Shown piece after piece: positions 1 through 64,000 of a DNA stretch of 64,000 nucleotides (the stretch's first letter is position 1; the number at the start of each line of letters is the position of its first letter). The notes below the pieces were generated by a model, which was not told the DNA's origin, searched no databases, and saw only the letters and a list, made by a program, of their open reading frames with translations. A program made the position numbers and the translations under genes. Origin of the DNA: Caballeronia concitans (lineage in GTDB: Bacteria; Pseudomonadota; Gammaproteobacteria; Burkholderiales; Burkholderiaceae). The stretch covers positions 62,001 through 126,000 of the forward strand of contig NZ_FCNV02000009.1 in NCBI RefSeq assembly GCF_001544615.1, in the 5' to 3' direction.

Positions 1-143
1 ATGCCGGCGATGCGCGCATTGTCCACGAGCGCGGCGGCGGCTTCGACGCTATCGATGTGCATTGCATGACGCGCGCGCACGTCGAAGCCGAACGTGTTGT
101 GCGGCCGCAGGGAATAGTCCGCGAGTAAGGAGGCGTGGGACAT
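1..143 (-). CDS. murB: MurB N-terminal fragment (UDP-N-acetylenolpyruvoylglucosamine reductase), cut by window edge
   Basis: The first 47 codons of a minus-strand gene are present; the rest lies beyond the left edge. The start is the ATG at 143. The translated N-terminus contains the run [13 protein letters not shown], which matches the conserved beginning of the FAD-binding MurB flavoprotein. MurB reduces UDP-GlcNAc-enolpyruvate to UDP-MurNAc in cytoplasmic peptidoglycan synthesis. It is divergent from yajQ with about 140 bp between the starts. The call rests on this short motif and family knowledge; the catalytic part is not visible. Confidence 0.8.
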
Positions 144-283
144 GAAAAACCGCGTGGAAAAGCAGGAGAACGGGCGCGGTCTTGGGGAAAACCAAGGCGC
201 GTCGGTAGAATGACGTCAGGTCCGTGATTATAGCGATTGCGCGAGCCGCTCCCGGGCGCTCGCCTCAAGGAAGGGGAAGACAC

Positions 284-769
284 ATGCCATCGTTTGACGT
301 CGTCAGCGAAGCAAACATGATCGAAGTGAAGAACGCCATCGAGCAGTCCAACAAGGAAATCTCGACGCGCTTCGACTTCAAGGGTTCCGATTCACGCGTC
401 GAGCAAAAAGAGCGCGAACTGACGCTCTATGCCGACGACGATTTCAAGCTCGGCCAGGTCAAGGACGTGCTGTTGTCGAAGCTCGCCAAGCGCGGCGTCG
501 ACGTGCGGTTCCTCGACTACGGCAAGCAGGAGAAGATCGGCGGCGACAAGCTGAAGCAGGTCGTCACCGTGAAGAAAGGCGTCTCGGGCGATCTCGCGAA
601 GAAGATCGTCAAGATGGTGAAGGACAGCAAGATCAAGGTGCAGGCGAGCATTCAGGGCGACGCCGTGCGCGTGACCGGCGCCAAGCGCGACGATCTGCAG
701 AGCGCCATCGCGATGCTGAAGAAGGACGTGACGGACACGCCGCTCGACTTCAACAACTTCCGCGACTGA
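284..769 (+). CDS. yajQ: YajQ family nucleotide-binding protein (DUF520)
   Basis: 161 aa beginning [21 protein letters not shown], the hallmark YajQ N-terminus, with the usual family length. The ATG at 284 is chosen over an in-frame upstream start because a purine-rich ribosome site (AAGGAAGGGGAAG) lies just before it and the homology begins there. YajQ proteins have two RNP-like folds and bind nucleotides; in Xanthomonas a homologue binds cyclic di-GMP. Whether this one does is inference. The gene is single and is followed by a strong hairpin shared with plsY. Confidence 0.93.
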
Positions 770-790
770 GCGTCGCCGCGCGCTGCAAGG

Positions 791-826
791 AAAAAGCCGT
801 TCCGCATGACTGCGGAACGGCTTTTT
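791..826. terminator. Bidirectional intrinsic terminator between yajQ and plsY
   Basis: A 16-bp perfect stem (AAAAAGCCGTTCCGCA / TGCGGAACGGCTTTTT) closes on the loop TGAC and carries a T-run on the plus side and A-run (T-run on the minus strand) on the other. It sits exactly between the convergent ends of yajQ and plsY, so it can stop transcription from both directions. Confidence 0.9.
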
Positions 827-1459
827 TTATTCGACGGCCGCCGGCTTTTTCTTGTCGCCGATCCTGCTTTCCTTGCCGGCGAGCAGCTTGGAAATATTGG
901 CGCGATGCCGCCAGACGAGCAGCGCGCTCATCGCCAGCACGGCAAGCGAAATGCGGCTCGGCCCGAACAGGAACACTTGAAAGAACGGCGCGAACACCGC
1001 CGCGACGAGCGCCGCGAGCGACGAATAGCGGAAGAAGAACGCGATGATCAGCCACGTCAGCAACGTCGCGAGCCCGAGCGCCGGATGAATGGCGAGCAGC
1101 ACGCCTGCCGCCGTCGCCACGCCTTTGCCGCCCTGAAACCGGAAGAATATTGGGTACAGATGCCCCAAAAACACGGCGATGGCCGACAGCGCGATGACCG
1201 TCGCCAGCCCGGTTGCGTCCAGCCCGAACCGCGCGCCGAAATGGCCGACGAGCCACACGGGCAGCCAGCCCTTGAACGCATCGCCGACGAGCGTGAGGAT
1301 CGCCGCGAGCTTGTTGCCGGTGCGCAGCACGTTGGTCGCGCCGGGATTGCCGGAGCCGTAGGAACGCGGATCCGCGAGGCCCATGGCTGAGCTTACGACC
1401 ACGGCAAACGAAATCGAGCCGATCAGATAGGACGCGACGGCGACGATCAGATAAATCAT
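827..1459 (-). CDS. plsY: PlsY, acyl-phosphate:glycerol-3-phosphate acyltransferase
   Basis: 210 aa, very hydrophobic, with five or so membrane segments. It holds the PlsY signature loops [11 protein letters not shown] (about residues 33-43) and [10 protein letters not shown] (about 110-119). The family acylates the sn-1 position of glycerol-3-phosphate from acyl-phosphate at the inner membrane, the first step of phospholipid synthesis with PlsX. The C-terminus is a charged Lys-rich tail. It is transcribed convergently to yajQ and codirectionally after ybaK, 36 bp downstream. Confidence 0.95.
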
Positions 1460-1495
1460 GGGTTCTCTTTTGTCTTAAAAAACGCGGTGAGCATT

Positions 1496-1987
1496 CTAAT
1501 CGACGCTCGCGCACTGCACGGGTTTTGCGTAAAGCAGTTCGGTGAGCACTGCCGGATCAAGGCTCACGAGATATCCGCGCCGCCCGCCGTTCAGGTAGAT
1601 GGTGCCGAGTTCGAGGATGCTCGATTCAACATACACGGGCATGGCCTTTTTCGTGCCGAAAGGCGACGTGCCGCCGACCAGATAACCCGAATGCCGGTTC
1701 GCCACTTCGGGCTTGCACGGCTCGATGCGCTTCGCACCGGTCTGTCGCGCGAGATTCTTCGTGGACACGGTGCGGTCGCCGTGCATCAGGACGATCAGCG
1801 GCTTCGCGTGCTCGTCTTCCATGACGAGCGTCTTGACGACGCAATGCTCGTCCACGCCTAGCTGCCGCGCGGATTCTTCAGTGCCGCCGTGTTCGACGTA
1901 ATCGTAAGGATGCTCGCCGAACGTCACCTGGTGGCGGCGAAGGAACTGCGTCGCGGGCGTTTCGGATACGTGTTTCGATTTGGACAT
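1496..1987 (-). CDS. ybaK: YbaK/EbsC-type Cys-tRNA(Pro) deacylase
   Basis: 163 aa from the ATG at 1987 (an upstream start at 2023 only adds non-conserved residues). The protein has the YbaK fold with the motifs VVKTLVMED, LARQTGAKRIEPC and a region SPFGTKKAMPVYVE typical of the family. YbaK hydrolyses mischarged Cys-tRNA(Pro), correcting an error of prolyl-tRNA synthetase in the cytoplasm. It precedes plsY on the same strand by 36 bp and may share its transcript. Confidence 0.92.
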   Translation of the reverse strand: MSKSKHVSETPATQFLRRHQVTFGEHPYDYVEHGGTEESARQLGVDEHCVVKTLVMEDEHAKPLIVLMHGDRTVSTKNLARQTGAKRIEPCKPEVANRHSGYLVGGTSPFGTKKAMPVYVESSILELGTIYLNGGRRGYLVSLDPAVLTELLYAKPVQCASVD

Positions 1988-2020
1988 GAACGCATTGTAG
2001 CGGCGCGCCATGCGGCTCAC

Positions 2021-2046
2021 CATTGGCCGTTCGGCCTAGTGTACGA
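2021..2046. promoter_or_regulatory. 26-bp conserved motif, copy A
   Basis: CATTGGCCGTTCGGCCTAGT plus GTACGA. It contains the perfect palindrome GGCCGNNCGGCC and agrees at 22 of 26 positions with a second copy at 29430-29455 upstream of fimT. Copy A lies 34 bp upstream of the ybaK start. The binding protein is unknown; a response-regulator or other dimeric site is only a guess. Confidence 0.5.
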
Positions 2047-2118
2047 ATGGGGCGCGCGCGGCGTACGATCGTTCGCCTGGAGGGAATTGCCATGAACGAA
2101 CGTCCGTACGCGCCCCAT
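2047..2118. repeat. Imperfect inverted repeat enclosing a Shine-Dalgarno and ATG
   Basis: ATGGGGCG (2047-2054), CGTACG (2062-2067) and CGTTCG (2070-2075) pair with CGAACG (2097-2102), CGTACG (2105-2110) and CGCCCCAT (2111-2118). The 21-nt loop contains GGAGGG, seven bases and an ATG at 2092 that opens a 77-codon frame ending at 2325. No T-run follows, so it is not a standard terminator. The frame has no recognisable protein family. The region 1988-2363 otherwise contains no gene I can support. Confidence 0.5.
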
Positions 2119-2363
2119 AGTGCCATTTCATTCTGCGATCCTGAATGGCCTAACCGTATGAACGTTCAGTGCTGCACATCATCTCTCTCAAGGCAATACT
2201 TTCCGCAGGCTTTCGTCGCGCATGCATCGAATCGGCGCAAACGTGCGGTAACCCACCTTCGCCCCGAATTAGATCAGCGAACATGCGCGAGGCCGTTCGG
2301 GCCGCGCGCCATGCGCCCCTGCTGACGAGAAGCGCCCTGTCGACTCAACGTCTGGAGATTGTC

Positions 2364-3626
2364 ATGGTCAACGAACCAGTCTTGCGCCGCGGTGTTCGCT
2401 GGATGCTGCTCGTCGTGGTGTACTACGTCGTCGCGGCGGCATCCTATAACGGCTATTTCACGAAATGGCAGTTCCGCGATGAGACGCCGCGATGGGCGTT
2501 GCCCGGCATGCTCGAAGGCACCATCGAGCGTCCGTTCGTTTATAGGCAGTTGCTTCCGGCCATCGCGAACAGCGTCGAACACGCAATGCCTGCGAAGCTC
2601 AAAGAGCGCGTGAACAGGGTGCTGCTCGACGACAACCGCACGCATCATCCGATCACCTGGTTTTATCCGAGCGCCGTGGACGCGCGCAATCCGCAGTACA
2701 CGCTGCGCTATTACATGGTCTTCGGCATGTCGTTCGCGTCCCTGTTTCTCGCGATGTTCGCGATGCGCGCCGTCTGCATGACCTTCCAGGTGAATCGCAC
2801 CGCAAGCACGCTCGCTCCCATGGCGCTCGCCGCCATTTTTCCGTTGATTCTCACCGACGGCGCCTACTTCTACGACTTTCCCGAGCTGTTATTCATGAAT
2901 CTCGCGGTGTGGCTCGCGGCAAGAGGCCGCGTGCTGTGGCTCATTGCGCTCACGGCCGTCGCCACGTTTAACAAGGAATCGTTTCTCTTTTTCACGCTAA
3001 CGCTCTTTCCGTTTCTCTACCTGCGTTATTCGCTCGGCAAGGCGCTGGCCTTGCAGGCGGTCACGCTCGCCATTGCCGGCGGGATCAACCTCATCGTCAA
3101 GATGAAATACGCGGGCAATAGCGGCGGAATCGTCGCGTTCAACCTGTATGAGAACCTCAATTTCCTGATTCATCCGCTGAGCTATCTGCGCTTCGAATAC
3201 AACTACGGCGTGATCATGGCGAAGGGATTCAACATCATCACGATCGCGATCGCCGCCATTCTTTTGCGCTCGGGCTGGAGCAAGCTGCCCGTTGCGCTGC
3301 GGCGTCATGTGCTGATTGCGCTCGCCATCAACGTGCCGCTTTTCATGGCCTTCGGCTTTCACGACGAATTGCGCAACCTGAGCATGCTGATCGTCGGCGT
3401 CCTGATGATCTTCTGCGTGAACATTGCGCTCGTGCTCGAGCAGGCAAGCGTGCGTGCAGTCGCGGATACACCGAGCGGCAGCGCCATCGACGATAGAACG
3501 CCATCGTCGCGCCTGAGCGATCACGGCGCGATCGCGCGTTCCGCGCATCATCGCGCGCGCTTGGCCGATTCCCCGCATCGCAGTTGCAGACAGCGAGGCG
3601 CGGGAATATCGTCGGGCTGGAAGTAA
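2364..3626 (+). CDS. Polytopic inner-membrane protein of unknown function
   Basis: 420 aa from the ATG at 2364, which has GGAG seven bases upstream; an in-frame start at 2169 adds unlikely sequence. After a first membrane segment at about residues 12-30 there is a periplasmic-type stretch with the run ERPFVYRQLLPAI, then several more membrane helices. The last 50 residues are charged and low in complexity. The aromatic/Arg loop after helix 1 and the multi-helix layout recall integral-membrane (GT-C-like) glycosyltransferases, but no catalytic motif can be named. It is followed by the HAD-UbiA gene about 135 bp downstream and may belong to the same pathway. Confidence 0.7.
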   Translation: MVNEPVLRRGVRWMLLVVVYYVVAAASYNGYFTKWQFRDETPRWALPGMLEGTIERPFVYRQLLPAIANSVEHAMPAKLKERVNRVLLDDNRTHHPITWFYPSAVDARNPQYTLRYYMVFGMSFASLFLAMFAMRAVCMTFQVNRTASTLAPMALAAIFPLILTDGAYFYDFPELLFMNLAVWLAARGRVLWLIALTAVATFNKESFLFFTLTLFPFLYLRYSLGKALALQAVTLAIAGGINLIVKMKYAGNSGGIVAFNLYENLNFLIHPLSYLRFEYNYGVIMAKGFNIITIAIAAILLRSGWSKLPVALRRHVLIALAINVPLFMAFGFHDELRNLSMLIVGVLMIFCVNIALVLEQASVRAVADTPSGSAIDDRTPSSRLSDHGAIARSAHHRARLADSPHRSCRQRGAGISSGWK

Positions 3627-3761
3627 TTTCGCTACATCCGCGCGTGCGTCACCGAAGTGCTCTAGCGCACAGAGCGGGCAAATGACGGCTCGCTATTCTG
3701 TACGCAAACGATTCACGAGCCGCACCCCAATCGACAGACGAATGACAACGACGAGGAAGCT

Positions 3762-5183
3762 ATGTCCGAAGCAAGCGTTCCGCTCTGTGTCGATCTCGAT
3801 GGCACGCTGACCGCCACCGATCTGCTCGTCGAATCGCTTCTTGTGCTCGTCAAGAAGAATCCGCTTTATGCGCTGCTGTGCATCGTCTGGCTGATGCGCG
3901 GCAAGGCGCATCTCAAGGCGCAAATCGCGCGGCGCGTGGCTATCGACGTTTCCGTGCTGCCGTACAACGCGCGCTTCGTCGCGTATCTGCACGAGCAGCG
4001 TTCGTGCGGACGCGATCTGTACCTGTGCACCGCGTCGAATCAACAGTTCGCCGAACAAATCGCGAAGCACTTCGGCATCTTCAAGGGCGTGCTCGCGAGC
4101 GATGAAGCGCACAACCTCAAGGGCCGTCACAAGGCCGGCGCGCTGACGAAAGAGTTCGGCGCGCATGGCTTCGATTACTGCGGCAACGCGCTCGCCGATG
4201 TCCCCGTGTGGGAGCAGGCCCGGCAGGCTATCGTCGTGGGCGACCGGCATATCGCGACGGCGGCGGAACGGGTCAACAAGACCATCGTCTTCTTCGAAGA
4301 GAAGCGTTCGCTCGTCCTGCTGACGCTGAAAGAGATGCGCGTCTATCAGTGGGTGAAGAACCTGCTGATCTTCGTGCCGCTGCTCGCGTCGCACCGCTTC
4401 ACCGATCCGTCGATGCTGCTCGCCGAAACCATCGCGTTCTTCTCATTCTGCTTCTGCGCGTCGGCGGTGTATCTGCTCAACGACATGCTCGATCTCGATT
4501 CCGACCGCCGTCACGAGAAGAAGCGCAACCGGCCGTTCGCGTCGGGGCAACTGCCGCTCACGTTCGGGATGGCGCTGACGGTAACGCTGCTCGTCGCATC
4601 GGCGACGCTCGCGGCGCGGCTCGAACCGAACTTCCAGCTCGTGCTCGGCGGCTATTTCATCGCGACGCTCGCGTATTCGTTCAAGCTCAAGCGCATGATG
4701 CTCATCGACGTCTTCACGCTCGCCGCGCTCTATACGTCGCGCATCATCGCGGGCGGCGTGGCGGCGGACATCGTGCTGACCGACTGGCTCATCATGTTCT
4801 CGGTGCTCATCTTCCTGAGCCTGGCGATGGTCAAGCGTTACACCGAACTCGACGCCCTCCTTCGCGACGGCAAGGTGTCCGCCGCCGGACGCGGCTACGT
4901 CACGCAGGACCTGGGCATTCTTCGTTCGTTCGGCACGGCGTCGGGCTATGCGGCCGTCGTCGTGCTCGCGCTCTATGTGAACTCGGCGGACGTGCGCCTT
5001 TTGTATCGGCATCCGCAAGCGCTGTGGGTGCTCTTCGGGCTTCTGTTGTACTGGGTCAGCCGCGTGTGGATGCTCGCGTTTCGCGGCGAAATGCACGACG
5101 ACCCGGTCGTCTATGCCATCAAGAACCGCCTGAGCCTCTTCGTCATCTGCCTGTGTGTGGCGACGGTGGTCGTCGCGATCTGA
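3762..5183 (+). CDS. HAD phosphatase-UbiA prenyltransferase fusion
   Basis: 473 aa in two domains. Residues 1 to about 180 are a HAD-type hydrolase with the nucleophile motif VDLDGT (D11, D13) and the later GNALADVPVW/VVGD segment that supplies the Mg-binding acid. Residues about 190-473 are a UbiA-family polytopic prenyltransferase with the polyprenyl-phosphate motif NDMLDLDSD (240-248). UbiA proteins of this branch include decaprenyl-phosphate phosphoribosyltransferases. A fused phosphatase suggests that transfer of a phosphosugar to a polyprenyl phosphate is followed by dephosphorylation; that is inference. A small ArnE/F-like transporter starts 12 bp downstream. Confidence 0.88.
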   Translation: MSEASVPLCVDLDGTLTATDLLVESLLVLVKKNPLYALLCIVWLMRGKAHLKAQIARRVAIDVSVLPYNARFVAYLHEQRSCGRDLYLCTASNQQFAEQIAKHFGIFKGVLASDEAHNLKGRHKAGALTKEFGAHGFDYCGNALADVPVWEQARQAIVVGDRHIATAAERVNKTIVFFEEKRSLVLLTLKEMRVYQWVKNLLIFVPLLASHRFTDPSMLLAETIAFFSFCFCASAVYLLNDMLDLDSDRRHEKKRNRPFASGQLPLTFGMALTVTLLVASATLAARLEPNFQLVLGGYFIATLAYSFKLKRMMLIDVFTLAALYTSRIIAGGVAADIVLTDWLIMFSVLIFLSLAMVKRYTELDALLRDGKVSAAGRGYVTQDLGILRSFGTASGYAAVVVLALYVNSADVRLLYRHPQALWVLFGLLLYWVSRVWMLAFRGEMHDDPVVYAIKNRLSLFVICLCVATVVVAI

Positions 5184-5195
5184 CCTTCATTCTCG

Positions 5196-5558
5196 ATGCC
5201 CTATATCACGCTTCTTTTGAGCGGCACGTGCAGCGCGCTCGCGAGTATCCTGCTGCGTCTCGCGGGCACGCTTCCGGCCGGGAGCGGCGCCTTGCTGTTC
5301 GGCATGGAGGCGCGTCCGCTGATCTACCGGCTCGGCGCGATCGGCGCGTACGGCGCGGGCTTCGTGCTGTATGCGCTCGCGTTGAAGCGCGTGGAATTGA
5401 GCGTCGCGTATCCGCTGATGGTCGCGGTGACGATTCTCGAAATCATGCTGGTCGGCGTCGTGCTCGGCGAAGCGATGTCGCTGCGCACGCTCGCCGGCGC
5501 GACGCTCCTGATCGCAAGCGTGCTGCTGCTCTACGCGCCCGCTGCGACCACCGCGTGA
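5196..5558 (+). CDS. Small four-helix EamA/SMR-like transporter (ArnE/ArnF type)
   Basis: 120 aa with four predicted membrane helices and the typical half-EamA pattern, including the run LKRVELSVAYPLMVAVTILE in helix 3. Proteins of this size usually work as dimers; ArnE/ArnF flip undecaprenyl-phosphate-aminoarabinose across the inner membrane. It begins 12 bp after the HAD-UbiA gene and so is almost certainly cotranscribed. A flippase role for the lipid-linked product is the natural inference, but a small drug/metabolite exporter cannot be excluded. Confidence 0.8.
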   Translation: MPYITLLLSGTCSALASILLRLAGTLPAGSGALLFGMEARPLIYRLGAIGAYGAGFVLYALALKRVELSVAYPLMVAVTILEIMLVGVVLGEAMSLRTLAGATLLIASVLLLYAPAATTA

Positions 5559-5576
5559 GCCGGCCGCATCGCCAAT

Positions 5577-6506
5577 TCATCCGCGCGGATGATGCTCGCG
5601 ATGCAGCTTTTGCAGCCGCTCGCGCGCGACGTGCGTGTAGATCTGCGTCGTCGAGATGTCGGAGTGGCCGAGCAGCAATTGCACGACGCGCAAGTCCGCG
5701 CCGTGATTGAGCAAATGCGTCGCGAACGCGTGACGGAGCGTATGCGGCGACAGCGGCGCATGCACGCCGCCGTTCAGCGCATGACGCTTGATGATGTTCC
5801 AGAACTGCTGGCGCGTCATGCCTTCGCCGCGCGCGGTGACGAAAAGCGCATCGGCGGCGCGCGGGCCGAGCAGCGCGGGCCGTGATTCGCGCAGATATCG
5901 CGCGATCCATCCGTGCGCCTCTTCGCCAAACGGCACGAGGCGCTCTTTCGAGCCCTTGCCCATCACGCGAACGATGCCTTCGTTCAAACCCAGCTCGACG
6001 GTCTTCAGCGTGACAAGCTCCGTCACGCGCAAGCCGCTTGCGTACATCAGTTCGAGCATCGTGCGATCACGCAGGCCGAGCGGCGTCTCGATGTCTGGCG
6101 CGCCAAGCAGCGCTTCGACTTGCGCTTCGTTGAGCGTCGACGGAAAACGCGGCGGCTGCTTGGCCGAACGCAGCTTCAAAGTGGGATCGGCGGATGCGCG
6201 ATGCTCGCGCAGCGCCCACGCGTAATAGCGGCGAAACACCGAGAGCCGCCGATTCGCGGAGGTCGCCTTGTCGCCGCGGCGCGCGGCCATGTAGCCGTTC
6301 ATGTCGGCTTCGCTGGCGGTGTCGATGGACGCGCCGCGCGTCTTCGCGAGCCATTCGGCGAAGAGCCGCAAGTCGCGCCGATACGCATCGAGCGAGTTCC
6401 TGGCGAGCCCGTGTTCGAGCCACAACGCGTCGCAGAAGAGATCGATCGCGTCGCTGCTCGCGACGAGTTCGGGCGTCTGCGGTTCTTCAGTGATTGCGCT
6501 CGTCAT
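5577..6506 (-). CDS. xerD: Site-specific tyrosine recombinase XerD
   Basis: 309 aa with an N-terminal SAM-like core-binding domain and a C-terminal catalytic domain. All active-site residues of the tyrosine recombinases are visible: R160 (SGLR), K184, H255xxR258 (HTLR), H281 (LGHSD) and Y290. XerD works with XerC at dif to resolve chromosome dimers. The ATG overlaps the stop of ogt by 4 bp (ATGA), so the two are translationally coupled in a queG-ogt-xerD operon. It is convergent to the small transporter gene. Confidence 0.95.
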   Translation of the reverse strand: MTSAITEEPQTPELVASSDAIDLFCDALWLEHGLARNSLDAYRRDLRLFAEWLAKTRGASIDTASEADMNGYMAARRGDKATSANRRLSVFRRYYAWALREHRASADPTLKLRSAKQPPRFPSTLNEAQVEALLGAPDIETPLGLRDRTMLELMYASGLRVTELVTLKTVELGLNEGIVRVMGKGSKERLVPFGEEAHGWIARYLRESRPALLGPRAADALFVTARGEGMTRQQFWNIIKRHALNGGVHAPLSPHTLRHAFATHLLNHGADLRVVQLLLGHSDISTTQIYTHVARERLQKLHREHHPRG

Positions 6507-6985
6507 CCGATGGATACACCTTCATGCGCCAGCAGCCAGCGCTTCACGTCACGAAAAAAGCCGTCGCCGGGATGATGCGCGAATCCGCCGATCCCGCTCG
6601 ACGCCACGACCCGGTGGCACGGTATCACGATCGGCAGCGGATTGGAGCCGCACGCCTGCCCGACCGCGCGCGGCACGCTGCCGATCTCGCGCGCAAGCTG
6701 ACCGTAGGTCCACACCTGCCCCGCCGCGATGCCGCCGATGCCGCGCCACACGCGCTGCTGAAACGCGGTGCCGCCGATGCCGAGCGGCAGATCGAAGCGC
6801 ATCGACGGCGCGTCGAAATAGCGGCGGATTTGCGCGGCGGCTTCCTGCGCGAGCGGCCTCAGCGGATCGACGGTCGCCGTGTCGTGCGGAAGATAGACGA
6901 TCTCGCGCACGAAGCGGTCGTCGGCGCGGATGCCGACCCGGCCGAACGGCGCGTCGATGACCGCATCGAATGAGACATCATTCAT
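6503..6985 (-). CDS. ogt: Methylated-DNA--protein-cysteine S-methyltransferase
   Basis: 160 aa from the ATG at 6985. The active-site signature PCHR lies at 122-125 (Cys123 accepts the alkyl group), preceded by the helix-turn-helix region with AVGQACGSNP. Ogt/MGMT proteins remove O6-alkyl groups from guanine in a suicide reaction. The ATG lies 8 bp inside the end of queG and the stop overlaps the xerD start, so the three genes form a tight operon. A longer in-frame extension exists but is non-conserved and would overlap queG. Confidence 0.94.
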   Translation of the reverse strand: MNDVSFDAVIDAPFGRVGIRADDRFVREIVYLPHDTATVDPLRPLAQEAAAQIRRYFDAPSMRFDLPLGIGGTAFQQRVWRGIGGIAAGQVWTYGQLAREIGSVPRAVGQACGSNPLPIVIPCHRVVASSGIGGFAHHPGDGFFRDVKRWLLAHEGVSIG

Positions 6986-8222
6986 GCTCGCTTCCTTGCG
7001 AAAGTGCCCAGCGCACATGCTCGCGCACGAGTTCCGAAGCATCGTCCGCGCGCGCTCGCAGCGCATGAGCGATCGCCTCGCGTTCGCGCGCATCGAGCGA
7101 GACGTCGCGCAACGCGTTGCCCATCGCCACGGCGATATTGCGCAGCCATCGCTCATGGCCGATGCGCCGGATCGCGCTGCCCTGCATGCGCGTGTCGAAT
7201 TCCTCGGCGGTCCACGCAAAAAGTTCGACAAGCGTCGCGCGATCCAGCCCGTGACGCACATCGAAATCCGCGACCGGCGCGGCCTGCGCGAACTTGTTCC
7301 ACGGACACACGAGCTGGCAGTCGTCGCATCCGTACACGCGATTGCCGATGAGCGGCCGCATTTCTTCCGGAATGCTGCCGTGCAGTTCGATGGTCAGATA
7401 CGAGATGCAGCGCCGCGCGTCCACGCGATACGGCCGGACGATCGCGCCCGTCGGACATGCGCCGATGCAACGCGTGCACTGGCCGCAATGCGCTCCGTCG
7501 TGCTCGGGCGCGGGATCGACGGGCAGCGGAAGATCGACGTAAATCTCGCCGAGAAAGAAGAGCGAACCGGCGTCGCGATCCAGCAGCAGCGTGTGCTTGC
7601 CGCGCCAGCCGTTGCCCGCCTTCTGGGCGAGCGCCACTTCGAGGACCGGCGCGGAATCCGTGAACGCGCGATGCCCGAACGGCCCGATTTCCTTCTCGAT
7701 ACGTTCGGCCAGTTGTTGCAGCCGGTTGCGCATGACCTTGTGATAATCGCGGCCGCGCGCGTAAATCGAGACTTGCGCTTGCGCCGGCTGCCCGAGCCGC
7801 TTCCATTCGACCGCGCGCCAGTCGTTCTTCTGACCGTCCGCTGTCGCGACGCTTTCATCGCCCGAATGCGCGAGCGTCGCGGCGGGGAGATAGGCCATGC
7901 GCGCCGTGATGACCCGTCGCGTTCCGGCCACAAGCTCGGCCGGCCTCGCGCGTTTCATCCCATGTTTGGCCATATAATCCATTTCGCCGTGATAGCCTGC
8001 TTCAAGCCAACTGTTGAGGCCTTCCTCGGCATCCGTCAGGTCGATATCGCTGATTCCGACCGCACCGAATCCCAGCTCGCGCCCCCACGCCTTGATGCGC
8101 TGCGCGAGTTCCGCCAGCGCGGCCTCGTCGTTTTCCAAATGATGCAAGGCGCGCAACTCGACGGCGGCGTCGCTCGACGCGGTCGTGACTTCATCGGAGT
8201 GTTCCGGCAATCGGTTCATCAC
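6978..8222 (-). CDS. queG: Epoxyqueuosine reductase QueG
   Basis: 414 aa, close to the usual family length with a somewhat longer N-terminus. Two 4Fe-4S clusters are marked by C246xxC249xxC252xxxC256P (CGQCTRCIGACP) and C299xxC302xxxC306P (CDDCQLVCP). QueG is the cobalamin-dependent enzyme that reduces epoxyqueuosine to queuosine in the wobble base of certain tRNAs. It starts the queG-ogt-xerD operon and is divergent from tsaE with only 15 bp between the starts, so its promoter must overlap the start region of tsaE. Confidence 0.95.
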   Translation of the reverse strand: MMNRLPEHSDEVTTASSDAAVELRALHHLENDEAALAELAQRIKAWGRELGFGAVGISDIDLTDAEEGLNSWLEAGYHGEMDYMAKHGMKRARPAELVAGTRRVITARMAYLPAATLAHSGDESVATADGQKNDWRAVEWKRLGQPAQAQVSIYARGRDYHKVMRNRLQQLAERIEKEIGPFGHRAFTDSAPVLEVALAQKAGNGWRGKHTLLLDRDAGSLFFLGEIYVDLPLPVDPAPEHDGAHCGQCTRCIGACPTGAIVRPYRVDARRCISYLTIELHGSIPEEMRPLIGNRVYGCDDCQLVCPWNKFAQAAPVADFDVRHGLDRATLVELFAWTAEEFDTRMQGSAIRRIGHERWLRNIAVAMGNALRDVSLDAREREAIAHALRARADDASELVREHVRWALSQGSEHE

Positions 8223-8237
8223 GACATTTTACGAGCA

Positions 8238-8825
8238 ATGCCCGAAAGCCCCGCACCATCGACATTCGATTCACCCGCCGCGCTTCTCGAACGCCGCTTC
8301 GAATTGCGCGACGAAGCCGCGACGCTCGCGTTCGGTGAGCGCTTCGCGCGCGCCATCGGCGAGACGCGGGCGCAGGCATCGGCTGAACCATTCCACGGCT
8401 TGCAAGTCCAGTTGATCGGCGACCTGGGCGCGGGCAAGACCACCCTCGTGCGCGCGACGCTGCGTGCGCTCGGTCATGCGGGCCGCGTCAAAAGCCCGAC
8501 TTACACGCTCGTCGAGCCGTACTCGCTTCATACTGAAAGCGGCCCGCTCGACGTATATCACTTCGATCTCTATCGCTTCGCCGATCCGGCCGAATGGGCC
8601 GATGCCGGTTTTCGCGAGTATTTCGACCGGGGCGCGTTGTGTCTCGTCGAATGGCCGCAGCAAGCGGGCGGCTTGCTCGGCGTGCCGGACCTCGTTTTCG
8701 CGCTGACGCTGCCGGATGACGGCATCGCGGGAAACGAAACAACGCAAACGAACGAAGAAGAAGGCCGCGTGCTGACCGCGCGGGCGTTTAGCGAAACAGG
8801 AAAGACATGTCTCGAAAGATGCTGA
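8238..8825 (+). CDS. tsaE: TsaE, tRNA threonylcarbamoyladenosine biosynthesis ATPase
   Basis: 195 aa from the ATG at 8238. The Walker A loop GDLGAGKTT lies at 61-69, followed by the family motifs VKSPTYTLVEPY and VYHFDLYR and a terminal LVEWP. TsaE is the ATPase that powers t6A formation with TsaB, TsaC and TsaD. The N-terminus is about 40 residues longer than in E. coli. The last 19 bp overlap the start of amiC in a different frame, the order tsaE-amiC being common in proteobacteria. Confidence 0.94.
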   Translation: MPESPAPSTFDSPAALLERRFELRDEAATLAFGERFARAIGETRAQASAEPFHGLQVQLIGDLGAGKTTLVRATLRALGHAGRVKSPTYTLVEPYSLHTESGPLDVYHFDLYRFADPAEWADAGFREYFDRGALCLVEWPQQAGGLLGVPDLVFALTLPDDGIAGNETTQTNEEEGRVLTARAFSETGKTCLERC

Positions 8826-10342
8826 TCAAGCCGTTCCATTCGATCGAATCGAGCGCGAGCGCGCCGCACAACTGGCGCAGGCGCCAGGTGTTGCGCGCGG
8901 GCGCATCGACGCTCGTGCTCGCGCTCGTCGCGCCGAAGCTCGCGCACGCGAGTTCCGTGCTCGGCGTGCGCGTGTGGCCCGCGCGCGATTACACGCGCGT
9001 GACCATCGAATCGGACCAGCCGCTCACCAACAGCAACCAGTTGCTTCAGGGGCCGGACAGGCTCGTCGTCGATCTCAACGGCATCGATCTCGATCAGGCG
9101 TTGCGCGAGCTCGTCTCGAAGATCACGCCGAACGATCCGCAGATTCAGGCCGTGCGCGTCGGGCAATATCAGCCGCATGTCGTGCGGATGGTGTTCGACC
9201 TCAAGGGTTCGGTGAAGCCGCAGGTGTTCACGCTCGGGCCGATCGGCAGCTACAAGTACCGGCTCGTGTTCGACCTGTATCCGGCCGTCGCGCCCGATCC
9301 GCTGATGGAGCTGCTCGCGCAGACCGAGCGCAAGCAGGAGGCGTTCGACCGCGCGAATCCGAATCCGTCCGCGCCGCCGCCCGCGACGCTTTCCGGGCCG
9401 GCCACCACGCAGAAGCCGCTCGCGCAGGATTCCACGGACGACTTTTTCCAGAAGTACGCGCAGGGCGATCTCTCGAACGACACGCCTGCGCCTTCCGTTC
9501 CGAAGCCGGCGATACCGGTGCCGACGCCCGCGCCGAAGCCGCGCGTCGTGCCGCCCGTTATCGCCAAAAAGAACGACGACGACAATGACCAGTTCGCGTT
9601 CTCCACGCCGAAGCAAGATCGTTCGGGCACGACGCGCCTCCTGACCGTCGCGATCGATCCGGGTCACGGCGGCGAAGACCCTGGCGCGATCGGCGGCAGC
9701 GGCACGTATGAAAAGCACGTCGCGCTCGATATCGCGAAGAAGCTGCGCGCGAAGATCGACGCCCAGCCGAACATGCGCGCGATGATGACCCGCGACGCCG
9801 ACTTCTTCGTGCCGCTCAACGTGCGCGTGCAGAAGGCGCAGCGCGTCTCGGCGGACCTTTTCGTGTCGATTCACGCGGATGCGTTCACCTCGCCCGACGC
9901 GCGCGGTTCCTCCGTCTTCGCGTTGTCGGAGCACGGCGCGTCGAGCGCGGCGGCGCGCTGGATGGCGGCCAAGGAGAATTCGTCGGATCAGGTCGGCGGC
10001 ATCAACGTGAAGTCGCAGGACGCGAGCGTGAACCGCGCGCTCTTCGACATGTCGACGACCGCGCAGATTCGCGACTCGATGCGTTACGGCAGCTTCGTGC
10101 TGAACGAGATCGGCGGGATCAACAAGCTGCACAAGGGATCGGTCGAGCAGGCGGGCTTCGCCGTGCTGAAAGCGCCGGATATTCCGTCGATCCTCGTGGA
10201 AACCGCGTTCATCAGCAATCCGGACGAGGAAGCGCGACTCAACGACGACGCGTATCGCGACAAGATGGCCAACGCGATCATGAAGGGCATCAAGCGGTAT
10301 TTCGCGGCCAATCCGCCACTCGCGAAGAGCCGCATGACCTGA
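8807..10342 (+). CDS. amiC: N-acetylmuramoyl-L-alanine amidase AmiC
   Basis: 511 aa. The N-terminus carries a twin-arginine signal (WRRRQVLRAG at 23-32, hydrophobic stretch, then AHA before residue 49), so it is probably exported folded by Tat. An AMIN domain follows (about 50-150), then a Pro-rich linker and a zinc amidase_3 domain: AIDPGHGGEDPGA near residue 283, SIHADAF, and the catalytic Glu in ETAFIS near 464. The enzyme splits septal peptidoglycan between MurNAc and the stem peptide during cell separation. It overlaps tsaE by 19 bp. Confidence 0.94.
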   Translation: MSRKMLIKPFHSIESSASAPHNWRRRQVLRAGASTLVLALVAPKLAHASSVLGVRVWPARDYTRVTIESDQPLTNSNQLLQGPDRLVVDLNGIDLDQALRELVSKITPNDPQIQAVRVGQYQPHVVRMVFDLKGSVKPQVFTLGPIGSYKYRLVFDLYPAVAPDPLMELLAQTERKQEAFDRANPNPSAPPPATLSGPATTQKPLAQDSTDDFFQKYAQGDLSNDTPAPSVPKPAIPVPTPAPKPRVVPPVIAKKNDDDNDQFAFSTPKQDRSGTTRLLTVAIDPGHGGEDPGAIGGSGTYEKHVALDIAKKLRAKIDAQPNMRAMMTRDADFFVPLNVRVQKAQRVSADLFVSIHADAFTSPDARGSSVFALSEHGASSAAARWMAAKENSSDQVGGINVKSQDASVNRALFDMSTTAQIRDSMRYGSFVLNEIGGINKLHKGSVEQAGFAVLKAPDIPSILVETAFISNPDEEARLNDDAYRDKMANAIMKGIKRYFAANPPLAKSRMT

Positions 10343-10352
10343 TGCGCTTTCA

Positions 10353-10376
10353 GCGGAGGCGTGAGCGCGCCTCCGC
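10353..10376. terminator. Hairpin between amiC and the EamA gene
   Basis: Perfect 9-bp stem GCGGAGGCG/CGCCTCCGC around a 6-nt loop, located between the convergent ends of amiC and the downstream minus-strand gene. It lacks a clear T-run on either side, so its role as terminator is likely but not certain. Confidence 0.5.
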
Positions 10377-10381
10377 GAACC

Positions 10382-11263
10382 TCACCGCGCCGCCGACACG
10401 AACCGCTGCGCGATCCGCCCGCCGAACACGTTCACCGCGAGCCCCGCCATGACGAGCGCCGCGCCCGCGACTTCCATCGCGCTCATGCCTTCATCCAGAA
10501 ACAGCGCCGCCGACGCCAGCCCGATCACCGGCACGAGCAGCGAAAACGGCGCGACATGCCCCGCCGGATAGCGCGCGAGCAGCTTGCCCCACAAGCTATA
10601 GCCGACGAGCGTGGCAACGAACGCGAGATAGCACACCGCGAGCACCGACACGAGCGGAATGGCCGCGAGGCTCGACGCGATGCGCGCCGGGCCTTCGAAA
10701 ATCAGCGAAAGCGCGAGGAACGGCAGCGGCGGAATCAGGCTCGCCCACACGACAAGCGACAGCAGATCCACCTTGCCCATGCGCTTGGTCGCGATATTGC
10801 CGAGCGCCCACATCGACGCCGCCCCGAGCGTGAAGAGAAAGCCGGTGAGCGTCATGGCCTGGCCGCCGTGCATGCCGATCAGCGCGAGGCCCGCCGCCGC
10901 GATCACGAGACCGAGCACGTTCGCCGCGCGAATGCGCTCGCCCAGGAACATCGCCGCGAAGATGAGCGTGAAGAACGCCTGCGCCTGCAGGACGAGCGAC
11001 GCAAGGCCCGCCGGCATGCCGACCGCCATGCCGTAGAAGAGCAGCGCGAACTGCCCGAGCGAAATGGTGAGGCCGTAGGCGAAGAGCCATCGCAGCGGAA
11101 TTTGCGGGCGCTTGACGAAGAAAGCGGGCAAGGCCGCGAGCGCGAAACGCAGCGCGCCGAGCAGCATCGGCGGGACGCCATGCAGTCCCAGCTTGATGAC
11201 GACGAAGTTCACGCCCCACGCAAAAATGACCACCGTTGCAATCAGCAAATCCTTCGGCGACAT
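10382..11263 (-). CDS. EamA/DMT-superfamily exporter
   Basis: 293 aa with ten predicted membrane helices arranged as two EamA repeats. The ATG at 11263 is chosen because AAGGAG sits seven bases upstream; a GTG two codons earlier is possible. The N-terminal run FAWGVNFVVIKLGL is typical of the YdcZ/EamA drug/metabolite transporter group, which export amino acids and related metabolites. The substrate cannot be told from sequence. It stands alone between amiC and a small secreted protein. Confidence 0.88.
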   Translation of the reverse strand: MSPKDLLIATVVIFAWGVNFVVIKLGLHGVPPMLLGALRFALAALPAFFVKRPQIPLRWLFAYGLTISLGQFALLFYGMAVGMPAGLASLVLQAQAFFTLIFAAMFLGERIRAANVLGLVIAAAGLALIGMHGGQAMTLTGFLFTLGAASMWALGNIATKRMGKVDLLSLVVWASLIPPLPFLALSLIFEGPARIASSLAAIPLVSVLAVCYLAFVATLVGYSLWGKLLARYPAGHVAPFSLLVPVIGLASAALFLDEGMSAMEVAGAALVMAGLAVNVFGGRIAQRFVSAAR

Positions 11264-11383
11264 CGCCACTCTCCTTTTTCGCGCGCAAGAGGCGCAATCG
11301 GACGAGTGTAGCGAAGCGGCATTGCGAAGGATTGTGAAAAACTGCGCTCGACGTGGGATTGGCGGGATCGACTAAAAAGCGAA

Positions 11384-11416
11384 AAGCGCCCGCACCGCCG
11401 AACGGCACGGGCGCTT
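11384..11416 (-). terminator. Intrinsic terminator after the small secreted protein gene
   Basis: On the minus strand, AAGCGCCCGTGCCG / CGGTGCGGGCGCTT forms a stem (two G-U pairs) followed by TTTTCGCTTTTTAG. It lies just past the stop of the gene ending at 11441. Confidence 0.8.
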
Positions 11417-11440
11417 CACGCGCTCCCGAAGGCGCCGCGC

Positions 11441-11731
11441 TTACTTGCTCTGGCCGGATTCCGTGCCCGCGTCGTTGCCGGTTTCGGCGGCCGGCGTCTT
11501 CTTGGTCGCCGCCGACGACTGCGTGCCGTGCTTGTGCATCTTGTGATGCTTCTTCGTCGTCGTGCCGGACGTGCCCATCGACGCGTCGCCGCCTTGCGTG
11601 GTGGCCGCGCCCGTATCGCCGCCCATGGCAGCCGACGAATTCCCCGACGAGGTCTGCGCAAACGCGCCCGTGGCGGCCGTTGCAGTGAAAAGGCCCGCGG
11701 TGATGGCGATCAACAGCTTGTTCTTGCTCAT
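11441..11731 (-). CDS. Small secreted protein, Ser/Thr/Lys/His-rich, unknown function
   Basis: 96 aa. A Sec signal peptide is clear: MSKNKLL, a hydrophobic core and the cleavage site GAFA before Q27. The mature part of about 70 residues is low in complexity: Gly/Ser/Thr-rich, then a basic stretch KKHHKMHKH, then an Ala/Thr/Glu tail. Such short periplasmic proteins are widespread in Burkholderiaceae and have no assigned function. The His-rich patch could bind metal, which is speculation. It has its own terminator and seems monocistronic. Confidence 0.72.
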   Translation of the reverse strand: MSKNKLLIAITAGLFTATAATGAFAQTSSGNSSAAMGGDTGAATTQGGDASMGTSGTTTKKHHKMHKHGTQSSAATKKTPAAETGNDAGTESGQSK

Positions 11732-11923
11732 TGTTTCCCTCTCCTATCAAGATTGCGCGACCTGCACGCATGCTTCAAAAAGCGCGGCCGGTCACGACCG
11801 CACGGAACGTTGGAAGGGTCGGCGCACGCGGAACCGCCGGGCAATGCGCCGCTTCGCGGCCACCGGTAGAATCAACGGTTCAGGTGCGCCATTCCGGCGC
11901 CCGCCTTCATCCGGTGAACCGCC

Positions 11924-12823
11924 ATGTCCTCGACGATTCGCGCGCAGTTGAAACCTCACGAACACGATGTCGGCGGCCTCATGGTGAGACGCGTCCTTCC
12001 CGCGCTCGCCGCACGCACCGTCGGACCCTTCATCTTCTTCGACCACATCGGACCCGCAACCGTCGTGCCCGGCAAGGGCCTCGACGTGCGGCCGCATCCG
12101 CATATCGGCCTCGCCACGGTCACGTATCTCTTCGACGGCGCGATCATGCATCGCGACAGCGTGGGCTCCGTGCAGAAGATCGTTCCCGGCGATGTCAACT
12201 GGATGACCGCCGGGCGCGGCATCGTCCATTCGGAGCGCACGCCGGACGAAGAGCGCGCGAGCGGCCAGTCGATGCACGGCATCCAGACGTGGGTCGCGCT
12301 GCCGGTCGCGAGCGAGGACGTGGAGCCGTCGTTCGAACATCACGCGGCGGCGACGTTGCCGCAAATCGAGCGCGACGGCGTCACGCTGCGCGTGATCGCG
12401 GGCAGCGCGTTCGGCGCGACCGCCCCGACGCGCACTTTTTCGCCGACGCTCTACGTCGCCGCGCACTTCGCGGCCGACAGCGAACTCACGCTCGATGCGG
12501 AGCACGAGGAACGCGGCGTGTATCTCGTCGACGGCGACCTGTCGATCGACGGCGAACCCGCCGCGCCGCAGCAAATGTCGCTGCTGAATTCGGGCGCGTC
12601 GGTGCGGCTCGCAAGCGCGGGCGGCGCGGTCGTGATGCTGCTCGGCGGCGCGCCGCTCGACGGCACGCGCTTCATCGAATGGAACTTCGTCTCCAGTTCG
12701 CGGGACAAGATCGAAGCGGCGAAACAGGCGTGGAGCGAACAGCGCATGGGCCATGTTCCCGGCGAAACCGAGTTCATCCCGCTGCCGCCGCCGCGCCGCG
12801 AATCGCGCGCGCCCGAGGCATGA
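11924..12823 (+). CDS. Pirin family protein
   Basis: 299 aa of two cupin domains. The four metal ligands of pirins are present as H58, H60, H102 and E104 (RPHPHIGLATVTYLF and RGIVHSE). Bacterial pirins include quercetin dioxygenase-like enzymes and redox sensors; the substrate here is unknown. The gene is single, with about 190 bp of upstream sequence separating it from the divergent small secreted protein gene. Confidence 0.9.
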   Translation: MSSTIRAQLKPHEHDVGGLMVRRVLPALAARTVGPFIFFDHIGPATVVPGKGLDVRPHPHIGLATVTYLFDGAIMHRDSVGSVQKIVPGDVNWMTAGRGIVHSERTPDEERASGQSMHGIQTWVALPVASEDVEPSFEHHAAATLPQIERDGVTLRVIAGSAFGATAPTRTFSPTLYVAAHFAADSELTLDAEHEERGVYLVDGDLSIDGEPAAPQQMSLLNSGASVRLASAGGAVVMLLGGAPLDGTRFIEWNFVSSSRDKIEAAKQAWSEQRMGHVPGETEFIPLPPPRRESRAPEA

Positions 12824-12905
12824 GGCGTGCGAAGCCCATTGACAGGCCCGGGCGTCGTCCCCATCTAAGAATTTCGAGATAGTTCGCCAGCAGAGGAGAG
12901 AACGC

Positions 12906-13754
12906 ATGGATACCACCCTTGCCACATTCGAGAACGACGTGATCAACGCGTCGATGCTCGCGCCCGTCCTCGTGGATTTCTGGGCGCCCTGGTGCGGCCC
13001 TTGCAAGACGCTCGGCCCGATGCTGGAAAGGCTCGAAGCCGAAGCCGGCGGCAAATGGAAGCTCGTGAAGGTGAACGTCGACGAGAACCCGGAACTCTCG
13101 CAGCACTTTCAGGTGCGCAGCATTCCGCACGTGATCGCGTTCGCGGACGGGCATCCGATCGATCAGTTCATTGGCGTGCTGCCCGAAGGCGAGTTGCGCG
13201 CGTTTCTCGACAAGCTCGTGCCGGACGGCGCCGATTCCGAGCGCCGCGCCGCGCACAACGCGTGGGCGACGGGAAAGCGCAAGGAGGCGATCGATCGCAT
13301 CAAGGCCGCGCTCGCGCTCGATCCCGGCTACGACGACGCCCGCCTCGACCTGATCGAATGGCTGCTCGCGGAGCGGCGCATCGACGAGGCGAAGGAAGAG
13401 GACAAGCTGCTTTCGCCGAAGACGACGCAGGGCATCGACGCGCGCTACAACGCGCTGAAGACCGAGCTCGACGCCGCCGAAGCCGCAGCCGACCTCCCGC
13501 CCGCCGACGCGCTGATCGACGCCGTCAACGCGAATCCCGACGATCTCGAAGCGCGCTTCGCACTCGCGAACCGGCTGATCGCAGGCCGCGACTATGCGGG
13601 CGCGCTGGAGCATCTGCTCGCCATTGTCGAACGCGACCGCGCTTTCATGGACGATGTCGGCCGCAAGACGATGCTGTCGGTGTTCGAACTCGCGTCGAAT
13701 CAGCCCGATCTCGTGTCGCACTGGCGGCGCAGGCTGAGCATGGCGATCAACTGA
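12906..13754 (+). CDS. cnoX: CnoX/YbbN-like thioredoxin-TPR chaperone
   Basis: 282 aa. An N-terminal thioredoxin fold carries WCGPC at 29-33, and the remainder (about 120-282) is helical with TPR-like repeats. This layout is that of CnoX (YbbN), a holdase that protects proteins from oxidation and hands them to DnaK and GroEL. Unlike E. coli CnoX (SxxC), both active-site cysteines are present here, so disulfide reductase activity is plausible, as seen in some other proteobacteria. RBS GAGGAGAG precedes the ATG. Confidence 0.9.
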   Translation: MDTTLATFENDVINASMLAPVLVDFWAPWCGPCKTLGPMLERLEAEAGGKWKLVKVNVDENPELSQHFQVRSIPHVIAFADGHPIDQFIGVLPEGELRAFLDKLVPDGADSERRAAHNAWATGKRKEAIDRIKAALALDPGYDDARLDLIEWLLAERRIDEAKEEDKLLSPKTTQGIDARYNALKTELDAAEAAADLPPADALIDAVNANPDDLEARFALANRLIAGRDYAGALEHLLAIVERDRAFMDDVGRKTMLSVFELASNQPDLVSHWRRRLSMAIN

Positions 13755-13781
13755 CCGCGTTTTATTACCCGCTGAAACGAG

Positions 13782-13808
13782 AACGGCCAGCTACGTAAGC
13801 TGGCCGTT
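13782..13808. terminator. Terminator hairpin between cnoX and tcdA
   Basis: AACGGCCAGCT, five-base loop ACGTA, AGCTGGCCGTT: an 11-bp perfect stem between convergent genes, followed by short T-rich sequence on both sides. It probably works in both directions. Confidence 0.75.
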
Positions 13809-13831
13809 TGTCCATCCGCATCAAACGACGG

Positions 13832-14680
13832 TCACGCCGCCCGCTTCGCCAGTTCCCGCAGCACGAACGCCGCCGCCGCGAAGCCGAAGCTCGCGGTCAC
13901 GCACACGCTCGACCCGAAGCCCGCGCAATTCAACCCGACCGGACCCGCGTAATTCGCGCCCGTTTCCAGATGCTCCGCGCCCTGGCTGATGTCGCACGCG
14001 GGCGCGTCGGGATAAATCAGCGGCTCGTCCGAATACACCGCGCTCACCTTGAAACGCGACTTCGGCCCGCGCGGAAAGCCGTGCTGCTTGCGCAACTGGC
14101 CGCGCACCTTTGAAAGCAGCGGGTCCTGAATGGTGAGCGCGAGATCGTCGATGCGGATGCGCGTCGGATCGAGCTGCCCGCCCGCGCCGCCCACGGTAAT
14201 GAGCGCCTGCTTGCGCGCGACGCACCACGCGATCAGCGCGGTCTTGGTGCGCACGCTGTCGATCGCATCGACGATGAAATCGAAGCCGCCGCCGAGCGTC
14301 GCATCGAAATTGCCGGGTTCGACGAAGTCCTCTATCTGCCGCACGTCGCACGCCGGATCGATCAGCGCGATGCGTTCGGCCATCGCGGTCACTTTCGCCT
14401 TGCCGTAGTTGCCGTCGAGCGCGTGAATCTGCCGGTTCGTGTTGCTTTCGGCGACGTTATCGAGATCGATCAGCGTCAGCTTGCCGACCGCGCTGCGCGC
14501 GAGCGCTTCCGCCACCCACGATCCCACGCCGCCGATGCCGATCACCGCGACATGCGCGCGTTCGAACGTGTCGAGCGCGCTCGCGCCGTACAAGCGTGCG
14601 ATGCCGCCGAAGCGCCGCTCGCGGTCGGCCAGGTCTTCAGCGGATAGCGTGTCAGTGGCGGTGGCGTCGGATGAAGTCAT
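13832..14680 (-). CDS. tcdA: tRNA threonylcarbamoyladenosine dehydratase (CsdL)
   Basis: 282 aa from the ATG at 14680; a longer form from 14767 is possible, and neither start has an obvious ribosome site. The N-terminal half is an E1-like ThiF/MoeB fold with the nucleotide loop GIGGVG (48-53), RSAVGKLTLIDLDNV and NTNRQ. TcdA cyclises t6A37 to ct6A in tRNAs reading ANN codons. It complements tsaE in the same window, although the genes are not linked in an operon. The last hydrophobic segment near the C-terminus is typical of the family. Confidence 0.92.
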   Translation of the reverse strand: MTSSDATATDTLSAEDLADRERRFGGIARLYGASALDTFERAHVAVIGIGGVGSWVAEALARSAVGKLTLIDLDNVAESNTNRQIHALDGNYGKAKVTAMAERIALIDPACDVRQIEDFVEPGNFDATLGGGFDFIVDAIDSVRTKTALIAWCVARKQALITVGGAGGQLDPTRIRIDDLALTIQDPLLSKVRGQLRKQHGFPRGPKSRFKVSAVYSDEPLIYPDAPACDISQGAEHLETGANYAGPVGLNCAGFGSSVCVTASFGFAAAAFVLRELAKRAA

Positions 14681-14955
14681 GTAGGTACACGTGAGTGAAG
14701 GACGGAAAGTACGCCCAGCAAGGCTTACAGGCGGCTGTCGCGCACAAAAAGTTCGCAGTCCGTTCATGCAAAATGCGGCCGAATTGCGTATTCTGCCTTA
14801 TCGATACCGAAGACGTGATAGCCGCACCCGATGTCATTGGAGAAATATGTCTCAGATATCCGAAGCTTTGACGATGATCATTGCAAGCTTGGCGTAATCG
14901 GGGCAAGAACGTTTCACCTTGGCTATACTGACGCGACTGTAGCGTTTGCATAAAA

Positions 14956-15597
14956 ATGACGACCCTAGCAGACCTCCGTAAAGACTATTCTCGCGGCGCG
15001 CTCGACGCCGCTCACGTCGATTCCAATCCGGTGAGCCAGTTCCAGACCTGGTTCGCCCAGGCCCTCGACGCCAAACTGCCCGAACCCAACGCCATGACGC
15101 TCGCCACGGTCGATGCACGAGGCCGCCCGTCCGCGCGCATCGTGCTGATCAAGGGCGTCGACGATCGCGGCTTCGTTTTTTTCACCAATTACGATAGCCG
15201 CAAGGGCCGCGAAATCGCCGAGAACCCTGCTGCCAGTCTGCTGTTTCATTGGATCGAACTCGAGCGTCAGGTGCGCATCGAGGGCACGGTCGTGAAAACG
15301 AGCGACGCGGAGAGCGATGCCTACTACGCGTCGCGTCCGCTCGGCTCGCGCATCGGCGCATGGGCGTCGGATCAGAGCCAGCCGATCGACAGCCGCGAAA
15401 CGCTCGAAGCGCGCGAACGCGAAATGATCGCGCTTTATGGCGACGCGCCGCCGCGCCCGCCGCACTGGGGCGGCTACCGCCTCGTGCCCGACACCATCGA
15501 ATTCTGGCAGGGACGGCCGTCGCGGCTGCACGATCGCATCGTCTATACGCGCGACAGCGCGAACGGCCCGTGGCGCATCACGCGGCTCGCACCGTGA
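14956..15597 (+). CDS. pdxH: Pyridoxamine 5'-phosphate oxidase
   Basis: 213 aa, normal length. FMN- and PLP-binding signatures are present: [31 protein letters not shown] and the C-terminal [10 protein letters not shown] and WRITRLAP. PdxH oxidises PNP/PMP to pyridoxal 5'-phosphate in the cytoplasm. There is no strong ribosome site before the ATG, but homology begins at this start ([11 protein letters not shown]). pdxA is found elsewhere in the window at about 47 kb. It lies upstream of cfa on the same strand, 120 bp apart. Confidence 0.96.
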
Positions 15598-15717
15598 CGC
15601 AGGCGCACCGGCAGGCGGACTGAAGAAGACCGCCCGGCACACGGCAGGACGCGGCACGGCAACGAACATGAAGGCGCGAGCCTTCACCTTGGATTTTCTT
15701 AGCGCGGAGAAACAAGC

Positions 15718-16932
15718 ATGTTCTGGGAGAAGAAGCTGACGCAATGGGTGGAGGAAGTGCGGGAGAGGGCCAACCTGCCCGCGCGCCTCGTGCTGTGGGA
15801 CGGACAGCAGCACGATTTCGGCCGCTTCGCCGCGCCTCAGGTGACGCTGCACGTGAAGAGCGCAACCGCGCTGCCGTATTTGCTCGAACCGAGTCTCGAC
15901 AATCTCGGCGAAGCGTATGTGAAGGGCAAGATCGATATCGAGGGCAAGCTCTCGGACATCATCGACATCGGCTATTCGCTTGCCAAGAGCACCGTCACGA
16001 ACGCCGGCAAGCTCGCCCGCGTGCGACGCTACTTCACGCACTCGAAGACGTCGGACAGGAAAGCCATTCAGTACCACTACGATGTGTCGAACGAGTTCTA
16101 TCAGCTCTGGCTCGACAAGAACATGGTGTACTCCTGCGCGTATTTCGAGAACGGCGACGAAGACCTCGCCACCGCGCAGATCAAGAAGATCGATCACATT
16201 CTCACCAAGATTCAGGTGCAGCCGGGGCACCGTCTGCTCGATATCGGCTGCGGCTGGGGCGCGCTCGTCATTCGCGCGGCGCAGAAGTTCGGCGCGCAAT
16301 GCGTGGGCGTCACGCTCTCGGAAAACCAGTTCAAGCTCGCGACGCAGCGCGTGAAAGACGCCGGTCTCGAAGGCCAGATCGAGATCCGGCTGCAGGATTA
16401 TCGCGACGTGCCGGGCCAGTTCGACCGCATCACGAGCGTCGGCATGTTCGAGCACGTCGGGCGCAAGAATCTGCCCGGTTATTTCGCGAAGATGCACGAT
16501 CTGCTCGTCGATGACGGCGTCGCGATGAATCACGGCATCACGTCGTCGGATGCCGACAGCGGCGAGACGTCGCTCGGCGGCGGCGAGTTCATCGACAAGT
16601 ACGTGTTCCCGGACGGCGAGCTGCCGCATATCAGCCTCGCGCTCGAAAGCATGCAGCGCGGCGGACTGGAGGCCGTGGACGTCGAAAGCCTGCGCCGCCA
16701 TTACGCGCACACGCTCGACCTCTGGGCGGACAACTTCGAGGCGCACGCGGAAGAAGCGAAGAAGCTCGTCGATGACGAAAAATTCCGCATCTGGCGCGTG
16801 TATCTGGCGGGCTGCGCGTATGCGTTCGAAAACGACGACGTGTCGATCTATCAGGTCGTCTGCCGCAAGGCAGGACGCAGCGCGAAGACGCTGCCGTGGT
16901 CGCGGCGTTATATCTACGAGAAGCCGCTCTGA
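15718..16932 (+). CDS. cfa: Cyclopropane-fatty-acyl-phospholipid synthase family methyltransferase
   Basis: 404 aa. The SAM-binding motif LLDIGCGWGAL lies at about 173-183, followed by GVTLSENQF, RLQDYRDV and GMFEHVGRKN, all features of Cfa. The enzyme methylenates unsaturated phospholipid acyl chains with SAM and usually protects against acid and solvent stress in stationary phase. It overlaps the following DUF72 gene by 37 bp if that gene starts at GTG 16896. Burkholderiaceae often have several Cfa paralogues; which one this is cannot be told. Confidence 0.92.
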   Translation: MFWEKKLTQWVEEVRERANLPARLVLWDGQQHDFGRFAAPQVTLHVKSATALPYLLEPSLDNLGEAYVKGKIDIEGKLSDIIDIGYSLAKSTVTNAGKLARVRRYFTHSKTSDRKAIQYHYDVSNEFYQLWLDKNMVYSCAYFENGDEDLATAQIKKIDHILTKIQVQPGHRLLDIGCGWGALVIRAAQKFGAQCVGVTLSENQFKLATQRVKDAGLEGQIEIRLQDYRDVPGQFDRITSVGMFEHVGRKNLPGYFAKMHDLLVDDGVAMNHGITSSDADSGETSLGGGEFIDKYVFPDGELPHISLALESMQRGGLEAVDVESLRRHYAHTLDLWADNFEAHAEEAKKLVDDEKFRIWRVYLAGCAYAFENDDVSIYQVVCRKAGRSAKTLPWSRRYIYEKPL

Positions 16933-18044
16933 ACCAGCCGCAAACGCTGATCGACACCGGCGCGGACGACGACGAACAGTTCGACCTGTTCGGGTCCGCC
17001 GCGCCGGATTCCGTGGCGCAACCGGCCAAGCCGGGCAAGTCGGGTAAGTCGGCCAAGTCGATCAAGCCGCGCGCCGTCCTGCCCGCGCCGATGCAGCCGG
17101 AATTGGAAGCGATCGCGCATCGCCTGCCGGCGCGCGTTCATCTCGGCACATCGACATGGTCGTTTCCGGGCTGGCGCGGCGTCGTCTACGGCGACGATTA
17201 TTCGAACACCAAACTTTCCCGCGACGGCCTCGCCGCCTACGCCGCGCATCCGCTATTGAAGAGCGTGTCGATCGACCGCTCGTTCTACGCGCCGCTGTCG
17301 CTCGCGGAGTATGCGCGATACGCATCGCAGGTGCCGGCGCATTTTCGCTTCATCGTGAAAGCGCCCGCTTCCGTCACCGATGCCTTCATTCGCGGCGAAC
17401 GCGGCGCGCCCGCTTCCGAGAACCCCGCGTTCCTGAACGCGCAAATTGCCATCGACGAATTCGTGACGCCGTGCATCGGCGGACTGGGCGAGAAGGCGGG
17501 CGCGCCCGTATTCCAGATTCCGCCGCTGCCGGACGCGATGATCGTCGAACCGTCGCGCTTCATCGACCGTCTCGCGGCATTTCTAGGCGCGTTGCCGCCG
17601 CTCGAAGGCGACGCGTGCTACGCCGTCGAACTGCGCGACGCGGTGATGCTGACGCCGCGTTTCATCCGAACGCTCCGCGACGCGAACGTGCGGTACTGCG
17701 TCGGCGTGCACGCGCGCATGCCGGACGTGCGTCGGCAGGCAAAGGCGCTGGCGCTGCTGGACGAAGACAGGTTGGGACCGCTCGTCGTGCGCTGGAGTTT
17801 GCACAGCGGCTTTCGCTACGAGCAGGCGAAGGCGAAGTACGAGCCGTTCGACAGAATCGTCGATGAAGATCTCGATACGCGCAAAGCGTTGGCCGAACTG
17901 GCCGCGCAATACGCGATCGCGGGCCAGCCGGTGGTGATCGCGGCGAACAACAAGGCGGAAGGCTCCGCGCCGCTGACGTGCTTCGAGCTGGCGCGCGGCA
18001 TCGCAACGGAGTGCGAGCGCGCGCAGTCGAACTCGGAGAATTAA
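16896..18044 (+). CDS. DUF72 family protein (YecE-like)
   Basis: 382 aa if the GTG at 16896 is used; any start between there and about residue 66 is possible because the first 65 residues are a non-conserved linker rich in Lys, Ser and Gly. The conserved TIM-barrel-like DUF72 domain starts at about 77 (VHLGTSTWSFPGWRG) and includes SIDRSFYAPLS, FIVKAPASVTD and YAVELRD. No enzymatic activity has been firmly assigned to the family. The start overlaps the end of cfa, so the two are coupled. Confidence 0.85.
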   Translation: MVAALYLREAALNQPQTLIDTGADDDEQFDLFGSAAPDSVAQPAKPGKSGKSAKSIKPRAVLPAPMQPELEAIAHRLPARVHLGTSTWSFPGWRGVVYGDDYSNTKLSRDGLAAYAAHPLLKSVSIDRSFYAPLSLAEYARYASQVPAHFRFIVKAPASVTDAFIRGERGAPASENPAFLNAQIAIDEFVTPCIGGLGEKAGAPVFQIPPLPDAMIVEPSRFIDRLAAFLGALPPLEGDACYAVELRDAVMLTPRFIRTLRDANVRYCVGVHARMPDVRRQAKALALLDEDRLGPLVVRWSLHSGFRYEQAKAKYEPFDRIVDEDLDTRKALAELAAQYAIAGQPVVIAANNKAEGSAPLTCFELARGIATECERAQSNSEN

Positions 18045-18051
18045 CGCAGCA

Positions 18052-18612
18052 TCACGCCTTCAGCCGATGCGCGAACTTCTTGCGGAACTTCGCCACCTTC
18101 GGCCCGACGATCGCCGCGCAATAACCCTGGTTCGGATGCTGCGCGAAGAAGTTCTGGTGATACGCCTCGGCGGGATAGTAGTCGTCGGCGAGCGGCGTGA
18201 CCTCCGTCACGATCTTGCCGCCGTAAATGTCCTCGCGTTGAAGTTCGTCGATCACTTCGAGCGCAACCTGGCGCTGCTCGTCCGAATGCGTGAACACCGC
18301 CGAGCGATACTGCGTGCCGACATCGTTGCCCTGCCGATTGATCTGCGTCGGATCGTGCGTCGCGAAGAAAATCTCGAGAATCTCGCGATAGCCGATGACA
18401 GCCGGATCGAATACGACCTTCACCACTTCCGCGTGGCCGGTGTCGCCCTCGCAAACCTGCTCGTACGACGGATTCACCACCTGGCCGCCCGCATAGCCCG
18501 ATTCCACCGACTCCACGCCTTCCACCGCCAGAAACACGGCTTCGGTGCACCAGAAACAACCACCGCCGAGCGTCGCGGTTTCGAGTCTCTTCTGTGCGTT
18601 TTGCTGGGTCAT
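18052..18612 (-). CDS. msrA: Peptide methionine sulfoxide reductase MsrA
   Basis: 186 aa with the catalytic motif GGCFWC (17-22, Cys19 the nucleophile) and the family blocks GYAGGQ, GDTGHAEVVKVVFDP and ATHDPTQ. MsrA reduces the S-epimer of methionine sulfoxide in proteins using thioredoxin. It is convergent to the DUF72 gene with only 7 bp between stops. A single-domain enzyme without an MsrB fusion. Confidence 0.95.
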   Translation of the reverse strand: MTQQNAQKRLETATLGGGCFWCTEAVFLAVEGVESVESGYAGGQVVNPSYEQVCEGDTGHAEVVKVVFDPAVIGYREILEIFFATHDPTQINRQGNDVGTQYRSAVFTHSDEQRQVALEVIDELQREDIYGGKIVTEVTPLADDYYPAEAYHQNFFAQHPNQGYCAAIVGPKVAKFRKKFAHRLKA

Positions 18613-18895
18613 GCCTGCTCCTCGTCACGTTCGTGCGGCCACGCCGCGGACCCTCCATGTGGTTGCGCGACGCCGCTTCTTCAATCAGACGAGCTTACCG
18701 GCTTTTACAAAGCGGCGTTGGCCACACTGCCGGTACTGGCTTATGGCGGCTTCCGATGGCCGATTCCGCTAGAATCGACACAAATCTACAGCTTTTTATG
18801 TTTTCAGAAAAAATCGTTCCGACTCAGGCGCGACGCGCGGCCGGCTCGGCGGCACACGACACACTCGACCGTTCACTCGCCCGCACAGTTGCCAA

Positions 18896-19408
18896 ATGAC
18901 ACGCGCCAAAACTCCGAATTTCGACCCGACCGCTTTCCGCGCCGCGCTCGGCCAGTTTGCGACCGGCGTGACCGTCATCACCACGCGCACCGATTCCGGC
19001 CAGTTGATCGGCATCACCGCGAGTTCGTTCAATTCCGTTTCGCTCGATCCGCCGCTCGTGCTGTGGAGTCTTTCCACGCGCTCGGCGTCGATGCCCGTTT
19101 TCCGCTCGAATAGCCATTACGTCGTGAACGTGCTGGCGGCTTCTCAGATCGATCTGTGCCGGCGCTTCGCCACGGTCAAGGGCGACCGCTTCGCGGGCGT
19201 GTCGCACGCGGCGGGCGATACCGGCATGCCCGTGCTCGACGGCGCGCTCGCCTGGTTCGAATGCCACAATCGCAGCCGCTACGACGAAGGCGATCACGTG
19301 ATCTTCGTCGGCGAAGTGGAACGCTGCGGCGTGCGCGAGAACGCGTCCGAAGTCGCGCCGCTCGTGTTTCAGGCGGGCGGATTCCACACGATCGGACCGC
19401 TCGAATAA
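18896..19408 (+). CDS. Flavin reductase-like (FMN-binding split-barrel) protein
   Basis: 170 aa with the pattern RAALGQFATGVTVITTR, GITASSFNSVSLDPPLVLWSL broken by short loops, and a terminal FQAGGFH. This is the family of NAD(P)H:flavin reductases that supply FMNH2/FADH2 to two-component monooxygenases. No oxygenase gene is next to it. Its partner is unknown. It is preceded by about 280 bp with a TAGAAT -10-like box near 18770 and faces kynR convergently. Confidence 0.87.
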   Translation: MTRAKTPNFDPTAFRAALGQFATGVTVITTRTDSGQLIGITASSFNSVSLDPPLVLWSLSTRSASMPVFRSNSHYVVNVLAASQIDLCRRFATVKGDRFAGVSHAAGDTGMPVLDGALAWFECHNRSRYDEGDHVIFVGEVERCGVRENASEVAPLVFQAGGFHTIGPLE

Positions 19409-19428
19409 GGCCTCGTCCGGCCGCAGCC

Positions 19429-19935
19429 TCAGGCGTGCGGCGCGCCGCGCGACGGCTGATCGATCAACGCGACGGGCACGCCCGCGTCGTCCTTCATGGT
19501 CTGCAACACGATGTTCGAGCGAATGTCGATCACGCCCGGCGCCTTGTAGAGCTTCGTCAGGATGAAATCGGAGTAGTGCTTGAGGTTGTGCGCGAGCACG
19601 CGCAGCACGTAGTGCGTGTCGCCGGTCACGACGAACGCGCCGACCACTTCCGGCCATTCGCGCACCGCCGCCGCGAACTTCTCGTGCCAGTTTTCCTGAT
19701 CGTTGCGCATGGAGACGTGGACGAACGCCTCCAGTTCGATGCCCAGCCGCTCCCGATCCAGGCACGCGCGATAACTCGCGATCACGCCTTCTTCTTCGAG
19801 CAGGCGCATTCGGCGCAGGCACGCCGACGGCGAAAGCGAAATGCGCTCCGCCAGGTCCAGGTTGCTGATCCGTCCATCTTCCTGCAATACCGCCAGAATT
19901 CGGCAATCCGTTGCATCGAGCGTGAATCCGGTCAC
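19429..19935 (-). CDS. kynR: Lrp/AsnC-family regulator of kynurenine genes (KynR)
   Basis: 168 aa with an N-terminal winged helix-turn-helix (DATDCRILAVLQEDGRISNLDLAERISLSPSACLRR in two runs) and a C-terminal RAM ligand domain. It is transcribed divergently from kynBUA with a 133-bp spacer. In Pseudomonas and Burkholderia a gene of this family in this position (KynR) activates kyn genes in response to kynurenine; the assignment rests on family and position. An inverted repeat in the spacer could be its site. Confidence 0.88.
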   Translation of the reverse strand: MTGFTLDATDCRILAVLQEDGRISNLDLAERISLSPSACLRRMRLLEEEGVIASYRACLDRERLGIELEAFVHVSMRNDQENWHEKFAAAVREWPEVVGAFVVTGDTHYVLRVLAHNLKHYSDFILTKLYKAPGVIDIRSNIVLQTMKDDAGVPVALIDQPSRGAPHA

Positions 19936-19968
19936 TTTTTAGCCTCCTAGCCCGTTTCATCGAATTAT

Positions 19969-19982
19969 GTTCTAGTCAGAAC
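19969..19982. promoter_or_regulatory. Candidate KynR operator
   Basis: Perfect inverted repeat GTTCT-agtc-AGAAC in the kynR-kynB spacer, 34 bp from the kynR start. Lrp-family proteins bind such short palindromes, so autoregulation and control of kynB from here would make sense. Inferred from position only. Confidence 0.45.
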
Positions 19983-20068
19983 GTTTTTGGGTGGTTATTT
20001 CGCAAGCACCTTTCGGAATTGGACGGCTATGATTTGACGCATATCCACACTCTCTGCTAGGCCGCGCC

Positions 20069-20695
20069 ATGACGCTTCTCGACATTTCCGCGCCCGTCGC
20101 CGCAGGCACGCCGGTCTGGCCGGGCGACACGCCTGTGAACATCGAGCGCGTCTGGCGGATCGAAACGGGTTCGCCCGTGAACGTCGCGCGCGTCACGCTT
20201 TCGCCGCACACCGGCACGCACGCCGATGCCCCGCTTCACTACGACGCCGACGGCGCCGCCATCGGCGCGGTCGATCTGGACACGTACATCGGCGCGTGCC
20301 GGGTCGTGCACTGCATCGGCGCGAAGCCGCTCGTCACGCCGGACATGCTCGCCGCGCATCTGCACGACGCCCCGCCCCGCATTCTCCTGCGCACCTATGG
20401 CCGCGCGCCGCTCGACGCGTGGGACAGCGCATTCTGCGCGGTTGCGCCCGAAACCATCGATTTGCTCGCGGACAAAGGCGTGAGGCTCGTCGGCATCGAC
20501 ACGCCTTCGCTCGATCCGCAGGAATCGAAAACGATGGACGCGCATCGCCGCATCCGCGCGCATCGCATGGCGATTCTCGAAGGCCTCGTGCTCGATGCCG
20601 TCGCGCCCGGCGACTACGAGCTGATCGCGCTGCCGCTCAAATTCGCGACGCTCGATGCAAGCCCCGTGCGCGCCGCCCTTCGCCCGCTCTGCTAA
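20069..20695 (+). CDS. kynB: Kynurenine formamidase
   Basis: 208 aa with the metal-binding motif HTGTHADAP (H47, H51, D53) of the cyclase family. KynB hydrolyses N-formylkynurenine to kynurenine plus formate, the second step of tryptophan oxidation. It is the first gene of kynBUA; 14 bp separate it from kynU. The whole pathway from tryptophan to anthranilate is encoded by the three genes. Confidence 0.96.
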
Positions 20696-20709
20696 CTATC
20701 CGCCACAAC

Positions 20710-21972
20710 ATGGACTTTTCGATGAAACATCGTGACGATGCCGCCGCGCTCGACCGCGACGATCCGCTCGGCGCATTGCGCGCCCAGTTCGCGCTCTCCG
20801 ACGGCGTGATCTATCTCGACGGCAATTCGCTCGGCGTGCCGCCCAAGGCCGCGGCCGCGCGCGCGGCCGGCGTGATCGGCGGCGAATGGGGCGAAGGGCT
20901 GATCCGAAGCTGGAACACGGCGGGCTGGTTCGCCATGCCGAAGCGCCTCGGCAACAAGCTCGCGCCGCTGATCGGCGCGGGCGAGGACGAAGTCGTCGTC
21001 ACGGACACGATCTCCGCGAACCTGTTCAAGGTCCTCTCGGCGGCGCTGAAGCTCGCGAACGAACGCGACTCGAAGCGCCGCGTGATCGTCTCCGAACGTT
21101 CGAATTTCCCGAGCGATCTCTACATCGCGCAGGGTTTGATCGAGCAACTGGATCGCGGTTATGAACTGCGTCTCGTCGATGACGCCGCCGAGCTGCCCGC
21201 CGCCATCGACGAACACACCGCCATCGCGATGATCACGCACGTGAACTATCGCACCGGTTACATGCACGACATGGCCGCGCTCACCGAAATGGTTCATCGC
21301 GCGGGCGCGCTCGCCGTCTGGGACCTCGCGCATTCGGCGGGCGCGGTGCCGGTCGATCTGAACGGCGTCGGCGCGGACTACGCGGTCGGCTGCACGTACA
21401 AGTATCTGAACGGCGGCCCCGGTTCGCCCGGCTTCGTGTGGGTGCCGAAGCGCCATCAGAACGCGTTCTCGCAGCCGCTTTCCGGATGGTGGGGCCACAA
21501 AAAACCGTTCGAGATGGACCCGGTTTATCGGCCGGACGCGGGCATCGCGCGCTTTCTGTGCGGCACGCAGCCGATCGTTTCGATGGCGCTCGTCGAATGC
21601 GGACTCGAAGTCTTCCTGCAAACGGACATGCAGGCGTTGCGGCGCAAGTCGCTCGCGCTCGCCGATCTGTTCATCGCGCTCGTGGAAGCCCGGTGCGCCG
21701 ATTTTCCGCTCACGCTCGCGACGCCTCGCGATCACGCGCAACGCGGCTCGCAAGTGAGCTTCCTTCATCCGTACGGCTATGAAGTGATGCAGGCGCTGAT
21801 CGCGCGCGGCGTGATCGGCGATTATCGCGAGCCGCGCATTCTGCGCTTCGGCTTCACGCCGCTCTACACGCGTTTCGTCGATGTGTGGGACGCCGTCGAA
21901 ATCCTGCGCGACGTGCTCGCGACCGAAAGCTGGCGCGCGCCGGAATTCGCCGAACGCGCATCGGTGACCTGA
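20710..21972 (+). CDS. kynU: Kynureninase
   Basis: 420 aa from the ATG at 20710 (a second ATG at 20722 is possible). This PLP enzyme of fold type I carries the Schiff-base lysine at about K231 in [15 protein letters not shown], and the N-terminal block [11 protein letters not shown]. It cleaves kynurenine to anthranilate and alanine. It sits between kynB and kynA with gaps of 14 and 11 bp, so the three are one operon. Confidence 0.96.
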
Positions 21973-21983
21973 GGACTGCGATC

Positions 21984-22853
21984 ATGAGCGAAACGCAAGG
22001 TTGTCCGTTCGGCCATGGCGCGGCATCGGAAAAAGAAGGCTGGCACGACGCCAAGCTCGACTTCTCCGATTCGATGAGCTACGGCGATTATCTCGGCCTC
22101 GATTCGATCCTGAACGCGCAGCATCCGCTGTCGCCGGATCACAACGAGATGTTGTTCATCGTGCAGCATCAGACGAGCGAGCTGTGGATGAAGCTCGCGC
22201 TCTACGAACTGCGCGCGGCGCTGGATTCCGTTCATCGCGATGAACTGCCGCCCGCGTTCAAGATGCTCGCGCGCGTCTCGCGGATCTTCGAGCAACTCGT
22301 GCAAGCGTGGAACGTGCTCGCGACCATGACGCCGTCCGAATACACCGCGATGCGGCCGTATCTGGGCGCGTCGTCGGGGTTTCAGTCGCATCAGTATCGG
22401 CAGATCGAGTTTTTGCTCGGCAACAAGAACGTGCAGATGTTGAAGCCGCACGCGCACAGGCCGGAGATTCTCGGGCAGGTGCGCGAGACGCTCGAGGCGC
22501 CTTCGTTCTACGACGAAGTCATTCGCCTGCTCGCGCGGCGCGGTTTCGAAATTGCGCCCGAGCGGCTGAATCGCGACTGGACGCAGCCGACCGCGCACGA
22601 TGCATCGGTCGAAGCGGCGTGGCTCGCGGTGTATCGCAATCCGTCGGAGCACTGGGAGCTGTACGAGATGGCCGAAGAACTCGTCGATCTCGAAGACGCG
22701 TTCCGGCAATGGCGCTTTCGCCACGTCACGACGGTCGAGCGGATCATCGGCTTCAAGCAGGGCACGGGCGGCACGGCGGGCGCGCCGTATTTGCGCAAGA
22801 TGCTCGATGTCGTGCTGTTTCCGGAGCTATGGCACGTCCGGACCGTGCTTTGA
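21984..22853 (+). CDS. kynA: Tryptophan 2,3-dioxygenase
   Basis: 289 aa from the ATG at 21984. Conserved TDO blocks include [44 protein letters not shown] and [14 protein letters not shown]. The heme enzyme opens the indole ring of tryptophan to N-formylkynurenine. Last gene of the kynBUA operon; convergent to the IclR gene with an 18-bp gap. Confidence 0.97.
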
Positions 22854-22871
22854 CCGCTTATCCGGCGCGGT

Positions 22872-23681
22872 TCAGCCGAGCCGCGCGGCGAGCGCCTTCA
22901 GCTTCGGGCCGATGACTTCGCGAAAATAAGCCTCGTCCATCGACGATGCCGGTCCGCTGCTGCTCAACACGAGCCATCGGCCATTGCGCACGTCGCGAAA
23001 CGGCGCGGCGATCGCGTTGACGTCGTCGTGCCACTCGCGGAACGAATAGCAGCAGCCGTCACGCGCGTAGTCGCCGATGGCGCGCTTCGCCGCTTCGACA
23101 CGATGCGCGCCATCCTCGCCCGCCGCTTCCCCCAACTCGTCCAGCAACGCCGCGCGCGCCGCCGGTTCCTGCACCGCAAGGTACGCGCGGCCCATCGAAC
23201 TGGTGAGCATCGACAGGCGCGATCCAGGCGCGAGGCCGAGCGTCAGCGCCGTTTCACTGCGGATGGTGTCCAGATAGATCATGTCGAGCCCGTCGCGGCA
23301 TCCGAGCGATACCGCCGCCCCGATTTCCCGCGCCAGCGCGCGCATGTGCGGACGTGCCAGTTCGAGCGAATCCGCGCCCGCGAGCAGCGCAAAGCCGAGC
23401 GACAGCACGCCGGTGTCGAGCGCGTACTTGCCGGCGGCGTCGTCGAAGCGCAAATAGCCGAGCGTCGCGAGCGTGTAAGCCAGGCGGTTGACCGTCGCTT
23501 TCGGCAAGCCGGTGCGTTCGACGAAATCGCGGTTGCCGAGCAAGGTTTCGCCGGGCCGAAATGCGCGCAATATGTCCAGACCGCGCGCCAGTGCGACGAC
23601 GAATCTGCGCTCGTCGATGTCATCGGCTGCGACACGGCGCGTCGATTTAGAAGCGGACTTGCGATTGTTGGCGGAATCCAT
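22872..23681 (-). CDS. IclR-family transcriptional regulator
   Basis: 269 aa. After a Lys/Arg-rich N-terminal tail there is a winged helix-turn-helix (FVERTGLPKATVNRLAYTLA) and the IclR effector domain with LGCRDGLDMIYLDTIRSE and DGCCYSFREW. It is divergent from gcdH (106 bp apart), and so is the likely local regulator of glutaryl-CoA dehydrogenase. IclR proteins that control aromatic or acyl-CoA degradation are common. The effector is unknown. Confidence 0.9.
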   Translation of the reverse strand: MDSANNRKSASKSTRRVAADDIDERRFVVALARGLDILRAFRPGETLLGNRDFVERTGLPKATVNRLAYTLATLGYLRFDDAAGKYALDTGVLSLGFALLAGADSLELARPHMRALAREIGAAVSLGCRDGLDMIYLDTIRSETALTLGLAPGSRLSMLTSSMGRAYLAVQEPAARAALLDELGEAAGEDGAHRVEAAKRAIGDYARDGCCYSFREWHDDVNAIAAPFRDVRNGRWLVLSSSGPASSMDEAYFREVIGPKLKALAARLG

Positions 23682-23698
23682 CGAATGCTAAACTCGGA

Positions 23699-23714
23699 GT
23701 TCGTTTTGCAGAAC
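23699..23714. promoter_or_regulatory. Candidate IclR-type operator
   Basis: GTTC-N8-GAAC inverted repeat in the IclR-gcdH spacer; a wider pair GAGTTC (23697-23702) and GAACTC (23731-23736) frames it. IclR proteins often bind such palindromes. Inferred from position only. Confidence 0.4.
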
Positions 23715-23787
23715 ATTGTTTCGCATAGCGGAACTCGCGTCAAGCGCCGCGTCTTGGCGCGTCAACACTACACACCGGAGAACGCAC

Positions 23788-24978
23788 ATGGCCGACGCCG
23801 CCCGTTTCAACTGGGAAGACCCGCTGCTCTTGGATCAACAACTGAACGAAGACGAACGCATGGTGCGGGACGCCGCACGCGCCTACGCGCAGGACAAGCT
23901 GCAGCCGCGCGTCATGCAGGCGTTTCGCGAGGAAAGGACCGATCCGGCGATCTTTCGCGAAATGGGCGAACTCGGGCTGCTCGGCCCGACGATTCCCGAG
24001 CAATACGGCGGGCCGGGGCTCAATTACGTCAGCTATGGGCTGATCGCGCGGGAAGTGGAGCGCGTGGATTCGGGTTATCGCTCGATGATGTCGGTGCAAT
24101 CGTCGCTCGTCATGGTGCCGATTTACACGTTCGGCAGCGACGCGCAAAAGGAAAAGTATCTGCCGAAGCTGGCGCGCGGCGAGTGGATCGGCTGCTTCGG
24201 GCTGACCGAGCCGAACGCGGGCTCCGACCCGGCCAGCATGACGACGCGCGCGAAGAAAGTGCAGAACGGCTTCTCGCTTTCCGGCACGAAGATGTGGATT
24301 TCGAACTCGCCGATCGCGGATGTCTTCGTCGTCTGGGCGAAGCTCGAAGAAGACGGTCGTGACGAGATTCGCGGCTTCATCCTGGAAAAAGGCTGGAAGG
24401 GACTGTCCGCGCCCGCGATTCACGGCAAGGTCGGGCTGCGCGCGTCGATCACCGGCGAGGTCGTGATGGACGAGGTCTTCGTCCCCGAAGAAAACATCCT
24501 GCCGAACGTGCGCGGACTGAAAGGTCCGTTCACGTGCCTCAATTCGGCGCGCTACGGCATCTCGTGGGGCGCGCTCGGCGCCGCCGAAGCGTGCTGGCAC
24601 ACGGCGCGTCAATACACGCTCGATCGCAAGCAGTTCGGTCGTCCGCTTGCCGCGAATCAATTGATTCAAAAAAAACTCGCCGACATGCAGACGGAAATCA
24701 CGCTCGGACTGCAAGGCGTGCTGCGCCTCGGCCGGATGAAGGACGAAGGCACGGCGGCCGTCGAAATCACGTCGATCATGAAGCGCAATTCATGCGGCAA
24801 GGCGCTGGAGATTGCACGGCTCGCGCGCGACATGCTCGGCGGCAACGGAATCTCGGATGAATTCGGCGTCGCGCGCCATCTCGTGAATCTCGAAGTCGTG
24901 AACACCTACGAAGGCACGCACGATATCCACGCGCTCATTCTCGGCCGCGCGCAGACGGGCATTCAGGCGTTCTTCTGA
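23788..24978 (+). CDS. gcdH: Glutaryl-CoA dehydrogenase
   Basis: 396 aa from the ATG at 23788, with GGAG eight bases upstream. The sequence follows glutaryl-CoA dehydrogenases: [17 protein letters not shown] at the start, [24 protein letters not shown] and near the C-terminus the catalytic Glu (about 375) in [10 protein letters not shown]. It oxidises and decarboxylates glutaryl-CoA to crotonyl-CoA with FAD, in lysine and tryptophan degradation. It is next to but outside the kyn operon, which yields anthranilate rather than glutaryl-CoA, so lysine-derived glutaryl-CoA is the more likely substrate here. Confidence 0.93.
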
Positions 24979-25073
24979 GAACGGTGGCAATCGCTTTGTA
25001 ACTTTCGATTCGCCGCTGAAACTTTTACGGGACAGATCGCCTCCATTCAGCACGGTGTCGAACTATCGACGAA

Positions 25074-25101
25074 GGCGGCGCGAAAGCGCCATCGCGCCGC
25101 C
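25074..25101. terminator. GC-rich hairpin after gcdH
   Basis: GGCGGCGCG and CGCGCCGCC form a 9-bp perfect stem around a ten-base loop, about 95 bp after the gcdH stop. There is no T-run, so it may be only a partial terminator or an RNA-stabilising stem. The rest of 24979-25212 shows no gene. Confidence 0.35.
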
Positions 25102-25212
25102 ATAAACGGGGCTGGAACGAAACCTGCGTGACTCGCGCCGCAGTCGAGCCTCCTCGTCAGCGATGGCATCTTTGGTTACGATTCCCCGTAGCCTCACCGA
25201 TTGGAGCCTTTA

Positions 25213-25515
25213 ATGTCAGAAATCAATAAGGAGCAGTTCATGTCAGACATCAAAAGCGTTCTCGCTGACGCCGAAGACCTTCTGAGACAAGCCGCCGCGG
25301 CGACGGGCGAGCGGGCTTCGGAACTGCGCGAAACCGCGATGACGCGCCTCAAGCAAGCCAAGGAAAAGGCCGCCGATGCGCAGGTCGTCGTGATCGAGCG
25401 CGGCAAGAAAGCTGCGCGCGCCACCGACGATTACGTGCACGAGCATCCGTGGGCGTCGATCGGTATCGCGGCGGGCATCGGCATGGTCATCGGTCTCCTC
25501 ATCAATCGCCGGTAA
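25213..25515 (+). CDS. DUF883 family protein (ElaB/YqjD-like)
   Basis: 100 aa from ATG 25213. The family has an amphipathic helical N-terminus and a C-terminal membrane helix (SIGIAAGIGMVIGLLINRR) that anchors it in the inner membrane; E. coli YqjD also binds ribosomes in stationary phase. Two in-frame ATGs are possible, 25213 (GGAG upstream) and 25240 (AAGGAG six bases upstream, the better site), giving 100 or 91 aa. It is first in a row of three membrane-linked genes like the E. coli yqjDEK set. Confidence 0.88.
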   Translation: MSEINKEQFMSDIKSVLADAEDLLRQAAAATGERASELRETAMTRLKQAKEKAADAQVVVIERGKKAARATDDYVHEHPWASIGIAAGIGMVIGLLINRR

Positions 25516-25738
25516 GCGTCTCGCGCGGGCCGCGTTCGATTCGAAGCGCGCTTTTCGAACAATGGCCCGCCGTTTGCTGATGCGGTAACCGAAACGATCC
25601 GGACCTTCCGAACGGATCGGCTCAACGAACCGCGAGCGCCCTGCCCGGGCACGCGGCTCGACATTCGCGCCGGCCGGCTGCCTCGTGCACCGGCCGGGAC
25701 CACCAAGGCCGCACCCAACGCGCTCCCGCACCCAAACC

Positions 25739-26119
25739 ATGACGACAGAACGGCTACCGCGCGAAACGTCCCAAGGACCCTTGCGCCGCATTGTGAGTTC
25801 CGCTTTCGCCATCTTCGAGACGCGGCTTGAACTCATCGGCATCGAGCTACAGGAAGAGAAGGAGCGGCTGATCGGCGTGCTGTTCCTCGGCCTCGCGGCG
25901 ATGATGCTCGCCATGATGGCGCTGATCTCTCTCACGGTGCTGATCGCCATTTTCTTTTGGGACAACTACCGCTGGGAGGCGCTCGGCGGCATTACGTTGC
26001 TGTACGCCGTGATCGCGATCATCTGTGGCCTTTCCGCACGCAACAAGCTGCGCAACGCGCCGCATCTGTTCGACGACACGCTCGACCAGTTCCGCAAGGA
26101 CCGCGACATTTTCGATTGA
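25739..26119 (+). CDS. YqjE-like phage-holin-superfamily membrane protein
   Basis: 126 aa from ATG 25739, with two membrane helices flanked by charged segments; a Glu/Arg-rich amphipathic segment before helix 1 (FETRLELIGIELQEEKERL) is characteristic of this family (Pfam phage_holin_3_6). In E. coli yqjE follows yqjD, as here. Function is unknown; membership in a stress-linked membrane module is inferred from order. Confidence 0.82.
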   Translation: MTTERLPRETSQGPLRRIVSSAFAIFETRLELIGIELQEEKERLIGVLFLGLAAMMLAMMALISLTVLIAIFFWDNYRWEALGGITLLYAVIAIICGLSARNKLRNAPHLFDDTLDQFRKDRDIFD

Positions 26120-26176
26120 GATGCGCGGCGCGCTACTCTCCCCGTTCACGCTGAACCACCACTTGCCCGTTCGACC

Positions 26177-26698
26177 ATGAGCCATAACGACGACACCTAC
26201 AAGGCAGGCAAACGCGAAGTGCAGCAACAGCTTCGCACGCCGCACATGCGCACGCTGCGCAAGGAACTGCTGCTTGCTCGCGCGGATGTCGAGCGCATGG
26301 AGTTGCGGCAAGCGACGAACGATCTGCGCGATTCCGTCGCGCATCTGCCGCTCATCGGCATGCTCGTGCCGGGCGTCCGTACCGGGCGGCGCTCGGCACG
26401 GCGCGGCGCGGCGGGCGGCGGTATCGGCAATCTGCTCGGCTCGCTGCTTGGCGGCAGCAGCGGCGGTCCGGCTGGCGGCAAGTTCGCTTTCCTCTTCAAG
26501 CAATATCCGGTCGTCGGATCGCTCGCTTCGCTCTTGCTCACGCGGCCGGTGCGCAACACGGTGCTGCGCGGCGCGAAGCCGCTGCTCAAATGGGGCGGGC
26601 TCGGGCTTGCGGCTTGGGAAGCGTGGCGCATCTACCAGCAGATGAAGGTCACGACCACGGAAACGTCGACCAACGCGGTGGACCCGACGGTTTTCTGA
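26177..26698 (+). CDS. Conserved membrane-associated protein after YqjE (DUF3318-like)
   Basis: 173 aa. A charged N-terminal helix (KELLLARADVERMELRQ) is followed by a Gly-rich linker with many small residues (about 80-100), a hydrophobic segment and a terminal Trp-rich helix. It resembles the hypothetical proteins annotated DUF3318 that follow DUF883-YqjE in Burkholderiaceae; the assignment is from memory of that arrangement and not certain. No enzymatic motif is visible. Confidence 0.68.
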   Translation: MSHNDDTYKAGKREVQQQLRTPHMRTLRKELLLARADVERMELRQATNDLRDSVAHLPLIGMLVPGVRTGRRSARRGAAGGGIGNLLGSLLGGSSGGPAGGKFAFLFKQYPVVGSLASLLLTRPVRNTVLRGAKPLLKWGGLGLAAWEAWRIYQQMKVTTTETSTNAVDPTVF

Positions 26699-26703
26699 AC
26701 GCA

Positions 26704-27162
26704 TCATCCCTTTCCTGTCCAGCACGCGGACGACTTCGCCGCATCGAGCAGGGCTGCGCCATCCGCTAGGCGGTTCGAGCGCAGCCCGGTTGCATCGATG
26801 ACGAACACGCCGCATGCGTCATTCTGCATGACGCCGGTTGCGATTGGCGCCGCTTCGATCGTGTAGCCGCCGTTCGTCGCGGATTCCTGCAACAGCGCCA
26901 ATCGATAAACCGGCGTGCCGCTCGACGGCGCCTGATCCAGCCCGGCGCCGAGCGCGACGGCATCGGTTCCCGTCTGCGCAAGCCGCGCCGTTTCGACGAA
27001 TTGCACCGCGCGCATGAGCGCCGCCGTTGCCTCCAGCCGATGCGTCTTCGCCACATGCGCCCGATACGCCGGCAGCGCGAATGTCGCGATGATCGCGGCG
27101 ACGCCAAGCGCGATCATCAGTTCGAGCAGGCTGAACCCCGCGCGCTTTAGATGCCGATTCAT
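26704..27162 (-). CDS. pilE: Type IV pilin-like protein (PilE family)
   Basis: 152 aa from the ATG at 27162. A short leader (MNRHLKRAG) and the prepilin motif FSLLELMIALGVAAIIATFALPAY with the conserved Glu at mature position 5 show processing by PilD. Two Cys in the C-terminal region (NDACG and SSACW) probably form the D-region disulfide. It is the last gene of fimT-pilVWX-pilE. It may be a minor pilin rather than the main subunit, since it is short and lies with minor pilins. Confidence 0.85.
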   Translation of the reverse strand: MNRHLKRAGFSLLELMIALGVAAIIATFALPAYRAHVAKTHRLEATAALMRAVQFVETARLAQTGTDAVALGAGLDQAPSSGTPVYRLALLQESATNGGYTIEAAPIATGVMQNDACGVFVIDATGLRSNRLADGAALLDAAKSSACWTGKG

Positions 27163-27170
27163 TACTTTCC

Positions 27171-27671
27171 TCAAAATGGTTTCGCCACCACGCGCCGCCA
27201 GTGCTGCGCGATGCCACTGTTTGTCGAGTCGATCCGCACCTGTAGCCAGGCCTCGGTCTGCGGCTGCGCGCCGAAGCCGCGCGCGGTGACCAGATACGAA
27301 GCCGCCGACGATTGATCCGCTCGCGCCCACGCTTCGATGAGACATTGCGGCGCGCGCATCGCGTACGGCCACGCGGCAAACGGTGCCATCGCCACCGCCG
27401 ACGCGCCCTCGAACGACGCCTTCGACCGCCAGCGCGCCGGTTCCTGATTCGCCGATCCCGTCGCGGGCAACGCCGCCGACAGCATTCGGCTGCAGCGGAT
27501 GAGCGCGCTGTCCGCCGCATGGAACGCCTGGATGCGCTCGCGGGCCGCGACCGTCGTCCGTGCGGCGACGAGCGATGTCTGCAGCCACGCGCTCGCGGTG
27601 ACGAGTATCATCGCGGCGAGCAGCAACACGATGGGCAACACGGTGCCGCGAGATGTCGAGCGTCGCCTCAT
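27171..27671 (-). CDS. pilX: PilX-like pilus assembly protein
   Basis: 166 aa from the ATG at 27671, with a hydrophobic N-terminal segment preceded by a basic leader (MRRRSTSRGTVLPIVLLLAAM). It belongs to the PilX minor-pilin group by position and this N-terminus; PilX proteins lack the canonical Glu5, as this one does. The ATG overlaps the stop of pilW by 4 bp. It starts the tail of the operon and is followed after 8 bp by pilE. Confidence 0.78.
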   Translation of the reverse strand: MRRRSTSRGTVLPIVLLLAAMILVTASAWLQTSLVAARTTVAARERIQAFHAADSALIRCSRMLSAALPATGSANQEPARWRSKASFEGASAVAMAPFAAWPYAMRAPQCLIEAWARADQSSAASYLVTARGFGAQPQTEAWLQVRIDSTNSGIAQHWRRVVAKPF

Positions 27672-28447
27672 GCCGCACCTCCACCGCTTGTCGCCGCCGC
27701 ATTGCGTATCTCGACGCGACGCCAGAACGCCTGCCGCAGCCGGCCATCGGCGACGACGACGGACGCGCCGTTGCAATCGACGTAACTCGCCCTTGCCTTC
27801 GCCAGCACCACGAAGCCGCGCACGAGCACGCACAGGTCGGCGGCGTGAACGTCGGGCCATCGGTCGCGCGGGATCGCGGAGGCATCGACCGCGCTCGACG
27901 CGCCCGTCAGCCAATACAGGACGCGAATGCGCTCGATGCCTTCCACCAGCGGCTGCGCCTGCTTGCCGCTGCCTTCGCAGTACAGTTCGGGCTCGGCCGC
28001 CGACGTGCCGGCTTTCGCATAGAAGCGATTGATGACGAACGCGGTGGCGACGGCCTGGCCGAGGCAGTCGGTCGGCGCGCCCGTGGACGTGGGCCACGTC
28101 GAGACGACATCCGCCGCGTACCGGACCTGCACGCCATCCGACCGGCTCGAGAGCGATTCGCACGTCGCCGACGTCTCCGCGCCGATCACACGGCCTTGCG
28201 CGCAGCCGAAGAGCGGCGCGTCGGCGCGCGCGGCTCCGAAGCCCGCCATCTGAACATGTTGCGCGAGCAGTTCGAGCGCGGTGACCGCGCCATCGTGCAT
28301 ACGGGCAACGTCGGCGGCGCGCTCGAAAGCGGCACGTTGCGCGCGATACAGCGAGAGCGCCGCGACCACGATCAACATGCCGAGCGCAAGCGCAATCGTG
28401 AGTTCGAGCAGCGTCTGGCCGCGCGCGATGACAGAACGCTTGCTCAT
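27668..28447 (-). CDS. pilW: PilW-like minor pilin
   Basis: 259 aa from the ATG at 28447. The prepilin leader and helix are visible as ARGQTLLELTIALALGMLIVVAALSLY, with a Glu five residues after the expected cleavage site. The rest is rich in Cys and resembles PilW (a large minor pilin that primes pilus assembly). Coupled to pilV and pilX by 4-bp ATGA overlaps on both sides. Confidence 0.83.
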   Translation of the reverse strand: MSKRSVIARGQTLLELTIALALGMLIVVAALSLYRAQRAAFERAADVARMHDGAVTALELLAQHVQMAGFGAARADAPLFGCAQGRVIGAETSATCESLSSRSDGVQVRYAADVVSTWPTSTGAPTDCLGQAVATAFVINRFYAKAGTSAAEPELYCEGSGKQAQPLVEGIERIRVLYWLTGASSAVDASAIPRDRWPDVHAADLCVLVRGFVVLAKARASYVDCNGASVVVADGRLRQAFWRRVEIRNAAATSGGGAA

Positions 28448-28827
28448 CGCGCGAACGCCACCGCGATACACGAAGCGCGCGGCTTCGCCTGCGGCTCCGG
28501 ACAGGGATCGGCGCGATCGTCCGCGCGCCAGCTCACGGTCGCGACGTGCGTGCCATCGGCGCGATCCTGCACGGCGACATCGGCATCGGGCAGCAGGGTC
28601 GCCGCCCTCGCCTGCCATTGCGACACGACCGCGCCGCGATCCGCATCGCTTCGCATACCTTCGACGACGGAATCGGCGATCAGCGCGGCGCGTTCCCGCA
28701 TCAGCGCTAGACGCTCGCCACGCGCAAGCGCGCTCTGCACGGCGACGAAGCCGAGCGTGGTGATGGCGGTAATCGAAAGCGCGATCATCACTTCGAGTAA
28801 CGAATCGCCGCATTGGAACGTTCTCAT
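28444..28827 (-). CDS. pilV: PilV-like minor pilin
   Basis: 127 aa from the ATG at 28827. The leader and helix (MRTFQCGDSLLEVMIALSIT) fit a type IV prepilin, with Gly-Asp-Ser-Leu-Leu-Glu around the cleavage site. It is short for PilV but occupies the usual place between fimT and pilW. The start codon overlaps the fimT stop, and its stop overlaps pilW, so the operon is translationally coupled. Confidence 0.8.
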   Translation of the reverse strand: MRTFQCGDSLLEVMIALSITAITTLGFVAVQSALARGERLALMRERAALIADSVVEGMRSDADRGAVVSQWQARAATLLPDADVAVQDRADGTHVATVSWRADDRADPCPEPQAKPRASCIAVAFAR

Positions 28828-29366
28828 GCCGATGCTCCGCAGCTTCCCGCCGTCATGCGCGGACGCCCGCCCGCCGCGAGCCGGATGCAGCGCCGCGCCG
28901 ATGCATTCGCGGCGGATTCGGCGCCGCGCGGGGCGAGATCGAAGCTGCGAAAGCCGCCGATTACTTGCCCCGCAGGCGGCGTGAACGAGAGATCCGTGGC
29001 GGCGCCCGCAATGGCAATCGACGTTATCGCCGGTTCCACGCGCAAAAGCGCGGGGACGCCGTCGCGATCGACGAATAAGGCCCAGCCGCAAGACCAGTCC
29101 GTGATGCCGCTCTCGCAGCTTTTTCCCGATGCAAGGCAATGCCGCGCGGCATCGATGCGGCATAGCGTCACACGCGCGCCGCGTCGCAATGCTTCGGCGC
29201 GGGCAAGTGAGAGCGTGGAAAAAAGCGAGCGCGCGCGGGCATCGACCTGATCGCGCGTCTGCCATGCGAAGAACGAGGGCGTCGCGAAGGTCGCGATGAT
29301 CGCCATGACGGCGAGCACCACGCAAAGTTCGACGAGCGTAAAGCCCGTGAAGGACGTGCGATTCAT
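28824..29366 (-). CDS. fimT: FimT/GspH-family pseudopilin
   Basis: 180 aa from the ATG at 29366, chosen because AAGGA sits six bases upstream (an ATG two codons earlier is possible). The prepilin site FTGFTLVELCVVLAVMAIIAT and the ARSLFSTLSLARAEALRRG segment are hallmarks of FimT/GspH. First gene of the minor-pilin operon. A 26-bp motif shared with the region near ybaK lies about 60 bp upstream. Confidence 0.88.
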   Translation of the reverse strand: MNRTSFTGFTLVELCVVLAVMAIIATFATPSFFAWQTRDQVDARARSLFSTLSLARAEALRRGARVTLCRIDAARHCLASGKSCESGITDWSCGWALFVDRDGVPALLRVEPAITSIAIAGAATDLSFTPPAGQVIGGFRSFDLAPRGAESAANASARRCIRLAAGGRPRMTAGSCGASA

Positions 29367-29429
29367 CTGCATTCCTTATCGATTCGAATTGAACGAACGC
29401 CGAATCTATCGGGAAACAACGCGCGCCGC

Positions 29430-29455
29430 CATTAGCCGAACGGCCTAGTGTTCGA
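29430..29455. promoter_or_regulatory. 26-bp conserved motif, copy B
   Basis: CATTAGCCGAACGGCCTAGT plus GTTCGA, agreeing at 22 of 26 positions with copy A (2021-2046). The palindromic core is (A/G)GCCGNNCGGCC. It lies between nrdR and fimT, about 64 bp before the fimT start, where an operator would be expected. The protein that binds is unknown. Confidence 0.5.
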
Positions 29456-29525
29456 GCGGCGTCGCCCTCGGCACACTACGCGAGGGAAACGGAAAAGGCC
29501 TGGCGGAGGAAGGATGAAACGAGAA

Positions 29526-30008
29526 TCAGCGCTTACGGGAAGCGGATTTCTTGGGCGCGGCGCGGCGGAATTCGTCGAGCACGTCTTCGAATTCGGAGAC
29601 GTCTTCGAAGCGCTTGTAGACGGACGCAAACCGCACGTAGGCGATGGTATCGAGCTGGCGCAATTCGTTCATCACGAGTTCGCCGAGCCGTTCGCTTTGT
29701 ACTTCGCGCTCGCCGCTGCCAAGCAATTGATATTCGATGCGCGCGACAGCGGCATCGATGGCGTCGGCCGCGACGGGCCGCTTGCGCAACGCCAGCTTCA
29801 TGCTCGCGACGATCTTGCGGCGGTCGAACTCGGTGCGGCTGCCGTCTTTCTTGACGACCGAAGGCAGCGCCAGTTCGACGCGCTCATACGTGGTGAAACG
29901 CTTGTCGCACGCCGGACAGCGACGCCGCCGCCGAATGGCCGCGCCATCCTCCGACACGCGAGAATCCACGACCTGAGTGTCTTCGTGTCGGCAGAATGGG
30001 CAGCGCAT
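29526..30008 (-). CDS. nrdR: NrdR, ribonucleotide reductase repressor
   Basis: 160 aa. An N-terminal zinc ribbon (CPFC...CPAC) and an ATP-cone ([16 protein letters not shown]) form the usual NrdR. It binds NrdR boxes when loaded with dATP and represses ribonucleotide reductase genes. In Burkholderiaceae nrdR lies next to glyA, as here: its start is 18 bp after the glyA stop, so they are probably cotranscribed. Confidence 0.96.
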
Positions 30009-30026
30009 TGGCGTGTGTCTCGCGAA

Positions 30027-31274
30027 TCAGCGGTAGACCGGGAAGCGCTTGGTCAGCTCGGCCACTTGCCCGCGCACGCGTTCGAGGTTCGCCTGATCTT
30101 CCGGATTGTCGAGCACATCCGCGATGAGATTGCCGACGATCTCCGCTTCCTTCACGCCGAAACCGCGCGTGGTCATCGCGGGCGAGCCGAGACGCACGCC
30201 GCTCGTGACGAACGGCTTTTCCGGATCGTTAGGAATCGCGTTCTTGTTGACCGTGATGTGCGCGGCGCCGAGCGCGGCTTCCGCAGCCTTGCCGGTGATG
30301 TTCTTCGCGCGCAGATCGACGAGCATCACGTGGCTTTCCGTGCGACCCGACACGATGCGCAGGCCGCGCTTCACCAGCGTTTCGGCGAGCACGCGCGCGT
30401 TGTCGATCACGCCTTGCTGATACGTCTTGAATTCCGGCGCGAGCGCTTCCTTGAACGCGACGGCCTTCGCGGCGATCACGTGCATGAGCGGGCCGCCCTG
30501 AATGCCGGGGAAGATCGCGGAGTTGATCTGCTTCTCGAACTCCGCCTTCATCAGGATGACGCCGCCGCGCGGGCCGCGCAGGCTCTTGTGCGTGGTCGTC
30601 GTGACGAAATCCGCGTGCGGCACCGGGTTCGGATAGAGGCCGGCGGCGACGAGACCCGCGTAGTGCGCCATGTCGACCATGAAGTAAGCGCCGACGGCCT
30701 TCGCGATCTTCGACAGACGTTCGAAGTCGATACGCAGCGCGAACGCCGACGCGCCCGCCACGATCAGCTTCGGCTTGTGTTCCTTGGCGAGCGCTTCGGT
30801 CTTTTCATAGTCGATGTCTTCGGCTTCGTTGAGGCCATAGCTCACCACGTTGAACCACTTGCCCGACATGTTGACGGGCGAGCCGTGCGTCAAGTGACCG
30901 CCTTCGGCGAGGCTCATGCCCATGATGGTGTCGCCCGGCTTCAGCACGGCGAAGAACACACCCTGGTTAGCCTGCGAGCCGGAGTTCGGCTGCACGTTCG
31001 CGGCTTCCGCGCCGAAAAGGTGCTTCACGCGGTCGATGGCGAGCTGCTCGACGATATCCACGTATTCGCAGCCGCCGTAATAGCGCTTACCGGGATAGCC
31101 TTCGGCGTATTTGTTCGTGAGTTGGGAACCCTGCGCGGCCATGACGGCGGGCGAGGTGTAGTTTTCCGAGGCGATCAGTTCGATGTGATCTTCCTGACGG
31201 CGGTTTTCCTGCTCGATCGCCTTGAGCAATTCGGGATCGACTTTGGCAAGGGTACTTTCGGCTCTGTCGAACAT
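30027..31274 (-). CDS. glyA: Serine hydroxymethyltransferase
   Basis: 415 aa, standard length. The PLP lysine lies at about K230 in [14 protein letters not shown]. The enzyme exchanges a one-carbon unit between serine and tetrahydrofolate. It leads a glyA-nrdR transcript. The ATG is preceded by a weak ribosome site, and a good sigma-70-type promoter lies far upstream (31530-31558), giving a leader of about 245 nt. Confidence 0.97.
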
Positions 31275-31529
31275 ACGTTTTCCGTGAAATCAGAACAGGT
31301 TGACCGGGACGCGCGGGCGCATGAAGGGCTGGACACCGATGAAGTCCAGACGCGACGGATGAGGGAAGACTCCGGTTTCGCGGAACGGACAGCCACCGGC
31401 AACGCAGCGACGGCGCGCGGATCTCAGCTGCCCAGGCGAACGGCAAAACGACGCTCCGCGCTTCCTAGTGGGTCGTTCCACCTTGAATCCGAAGATCCTA
31501 TCGCCAGTCACGCGGGGTTTGAGCGTTGT

Positions 31530-31558
31530 AGTTTAATGGGCGGCAGGGCTTTAGGCAA
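31530..31558 (-). promoter_or_regulatory. Probable glyA promoter with long leader
   Basis: On the minus strand TTGCCT (31553-31558), a 17-bp spacer and TAAACT (31530-31535) make a good sigma-70 promoter. The transcript would have a leader of about 245 nt before glyA. I looked for the glycine-riboswitch core in it and did not find it. The remainder of 31275-31742 shows no gene. Confidence 0.55.
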
Positions 31559-31742
31559 CCGGCCCCAGGGCCAATGGGCATGCGGCTCGGGCGGGCCGCG
31601 GTCGCGCTCAAAAGCACGACCGTTCGCACGCACGGTTACTTGCCGCGCCGCATCAACCGAAGTACTCTTTGCGCCGTTGCCGGACACGCGCCCGCGCGCG
31701 GTCCGGTTCCGTCTATCGCTCCTATCGAACCGGAGTTCGACC

Positions 31743-32489
31743 ATGATCGTCTTCGTCACCGGCGCATCCGCCGGCTTCGGCGCTGCCATCGCGCGCACTT
31801 TCGTCAAGGGCGGCCATCGCGTGATCGCGGCGGCGCGTCGCAAAGAGCGGCTCGTCGAGCTGTCTAAAGAACTCGGCGACGCGCTGCTGCCCATCGAGCT
31901 CGATGTACGCGACGGCAACGCCATCAAGAATGCAGTCGCCTCGCTGCCCGAAGCGTTCGCGCACATCGACGTGCTGGTGAACAACGCGGGCCTCGCCCTG
32001 GGCCTCGAACCCGCACAACGCGCGAACCTCGACGATTGGCAGAACATGATCGACACGAACTGCGCGGGCCTCGTCGCGGTCACGCACGCAATCCTGCCGG
32101 GTATGGTCGAGCGCAATCGCGGTCACGTCTTCAATCTGGGCTCGGTGGCGGCGACGTATCCGTATCCCGGCGGCAACGTGTACGGCGCGACGAAGGCGTT
32201 CGTGCGCCAGTTCAGCCTGAATCTGCGCGCCGACCTCGCGGGCACGGCGCTGCGCGTCACGGACATCGAGCCGGGACTTTGCGGCGGCACCGAGTTTTCG
32301 AATGTGCGCTTCAAGGGCGACGACGATAAAGCAGCGTCGGTCTATAAAGACGTGCAGCCGCTCACGGCCGAAGACATCGCCGACGCCATTTACTGGATCG
32401 CCACGCGCCCCGCTCACGTCAATATCAACGCAATCGAACTGATGCCGATCGCGCAGACGTTCGGACCGTTGCAAATTCACCGCGGCTAA
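31743..32489 (+). CDS. ydfG: YdfG-like NADP-dependent SDR oxidoreductase
   Basis: 248 aa from the ATG at 31743, with GGAG eight bases upstream. The dinucleotide loop TGASAGFG (6-13), the VNNAG motif and the catalytic YxxxK (Y147, K151) of classical SDRs are present. It matches the 3-hydroxy acid (serine) dehydrogenase YdfG, which also reduces malonic semialdehyde. It is divergent from glyA, and the two share a 468-bp intergenic region. Confidence 0.92.
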   Translation: MIVFVTGASAGFGAAIARTFVKGGHRVIAAARRKERLVELSKELGDALLPIELDVRDGNAIKNAVASLPEAFAHIDVLVNNAGLALGLEPAQRANLDDWQNMIDTNCAGLVAVTHAILPGMVERNRGHVFNLGSVAATYPYPGGNVYGATKAFVRQFSLNLRADLAGTALRVTDIEPGLCGGTEFSNVRFKGDDDKAASVYKDVQPLTAEDIADAIYWIATRPAHVNINAIELMPIAQTFGPLQIHRG

Positions 32490-32615
32490 AGCACCAAGTC
32501 TCAGAGGATTTGGCGAGCGCGCAGCGTGTTCCGGTAAAATGCCGCCGATGAATATTTGTCAAAAAGCAAGCCATAGCGGGCCGGTCGGCCCGGGCGCGAG
32601 CGGGACGGCGCAAAG

Positions 32616-33092
32616 GTGAGCGATCCATTGGTTTTCGAATGGCCGATTCGCGTGTATTACGAGGACACCGACGCCGGTGGCATCGTTTTTTACGCGAATT
32701 ACCTGAAGTTCTTCGAGCGGGCGCGCACCGAATGGCTGCGCGCATGCGGCATCGACCAGCAGCGTCTCGCGGAATCGGACGGCATCGTGTTCGTCGTGAA
32801 AAGGACGTCGGTCGATTATTCGGCGCCCGCGCGTCTCGACGACGTCATCCGTATCGCGAGCCGTATCGAGCGGCTCGGTCGCGCATCGGTGGACTTTCAT
32901 CAGGAAGCGTGGCGTGACGGCGTGCTGCTCGCGACCGGCGATATTCGTGTCGCTTCGGTGAATCGCGCGTCGATGCGGCCTGCCGGCATTCCCGAACCCG
33001 TGCTCGACGGATTAAAGCGCGGTCCTCATATGGCGAGCATCGCGATTGCTGAACAGCCCTCCTTGCCCGAATGCGGATCCAGCCGTGGTTAG
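32616..33092 (+). CDS. ybgC: Tol-Pal-associated acyl-CoA thioesterase YbgC
   Basis: 158 aa from a GTG at 32616. A hot-dog thioesterase with the motif YYEDTDAGGIVFYANYLKFFERARTEWLR (in two runs), including the catalytic Asp. YbgC hydrolyses acyl-CoA and is linked to Tol-Pal in most proteobacteria. A 23-codon frame starts at 32548 and ends in a TGA at 32617-32619 that overlaps the GTG start; whether it matters is unclear. A hairpin separates the gene from tolQ. Confidence 0.93.
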   Translation: MSDPLVFEWPIRVYYEDTDAGGIVFYANYLKFFERARTEWLRACGIDQQRLAESDGIVFVVKRTSVDYSAPARLDDVIRIASRIERLGRASVDFHQEAWRDGVLLATGDIRVASVNRASMRPAGIPEPVLDGLKRGPHMASIAIAEQPSLPECGSSRG

Positions 33093-33112
33093 CGAAGTAA
33101 TGACAATCGAAA

Positions 33113-33142
33113 AAGAGCCGGCCGTCGCGCGGCTTTCGTTTT
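33113..33142 (+). terminator. Hairpin after ybgC
   Basis: AGCCG and CGGCT arms with GC extensions around CGTC, followed by TTCGTTTTATT. It lies 20 bp after the ybgC stop and may partly terminate before tolQ. The stem has mismatches, so strength is uncertain. Confidence 0.5.
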
Positions 33143-33216
33143 ATTCACATCTGACTCACGAAAGCGTAACGCGCTCCTGACCGAATGCCTTTTCCGGGAC
33201 GCAACAGCAGACCTTT

Positions 33217-33894
33217 ATGAACAATACACAAGACTTGTCGATCGTTTCTCTCGTCGTACACGCGAGCGTCCTCGCTCAAGCCGTGATGGCGTTGTTGCTG
33301 CTTTTATCGCTTCTTTCGTGGACTTTCATTTTCCGCAAGTGGTTTGCCATTCGCCGCGCGCGTGCGCAGACGGAGCGTTTCGAACGCGATTTCTGGTCCG
33401 GCGGCGACCTGCAGGCGCTGTATCAGAGCGCGGCGAACAATCGCCACACCATCGGCGCGCTGGAGCGTATCTTTGAATCCGGCATGCGCGAATTCCTGAA
33501 GGGCAAGGAACGCCGCATCACCGATCCGAGCGCGATTCTCGACGGCTCCCGCCGCGCCATGCGCGCCGCCTTTCAGCGCGAAATGGACGTGCTCGAAGCC
33601 AATCTGGCGTTTCTCGCTTCGGTCGGCTCAGTGAGTCCGTATATCGGTCTCTTCGGCACGGTGTGGGGCATCATGAACTCGTTCCGCGGTCTGGCCAACG
33701 TGCAGCAGGCGACGCTTGCGAACGTCGCGCCGGGCATCGCCGAGGCGCTCGTCGCCACCGCGATCGGCCTGTTCGCCGCGATTCCCGCCGTCGTCGCGTA
33801 CAACCGTTACGCCCACGACATCGATCGCCTGGCGATCCGCTTCGAGACCTTCATCGAAGAGTTCTCGAACATCTTGCAGCGTCAGGCGCACTAA
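33217..33894 (+). CDS. tolQ: TolQ inner-membrane proton channel protein
   Basis: 225 aa with three membrane helices in the ExbB/MotA pattern; the block FGTVWGIMNSFRGLANVQQATLANVAPGIAEALVATAIGLFAAIPAVVAYNRY (in several runs) contains the conserved channel residues. TolQ with TolR uses the proton gradient to drive TolA, keeping the outer membrane tight during division. First gene of tolQRAB-pal-cpoB, 12 bp before tolR. Confidence 0.96.
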   Translation: MNNTQDLSIVSLVVHASVLAQAVMALLLLLSLLSWTFIFRKWFAIRRARAQTERFERDFWSGGDLQALYQSAANNRHTIGALERIFESGMREFLKGKERRITDPSAILDGSRRAMRAAFQREMDVLEANLAFLASVGSVSPYIGLFGTVWGIMNSFRGLANVQQATLANVAPGIAEALVATAIGLFAAIPAVVAYNRYAHDIDRLAIRFETFIEEFSNILQRQAH

Positions 33895-33906
33895 GAGGAG
33901 CTCGCG

Positions 33907-34350
33907 ATGGCAGGCCCGATTCGTTCCAGCATGCGCGGCAGCTCGCGTCGCGCGATGGCCGACATCAACGTCGTGCCGTACATCGACGTGATGCTCGTGC
34001 TGCTCGTCATTTTCATGGTGACGGCGCCGCTCGTTTCACCGTCGATCATTAATCTGCCGACCGTCGGCAACGCGCAGCCGCAGGAACAGCAGCCGCCGCT
34101 CGTCATCAACATCAAGGCCGACGGCAGCATGAACGTGCGCTACAAGGAAGAAGGCGGCGCGACGCAAGAACAGAAGATGACGATGGCCGACCTCAATAGC
34201 TTCGTGCTCAACCGGCAGGAGTTGCATCCGGATCAGCCCGTTGTGATCGCGGCGGACAAGACGGTGAAATACGAAGCCGTCATGAACGTGATGTCCGATA
34301 TGAAGGCGCGCGGCGTGAAGCGCGTCGGATTGCTCGTCAAATCGCAATGA
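33907..34350 (+). CDS. tolR: TolR
   Basis: 147 aa, one N-terminal membrane helix with the functional Asp (NVVPYIDVMLVLLVIFMVT) and a periplasmic domain. TolR couples TolQ to TolA and may bind peptidoglycan. It overlaps the start of tolA by 4 bp (ATGA). Confidence 0.96.
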   Translation: MAGPIRSSMRGSSRRAMADINVVPYIDVMLVLLVIFMVTAPLVSPSIINLPTVGNAQPQEQQPPLVINIKADGSMNVRYKEEGGATQEQKMTMADLNSFVLNRQELHPDQPVVIAADKTVKYEAVMNVMSDMKARGVKRVGLLVKSQ

Positions 34351-35459
34351 TCGATCGTCGCACCAGTCCGCCCCAGCAGGCACGTCCACGCTCCGCGCGG
34401 CCCGCTCGCCCGCCGCGCGAACGCGGCACGGGCAAGGCGTTCGCGCTCGCGGCGGTCATGCATCTGCTGCTCGGCTGGCTGCTTTATCACGGCATCAACT
34501 GGCAGAACAACACGCCGGCAGGCGCGGAAGCCGAAATCTGGACCGACATTCCGGACATGTCCACGCCGACGCCGCGCCCCGCTCCTCCGCCGCCCGCGCC
34601 GGTGAAGGTGCAGCCCGCGCCGCCGCCCGCGAAGGACGAAGAGGCGGACATCGCCTTGCAGGAAAAGAAGCGCAAGCAACAGGAAGCCGCCGCGCGCGAA
34701 GCGCAGCTCGCCGAGCAGCGCCGCCAGCAGGAAGCGCGCGACGAAGCCGAAGCGAAGCGTCAGCAGCAACTGGCCGCGCAAGCCGCCGCCGCTGCCGCCG
34801 CGCAAAAGGCAATGCAGGACAAACAGAAGCAGATCGAAAAGCAGCGTCAGGCCGATTTGCAGAAGCAACAGCAGCAGCAGAAGGCGCAGCAAGAGAAGGA
34901 ACGCCAGGAACAGCAGGCCGAAGCCCAGAAGGCCGAGCAGCTCAAGGAACAGAAGGAAGCCAAGGAAGCGAAGGCCAAGGCCGACGCTCAAGCCAAGGCG
35001 AAGGCCGATGCCGACGCGAAAGCCAAGGCAGCGGCCAAAGCGAAGGCCGACGCCGAAGCCAAGGCGAAGGTCGATCAGGAACGCAAGGCTCGGCTCGCGC
35101 AGTTGCAAGGACAGTTGGGCGGCGGCACCGCGTCGAGCGGCGAAGGGTTGGCGAAGAGCGGCACCGGACGCGGCGCGGGCGGCAACGCCACGTCACCGGG
35201 TTATGCGGAGAAGGTGCAGCGGCGCGTGCGGCCGAATATCGTGTGGGCCGGCGAAACCGCGGGGCTGGAAACGGTCGTTTCGGTGCGCTGCTCGCCCTCG
35301 GGCACGCTGCTGTCGGCGAGCATCAGCCGGTCGAGCGGCAATGAACAATGGGATCAGGCGGCGCTGCGCGCAGTGCAGCGTTCGGACCCGATGCCGGTCG
35401 ACACCGACGGCAAGGCGCCCGATCACTTCACCATCACGCTGCGCCCGGCGGGAGGCTGA
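34347..35459 (+). CDS. tolA: TolA
   Basis: 370 aa. A membrane helix (about residues 30-52) anchors it; residues about 90-250 are a very long Ala/Lys/Glu/Gln coiled-coil helix; and the C-terminal domain (TolA III, about 270-370) contains VRPNIVWAGET and SSGNEQWDQAALRAV. It spans the periplasm and contacts Pal and TolB. It is the translational follower of tolR. Confidence 0.94.
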   Translation: MIDRRTSPPQQARPRSARPARPPRERGTGKAFALAAVMHLLLGWLLYHGINWQNNTPAGAEAEIWTDIPDMSTPTPRPAPPPPAPVKVQPAPPPAKDEEADIALQEKKRKQQEAAAREAQLAEQRRQQEARDEAEAKRQQQLAAQAAAAAAAQKAMQDKQKQIEKQRQADLQKQQQQQKAQQEKERQEQQAEAQKAEQLKEQKEAKEAKAKADAQAKAKADADAKAKAAAKAKADAEAKAKVDQERKARLAQLQGQLGGGTASSGEGLAKSGTGRGAGGNATSPGYAEKVQRRVRPNIVWAGETAGLETVVSVRCSPSGTLLSASISRSSGNEQWDQAALRAVQRSDPMPVDTDGKAPDHFTITLRPAGG

Positions 35460-35564
35460 TCGCCCGGCTGCGCAAGGCGTGGCCGGTGGGAACGAATCGT
35501 GCAATCGGGGGTCTTTCTGCATTCCCCGGACACTTGAAAACGCTTTTTTCGGAACCTAAACAGC

Positions 35565-36857
35565 ATGAGTTTGATGACGAAGCTTGGCCTGAAAACGCTG
35601 GTCGCATCCTGCCTGATCGCAGCCGGCACCGCCGCACACGCCCAGTTGAACGTGCTCGTCACCGGCGTCGGTTCGACGCAGTTTCCGATCGCGACGGCCA
35701 ATTTCGCCAACGAGGCGAGTTCGCCGCAGCAAGTCAGCGCGATCATTCGTCAGGATTTGCAGAGAAGCGGCAAGTTCACGAACATCGACGCGGGCGGCAC
35801 GCCGGTGTCCGAAACGGACTCGGTCGATCTCGGCGCATGGAAAGCCAAGGGCGCGGACGCATTCGTGTCCGGCAGCGTCACGCGGCTGTCGAACGGACAG
35901 TACGAAGTGCGCTTCCGTCTCTATGACACGGTGAAGCAGCAGAGCCTGGGCGGACTGTCGCTCGTCAGCGCGGAAAGTGGCTTGCGCATGAGCGCGCACA
36001 AGATCGCGGACTACATCTACGCCAAGCTGCTCGGCGGCCGAGGCGTGTTCGCCACGCGTCTGTCGTACGTCATCCAGACGGGCGGGCGTTATCAATTGCA
36101 GATCTCGGATTCGGACGGCCAGGACGCGAAGATCGCCCTCTCCAGCCCGGAACCGATCATCTCGCCCGCGTGGTCGCCGGACGGCACGAAGGTCGCGTAC
36201 GTGTCGTTTGAACGCAAGAAGCCGGTCGTCTATATCCATGACCTGCCGACGGGACGCCGCGTGATCGTATCGAATCAGAAGGGCAACAACAGTGCGCCGG
36301 CGTGGTCGCCTGACGGGCGCAAGCTCGCGGTCGCCCTGTCGCGCACCGGCAATACGCAGATTTTCGAAGTCAACGCGGACGGCTCCGGCCTGCGCCGTCT
36401 GACACAAGGCAGTTCCATCGATACCGAGCCGTCCTACTCGCCCGATGGCAACTCCATCTATTTCACGAGCGATCGCGGCGGCCAACCGCAGATCTACAAG
36501 ATGCCGGCGGCGGGGGAAAGCGCCGGCGCGGCCCAGCGGGTCACGTTTGCGGGGAGCTACAACACGAGCCCGCGCGTGAGTCCGGACGGCAAGCAACTCG
36601 CGTACATTTCGCGCACTGGCGGCGGCTTCAAGCTGTATCTGCAGGACCTCGCGTCCGGCACGGCAACGGGGCTGACCGACACGACGCATGACGAATCGCC
36701 GAGCTTCGCGGCGAATGGTCAGTACATCCTCTACGCCACCCAAGTGAACGGACGTGGCGTGTTGGCAGCCGTGTCGACCGATGGTCGCACGCGGCAAGTC
36801 TTGTCAGTTCAGGGCGGTGCGGTGCGCGAGCCGTCCTGGGGTCCGTTCATGCAATAA
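35565..36857 (+). CDS. tolB: TolB beta-propeller protein
   Basis: 430 aa with a Sec signal peptide (cleavage near AHA, residue 26) and repeated WSPDG(T/R)KxA-type blades of the C-terminal propeller. TolB is the periplasmic partner that shuttles between Pal and TolA. 105 bp after tolA; same operon. Confidence 0.96.
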
Positions 36858-36912
36858 ATCCAGCAACAACGTTTCACATACAACGTTCAGCTACAACACA
36901 AGGAGAGGTACC

Positions 36913-37419
36913 ATGATGTCGAAACTTCGTATCGGCCTGGCAGTTGCGATGGTCGGCGCATTGGCAGCGTGTCACTCGGGCGTGAAGCTCGACGAAGGCG
37001 CGAACAAGGGTGCGGGCACGGCGCAGCCGAACCCGCGTGACGTTCAAACGGTCAATGTCGACCCGCTGAACGATCCGAACAGCCCGCTCGCCAAGCGCAG
37101 CATCTATTTCGACTTCGACAGCTATGCCGTGAAGGACGACTATCAGCCGCTGCTGCAGCAACACTCGTCGTATCTGAAGAGCCATCCGGAGCGTCACGTC
37201 CTGATTCAAGGCAACACCGACGAACGCGGCACGAGCGAGTACAACCTCGCGCTGGGCCAGAAGCGTGCGGAAGCCGTGCGTCGCGCCATGTCGCTGATGG
37301 GCGTTGCGGATTCGCAGATGGAAGCCGTGAGCCTTGGCAAGGAAAAGCCGACGGCGACGGGTCACGACGAGTCGTCGTACGCGCAGAACCGTCGCGCGGA
37401 TCTCGTGTACCAGCAGTAA
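36913..37419 (+). CDS. pal: Peptidoglycan-associated lipoprotein Pal
   Basis: 168 aa; the ATG at 36913 is followed at once by a second ATG at 36916, and both share the strong AAGGAGAGG ribosome site. A lipobox LAAC ends at about C20, followed by the OmpA-like domain with IYFDFDSYAVKDDY and TDERGTSEYNLALGQKRAEAV. It anchors the outer membrane to peptidoglycan. Confidence 0.96.
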   Translation: MMSKLRIGLAVAMVGALAACHSGVKLDEGANKGAGTAQPNPRDVQTVNVDPLNDPNSPLAKRSIYFDFDSYAVKDDYQPLLQQHSSYLKSHPERHVLIQGNTDERGTSEYNLALGQKRAEAVRRAMSLMGVADSQMEAVSLGKEKPTATGHDESSYAQNRRADLVYQQ

Positions 37420-37465
37420 GTCGTAACACTCTCAGTCACGTAACCAGTCACGGGTGAGTCGCCCT

Positions 37466-38215
37466 ATGTTGTATCGCTTTCCCTTGCTGCGGGTGGCCGC
37501 AGCCGCGTGTTTCGCCGTTTCGGCGATGTCGGGCGCGCCCGCGCACGCCGGTGTCTTCGACGACAACGAAGCGCGCAAGGCCGTGCTCGATCTGCGCACG
37601 AAAACGGATGGCCTCGCCAGCCAGTTGTCGGCAGCGCAGCGCACGATCCTCGATCAGTCGAACCGTATCGACCAGTTGAATCAGCAGGTCGCCACGCTTC
37701 GCGGTCAGAACGAGGATCTGGCGAATCAGGTCACGACGCTGCAGAAGCAGCAGAAGGACTATTACGCCGATCTCGATGCGCGCCTGAAGAAGTTCGAGCC
37801 GCAGCAGCAGACCGTCGACGGCGTGACCGGTTCGGTCGAGCCCGGCGAGACGGAAGCGTTCAACGCAGCATCGACTCAATTCCGTAACGGTGACTACAAG
37901 AACGCCGCGGCGTCGTTCAAGGCGTTCGTATCGAAGTATCCGCAGAGCCCGTATCAGCCGACCGCGCAGTATTGGCTCGGCAATGCGTTGTATGCGCAGC
38001 GCGACTACAAGGGATCGACCGCGATCTGGCAGAACCTGGTGAAGACGTATCCGACGCATCCGCGAGCACCCGAAGCGTTGCTGGCAATCGCGAACAACCA
38101 GATCGAGCAAGGTCAGAAAGCGGCTGCGAAGCAGACGCTCCAACAGATCATCTCGCAGTATTCGGGCACCGAAGTCGCGCAATCCGCGCAGAGCAAGATG
38201 TCGCAAGTGAAGTAA
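37466..38215 (+). CDS. cpoB: CpoB (YbgF), cell division coordinator
   Basis: 249 aa from the ATG at 37466 (a GTG at 37454 is an alternative). Signal peptide to about AHA (residue 28), a coiled-coil of about residues 40-120, then three TPRs (GDYKNAAASFKAFVSKYPQS, YKGSTAIWQNLVKTYP). CpoB links peptidoglycan synthesis with Tol-driven outer-membrane constriction. Last gene of the tol operon, followed by a terminator. Confidence 0.93.
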   Translation: MLYRFPLLRVAAAACFAVSAMSGAPAHAGVFDDNEARKAVLDLRTKTDGLASQLSAAQRTILDQSNRIDQLNQQVATLRGQNEDLANQVTTLQKQQKDYYADLDARLKKFEPQQQTVDGVTGSVEPGETEAFNAASTQFRNGDYKNAAASFKAFVSKYPQSPYQPTAQYWLGNALYAQRDYKGSTAIWQNLVKTYPTHPRAPEALLAIANNQIEQGQKAAAKQTLQQIISQYSGTEVAQSAQSKMSQVK

Positions 38216-38248
38216 GCGGAGCTTCGGCTTTCGCGCCTCTCGATGAGG

Positions 38249-38280
38249 ACGCCCGCGGGCGTGCATGCCGCGGGCGTTTC
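38249..38280 (+). terminator. Terminator of the tolQRAB-pal-cpoB operon
   Basis: ACGCCCGCGG and CCGCGGGCGT arms around a nine-base loop, followed by TTCTCTT. It begins about 30 bp after the cpoB stop. Confidence 0.8.
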
Positions 38281-38305
38281 TCTTATCGATAACAGGCCAG
38301 ATCGG

Positions 38306-38335
38306 TTGACAGCATCAGAAAACGCCGATTATAAT
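38306..38335 (+). promoter_or_regulatory. Promoter of the tRNA-Lys gene
   Basis: TTGACA (38306-38311), 18-bp spacer, TATAAT (38330-38335): perfect consensus boxes just upstream of the tRNA, whose first base is 12 bp after the -10. Confidence 0.85.
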
Positions 38336-38347
38336 TTTGCCTCTTTC

Positions 38348-38423
38348 GGGTCGTTAGCTCAGCTGGTAGAGCAGCGGACTTTTAATCCGTTGGTCGCAGG
38401 TTCGAATCCCGCACGGCCTACCA
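38348..38423 (+). tRNA. tRNA-Lys (anticodon TTT)
   Basis: 76 nt ending in an encoded CCA. The anticodon loop CTTTTAA has TTT flanked by a stem (GCGGA/TCCGT), the D-arm reads GCTC-AGCTGGTA-GAGC and the T-loop TTCGAAT. Three pairs in the 3' half are unusual: G1-U72 and U4-G69 wobbles in the acceptor stem and an A51-C63 mismatch in the T-stem. The rest matches a normal tRNA-Lys, so it could still fold, but the 3' end may have been changed by recombination. Confidence 0.92.
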
Positions 38424-38438
38424 AAGAATCAAGCAGAT

Positions 38439-38466
38439 AGCCCAGTCATTGCGACTGGGCTTTTTG
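38439..38466 (+). terminator. Terminator after tRNA-Lys
   Basis: AGCCCAGTC, five-base loop, GACTGGGCT and TTTTGTTTTTG: a 9-bp perfect stem with a T-run 16 bp after the tRNA. Confidence 0.9.
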
Positions 38467-38599
38467 TTTTTGCGGCGTCATTTGCGCTTGCATCTCACGC
38501 GCAGCATAGTCCTCCGCACCATCCCCGCCCACTCGCATCAAGACACAATCTGTCCCGATCGTTCCTATAATCGAGTCATTGCTTTCCAGCCAGATCGCC

Positions 38600-39676
38600 A
38601 TGACCTCGAGCCTCGACGAAGCCATTCTCCGCGTGCTGCCGACCGAACGCGACGCCGTCGCCTGGCTGTCGACGCCCGAAGTGCGTCGGCGGCTCGAGGA
38701 ACGTGGGCATCGCGTCGGCTATACGAAGAAAGTGCAGCGCCACCTCACCGCGCTCGAAGCCGAATCGCGCGTGCTTTCCACCATCAACGGCCGCGAACTG
38801 CTCTGGCAGCGCAAGCCGTGGCTGCATGGTTTGCAGGAAGGCGTCGGGTTGATGAGCGCGTCCGAGGCCGTCGCGTTCCATATTCTTCAGCGCTTCGCCG
38901 GCAACAAGCTGCCGACTGCCGTAACCAAGGACATCGACCCGCTCTTTCAGGCGGCCGAAGCGCGGCTGTCGCAGGAGAAGGCGGATAGCCGGATTTATCG
39001 CGCGTGGGCGGACAAGATCGATTCCGTCGATGGCGCCTTCACGCTGATTCGCCCGAAGCTGCGTCCGGAAATCTTCAACGCGGTCGCCACCGCGACGTTC
39101 TTCGAGCGCGAACTGCTCGTGCAATACCGGCCCGCGTACAAGAGCGAGGCAAGCGGCGATCAAAAGACCCGGCGTCTCTGGCCGCTCGCGCTCGTGGAAT
39201 CGGCGGGCGTCATGTACATGGTCGCGCAGGACCCGGGCCGCGCGCCGCGCGCCGAGAAAGGCGAGTCCGAAGCGGCGCGCGCGCTGTATCGGCTGGACCG
39301 GATTCGTTCGGTGACGGAATCCGGCGAGCCGTTCACGTATCCCGAAGACTTCAAGCTGCGAAAGTACATCGAGACGCAGCAGGCGTTCGACTTCCTGCCC
39401 GAGCCGGCCGTGCGCCTCGAGCTGGCTTTCGAAGGAAATGCGGGCAATCAGCTGCGCGAATCGCCGATGTCGAAGGATCAGCACATCGACACGCTGCCCG
39501 ATGGCCGCATGAAAGTGACCGGCACCGTCACGCCCAGTCTCAAGCTGCGCTGGTGGCTGCGCGCGCTGGGGCCGGGCGTCGAGATTCTCGCGCCGCAATC
39601 ATTGCGCGATGAATTCGCCGACGATTATCTGAAGCTCGCCAAGCGCTACGCCGCGCATCGGGAAGCCCACGCATGA
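38600..39676 (+). CDS. WYL-domain transcriptional regulator
   Basis: 358 aa from the ATG at 38600. An N-terminal winged helix (about 1-85, with [20 protein letters not shown]) is followed by a WYL domain ([30 protein letters not shown]) and a C-terminal domain with [18 protein letters not shown] proteins sense nucleic-acid or nucleotide ligands and often control defence and DNA-repair genes. It overlaps the sirtuin gene by 4 bp, so the two are coupled. Confidence 0.87.
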
Positions 39677-40488
39677 CAGACGAAACCAACCTTCGACAAG
39701 CCGCCGAATGGCTGCGCGACGCCGACGGCCTGCTCGTCACCGCGGGCGCGGGCATGGGCGTCGATTCGGGCCTGCCGGACTTTCGCGGGCCCGAAGGTTT
39801 CTGGCGCGCGTATCCGGCGTTGCGGCATCACGGCTTCTCGTTCGAAGAGATGGCGAATCCCGGAGGCTTCACGCGGCATCCGCGCCTCGCGTGGGGCTTC
39901 TACGGGCATCGGCTGGCGCTGTATCGCGCAACGGAGCCGCACGAAGGTTTCCGCGTGCTCCAGCGCTGGGCCGCGCGCATGGCGCACGGCGCGTTCGTCT
40001 TCACGAGCAATGTGGATGGCCAATTCCAGCGCGCAGGCTTCGCGCCCGAACGCGTCGCGGAGTGCCACGGCTCGATTCACGCGATGCAATGCATCGACGG
40101 ATGCACGAACGATATCTGGCCCGCCGACGATTTCGCGCCGGTCATCGACGAAAGCCGCTGCGAACTCGTCAACGCGTGGCCGGTGTGTCCGCATTGCGGG
40201 CGCATCGCGCGGCCGAACATCCTCATGTTCGGCGACTGGAACTGGATCGACACGCATGCCGCGCGTCAGGAAGGCAGACTCGCCGCGTGGCTCGATGGCG
40301 TCGAGCGGCTCGTGGTCGTCGAAATGGGCGCGGGCCGCGCGCTGCCGACCGTCCGGCGCTTCAGCGAACGCCACGGCCCGCGCGTGATCCGCATCAATCC
40401 GCGCGAGCATGACATTGCGCCGGGCGTGGGCGTCGGCATCGCGGGCGGCGCGATGGCGACGCTTCTGCGCCTCGATCAGCTCATGTAG
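39673..40488 (+). CDS. Sir2-family NAD-dependent protein deacylase
   Basis: 271 aa. The sirtuin blocks are all present: [15 protein letters not shown] (25-39), TSNVDGQF (from about 111), the catalytic His (H132, ECHGSIH) and four zinc cysteines (CIDGC and CPHC). It removes acyl groups from lysine with NAD; the exact acyl preference is unknown. Coupled to the WYL regulator by ATGA. The last 13 bp overlap the end of the convergent ATPase gene. Confidence 0.88.
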
Positions 40489-43400
40489 CGCACGTTGACG
40501 TGCGGCCCGAACACTTCGCGCACCATGCCGACGAGGTGATCGTGGTGGCTCAGGAAAATCACCTGCGTGCGCTTCGCCAGATGCGCGAGCACGCGCAGGC
40601 CGGCGCGGGCGCGGGCGTCGTCGAAATTGATGAAGAGATCGTCCGCGACGAACGGCAGCGCGGACGCCTTTTCTCCGTGCTCTTCGAGCGCCGCGAGCCG
40701 CAGCGCGAGAAACAACTGGTCGCGCGTGCCCTCGCTCATGCCGCCGATCTCGACGTGCTCGCCGCTGGCCGCGCGCACGGCGGCCAGCGCCATCGGCTGG
40801 CGATCGTAATCGACGACGAGCCGCGCGAACGCGCCTAGCGTCAGCTCGGAGAAGATCGCGCTCGCCCGCGAGAGCATCGGACCTTGCCGACGCTCGCGGT
40901 ATCGGTCGATCGCCCACTTCAAGAGCGTCGATGCCGTCTCGACCTTGACGAAGCGCTCGGCGGCATCGGCCATGACGGACAGCGCTTCCTGGCGCTTCGC
41001 CTCGGCGCGCGCGGCGTTGGCTTCGCCGGAAATGGCGTCGAGTTCGCGGCGCGCGGCGGCGAGTTCGGCGGCGAGCGCCGTCGATGCGTTCACCGACTCC
41101 GTCAACGCCCCGCCGATCAGCGAAAGCTCGGCCTCCACGCTCGCGATGTCCGCGCCCGCCACGTCCGCGATGAGCGCGTCGAGCGTCAGCCCGTCGCCGC
41201 CCTTGATGAACGCGTCGCGCGCGTCGTTGACGGCGGCGGTCAACTCGCGCTTGCGCTGCGCCTTCGCGATGCGCGCCGCGAGCAGGTCTGGCGTGTCGAC
41301 GCCCGCGAGATCGTAGAGCGGCCGCAAGCTCGCGCGCGCTTCCTCGAAGGCCGTTTTTGCAGCGCTCACCTGTTCGTTCGCGGTCGCCAGTTCCTTCCGG
41401 ATGCGCTCCGCTTCCGCACGCGCCGCACACGCGCTTTCGAGCCGCGTCGACAATTCGAGCGAAATCCCGTTCGCTCCGAGCGTGACGAGTTCGCTGTCGA
41501 TCTGACCCGCGAGCCGCGCGGCATTCGACGCCAACGCCGCGAGCGACGCGCGCATCACGTCGATCTGACCGGTGCGAATGGCGTCCACATGCGCAAGCTG
41601 CTCGCCGATTCTCTTCACGATGGCGATGGCCGTTTCCGCCGCCGACTGCGAATCCGCCGCGACCGCGACGCCCGCCTTCGCGACCGCCGCCGACCACTCG
41701 CCCTGCCAGCGCGCGAAGGCTTCGTTCGCCGCTTTCGCCGCGCTTTGGCGCGCGACGCTCTCGGCGCGCGCCGTATCGAGTTCCCCGCTGATGTGACGAC
41801 GCGTGAGCGCCGCCGCATCGATCGCGCCGATGTGGGCTTCCGCGATGTCGCACAGCGTGTCGAGACGCGCGAGCGCATCGGCGGCGACGCCCGCGTCCGC
41901 GAGATGGCGCGCGAGGGCGTCGCGGTGCGCGGCGGCATCGGCGGATTCGCGGGCGAGCTCGGCGGCGTGCTTCGCAAGCGTCTGCGATGCCGACAGCGCT
42001 TCACCGCGACGCGCGAGCCACGACGGCACATCGTCGAGCACCATGTCCGCTATTTGCGATTGCGCGGCCAGCGTGCGCCACGTCTCGTCGAATTGCTGCA
42101 ACGCCGAAGCCGCTTCGCGCTCGGCCTGCTCGCGGCGCGCGACGGTCTGCTCGTCCGCCGACACGCGGCGCTTCAACGCGGCAAGCTGCGTCGATTGGCC
42201 GACCGAGCCGAGCTGACGGTCAGCGAGCGCATCCGCCGCGTGCATCGCGGTTTCGAATTCCGGCGCGGCGGACGAAAGCGGCGCATCGCCCGATTTCATT
42301 GCGCGCCAGGCGGCATCGCGCGTGTCGCGAGCCTCGCGCACTTCGTCGCCGGTCACGACCTGATGCGTCTGCACGAAGTCGCCGAGTTCGGTTTGCGTGT
42401 CGTGAAGCGCGTCCTGCGCTTCCTTCACGCGATCTTCGGCCAGCGCGAGCCGCGACGCCAGCGCCTGCCGCTCGTCGCGCAACGATGCGATGCGCTCGGC
42501 TGTCGGCAGCGTCATCGCCTGAAGTTCGGCGAGCGGGCGCGTCCATTTCCCCAGCGATGCGAGGCCCGCCTGCAGTGCGTGCTCCGCGTCACGGCGCGCG
42601 TCGTCGAGGCGGCGTTGCGTCGCATCGGTATCGCGATACTTCTGCGCGGCGCGCACGGCGGCTCGCAAACCGGGCGCGACATCGGCATGCGCGATCGCAG
42701 CGAGACGCGCTTCCAGCGCCGCGATTTCCGCGACGCCCTCCTCCACCGCCTGCTCCGCATGACGCGCCGCGAGTTCGAGTTCGCCGCGCTCGAGCATCAG
42801 GCTCGACACCGTCTGCAACGCGAGTGGCCCCGGTAGCGCGCGGCGCGCGCCCGCTTCGTCCTGCGGCCAGCCGAGTTGCGCGCAATCCTGCGCGATCTGC
42901 CGCAGACGCGCAGCGACTTCCTGTTCCAGCCGCGCGATTTCGTCCGCGTGATTCGCGCACCGATGCCGCGTCGCTTCGAGCGCGCGAATGTCGGCTTCGA
43001 CGGCGAGCAGCGCCTGATCGATGCGTATCTCGCCCAGATCCTTCTGCAATTGATCGACGGCGTTCGCGTGCAGATCGAGCGCGGTCTGCGCGGACGCGAG
43101 CCGCGTCAGCGCGCTTTGCAGCGTGGCCTCGGCGTTGGCGGGGAGATCGGCGGTATCGCCGAGTTCGCTCAGTTCCGCCGCCTTGTCGCGCCACACGTTC
43201 AGATACGGCGCGACGCGTCGAATGCGTTCGAGCCGCGCGCGCTTCGCTTCGAGTTCCGCGCGACGCGCTTCCTGTTCGCGACTGCGCTCCTGCACGTCCT
43301 CGACCGCGCCGTGCGCACGACGCCACTGCGCGGTCCGCACGCTCGCGGTCTTGAGTTCGGCGGTCGCTTCGTCGTATTGCTTCAGGCCGATGTAGTACGC

Positions 43401-43940
43401 GCGCTCGCCCGACTTGCGCTTCGCCCAAAGGCTGTCGGCTTCGTCGGCGAGACGCTGGCGCACTTCGCCCAAGCTCGCGATGCCCGCCGCCGATTGAAAC
43501 AGCACCTGCCCGACATCGCTCGATGCATCCAGAATGCTCTGGCCGCCGCGAATCAGCGCCGTGTGATCGAGGCAATACATCTGCTCGAAGAAGCTCTTGT
43601 CGGCGGCGCCGAGAAAAGGCGCGAGCGCGTCGGCAGTCAGCGCGTCGCCATTGGACGTGACGAGCGGCGACTTGCGGCTCTTCGTGCGATGAAACGCAAT
43701 GCCCGCGCCATCCTTTTGCAGCTTCGCGCCGAGCCGCAGGTCGCTTTGCGCGTGCCGGAACGCCAGCGACGAACTATGCGGCATGCCGAAGAGCAGTTCG
43801 GAGATGGCCGTCTTGATCGTGGATTTACCCGCTTCGTTCGGGCCGACGACAAAATGAAAATCGTGCTCCGCCGACGGAAAGTCGACGGTGTGATCCGTGA
43901 ATTTTCCGTAGCGAATGAGATCGAGTTGACTGATGCGCAT
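40476..43940 (-). CDS. YhaN-like SMC/SbcC-type AAA ATPase
   Basis: 1154 aa. The Walker A loop GPNEAGKST lies at 33-41 within an N-terminal ATPase half; residues about 170-950 are alternating coiled coils rich in Ala, Glu and Arg; and the C-terminal lobe holds the signature and Walker B region (SEGTRDQLFLALRLAALE, LPFVADDLFINFDD). It pairs with the downstream-named phosphoesterase in an SbcCD-like complex, thought to process DNA ends. Its start is 3 bp after that gene's stop, so they are one operon. Confidence 0.88.
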   Translation of the reverse strand: MRISQLDLIRYGKFTDHTVDFPSAEHDFHFVVGPNEAGKSTIKTAISELLFGMPHSSSLAFRHAQSDLRLGAKLQKDGAGIAFHRTKSRKSPLVTSNGDALTADALAPFLGAADKSFFEQMYCLDHTALIRGGQSILDASSDVGQVLFQSAAGIASLGEVRQRLADEADSLWAKRKSGERAYYIGLKQYDEATAELKTASVRTAQWRRAHGAVEDVQERSREQEARRAELEAKRARLERIRRVAPYLNVWRDKAAELSELGDTADLPANAEATLQSALTRLASAQTALDLHANAVDQLQKDLGEIRIDQALLAVEADIRALEATRHRCANHADEIARLEQEVAARLRQIAQDCAQLGWPQDEAGARRALPGPLALQTVSSLMLERGELELAARHAEQAVEEGVAEIAALEARLAAIAHADVAPGLRAAVRAAQKYRDTDATQRRLDDARRDAEHALQAGLASLGKWTRPLAELQAMTLPTAERIASLRDERQALASRLALAEDRVKEAQDALHDTQTELGDFVQTHQVVTGDEVREARDTRDAAWRAMKSGDAPLSSAAPEFETAMHAADALADRQLGSVGQSTQLAALKRRVSADEQTVARREQAEREAASALQQFDETWRTLAAQSQIADMVLDDVPSWLARRGEALSASQTLAKHAAELARESADAAAHRDALARHLADAGVAADALARLDTLCDIAEAHIGAIDAAALTRRHISGELDTARAESVARQSAAKAANEAFARWQGEWSAAVAKAGVAVAADSQSAAETAIAIVKRIGEQLAHVDAIRTGQIDVMRASLAALASNAARLAGQIDSELVTLGANGISLELSTRLESACAARAEAERIRKELATANEQVSAAKTAFEEARASLRPLYDLAGVDTPDLLAARIAKAQRKRELTAAVNDARDAFIKGGDGLTLDALIADVAGADIASVEAELSLIGGALTESVNASTALAAELAAARRELDAISGEANAARAEAKRQEALSVMADAAERFVKVETASTLLKWAIDRYRERRQGPMLSRASAIFSELTLGAFARLVVDYDRQPMALAAVRAASGEHVEIGGMSEGTRDQLFLALRLAALEEHGEKASALPFVADDLFINFDDARARAGLRVLAHLAKRTQVIFLSHHDHLVGMVREVFGPHVNVRYMS

Positions 43941-43943
43941 GCG

Positions 43944-45209
43944 TCACTCCGCGTCCGCGAGTTGCGCGATGAGGCCGGAGCGCACTTCGCTCACGAGCTT
44001 CGCGAGGTCGCCGTCGCGCACGTATTCGAGTTCGGGCACGGACTTCTGCAATTCGGCCGGCGCCTGCGAGGCCAGCGTGATGAGCCGCTCTTTCAGCATG
44101 GCGATGAATTCGGGATCGGATTCGGCTTCGATCAGAAGGCCGTGGAGATCGGCGAGCGCATCGGCGGCGCCGTCTTCATTCGATGCCGGCAATGCGCGCG
44201 CGATCGGCTGCGTCGTCACTTTCACCTTTTCGAGCCACAGGCTCTCGTGGCTGATCGCCGCGATCTGCGCGAGCACTTCGGCGCGCAACTGCGTGGCGTT
44301 GGCGAAAAGTTCGCCGTGCGCTTTCGTCGCGCCGGTGACGGTCACGCGCACCGCATGCGGCACCGGCCGCTCGGCGCGTTCGATCAGCGCTTCGAGCGCA
44401 CGGCCGGCCGCGCGCGCGACTTCATCGAGCGTGGCGAGACCGGACGCATCGACGATGACGGATTCCCAGCGCAACACGTCGATAAAAAGCCGCTCGACGC
44501 TCAACTTGTCCGCCTCCGACACGTTGACGATCACCGCGCCGCGCCTGCCCGTCTCGCGGATGTTGCGCCCTTGCAGATTGCCCGGAAACACGATCGTCGA
44601 GGCTTCGTCCCACATCGCGAATTCATGCACATGCCCGAGCGCCCAGTACTGATACTCCCGCGCGTGCAGCTCGGCGACGGTGCACGGCGCGTAGTTCGCA
44701 TGCGCCGACGAGCCTTCCAGCGCCGTGTGCAGCACGCCGATATTGAAATAGCCATCGACGGGCGACGGATACGCGGCGGCCAGATTCGCCGTCACCGCCT
44801 TGTCCTTGAAGCTGTGGCCGTGCAGCGCGACCTTCAGCGCGTCGATGCGATACGTCTGCGGCTTTTTCGTCGAAAACGTGTGGACGTTGTCCGGCAACTG
44901 GAGCTGGCTGGTCATTTCGCTTTCGGCGTCGTGATTGCCGTGGAGCACGTACACCGGAATGCCCGCGCGGCGCAGCTTGCCCATCTCCTTGCAGAAGAAG
45001 ATGCCGGTGTTGTGATCGCGCCAGGTGCCGTCGTACAGATCGCCTGCGATGACCATGAAATCGACTTGCTCGTCGATGGCAACCGCGACGAGCTTCGAGA
45101 ACGCCTCGCGCGTGGCGTTGCGCAGCATGTCGGCGGGCGCGTCGGCGTAGGCGGACAGGCCGTGCAGCGGGCTGTCGAGATGAATGTCGGCCGCATGGAT
45201 GAAGCGCAT
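43944..45209 (-). CDS. YhaO/SbcD-like metallophosphoesterase (DNA nuclease subunit)
   Basis: 421 aa from the ATG at 45209 (a longer in-frame form is non-conserved). The calcineurin-like motifs are all seen: HAADIHLDSP, GDLYDG, LHGNHD and ALGHVHE, with C-terminal capping domain. Such proteins act as Mn-dependent nuclease partners of the SbcC/YhaN ATPase. First gene of the pair; its promoter lies in 45210-45399, between it and a small divergent gene. Confidence 0.88.
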   Translation of the reverse strand: MRFIHAADIHLDSPLHGLSAYADAPADMLRNATREAFSKLVAVAIDEQVDFMVIAGDLYDGTWRDHNTGIFFCKEMGKLRRAGIPVYVLHGNHDAESEMTSQLQLPDNVHTFSTKKPQTYRIDALKVALHGHSFKDKAVTANLAAAYPSPVDGYFNIGVLHTALEGSSAHANYAPCTVAELHAREYQYWALGHVHEFAMWDEASTIVFPGNLQGRNIRETGRRGAVIVNVSEADKLSVERLFIDVLRWESVIVDASGLATLDEVARAAGRALEALIERAERPVPHAVRVTVTGATKAHGELFANATQLRAEVLAQIAAISHESLWLEKVKVTTQPIARALPASNEDGAADALADLHGLLIEAESDPEFIAMLKERLITLASQAPAELQKSVPELEYVRDGDLAKLVSEVRSGLIAQLADAE

Positions 45210-45399
45210 CGCGTTGTCTTCCCCTTGAGTATTGGTGTCGCGCGGTGTCGCGCCGGCCGAATGCGGACGACGATCGTCGCACATGAACGGGACACTTCGC
45301 GTCTCGTTCAACGCGTGAAAAGCGGCACGCGCAAGAGACGCGAAATGTCCCGACGCGCACGCACAATCATCGACGTCAACACGAAAGCGAGGTCTACCG

Positions 45400-45621
45400 A
45401 TGACCAGTCCCTACACCACGCATAACGTCGATGCCGCCATCGTCCATCTGGAACGCGTCTTGTCCGCCGAAGGCGCGAATTCGCTGTTCGGCCAGACGTA
45501 CTGGCGCACGCGCGTGCAGCAGGTCAGCGCGACACGCGGCCTGCAACGCGATCAGCGCGTGCGGCTCGACCGGCTGATGTCCCGGCTCGCCGATGCTTCC
45601 CGCGCCGGACGGCCGCGATGA
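45400..45621 (+). CDS. Small conserved hypothetical protein
   Basis: 73 aa, charged and helical (HLERVLSAEGANSLFGQTYWR). No signal peptide or membrane helix and no known motif. It lies between the YhaO gene (divergent) and rsmA (convergent, 6 bp apart). The ATG is preceded by GAGG. Support is moderate: codon use and length fit a real gene but I cannot name a family. Confidence 0.55.
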   Translation: MTSPYTTHNVDAAIVHLERVLSAEGANSLFGQTYWRTRVQQVSATRGLQRDQRVRLDRLMSRLADASRAGRPR

Positions 45622-45627
45622 GCGCGT

Positions 45628-46437
45628 CTATGCACGCTCCACGGCCTGCGCAAGCGCAACGAACTCCGCGACCGGCACTTCTTCGGCGCGGCGCGCGAGA
45701 TCGAAGCCGAGCGCGTCGAAGTCGATCTTGTCGCGATACGCGGACAGATTGTTGCGCAGCACCTTGCGGCGCTGGGCGAACGCGGCCTTGACGACGTCGC
45801 TCAGCACCGCGTCGTTCACCGCCGGCAGTTCGTGCGGCGCGAACGGAATCATCCGCACGATCGCGGAATTCACCTTCGGCGGCGGGTTGAACGACTCGGG
45901 CGGCACGTCGATCAGCTTGTCCATCACGTAGCGGTATTGCAGCATCACCGACAAGCGCCCGTAGTCCTTGCTCGCCGGCTCCGCGATCATGCGTTCGACC
46001 ACTTCGTCCTGAAGCATGAAGTGCTGGTCGATGACCTTCGGCGCGAACGCCGTCAGATGGAACAGGAGCGGGCTCGAAATGTTGTACGGCAGATTGCCGA
46101 CGATGCGCAGCGTCGGTTTATCGCCGTCCAGCGCGAGCGAGCCGAAGTCGAAGTCGAGCGCATCGGCGGAATGCACGACGAGCTTGTCGCCGAAACGCTT
46201 CTCCAGTCGGCCGATCAGATCGCGGTCGAGTTCCACCGCATGCAGCGGCGATTCGGGCGTGGACACGCGTTCGATCAGCGGCTCGGTCAGCGCCGCGAGC
46301 CCCGGCCCGATTTCGACCATGCGCTCGCCGCGTTTCGGCGCGATGGCGTCGACGATGGAATCGATGACGCCCTGATCGACGAGAAAGTTCTGGCCGAAGC
46401 GCTTGCGCGCGAGGTGGCCCTGATGTTTGGTGGACAT
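45628..46437 (-). CDS. rsmA: 16S rRNA dimethyladenosine transferase RsmA (KsgA)
   Basis: 269 aa with the SAM motif [11 protein letters not shown] (41-51) and the adenine-pocket [12 protein letters not shown]. RsmA dimethylates A1518 and A1519 of 16S rRNA late in 30S assembly. It follows pdxA by 34 bp in the lptD-surA-pdxA-rsmA order that is conserved across proteobacteria. Confidence 0.97.
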
Positions 46438-46471
46438 ACGTGTTTCGGTAGATGCGGTCGCCCGCGTGACG

Positions 46472-47485
46472 TTAGGCGTGACGCTGAAGCTGGCGCTTGT
46501 GACGCGCCATGGTGACGGCGGCGTCGATCGCGGCGATCATGCTGCCCGCGTCCGCGCGGCCCGTGCCCGCGAGATCGAGCGCCGTGCCGTGATCCACCGA
46601 CGTGCGGATGATCGGCAGGCCGAGCGTCACGTTGATGCCTTCGCCGAACGTCGCATATTTGAGCACCGGCAAGCCCTGATCGTGGAACATGGCGAGCACG
46701 CAATCGGCGTCTTTCAGATAGCGCGGCTGGAACAGCGTGTCGGCGGGATACGGACCGGGCGCGTCGATGCCGAGCGCGCGGGCGCGTTCCAGCGCGGGCG
46801 CGATGACGTCGATTTCCTCGCGGCCCAGATAGCCGTTCTCGCCCGCATGCGGATTGAGCCCCGTCACGAGAATGCGCGGCGCGGCGAGGCCGAAATGCGC
46901 GCGCAAGTCGTGATGGATGATGCGAAGCGTCTGAACGAGCCCGTCGATGGTGAGCGCGGCGGACACGTCCTTGAGCGGCAGATGCGTGGTCGCGAGCGCG
47001 ACGCGCAACGGGCGCTCGCCGGTGCCCGCGAGCATCATCACGACGCGCGGCGTGTGCGTGCGCTCGGCCAGATATTCGGTGTGACCGGTGAAAGGCACGC
47101 CGGCGTCGTTGATCGTGCTCTTTTGCAGCGGCGCGGTGACGATGGCGTCGAAGCGGCCCGCAACCGCGCCGTCGATGGCCGCGTCCAGCAAGCCGAGCAC
47201 GTAGCGCCCGTTGGCGGCGTTCAGCTTGCCGGCTTCGGCGGGCGCCGCGAGTGCGTGATGTTCGATGTCGACCGGCTCAGCGTTCGCCGGCCAGCCCGCG
47301 CCCGCGCCCGCTCGCGCTTCGAGCAACGCGCGGTCGCCGAGCACGGTGAAGCGCACCGCCGGCCAGCGCGATTGCGCTTCGCGCAACGCCACCGCCGTCA
47401 GTTCCGGACCGACGCCCGCCGGTTCGCCCGTCGTGATGGCGACGGTGACGGCTTCGGGCTGGTCGGAATGCGCGGCGGTGCTCAT
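46472..47485 (-). CDS. pdxA: 4-hydroxythreonine-4-phosphate dehydrogenase
   Basis: 337 aa; the blocks [34 protein letters not shown] and DQGLPVLKY are those of PdxA. It oxidises 4-phosphohydroxy-L-threonine in the DXP-dependent vitamin B6 route. Between surA (5 bp) and rsmA (34 bp). pdxH, the last enzyme of the pathway, is at 15 kb. Confidence 0.97.
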
Positions 47486-47490
47486 GCGGC

Positions 47491-48855
47491 TTACTGCTGC
47501 GCCTCTTGCGCAGCGATGCCCTTGTACTGCACGTAGGCGGTGTCGCGAAGTTCGCGCAGCCAGTCGGAGTACGCTTGCTCGGCCTTGCGCTGGCCGATCG
47601 CCTGACGCGCGATGTCGAGCTGCTGCGTAGCCGACCCTTCGGCCTCGCGGCGGCCGAGCACCTGAATAAGGTGATAGCCGTATTCGCTGCGCACCGGATC
47701 GCTGACGGCGCCGTCCTGCAGATTGTTCATCGCACGTTCGAACTCGGGCACGGTTTCGCCGGGGCTGATCCAGCCGAGATCGCCGCCCTGCGACGCCGAG
47801 CCGTCCTGCGAATAGGTGCGCGCGAAGTTCGCGAAGTCGCCGCCCGACGCCACTTGCTGCTTGATGTCGAGCAGTTTCTGGCGCGCGGTTGCTTCCGACA
47901 TGCCATCCGACACGCGCAGCAGGATGTGGCGCACGTGCGTCTGCACGAGCTTCGGCGCATCGGCAGCGGTGCCCTGGCTCGCGCGGCGCTCGACGAGCTT
48001 CAGGATCTCGAAGCCGCCGTCGGTGCGCAGGAGCGTCGGCACGACCTGACCCGGACGCAGCGTCGATACCGCCGAAACGATGCCCGACGGCAGTGTGCCC
48101 GGCGCGCGGAAACCGAGGTCGCCGCCCTTGCTGGCGTCGGTATCCTGCGAATTCTGCTTGGCGAGCTTCGCGAAGTCGTCGCCCGCCTGCGCCTGTTTCA
48201 GCACGGCGTCGGCCTTGGCCTGCACGGCCGCGACGTCCGACTCCGGCGCGTCCGAAGCCAGCTTGAACATGATGTGCTGAAGGTGCAGATCGCTTGCGTT
48301 GCGCGCGCCCGGCCCGCGCTGGCTGGCGATGTAGTTCGCGACTTCGCCGTCCGACACGGTGATCTTGCTGTCGACTTCCTTCTCGCGCAGCTTGGAAAGC
48401 GTGAGTTCGGTGCGCGCGTCGCGCATGAAGGTGGACCAGGGCACGCCCTGCGCCTCGATGCGCGAGCGGTAGACGTCGAGCGTCATCTGGTTCTGCTTGG
48501 CGAGGCGTTCGAGCGTGCGGTTGACGGTGGCGTCGTCGACCACGATGCCGTCTTCCTTCGCGCGCTGCAACTGGATGCGCTCGAGCACCATCTGGTCGAG
48601 CACCTGCTGGCGCAGCTGATCGGCGGGCGGAACCGGCGCTTTCTGCTGCTGCAGCCGCTGCGCGATGAGATTCGAGCGCTCTTCCAGTTCGCGCTGCGTG
48701 ATGACGCCGTCGTTGACCACCGCGACGACGGAATCCGCGACCTGCACATTGCGATTCGACAATGCCTGCGCACCGGCCGGCGAACTCACCATCAGCGCCG
48801 CGGTGAGCGCGGCGGCGGCCATTGCCGTCGATCGAAACAATTTCATGTTTGCCAC
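47491..48855 (-). CDS. surA: Periplasmic chaperone/peptidyl-prolyl isomerase SurA
   Basis: 454 aa with a Sec signal (cleavage near AQA, residue 31), an N-terminal chaperone domain and two parvulin domains (each with [14 protein letters not shown] or [14 protein letters not shown]-type motifs). SurA escorts beta-barrel proteins, LptD among them, through the periplasm; LptD is encoded 93 bp upstream, and the two are cotranscribed. Confidence 0.97.
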
Positions 48856-48948
48856 AGATACTCCATCAAATCCACACTTGACCCTTTGTGCGCTGCGCGT
48901 ATGCCCGAGCGGCGATCCGGGTGCTGTCAGAGAATGCCTGCGTCGGCC

Positions 48949-51339
48949 TCATTCGTAATTGCTGAAGCGCGCGAGCGGCGGAGCCGACGGCGGCGGCGGC
49001 TGGTAGCCCTGGACGCTGGCCCTGAACGCGCTCACGAGACCGTTGTCGACCTTCGACAAGCCCTTGAACGTGATCTGCGCGAGCACGCGCGTGCCGGACG
49101 AAGGCTGACCGCTCGTGTTCACGCCGTTCGCATAACGCTGCGCGCCGAAGCCGAACGCCCAGCAGTCGGCATCGTACTGGAAGCCCACGAGGCCGTCGAC
49201 GAGACGGTGGCTGGCGAGATCATAATTGACGCGCGCGACGGCATAGAGGCGATTCGTCAGCGGCCATTCGCCAGACACCAGAAGCTGGTTGATCGGCTCG
49301 TTCACCAGCGTGGTCTGGTTCGAGCGCGTGTACCGGTAGCCGACGTTGATGACCTTGCGCTCGGCCGGACTGTACGCGAAGCCGATGCTCGAACGCACGA
49401 GCTGGTTATTGTCGACATTATATTGGAACGCCGTTTCCGAGGCGAAACCCGCGCCCAGCTTGATCGCCGCGCCCGCGATCAGGTCCGAGTGCTTCGCCTC
49501 ATTGATCGGCTGATCCTGCGAAATCGTGACGCGCTGGCTCGTGAAATAGTACTGCTGCGCGATCACGAAGCGCGCGCGCTCGTCGCCCGTCGCCGGGTTG
49601 ATGAAGCGCGTCGTGAGGCCGGCGGTCAGGCGGTTCGCATCCGCGATCCGGTCGTTGCCGACGAATGTGTTCGGCGTGTAGATCTCGGCTAAGCCGAAGT
49701 CGGCTTCGGCGGTATCGAAGATCGGCGCGAAGTTCTGATTGCGGTACGGCGTGTAGACGTAATAGAGCCGCGGCTCCAGCGTCTGGATGTAGTCCTGCCC
49801 GAAAAGCCGCACCGAGCGGTCGAACACGAGGCCCGTGTCGAGGCTGAGCGTCGGGATCGATTCGGTGAAGTTCTTCGGCTGGCCGGCGGGCGTGAGCGGC
49901 TGCCCGGCGATCGGCCCGGTCGCGATATGGCTCAGGTCATACGACGCGAAGTGCCATTGCACCTTCGGCGTGAAGAAGTAGCCCGGCGCGTTGATCCCGT
50001 AGCTCAGGTACGGGTTGAAGTACATGCGCTGACCGTCGGTCGCGCCTTCCTGCGTGATCGTGAAGCGCGTGAAATCGGCTTCCGCGCCGTAATCGAAACC
50101 GCCGACGTTGTACTTGTTGTACTGCACGTTCAACTGCGGCTCGCGCGCGTACGGCGGAATGGACGGCTGCAGCGTCTGCCAGCGCTGTTCGCGGCCGAGC
50201 ACGGACCACGGACCGTTGTTGTACGTGAGCCCGGCTTCCTGCTGATACAGCAGCTGCGTGCCGTTCAGGAACTGGTTCGACGCGTTGCCGAGATCTTCCG
50301 GATACTGATCGTCCGAAACCTTGTTGTAATTGACGTAACCGCCGAACCCGCCGCCGAAATTCTGCCGATGCTGCCAGAAGATCGCATAGCGGTTCGTATG
50401 CGTCTCGCTGTCGTTCGGCAGATAGTCGACGGTGAGCGAACCGGAATACGTCGGCGAGAGATAGCGATAGTTCGCCTCGCCCAGCACGCCCCGGCGCGAC
50501 ATGAAGCGCGGCGTGAGGGTCAGGTCGCGGTTCGGCGCGATGTTGAAGTAGTACGGGACCGTTGCTTCGAAGCCGGTCGTCGAGCTGACCGAGAACGTCG
50601 GCGGCAAGAGGCCGCTGCGTCGATCGCCCGTCAGCGGGAACGACAGCCACGGGCTCGCGAACACGGGCACGCCCTGGAAGAACAGCACGCCGTTATGCGC
50701 GACGCCCTCTTCCGAGCCGGTATCGAAATCGAACGCCGTTCCCTTGATGTACCACGACGGGTCCGTCTCGCACTGGCACGCCGTGTAGGTGCCGTGATCG
50801 ACGCGCGCCCGCTCGTTGTCGATGATGTCGATGCGTTCCGCGCTGCCCGAGCCGCCCGTCACGTTGAAGTGGTACTTCGGGTTCGTCATGAACCCTTCGT
50901 TCGAACTCACCTTCAGATGCGCTTCCGGCCCGACGAACGACACGCCGTTGTTGATCAGCCTGACATTGCCGAACGCATCGGCCATGTCCGTATCCTGATC
51001 GTAATGAAGCGCGTCGCCCTTGATGACCGTGACCGTGCGCCGGATTTCGGCCGAGCCCTTCGCGGCCATGTCTTCGTCGGACGTGCCGGTGGCTTTGTCG
51101 CCGAGCAGGAAGGTCGTGGGCTGCTGGCCGTTCTTCAGCGGACGTTCGAGCAGTTGCGGCGCGAGCCGCAGGCTGCCGGGGCCGTCGAGCGGCTGCGCGT
51201 CAGCCGCGGCGCCCGCGAGTTGAGCGTGCGCGAGAGCGGGCATCAAGCCCGGTACGGAAAGCAAAGCGGCGACGAGCCGCCGCCTGCGTGGCTGAGCATC
51301 GCCTTTGATCTTCGATACGGGAAACTGTCGTGGCGGCAT
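48949..51339 (-). CDS. lptD: LPS-assembly protein LptD
   Basis: 796 aa from the ATG at 51339 (a longer form to 51462 lacks conservation). Signal peptide to about AHA, then OstA/jellyroll periplasmic domain (about 100-240) and a 26-strand beta-barrel, ending in an aromatic strand (LARFSNYE). LptD with LptE inserts LPS into the outer leaflet. Four Cys typical of the family can be found only in part (TACQCETD). It heads the lptD-surA-pdxA-rsmA operon and is divergent from amgK. Confidence 0.94.
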
Positions 51340-51584
51340 GTATGGGTGGCGGTTCGATCCCGTTCGCGTCACGCGCTCCATGCCGCCGAGTGAGCGGCCG
51401 CAATTCGCCCGCGTCGATGCCATGGCCGAACTCGACGCTCGGTTGCCATGCAGGGACGACACTCGATGGAACGTTGACGCGGCACGGTCGTCGGCGCCTG
51501 GCGCCAGGCGCGAACAGATCGCTCAAGGATCGCTTAAAAAAGTCGTGGGGTATTATATGGCAAGATGTTTTGCCTCTCGAATTT

Positions 51585-52610
51585 ATGACGCACATTCCCT
51601 CCGACGCCCGCCTCGATCAACTCCGTTCCTGGCTTCAAACCTTTGCCGACCGTTACCGGCTCGATCTCGCGACACTCGCGCCCGCCTCCGCCGACGCGAG
51701 TTTCCGCCGCTATTTCCGGCTCGCGAGCGAATCGGAGCATGGCGGCACGCTGATCGCCGTCGATGCCCCACCGCCCGAAAAATGCCGCGAGTTCGTTCAG
51801 GTCGCCGGTCTGCTCGAAGCGGCCAACGTGCATGTGCCGAAGATTCTCGAAGCGGATTTCGACGCCGGTTTCATGCTCGTCACCGATCTCGGCACGACCA
51901 CCTACATTTCCGTGCTCGACGAGAAGAACGCGCGAGCGCTGATGCGCGCGGCCATCGAGACGCTGATCCGCTTTCAGCAGACCGCGCGCGAAGGCGTGTT
52001 GCCGCCGTTCGACGAAGCGTTCCTGCGCCGCGAGATGGAGTTGATGCCCGAGTGGTTCATCGGCCGCCATCTGGGCCGCGAAGTGACCGCCGACGAACGC
52101 AAGACGCTCGACGAAACCTTCACGCTGCTCACGCAAAGCGCGCTCGCGCAGCCGCAGACCTTCATGCTGCGCGACTTCATGCCGCGCAATCTGATGGTCT
52201 CCGAGCCGAATCCCGGCGTGCTGGATTTCCAGGACGCGGTGTACGGGCCGATCACCTACGACATGGCCTCGCTCATGCGCGATGCGTTCATCAGCTGGGA
52301 CGAAGAGTTTCAGCTCGACTGCATCGCGTGGTACTGGGAACGCGCGAAGAAGGCCGGGCTGCCCGTCGATCTGGATTTCGGCGAGTTTTATCGCCAGCTC
52401 GAATGGATGGGCCTGCAGCGGCATATCAAGGTGCTCGGGCTGTTCGCGCGCATCCATTATCGCGACGGCAAGCCGCGTTACCTCGCGGATCTGCCGCGTT
52501 TCATCGGCTATGCGCGCAAGGTCGCGGAACGCTATGCGCCGCTGTGGCCGTTCGCGCGCCTGCTCGATTCGCTCGAAGGCCGCGCGATCGAAACCGGTTA
52601 CACCTTCTGA
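51585..52610 (+). CDS. amgK: AmgK, anomeric MurNAc/GlcNAc kinase
   Basis: 341 aa from the ATG at 51585. It has an aminoglycoside-phosphotransferase fold, with the catalytic-loop region LRDFMPRNLM and the metal-binding LDFQDAVYGPITYD. With the next gene (murU, 7 bp away) it matches the AmgK-MurU peptidoglycan recycling route that converts MurNAc to UDP-MurNAc without going through MurA, first shown in Pseudomonas. Promoter TATTAT is suggested near 51551, 34 bp before the start. Confidence 0.92.
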   Translation: MTHIPSDARLDQLRSWLQTFADRYRLDLATLAPASADASFRRYFRLASESEHGGTLIAVDAPPPEKCREFVQVAGLLEAANVHVPKILEADFDAGFMLVTDLGTTTYISVLDEKNARALMRAAIETLIRFQQTAREGVLPPFDEAFLRREMELMPEWFIGRHLGREVTADERKTLDETFTLLTQSALAQPQTFMLRDFMPRNLMVSEPNPGVLDFQDAVYGPITYDMASLMRDAFISWDEEFQLDCIAWYWERAKKAGLPVDLDFGEFYRQLEWMGLQRHIKVLGLFARIHYRDGKPRYLADLPRFIGYARKVAERYAPLWPFARLLDSLEGRAIETGYTF

Positions 52611-52617
52611 ATTCACG

Positions 52618-54802
<2,185 letters not shown>

Positions 54803-54826
54803 ACGCGGTTTGTGCGTCGCATGAAG

Positions 54827-54858
54827 AAAAGCCCCGAATTTCGGGGCTTTTTCTTTTA
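54827..54858. terminator. Bidirectional terminator between purB and gntK
   Basis: AGAAAAGCCCCGA, ATT, TCGGGGCTTTTTCT: an almost perfect 13-bp stem with T-runs on both strands, at the convergent ends of purB and gntK. Confidence 0.92.
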
Positions 54859-55350
54859 TCGCGTCTTCAGCTTCTCGATCACGTTATCGACGATCTGCTC
54901 CGGCGTCAGCTCGATGCTCTCCGTGATCGCCTCGTCTTCGCCCGGTTCTTCGAGCGTGTCGAGCTGGCTCTGCAGCAGCGACGGATCGAAGAAATGGCCG
55001 GTGCGATGCCCGAGGCGTTCGCGCAGCACGTCCATCGAGCCTTTGAGATAGACGAAGCACACGTCCTTGTCGCCGTCGCGCAGCACGTCGCGGTACGAGC
55101 GCTTCAGCGACGAACACGTGAACACGGCCGTTTCGCCCGCGCGCTGCTTTTCCTCGATGGCCGCGCGGATGGTTTTGAGCCACGGCCAGCGGTCCTCGTC
55201 CGTCAACGGAATGCCGTGATGCATCTTTTCCTTGTTGGCGGCACTGTGGAACGCGTCGCCGTCGGTGAACGGACAGTGCAGCCGCTCGGCCAGCAATTCG
55301 CCGATCAGCGATTTGCCCGCGCCCGATACGCCCATTGCGATCAGAATCAT
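54856..55350 (-). CDS. gntK: Gluconokinase
   Basis: 164 aa. The P-loop GVSGAGKS (7-14) and family motifs FTDGDAFHSAANKEKM and TDEDRWPWL identify GntK. It phosphorylates gluconate to 6-phosphogluconate, the substrate of Edd encoded at 61.7 kb. 10 bp after gntT, same operon. Confidence 0.96.
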   Translation of the reverse strand: MILIAMGVSGAGKSLIGELLAERLHCPFTDGDAFHSAANKEKMHHGIPLTDEDRWPWLKTIRAAIEEKQRAGETAVFTCSSLKRSYRDVLRDGDKDVCFVYLKGSMDVLRERLGHRTGHFFDPSLLQSQLDTLEEPGEDEAITESIELTPEQIVDNVIEKLKTR

Positions 55351-55360
55351 CGAAGTCTCC

Positions 55361-56725
55361 TTACAGAACCGCTGCGAGCACGAAGGTCAGGCCGAGGCCC
55401 ATCAGCGAAATGATCGTTTCGAGCAATGACCACGTCTTGAACGTCTGACCGACGGTCATCCCGAAGTACTCCTTGATCAGCCAGAAGCCGCCGTCGTTCA
55501 CGTGCGAGAAAATCAGCGAACCCGAACCGGTCGCGAGCACGAGCAATTCCGGCTTGATGTTGCCGCCGGCCGCGGCCGCGATCGGCGCGACGATACCGCA
55601 AGCGGTGGTCATCGCCACCGTGGCGGAACCGGTCGCAAGACGGATCAGCGCCGCGACGAACCAGCCGAGCAGCAGCGGCGACAGGCTCGCCTGCGTCGCG
55701 GTCGCGACGATCTGCTGCGAAATGCCGCTGTCGCGCAGCACCTGGCCGAAGCCGCCGCCCGCGCCGACGATCAGCGTGATCCCCGCGATCGGCGCAAGAC
55801 ACTCGCCGCAGAACTTCTGAATCTGATCGCGATTGAAGCCCTGCTTCGCGCCGAACGTCCAGAAACTGACGAGCACGGCGATCAACAGCGCCATATCCGA
55901 TTGACCGATGAAACGCAGCAGATCGTTCGGCAGCGTCTTCGGCGCGAAGACGAGATCGGCCCAGCTTCCGATGAGCATCAGAATGACCGGCAGCAGGATG
56001 GTGAACAGCGTGATGCCGAAGCCCGGCAGTTCACGGTTCTTTTGCGTATCGCCATGCTTTTGCACGAACTGCTCGGCGAGCGCGTTGGCGTCCGGCAGCT
56101 TGATGTACTTGTGGATCATCAGCGCGAAAAGCGGTCCGGCGACGATTGCCGTCGGAACGCCGACGATCAACCCGTACGCGATCGTCTTGCCGATATCCGC
56201 GTGATACGCCTGCACCGCGAGCAGCGCGGCCGGGTGCGGCGGAATCAGGCCGTGCACGACGGACAGGCCGGCGACCATCGGCAGGCCGATCAGCAAGAGC
56301 GATTTGCCCGTGCGGCGCGCGACGTTGAAGGCAATGGGAATCAGCAGCACGAAGCCGACTTCGAAGAACACCGGCAAGCCGACGATGATCGCGACGATCA
56401 TCATCGCCCAATGAATGTTCTTCTCGCCGAACAGATTGATCAGCGTATTGGCGATGCGCTCGGCACCGCCGGATTCGGCCATCATCTTGCCGAGCATCGT
56501 GCCCAAACCGACGACGACGGCAATGTGACCGAGCGTGTTGCCGTTGCCGGTTTCGAATGCCTTGACGATCTTGTCCATCGGCATGCCGACCGCGAGGCCG
56601 AGCAGGACAGACACGATCATCAGGACGAGGAACGGATAAACCTTGTAACGCGCGATCATCAGGATCAGAACTGCGATCGCGATCACCGCGTAGAGCAGCA
56701 GCATGCTCCCGTGGACGGCCGGCAT
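55361..56725 (-). CDS. gntT: GntP-family gluconate permease
   Basis: 454 aa, about 12-14 membrane helices. The ATG at 56725 has AAGGAGG four bases upstream. Conserved blocks GLSVVHGLIPPHPAALLA and GATVAMTTACGIV-type motif (ATGSATVAMTTACGI) place it in the GntP family of proton-gluconate symporters. With gntK it forms a two-gene uptake operon. A TTAC-TG-GTAA site at 56840 may be an operator. Confidence 0.93.
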   Translation of the reverse strand: MPAVHGSMLLLYAVIAIAVLILMIARYKVYPFLVLMIVSVLLGLAVGMPMDKIVKAFETGNGNTLGHIAVVVGLGTMLGKMMAESGGAERIANTLINLFGEKNIHWAMMIVAIIVGLPVFFEVGFVLLIPIAFNVARRTGKSLLLIGLPMVAGLSVVHGLIPPHPAALLAVQAYHADIGKTIAYGLIVGVPTAIVAGPLFALMIHKYIKLPDANALAEQFVQKHGDTQKNRELPGFGITLFTILLPVILMLIGSWADLVFAPKTLPNDLLRFIGQSDMALLIAVLVSFWTFGAKQGFNRDQIQKFCGECLAPIAGITLIVGAGGGFGQVLRDSGISQQIVATATQASLSPLLLGWFVAALIRLATGSATVAMTTACGIVAPIAAAAGGNIKPELLVLATGSGSLIFSHVNDGGFWLIKEYFGMTVGQTFKTWSLLETIISLMGLGLTFVLAAVL

Positions 56726-56839
56726 GACGCCTCCTTGATTTTGTTGAGGTTATTTGCGCTATGCGTGCGTTTGCCGTCGCTGCCTGCTTAAAAGCGCAAT
56801 GTCCGGCAAGCGCGCACACGGCGCGGAGAAATCGGAATT

Positions 56840-56849
56840 TTACTGGTAA
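56840..56849. promoter_or_regulatory. Candidate gluconate-regulator operator
   Basis: TTAC-TG-GTAA, a short perfect inverted repeat about 115 bp before the gntT start. It resembles the core of LacI-type GntR sites known from enteric bacteria (TTACC-GGTAA). No such regulator gene is in the window, so this is a hypothesis. Confidence 0.35.
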
Positions 56850-56941
56850 GCCGCAGTTGGGTGTCTGCAGGCTGCCTCTAAGGAGACTAGGGACTTACTC
56901 GGGCGCGTTCGAGAAGACGAAAAAACCGCGCGCAGAAAAGG

Positions 56942-56972
56942 AAAAGCCGGCGTTCGATGAACACCGGCTTCA
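56942..56972 (-). terminator. Terminator after the small lipoprotein gene
   Basis: On the minus strand AAGCCGGTGTT and AACGCCGGCTT form a stem with one mismatch around CATCG, followed by TTCCTTTTCT. About 33 bp after the stop. Confidence 0.72.
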
Positions 56973-57004
56973 ATTCATTGCTGGCCTGAAGAAGGACGCT
57001 GCGC

Positions 57005-57286
57005 TTACGACGCGCACCTGAACGTGATCTCTCGCGGATTGCGATTTTGATCGCCTGGCGCGCCGTCGATCGCTTGCGCCGACACCACCTGACGTTCTTT
57101 GCAAACCTGAGCGGCGGCCGCCAAGCAGGACTTCTGCGATTCGAAGAGGCCCGAGCACGTCACGCGGTACGCATCCGGCTGGCCGGCGATACTCACCTTG
57201 CGGGATGTGTACGTCACGCCGGTATCGGTCGAGCACGCAGCGAGCAAAAGCACGAACGCGCCGACGGCACTGATTGATTTGAACAT
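57005..57286 (-). CDS. Small lipoprotein of unknown function
   Basis: 93 aa from the ATG at 57286. A lipoprotein signal peptide is clear: MFKSISAVGAFVLLLAACS, with a lipobox LAAC. The mature part has three further Cys and the motif RVTCSGLFESQKSCLAAAAQVC. Similar short lipoproteins are common in Burkholderiaceae. It lies immediately downstream of the remains of the adhesin gene but after its terminator, so it is expressed separately. Confidence 0.78.
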   Translation of the reverse strand: MFKSISAVGAFVLLLAACSTDTGVTYTSRKVSIAGQPDAYRVTCSGLFESQKSCLAAAAQVCKERQVVSAQAIDGAPGDQNRNPREITFRCAS

Positions 57287-57302
57287 CACGAATTCCTGTT
57301 GC

Positions 57303-57352
57303 AACAAAAAACGGACCGGGCGATCGCGGACATCTGCGACCGCCCGGTCCGT
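57303..57352 (-). terminator. Terminator after the adhesin remnant
   Basis: ACGGACCGGGCG and CGCCCGGTCCGT arms around an 18-base centre that itself pairs (GTCGCAG...), followed on the minus strand by TTTTTTGTTGC. It terminates the transcript that ends with the YadA-like anchor, showing this was once the 3' end of a real gene. Confidence 0.85.
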
Positions 57353-57401
57353 GAGCGTGAGCGTCAGCTCAGCTCCCCCTGGTCAGCTCAGCCCACCCTG
57401 C

Positions 57402-57818
57402 TTACCAGCGATACGACGCGTTCGCGCCATACACCGTGCCGTTGCGGCTCGTGCCCGCTCCGGCCTTCAGCACCAGGTTCTGCGTCACGCGCAGGTTCAC
57501 CGCGACCGCAGCGGCCGCATAGCCCTGATACGAGGCGCCGCCCACACCGACCGACATCGTCTTGTCCTGATCGATGTTCGGGACCATCGCCATGGCCGTC
57601 GCCGCCGCGATACCAGAGTAGGCATTGCGCGCGACACCGTTGACTGCGCCTTGCATCGCACCGACTTGCTGATCCGTGTAGCTGTTGGCCGACGATACCG
57701 CGTCGTTCAACTGGTTCACGTTGACCATGTCGGTGTCCTGCGTACCGGCCGCGACGTTGGTGATCTGACGTTCGCTGCCGGCCGCGCCCACGGAGACCGT
57801 CTGCGCACGATCCGACAC
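57402..57818 (-). pseudogene. Remnant of YadA-like trimeric autotransporter: last head motif and membrane anchor
   Basis: 138 codons, out of frame with the chimera above. Read from just upstream (about 57852) the frame gives [11 protein letters not shown], a YadA head repeat, then [30 protein letters not shown], a neck and stalk segment, and the YadA anchor that ends ANASYRW, an aromatic residue as beta-barrel proteins need. An intact anchor would trimerise in the outer membrane and export the passenger; here no signal peptide is attached, so no functional adhesin can be made. Followed by an intact terminator. Confidence 0.85.
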
Positions 57819-57849
57819 CGAGCCTGCGCCCAGCGCGACGGAGTTGTCG

Positions 57850-57966
57850 GCGTCTGGCCGTCGAGGTGGATGTCGACAACGAGCTGATACCGGTGGACAG
57901 CGAACTCGCGCCCGTGGACAGCGAGCTGATGCCGGTCGAGGTCGAAGTCGACAGCGAGCTCACGCC
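57850..57966 (-). repeat. Ser-Leu-Ser-Thr stalk repeats
   Basis: Four imperfect units of the form SSLSTG(A/I) or SSLSTSTST(A/G) encoded in a row; the DNA repeats the core AGCTCGCTGTC with small changes. These are the neck/stalk repeats of Burkholderia trimeric autotransporters. They also provide the sequence in which the fusion to the DUF2827 fragment happened. Confidence 0.75.
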
Positions 57967-58222
57967 GGTGGACACCGTGGGCCAGCGCTTCAGCTCCCAG
58001 GGCAACTGATCGGTGATCGGCACCGACGTCGTATTGACGAGCACCGTGCTCGCCACGTTTGGACACCGATTCAGTGCTTCGGCAAGAAAAACCGCGTTTT
58101 GCTTGATGCCATTATTCCAGAGCGTTTCGGCGGCATGATGCAGGCCGATGGTGATCCCTACACGCAGCTTCTTCATCGCCCCGCACTCCGTTGTTCCGTT
58201 TGAGTCAATTCATTCATGTTGG

Positions 58223-59374
58223 TCATGTCCTCGCGCAGACGGCCTCGAGCGCTTCGGTATAAACGCGGACGTTGTCCTCGTTCTCAGGATCGAGTTTTCG
58301 GATGAGCGCATTCGCCTTCGCGCGATAGCTGTCGAGATTCGCGTCGTGCGTCTCGAAGGCACGGCGCAGCGCGCGCCCGCCCTCTTCGCAATCGAAATCG
58401 TGATAGCGATATCCGCAGTCGCCAATCAAATGCGAATTGTGTATCAGCGGATATCCGCCATGAAGCGCTTCGTAGTACACATAATTCTGCGCGTTCTCCC
58501 ACTGGTGACTGACAACCGCATCCACCGAAGCCGGAACGATTTGCGCAAACGGATAACGTCCCTCGAAGAAGCCCATGCCGTGCTTGACGATATCCAGACT
58601 TTGCGCGAAGCCCACGAACGCCGGATGCTCTTTCAGCTTGTTGGTGTTATAAGCCCACATGCGTTCGATCATGTCCGGATTCTCGCGATGCGCCATTTCG
58701 CAGCAAAGCATCGGGATATAACTGGTCTTGACCATGCAGACATTCGGCTCGAACAGGCCGATACGCCAGCGCCGGCGGCCCGGCTGATAGCCGAACTTCT
58801 GCCCTTCGGGCAGTTTCGCGGCTTCGCGCTCGAGCACGACGGGGCTCCACAAATGCGGCATCAGCTTGACGGGCGCGCGAAACAGCGTCTCGAAGTACGG
58901 TTTGCAACTGCTTTCGTATTCGGGCAGCGTCCAGACTTCATCGTAGGGCGCACCTGAAATCAACAACGCGTGTTGCAAATTGAAAACCATACGTTCGATG
59001 TCGATCACATAATCGTTACCCACGCGCATCGTGATTATCTTGCCGCCGCGCTCGCGGAACTTCACCGCCCATTCGCGGCCGAGCTGCGCGCTCATTTCGA
59101 TCATCACATCGAGTCTCGACATGGCGGTTTCCATGTCGATCAACGGAACGGGCGAATCCGACAGAAAGCGCTTCGCGTCCTCGGGGCCGCCATCGCCGCC
59201 GCCCGTCACGAGGTACGTCGACTTCACGCGCGGTGAACGCAGCAGCAGCATCACGAGGTAAAGGCAGTTCTGAAAAATGCCGTTTTCCCAAAGCGATTGC
59301 TCGCCCTTTCGGATAAAGATCGAGACGCCGACATTGAGCCGCTCGGGCATGCGGGATTGAGTGTGCTTGTTCAT
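58223..59374 (-). CDS. DUF2827 family protein, copy 2
   Basis: 383 aa. It shares with its neighbour a Rossmann-like start (LNVGVSIFIRKGEQSLWENGIFQN) and, near residue 305-315, the motif HGGYPLIHNSH, then the acidic stretch DFDCEEGGRAL. The second motif recalls the donor-sugar binding region of GT-B glycosyltransferases; this is inference, since no activity has been shown for DUF2827 that I know of. The start overlaps the previous gene by 4 bp. GC content looks lower than in the flanking core genes. Confidence 0.82.
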   Translation of the reverse strand: MNKHTQSRMPERLNVGVSIFIRKGEQSLWENGIFQNCLYLVMLLLRSPRVKSTYLVTGGGDGGPEDAKRFLSDSPVPLIDMETAMSRLDVMIEMSAQLGREWAVKFRERGGKIITMRVGNDYVIDIERMVFNLQHALLISGAPYDEVWTLPEYESSCKPYFETLFRAPVKLMPHLWSPVVLEREAAKLPEGQKFGYQPGRRRWRIGLFEPNVCMVKTSYIPMLCCEMAHRENPDMIERMWAYNTNKLKEHPAFVGFAQSLDIVKHGMGFFEGRYPFAQIVPASVDAVVSHQWENAQNYVYYEALHGGYPLIHNSHLIGDCGYRYHDFDCEEGGRALRRAFETHDANLDSYRAKANALIRKLDPENEDNVRVYTEALEAVCART

Positions 59375-60531
59375 ACGCGGAGCTTCGCCTCGTTGTGCTT
59401 GAACAGGTTCAGCAACCGGTCGGCGAATGCGTCGAGGTTGGCCTGATTGAAAGGATTAACCGCGTCGATGACCCGCTGCGCCCGCGCGCGATAATCCGCC
59501 AGGGATGAATCGTGCTCACGCGCCGCCACCAGCAATTGACGTCCGCCTTCTTGCGCGTCGAAACCCGGATAGTAGTAACCGGCGTCGCGCATCCACGGCG
59601 AGTTATGAATCAACGGATAACCGCCATACAAAACGTCGAGATACAAATAGTTTTGGTCGTTTCCCCATTGATGCGAAACGACGGCATCGGAGAACTGTGC
59701 CATGAAACCGGCAATATCGTTGCGCCCGTGAAATATCGCCTTGCCCGCTTTCACGATATCGAGCGAATTCGCCAGGTGATTCAGCGTCGGGTGATCCTTC
59801 ATGTGCAGCGTGTTGAGCGCATGCATTGCAGACACACTGCATTGATCGGCGCGATATGCCTCTTCGCAAATCAGCATCGGAATGCTGGAGGTTTTGACGA
59901 CGGAGATATTCGGCTCGAAAATAGCCACGCGAAAACCCTGCGGCTTTTGTTCCGGCGCCATCGATGCATCGCTTCGCGGCTGATAGCCGTATTGCAAGCC
60001 ATGCTCGTTCACTTCAGCGATGCGTTGTTCGAGAAACTGCGGATGCCAGATAAACGGAATCAGATGCACGTCGCAACGGTGAAGGCTGCGCATCAACGGA
60101 ACGGAAAGACGGTCTTTCGGCATCAGCCAGATTTCGTCGTAACGATCCGGCCGCATGACATGCACCGGTTTCTCGAATATCGGCGCCTCGATAAGCCCGA
60201 CATAAGGCTGGCCGCAGCAGTAATAGACCACTTTCTTGCCGCGGGCGCGCATGAGGTCGAGCCATTGCGTATCCAGCGCGCCGCCCATTTCGAACACGAC
60301 GTCCACCGCGTCGGCGGCATCTTTCGTGCGCATGATGCGCAGGCCCTTGGCGTTCATATCGACTTGCGGCGGCAGGACGTGCTGGTCACCGACGTCGATA
60401 AGCGAAATCGATTCGACGAAAGGCAGCTTTTGCAACGCCTCAGCGAAAAAAATCACATTCTGGCCGAGTCCGTTCTGCCAGATGTTCTGCCCTTCATGGG
60501 TAACGATTGAGATCCCGATTCGAATAGTCAC
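59371..60531 (-). CDS. DUF2827 family protein, copy 1
   Basis: 386 aa from a GTG at 60531. It starts TIRIGISIVTHEGQNIWQNGLGQN and contains YYCCGQPYVG (about 103-112) and YGGYPLIHNSPW (about 308-319). It is the first gene of the three-copy array and is followed without gap by copy 2 (ATGA overlap). The DNA is visibly more AT-rich than its surroundings, suggesting acquisition. Role unknown; coexistence with an adhesin suggests modification or assembly of that adhesin. Confidence 0.82.
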   Translation of the reverse strand: MTIRIGISIVTHEGQNIWQNGLGQNVIFFAEALQKLPFVESISLIDVGDQHVLPPQVDMNAKGLRIMRTKDAADAVDVVFEMGGALDTQWLDLMRARGKKVVYYCCGQPYVGLIEAPIFEKPVHVMRPDRYDEIWLMPKDRLSVPLMRSLHRCDVHLIPFIWHPQFLEQRIAEVNEHGLQYGYQPRSDASMAPEQKPQGFRVAIFEPNISVVKTSSIPMLICEEAYRADQCSVSAMHALNTLHMKDHPTLNHLANSLDIVKAGKAIFHGRNDIAGFMAQFSDAVVSHQWGNDQNYLYLDVLYGGYPLIHNSPWMRDAGYYYPGFDAQEGGRQLLVAAREHDSSLADYRARAQRVIDAVNPFNQANLDAFADRLLNLFKHNEAKLRV

Positions 60532-60850
60532 CGGATTGATTTCCCGAATTAACTGAATTGCGCCTCACGACAACAAATGCACGCGCGCTTTCAGTTGACG
60601 CTCCCGACCGAGCGTGTGCGCGATGCAAGAGGTGAATCCCGATGCGCTCTCGCGCTGCGGCTGCGTGCGTCATGAGACGGTACGCAATTAAATATATAGA
60701 AGAACGATGAAAATTCCCAGCAAACGGGGATTTAATGAGACTGGTCTTATCGCTCAGTTGAATCGGATAATTCTTATTCGACTATCCAATTCAGCGTTTT
60801 CTTATTTTATTTCTTAACGCGATTCCGGCTCGAATGATGCCGTTCTAGAA
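60532..60850. promoter_or_regulatory. AT-rich upstream region of the DUF2827 genes
   Basis: No gene is visible in 60532-60879. The stretch 60680-60840 is much more AT-rich than the rest of the window and contains TATATA-like boxes on the minus strand near 60692 and an inverted repeat TGAATCGGATA/TATCCAATTCA at 60759-60769 and 60783-60793. This is the expected promoter region for the DUF2827 operon and a possible target for H-NS-like silencers. Confidence 0.5.
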
Positions 60851-60901
60851 TTACGGGGAAAAGCGGGGATGCTGGACCGCGCGAGAACCGCGCGGCCCGA
60901 T

Positions 60902-60930
60902 GGAAAAAGCGCGCGGTGAGGACCGCGCGC
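60902..60930 (-). terminator. Terminator of edd-eda
   Basis: On the minus strand GCGCGCGGT-CCTC-ACCGCGCGC followed by TTTTTCC, 9 bp after the eda stop. A second GC-rich hairpin lies at 60880-60898. Confidence 0.88.
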
Positions 60931-60939
60931 CGGTGGTGC

Positions 60940-61572
60940 TTACTTGAGCTGCGCCAGTTCGCTTGCAGCGCGTGCGAGCCGCGTGACTTCTTCCCAGTTC
61001 TGCGCGGTCAGCGCGGCCTTCGGCGTCAACCACGAACCGCCGACGCACACCACGTTCGGCTGCGCCAGAAAATTCGATGCCGTCTCGGCCGTGATGCCGC
61101 CGGTCGGACAGAACTTGAGGTTCGGAAACGGACCGTAGAAAGCCTGAAGCATCGGAATGCCGCCCGCCTGTTGCGCCGGGAAGAACTTGACGATCTCATA
61201 GCCGAGTTCTAGCGCGTTGATGATGTCGCTCGGCGTCATCACGCCCGGCAACAGCGGAAGTCCGGCGTCCTGCGCGGCCTTGTGCATGTCCTTCGTGAGA
61301 CCCGGCGACACGCCGAACTGGGCGCCCGCCTTCTTCGCCTGCTCGCAGTGCTCGGGCTTCGTGATGGTGCCGACGCCCACCACGATGTCTTCCGCAAGCT
61401 GACTCGCCCGCTCTATGGCCGCGATCCCGGCCGCCGTGCGCAGCGTGATTTCCAGCACCTTCACGCCGCCGGCGTGCAGCGCGCGCGATACGTGTTCGCC
61501 CTGCTCCACCGAATCGAAAGCCAGGACCGGGATCACCGGTCCGAGACGCACGATTTCGCTTACTGTTTTCAT
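60940..61572 (-). CDS. eda: KDPG aldolase (2-dehydro-3-deoxy-phosphogluconate aldolase)
   Basis: 210 aa from the ATG at 61572. The class I aldolase motifs are present: VLEITLRT (catalytic Glu), GAQFGVSPG and the Schiff-base Lys in YEIVKFFPAQQ, then CPTGGI. It splits KDPG to pyruvate and glyceraldehyde-3-phosphate. 86 bp after edd; the two complete the Entner-Doudoroff pathway. Confidence 0.96.
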   Translation of the reverse strand: MKTVSEIVRLGPVIPVLAFDSVEQGEHVSRALHAGGVKVLEITLRTAAGIAAIERASQLAEDIVVGVGTITKPEHCEQAKKAGAQFGVSPGLTKDMHKAAQDAGLPLLPGVMTPSDIINALELGYEIVKFFPAQQAGGIPMLQAFYGPFPNLKFCPTGGITAETASNFLAQPNVVCVGGSWLTPKAALTAQNWEEVTRLARAASELAQLK

Positions 61573-61658
61573 TTGATGCGACTCCTGTTTTTTGTGCGGC
61601 GACTTCGCGTCGGTCCGCGGGTTCGTGTCAGGTTCGACCGCTCGTGTCCGTCTCGGCT

Positions 61659-63551
61659 TCACGCCGATGCATGCGCGTGCGAGGCATCGCGTGCGGCGTG
61701 GCGATCGTGGGCTGCCGCCGCGCCGATCATCGCACCGAACACGGACGCGCCCTGTTCCGCCGGCAATGCCGCGCTACGGAACACGCCGAACAGTTCGCGC
61801 CCGAAGCCCGCTTCGTTGTCCGCCTGATTCGCCGGCGCTTGCACTTCGCGGGACGCCCATTCCTTCGCGTCGATGTCGATATCGAGCACGCCCGCCGGCG
61901 CGTCGATCACGAGCATGTCGCCCGTGCGCACCTTGCCGAGCGGCCCTTGCAGCAGCGCTTCGGGCGAAACGTGAATGACCGCCGGCACCTTGCCGGACGC
62001 GCCGGACATGCGGCCATCGGTCACGAGCGCGACGTGAAAGCCCTGATCCTGCAACACGCCGAGAAGCGGCGTCAACCGATGCAGCTCCGGCATCCCGTTC
62101 GCGCGCGCGCCCTGAAAGCGCACGACCGCGACGAAATCGCGCTTCAGCTCGCCCTTGTCGAACGCTTCCTGCACTTCTTCCTGCGAATTGAACACGATGG
62201 CCGGCGCCTTCACCACGCGATGCTCCGGCGCGACCGCCGAAATCTTGATGACGCCGCGCCCGAGCTTGCCCTGCATCAGACGCAGGCCGCCGTCCGGCTG
62301 GAACGGCTCGCGAATGCCGCGCAGCACCTTCGTGTCGTGACTTTCGGCGGCGCCGTCGACCCACTGCAGCTTGCCGTCGATGAGCTTCGGCTCCTTCGTG
62401 TAGTGCGACAGCCCGCGACCGGCGACCGTCTGCACGTCCTCGTGCAGCAAGCCGCCTTCCAGCAGATTGCGCACGAGGAACGCGACGCCGCCCGCCGCGT
62501 GAAAATGGTTCACGTCGGCCTTGCCGTTCGGATAGATCTTCGCGAGCAGCGGCACGACTTGCGACAGCTCGTCGAAATCGTTCCAGTCGATGACGATGCC
62601 CGCCGCGCGCGCGATCGCCACCAGATGCAGCGTGTGATTGGTCGATCCGCCCGTCGCGAGCAGCGCGACGATGCCGTTCACGATCGCCTTTTCATCGACG
62701 ATATGGCCGATCGGCGTGTAATTGCCGCGCTCGACGGTGATGTCGAGCACGCGGCGCGCGGCTTCGGCGGTGAGCGCATCGCGCAGCGGCGTGTGCGGAT
62801 GCACGAAGGCCGCGCTCGGTAGATGCAGGCCCATCACTTCCATCAGCATTTGATTGCTGTTCGCGGTGCCGTAGAACGTGCAGGTGCCGTGGCCGTGATA
62901 TGCGGCGGCTTCGGCTTCGAGCAGCGCGCCGCGATCGCACTTGCCCGTCGCGAATTCCTGGCGGACCTTGGCTTTTTCGTCGTTGGTGAGGCCGCTCGTC
63001 ATCGGGCCGGCCGGGACGAAGATGGTCGGCAGATGCCCGAATTGCAGCGCGCCGATGGCGAGTCCCGGCACGATCTTGTCGCAGACGCCGAGACACAATG
63101 CCGCGTCGAACATGTTGTGCGTGAGCGCGACGGCCGTGCTCATCGCGATGACCTCGCGCGAGAACAGCGACAGCTCCATGCCCGCGTTGCCCTGCGTGAT
63201 GCCGTCGCACATGGCCGGCACGCCGCCCGCGAATTGCGCGACGCCGCCGTGTTCGCGCGCCGCCTGCTTGATGATGTCCGGGAAGCTCTTGTACGGTGCG
63301 TGCGCCGAAAGCATTTCGTTATACGACGACACAATGCCGATGTTCGGCTCGCGCACCGCCTTGATCGCGAACTTCTCCTGGCCTTCGAGACCGGCGAAGC
63401 CATGCGCGAGGTTCGCGCACGAAAGCGCGCCGCGGGCCGGGAATTTGTCGTGCGCGGCATCGATGCGCGCCAGATAAGCCGCGCGCGTCGGCTTGCTGCG
63501 TTCGATCACGCGGTCGGTGACCTTCTTCAAATGCGAATGCGGGGAAACCAT
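61659..63551 (-). CDS. edd: 6-phosphogluconate dehydratase
   Basis: 630 aa with AAGGAG five bases before the ATG. IlvD/Edd-family motifs include [22 protein letters not shown] and [14 protein letters not shown]; the cysteines C164-like and others hold the 4Fe-4S cluster. It dehydrates 6-phosphogluconate to KDPG. It heads edd-eda and is divergent from hexR, with two probable HexR operators in the 295-bp spacer. Confidence 0.96.
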
Positions 63552-63658
63552 CGAAGCTCCTTCGTCTCACTCCGGCGCGCCTGCCGTCGTTTGGGGTTGG
63601 ACATCGTGAGGAACGGCGGCTGCGTCGTTATCGTGTCGTTGGCCGTTTCGCGCATATT

Positions 63659-63673
63659 AGTAGAAAAACTACA
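63659..63673 (-). promoter_or_regulatory. HexR operator 1 (edd side)
   Basis: On the minus strand TGTAGTTTTTCTACT, differing at one position from the HexR consensus TGTARTWWWWYTACA that I recall for proteobacteria. It lies 108 bp before the edd start, a typical place for repression by HexR. Confidence 0.75.
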
Positions 63674-63778
63674 CGATTTCAACGACGCATCTCGCGTATA
63701 TTGTTAAGCATGCGCCTACCTTGATGTCTTGCGGCACGCGCGTTTCAGGGAAATCCCTTAGAAACATCAAAGTCTGCT

Positions 63779-63793
63779 TGTAGTATTTGTACA
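63779..63793 (+). promoter_or_regulatory. HexR operator 2 (hexR side)
   Basis: TGTAGTATTTGTACA, again one mismatch from TGTARTWWWWYTACA, and flanked by CT and AG that lengthen the symmetry. It lies 54 bp before hexR, pointing to autoregulation. Confidence 0.75.
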
Positions 63794-63846
63794 AGTCCGT
63801 TCATCGGCTATAGTCCCAGCAATTTCCAGCATAGGCGAGTTTTCCG

Positions 63847-64000
63847 ATGTTGCTGTCCCAAGTCGAAGCCATGCGCGAGCAATTGCGCCCATCCGAGCGC
63901 AAGCTGGCCGATTACGTGCTCGAAGCGCCGCGCGAAGTGCTCGACCTGTCGATGACCGATTTCGCCGCGCGAGCCGGCGTCAGCCAGCCGACCATCGCGC
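63847..64000 (+). CDS. hexR: HexR/RpiR-family regulator, N-terminal part, cut by window edge
   Basis: The first 51 codons (MLLSQVEAMREQLRPSERKLADYVL...) form the RpiR-type helix-turn-helix domain with FAARAGVSQPTIA as the recognition helix. HexR represses the Entner-Doudoroff genes and is released by KDPG. Position beside edd and two matching operators support the name. The sugar-phosphate-binding SIS domain lies outside the window. In Burkholderia the same domain may also be fused to glucokinase; whether it is here cannot be seen. Confidence 0.85.
   Translation, partial: MLLSQVEAMREQLRPSERKLADYVLEAPREVLDLSMTDFAARAGVSQPTIA

Follow-up and report, generated by a model that had tools for sequence, protein, structure and literature searches.

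We consider it quite probable that the window, a 64,000-nucleotide stretch of Caballeronia concitans DNA (positions 62001-126000 of contig C20 in genome G000), carries an adhesin locus ruined by at least two deletions, and that the DUF2827 proteins encoded beside the remains are GT-B glycosyltransferases dedicated to an adhesin with an SLST-repeat stalk. The draft genome comprises 47 contigs and 6.17 Mb, with a completeness rating of 99.97%. On the minus strand, the genes run in the order edd, KDPG aldolase, DUF2827-1, DUF2827-2, a chimeric frame, a small lipoprotein-like gene, gntP, and a gluconate-kinase-like gene, with the following features:

61659-63551, minus strand: edd (PF00920), in the upstream syntenic frame (60940..63551)
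60940-61662, minus strand: KDPG aldolase (PF01081), in the same upstream frame
59371..60531, minus strand: DUF2827 gene 1, intact, 386 aa (PF10933, 433 bits)
58223..59374, minus strand: DUF2827 gene 2, intact, 383 aa, a predicted GT-B glycosyltransferase (PF10933, 472 bits)
57388..58176, minus strand: chimeric ORF of 262 aa, the scar of at least two deletions (ORF list, Pfam, and genus-wide search)
57973..58176, minus strand: 5' 68 codons of DUF2827 gene 3 (PF10933, 59 bits; gene 3 matches in 18 other genomes)
57970..57976, minus strand: junction 1, from DUF2827 gene 3 to the adhesin stalk (15 relatives compared; 2-3 bp shared)
57856..57972, minus strand: SLST stalk remnant of 39 codons that continues the reading frame of the DUF2827 part
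57846..57856, minus strand: junction 2, from stalk to neck, with a change of frame (210-240 codons absent relative to most comparable relatives)
57402..57851, minus strand: adhesin neck and YadA anchor in another frame with its own stop (PF03895, 56 bits; PF05662, 39 bits)
57311..57352, minus strand: probable intrinsic terminator that served the lost adhesin gene, with a 17-pair stem and then a run of T
57005..57286, minus strand: small lipoprotein-like gene, which sits after the adhesin in relatives
55361-56725, minus strand: gntP (PF02447), in the downstream syntenic frame (54856..56725)
54856-55350, minus strand: gluconate-kinase-like gene, in the same downstream frame; we take it to be a gluconate kinase, and its Pfam match is SKI/AAA

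The Pfam family DUF2827 (PF10933), whose description gives no function, covers genes 1 and 2 and the 5' part of gene 3. Genes 1 and 2 match it over its full length (positions 1-362 of 362, cut-off 25 bits), while gene 3 covers just positions 1-66 of 362 and is a fragment. The chimera is present as the preliminary description had it: a DUF2827 N-terminus (59 bits, E 4e-16, residues 6-70) runs in frame into SLST repeats, read there as S-S-L-S-T. This N-terminal part is 68-88% identical to DUF2827 gene 3 in 18 further genomes of the genus, and the stalk part, among the matches listed, is 73-92% identical to genus adhesins, starting at residue 67-69. The frame at 57402-57818 holds a complete YadA_anchor domain (PF03895, positions 1-60 of 60) and a YadA_stalk domain (PF05662), and its anchor resembles genus adhesins with up to 87% identity. 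Since both the N-terminal part and the anchor match relatives, chance is excluded.

When the first 106 residues of the chimera were searched against 58 genomes of the genus, the third DUF2827 gene of the 18 other genomes aligned until residue 67-72 and paralogous DUF2827 genes only until about residue 52. Among the matches listed, residues 1-106 were spanned solely by the window's own sequence; the list leaves out weaker matches, but a spanning match would top the ranking. These results agree with the earlier view of the fusion as a scar and not a conserved gene.

The chimera carries neither the ESPR signal peptide nor the head, and its anchor is out of frame, so the adhesin of the window is a remnant. 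More than half of the 262 codons come from the anchor, translated in the wrong frame. Without the adhesin's extended signal peptide the chimera should not reach the surface, which makes it most likely a dead remnant. A search of the rest of the assembly did not recover the 3' part of DUF2827 gene 3, and a probe of the adhesin N-terminus, used without a positive control, had no match there. The only other YadA anchor found in G000 lies in a 540-codon frame with no LST and 20% Ser+Thr. A site resembling the terminator said to follow the anchor lies 3' of its stop, being the one such site found where shuffles of the region give a mean of 0.8.

The junctions differ from their first reading. The leading part of the chimera is N-terminal DUF2827, but in the alignment of 15 relatives it stops at residue 67-68 and not after 70 codons. 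The relatives read R-W-P-T-V-T-F, or near it, where the window has R-W-P-T-V-S-T-G: residue 68 is V in 14 of the 15, residue 69 is T in 13 and S in one, and residue 70 is F in all of them, which contradicts a V-S-T-G that fits both partners. The two sides of junction 1 share 2-3 bp; this is near chance, and we therefore reject the proposed recombination at a microhomology as its cause. The junctions of G048 and G040 likewise have short overlaps by eye, too short to weigh.

The frame does change near 57856, where a one-base shift had been assumed. However, the stalk abuts the neck (A-D-N-S-V-A-L-G) at this point, and a simple frameshift was set aside because 210-240 codons between stalk and neck are missing, which makes this a second deletion junction. 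Six relatives carry the A-D-N-S-V-A-L-G neck, and in five of them the distance from the neck to a K-Y-F-H-A-N region is 211-214 residues, with a further 25-30 residues or so preceding that region. In the sixth, G007, the frame itself is broken upstream of the neck, and the shorter adhesin of G015 has neither the neck nor the stalk-neck region. The window retains nothing of this region.

To follow the locus within the genus, 22 loci were mapped (20 chosen relatives, the window, and L143 of G047), and their states were read from the maps. The pair of gntP and the gluconate-kinase-like gene has an identical order in Caballeronia relatives, and DUF2827 gene 1 is 78-84% identical to its counterparts in 18 of 20 Caballeronia loci, with lower values in G034 and G045. 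A counterpart of the lipoprotein-like gene (42-72% identity) lies 3' of the anchor in 10 of 12 anchor-bearing Caballeronia loci. The intact order in relatives is DUF2827-DUF2827-DUF2827-trimeric autotransporter adhesin, which upholds the claim that a deletion joined the third DUF2827 gene to a neighbouring YadA-like adhesin. Four of the 22 loci (G006, G009, G015, and G052) have three DUF2827 genes and one open adhesin frame that includes the M-N-K-S-Y start and runs out in the anchor. Relatives with the intact order have adhesin frames of 3294, 3647, 554, and 481 aa, the 554-aa one with ESPR, head, stalk, and anchor; ESPR, head, and a continuous frame are present in G052. In another four loci (G012, G017, G022, and G041) the contig stops inside the adhesin.

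The locus is broken in the other 14 (G000, G002 in gene 3, G004, G007, G034, G037, G038, G039, G040, G045, G047, G048, G049, and G057), a count that is an upper bound because drafts may misread repeats. For example, G048 (L136 4765-5169, in coordinates that put DUF2827-1 on the plus strand) has an in-frame fusion of 134 aa in which 59 codons from the start of DUF2827-2 lead into the YadA anchor; G040 has lost the stalk, and its anchor is shifted out of frame; G039 joins DUF2827-2 to the 3' end of DUF2827-3 and has an IS66 element in the adhesin; in G037 an IS66 element lies within the stalk; and in G049 the anchor and the lipoprotein-like gene are lost. Since the break points differ, the chimera is, as judged from sequence comparison, most likely one among several independent collapses of the locus. 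A tree of DUF2827-1 was rooted at the midpoint and has only 3 strongly supported inner branches out of 18. In it the window pairs weakly with G002 (85/82) and stands apart from G038, G039, G040, G048, and G049 (98/94). A single origin of the scars was rejected, as these five are separate from the window in the tree and all differ in their breaks. The scar itself is ordinary gene decay.

What the preliminary description missed is that the link between DUF2827 and adhesins is general and, together with a predicted fold, points to a function. A scan of the genome collection with DUF2827-2 gave 184 relatives, and in the best 80 of these loci, which are related to each other, a YadA anchor was found in 61 with an anchor profile built here. 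The anchor is upstream on the same strand in 52 loci, downstream in 4 (Caballeronia loci), and on the other strand in 5; in 47 of the 61 it lies within 600 bp of DUF2827. From 203 Pfam anchor matches in 300.4 Mb (47 of these genomes), about 0.8 anchors would be expected by chance in 1.18 Mb, with the background taken from the Pfam profile and the linkage from our own. The anchor-positive genera include Paraburkholderia, Variovorax, Snodgrassella, Comamonas, Sphingomonas, and Novosphingobium, and a Caulobacteraceae bacterium is also among them. In nine of the 19 anchor-less loci a long LST-rich ORF is cut by the end of the examined stretch, and ten of the 80 loci have neither an anchor nor an LST-rich ORF (L015, L037, L057, L058, L059, L067, L068, L070, L073, and L078). 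Within Sphingomonadales, DUF2827 occurs in 1 of 147 genomes, that one being the seed; the order is uninformative on linkage.

A second DUF2827 locus is found in six Caballeronia species (L137-L142) and on contig 14 of G000 (L145). Its two DUF2827 genes share 62-66% identity with those in the window, and G000 has a single copy. No anchor was found in any of its 7 stretches, nor an LST-rich ORF in the 5 examined, and DUF2827 may thus also serve a distant or a different target.

The association extends to the stalk motif. We took every third of about 150 listed anchor matches (of 203), giving 50 adhesins, of which 48 had more than 300 residues; the two short ones, L171 and L176, were dropped. With a threshold of at least 2 LST per 100 aa, set by the analyst, and DUF2827 scored within the fetched stretch, 13 of 14 adhesins with DUF2827 were LST-rich as compared to 2 of 34 without it (Fisher p 7e-9). 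The medians with and without DUF2827 were 4.7 and 0 for LST and 0.44 and 0.22 for Ser+Thr (p 9e-8 and 2e-7). The rows behind these values are not independent, because the genomes were reached via DUF2827, the sample overlaps with the 80-locus set, and L187, L201, and L206 are one contig. One exception, L187, has DUF2827 5 kb off and an LST density of 1.7; two others, L172 and L180, are SLST-rich with no DUF2827 nearby, one of them being cut by a contig end. L196, L201, and L204, which are without DUF2827, have LST values of 1.8-1.9, just below the threshold.

The predicted DUF2827 model (pLDDT 89.6, pTM 0.88) has two Rossmann-like domains, and its fold match along the whole chain would place the family in the GT-B superfamily. 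The 50 VIA and 50 Foldseek rows listed are all glycosyltransferases, sugar synthases, or pseudo-glycosyltransferases by title, from families that we take to be GT-B, and they include SdgB, an O-GlcNAc transferase, and SPY; the TM-scores from Foldseek, at 0.35-0.60 on the query, are middling. When DUF2827 was compared with GT4-like profiles in hhalign, the probabilities were 0.8% and 0.4%, less than the 3.3% of an unrelated control, and the DUF2827 profile had no match among PDB sequences. No significant glycosyltransferase signal was seen at the sequence level with GT4-like profiles, the PDB sequence search, or NCBIfam. Across 55 DUF2827 sequences there are 42 invariant columns, many of them probably in the C-terminal half.

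From the linkage, the motif association, and the predicted fold we infer a reaction, with its donor, acceptor, and order. The ancestral locus, flanked by edd/KDPG aldolase and gntP, held three DUF2827 genes, one SLST-stalk adhesin, and the small lipoprotein-like gene. The deletion at junction 1 took the 3' part of DUF2827 gene 3 with the signal peptide, head, and most of the stalk of the adhesin, and that at junction 2 the region between stalk and neck; together they left the in-frame DUF2827-stalk chimera and the out-of-frame anchor that the comparison displays. The DUF2827 enzymes would move sugars from nucleotide sugars onto serines and threonines of the SLST repeats while the adhesin is still in the cytoplasm, prior to its export, with one enzyme initiating the glycan and its paralogues elongating it. 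We think it fairly probable that DUF2827 constitutes a new family of glycosyltransferases whose members O-glycosylate SLST stalks on the trimeric autotransporter adhesins of Beta- and Alphaproteobacteria, acting stepwise through 2-3 paralogues as a Gram-negative counterpart of SdgA/SdgB and the serine-rich-repeat systems, and that the window's locus is being lost.

Several other explanations were weighed. The scar may be real while DUF2827 makes a non-adhesin glycan, such as a surface polysaccharide, and is linked to adhesins only as a co-inherited surface module. The nearest folds include small-molecule and polysaccharide enzymes (BshA, HepE, and PimA), and the second Caballeronia locus has DUF2827 genes with no adhesin nearby; however, the link is limited to the SLST-rich type of stalk within the same genomes (13/14 vs 2/34), which would be unexpected for a general surface glycan, and we regard this explanation as unlikely. 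It is less likely still that DUF2827 proteins are catalytically dead GT-B proteins that chaperone SLST stalks or assist in their assembly. Pseudo-glycosyltransferases such as VldE are known in this fold, and other adhesin glycosylation systems have inactive partners of active enzymes, but many of the 42 columns invariant over 55 sequences would fall in the C-terminal half, where GT-B enzymes bind the donor.

Two further explanations concern the chimera alone. The contigs of several relatives terminate within the adhesin, so the SLST repeats trouble assembly, and the chimeric ORF might be an artefact of this kind. We consider that very improbable, since at junction 1 unique DUF2827 sequence meets a repeat, a join that collapsed repeats by themselves do not create, the lost 3' part of gene 3 was not found in a 99.97% complete assembly, and other breaks occur in species with fewer than 10 contigs (G034, G037, G038, G039, G047, and G049). 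That the chimera works as a new gene, for instance as an in-frame remnant whose DUF2827 part is still of use, is scarcely credible: it is open over 262 codons, and G048 has its own in-frame fusion of 134 aa, but more than half of the chimera is wrong-frame anchor, no other match listed from the 58 genomes spans both parts, and neither fusion starts with the ESPR signal of the intact adhesin.

The reading of DUF2827 as a glycosyltransferase of SLST adhesins can be set beside known systems. The protein NGT modifies autotransporter adhesins. Both NGT and, by proposal, DUF2827 are cytoplasmic glycosyltransferases, and NGT is N-linked and belongs to a different family; NGT of Actinobacillus is a cytoplasmic N-glycosyltransferase in the passages available (PMC5303269). 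SdgA/SdgB of Staphylococcus aureus act on Gram-positive wall-anchored adhesins with Ser-Asp repeats, and their activity is shown in the passages available from that study (PMC8561734). DUF2827 shares with them a predicted fold only, with no PDB sequence match to its profile, and a devotion to a Ser-rich repeat adhesin that is seen here as a genetic link (61/80 loci; 13/14 vs 2/34). BCAM2418 (PMC7142374) and BoaA/BoaB (PMC2955633) are described, in the passages available, as YadA-like adhesins with SLST repeats, like those of the window's locus, and O-glycosylation of the Ser/Thr-rich repeats has already been proposed (PMC7142374). Those passages name no enzyme, and the link to DUF2827 is added here. 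In the available part of the only paper found to use the name, DUF2827 is tabulated under 'uronic acid pathway' (PMC12828279). Across the titles, abstract openings, and passages searched on DUF2827, trimeric autotransporters, and SLST adhesins, there was no tie between DUF2827 and adhesins, nor did a link of DUF2827, seen as a GT-B family, to SLST-stalk adhesins appear in them.

If the glycosyltransferase reading is true, DUF2827-1, DUF2827-2, and the contig 14 copy are partnerless in G000 and should decay next. DUF2827, by name just a domain of unknown function, would gain a testable function, and the glycosylation that others have suspected on SLST adhesins would gain a candidate enzyme with a predicted acceptor motif. 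The differing breaks across Caballeronia offer a natural comparison of intact, partly broken, and lost loci.

Some further observations were made. The lipoprotein-like gene, which had no match in the Pfam search, also trails these adhesins away from gntP (L148-L151, about 30% identity) and may be an assembly partner of the adhesin. Because IS66-type elements lie inside the adhesin genes of two species (L128 and L135), the SLST repeats may be insertion targets for them. Against the functional reading, G054 has SLST stalk matches with no full DUF2827 gene, and G056 has weak matches, their place not listed but probably in the stalk, with no DUF2827 match and a contig that ends in the adhesin. In favour of it are glycosyltransferase matches among 20 hand-picked ORFs downstream of DUF2827: 13 were other or unmatched, one matched Glyco_transf_34, four had TPR with no Glyco_transf_9 match (L027, L076, L079, and L082), and two had TPR with Glyco_transf_9, directly 3' of DUF2827 pairs (L066 9207-11105 and L074 9174-11111).
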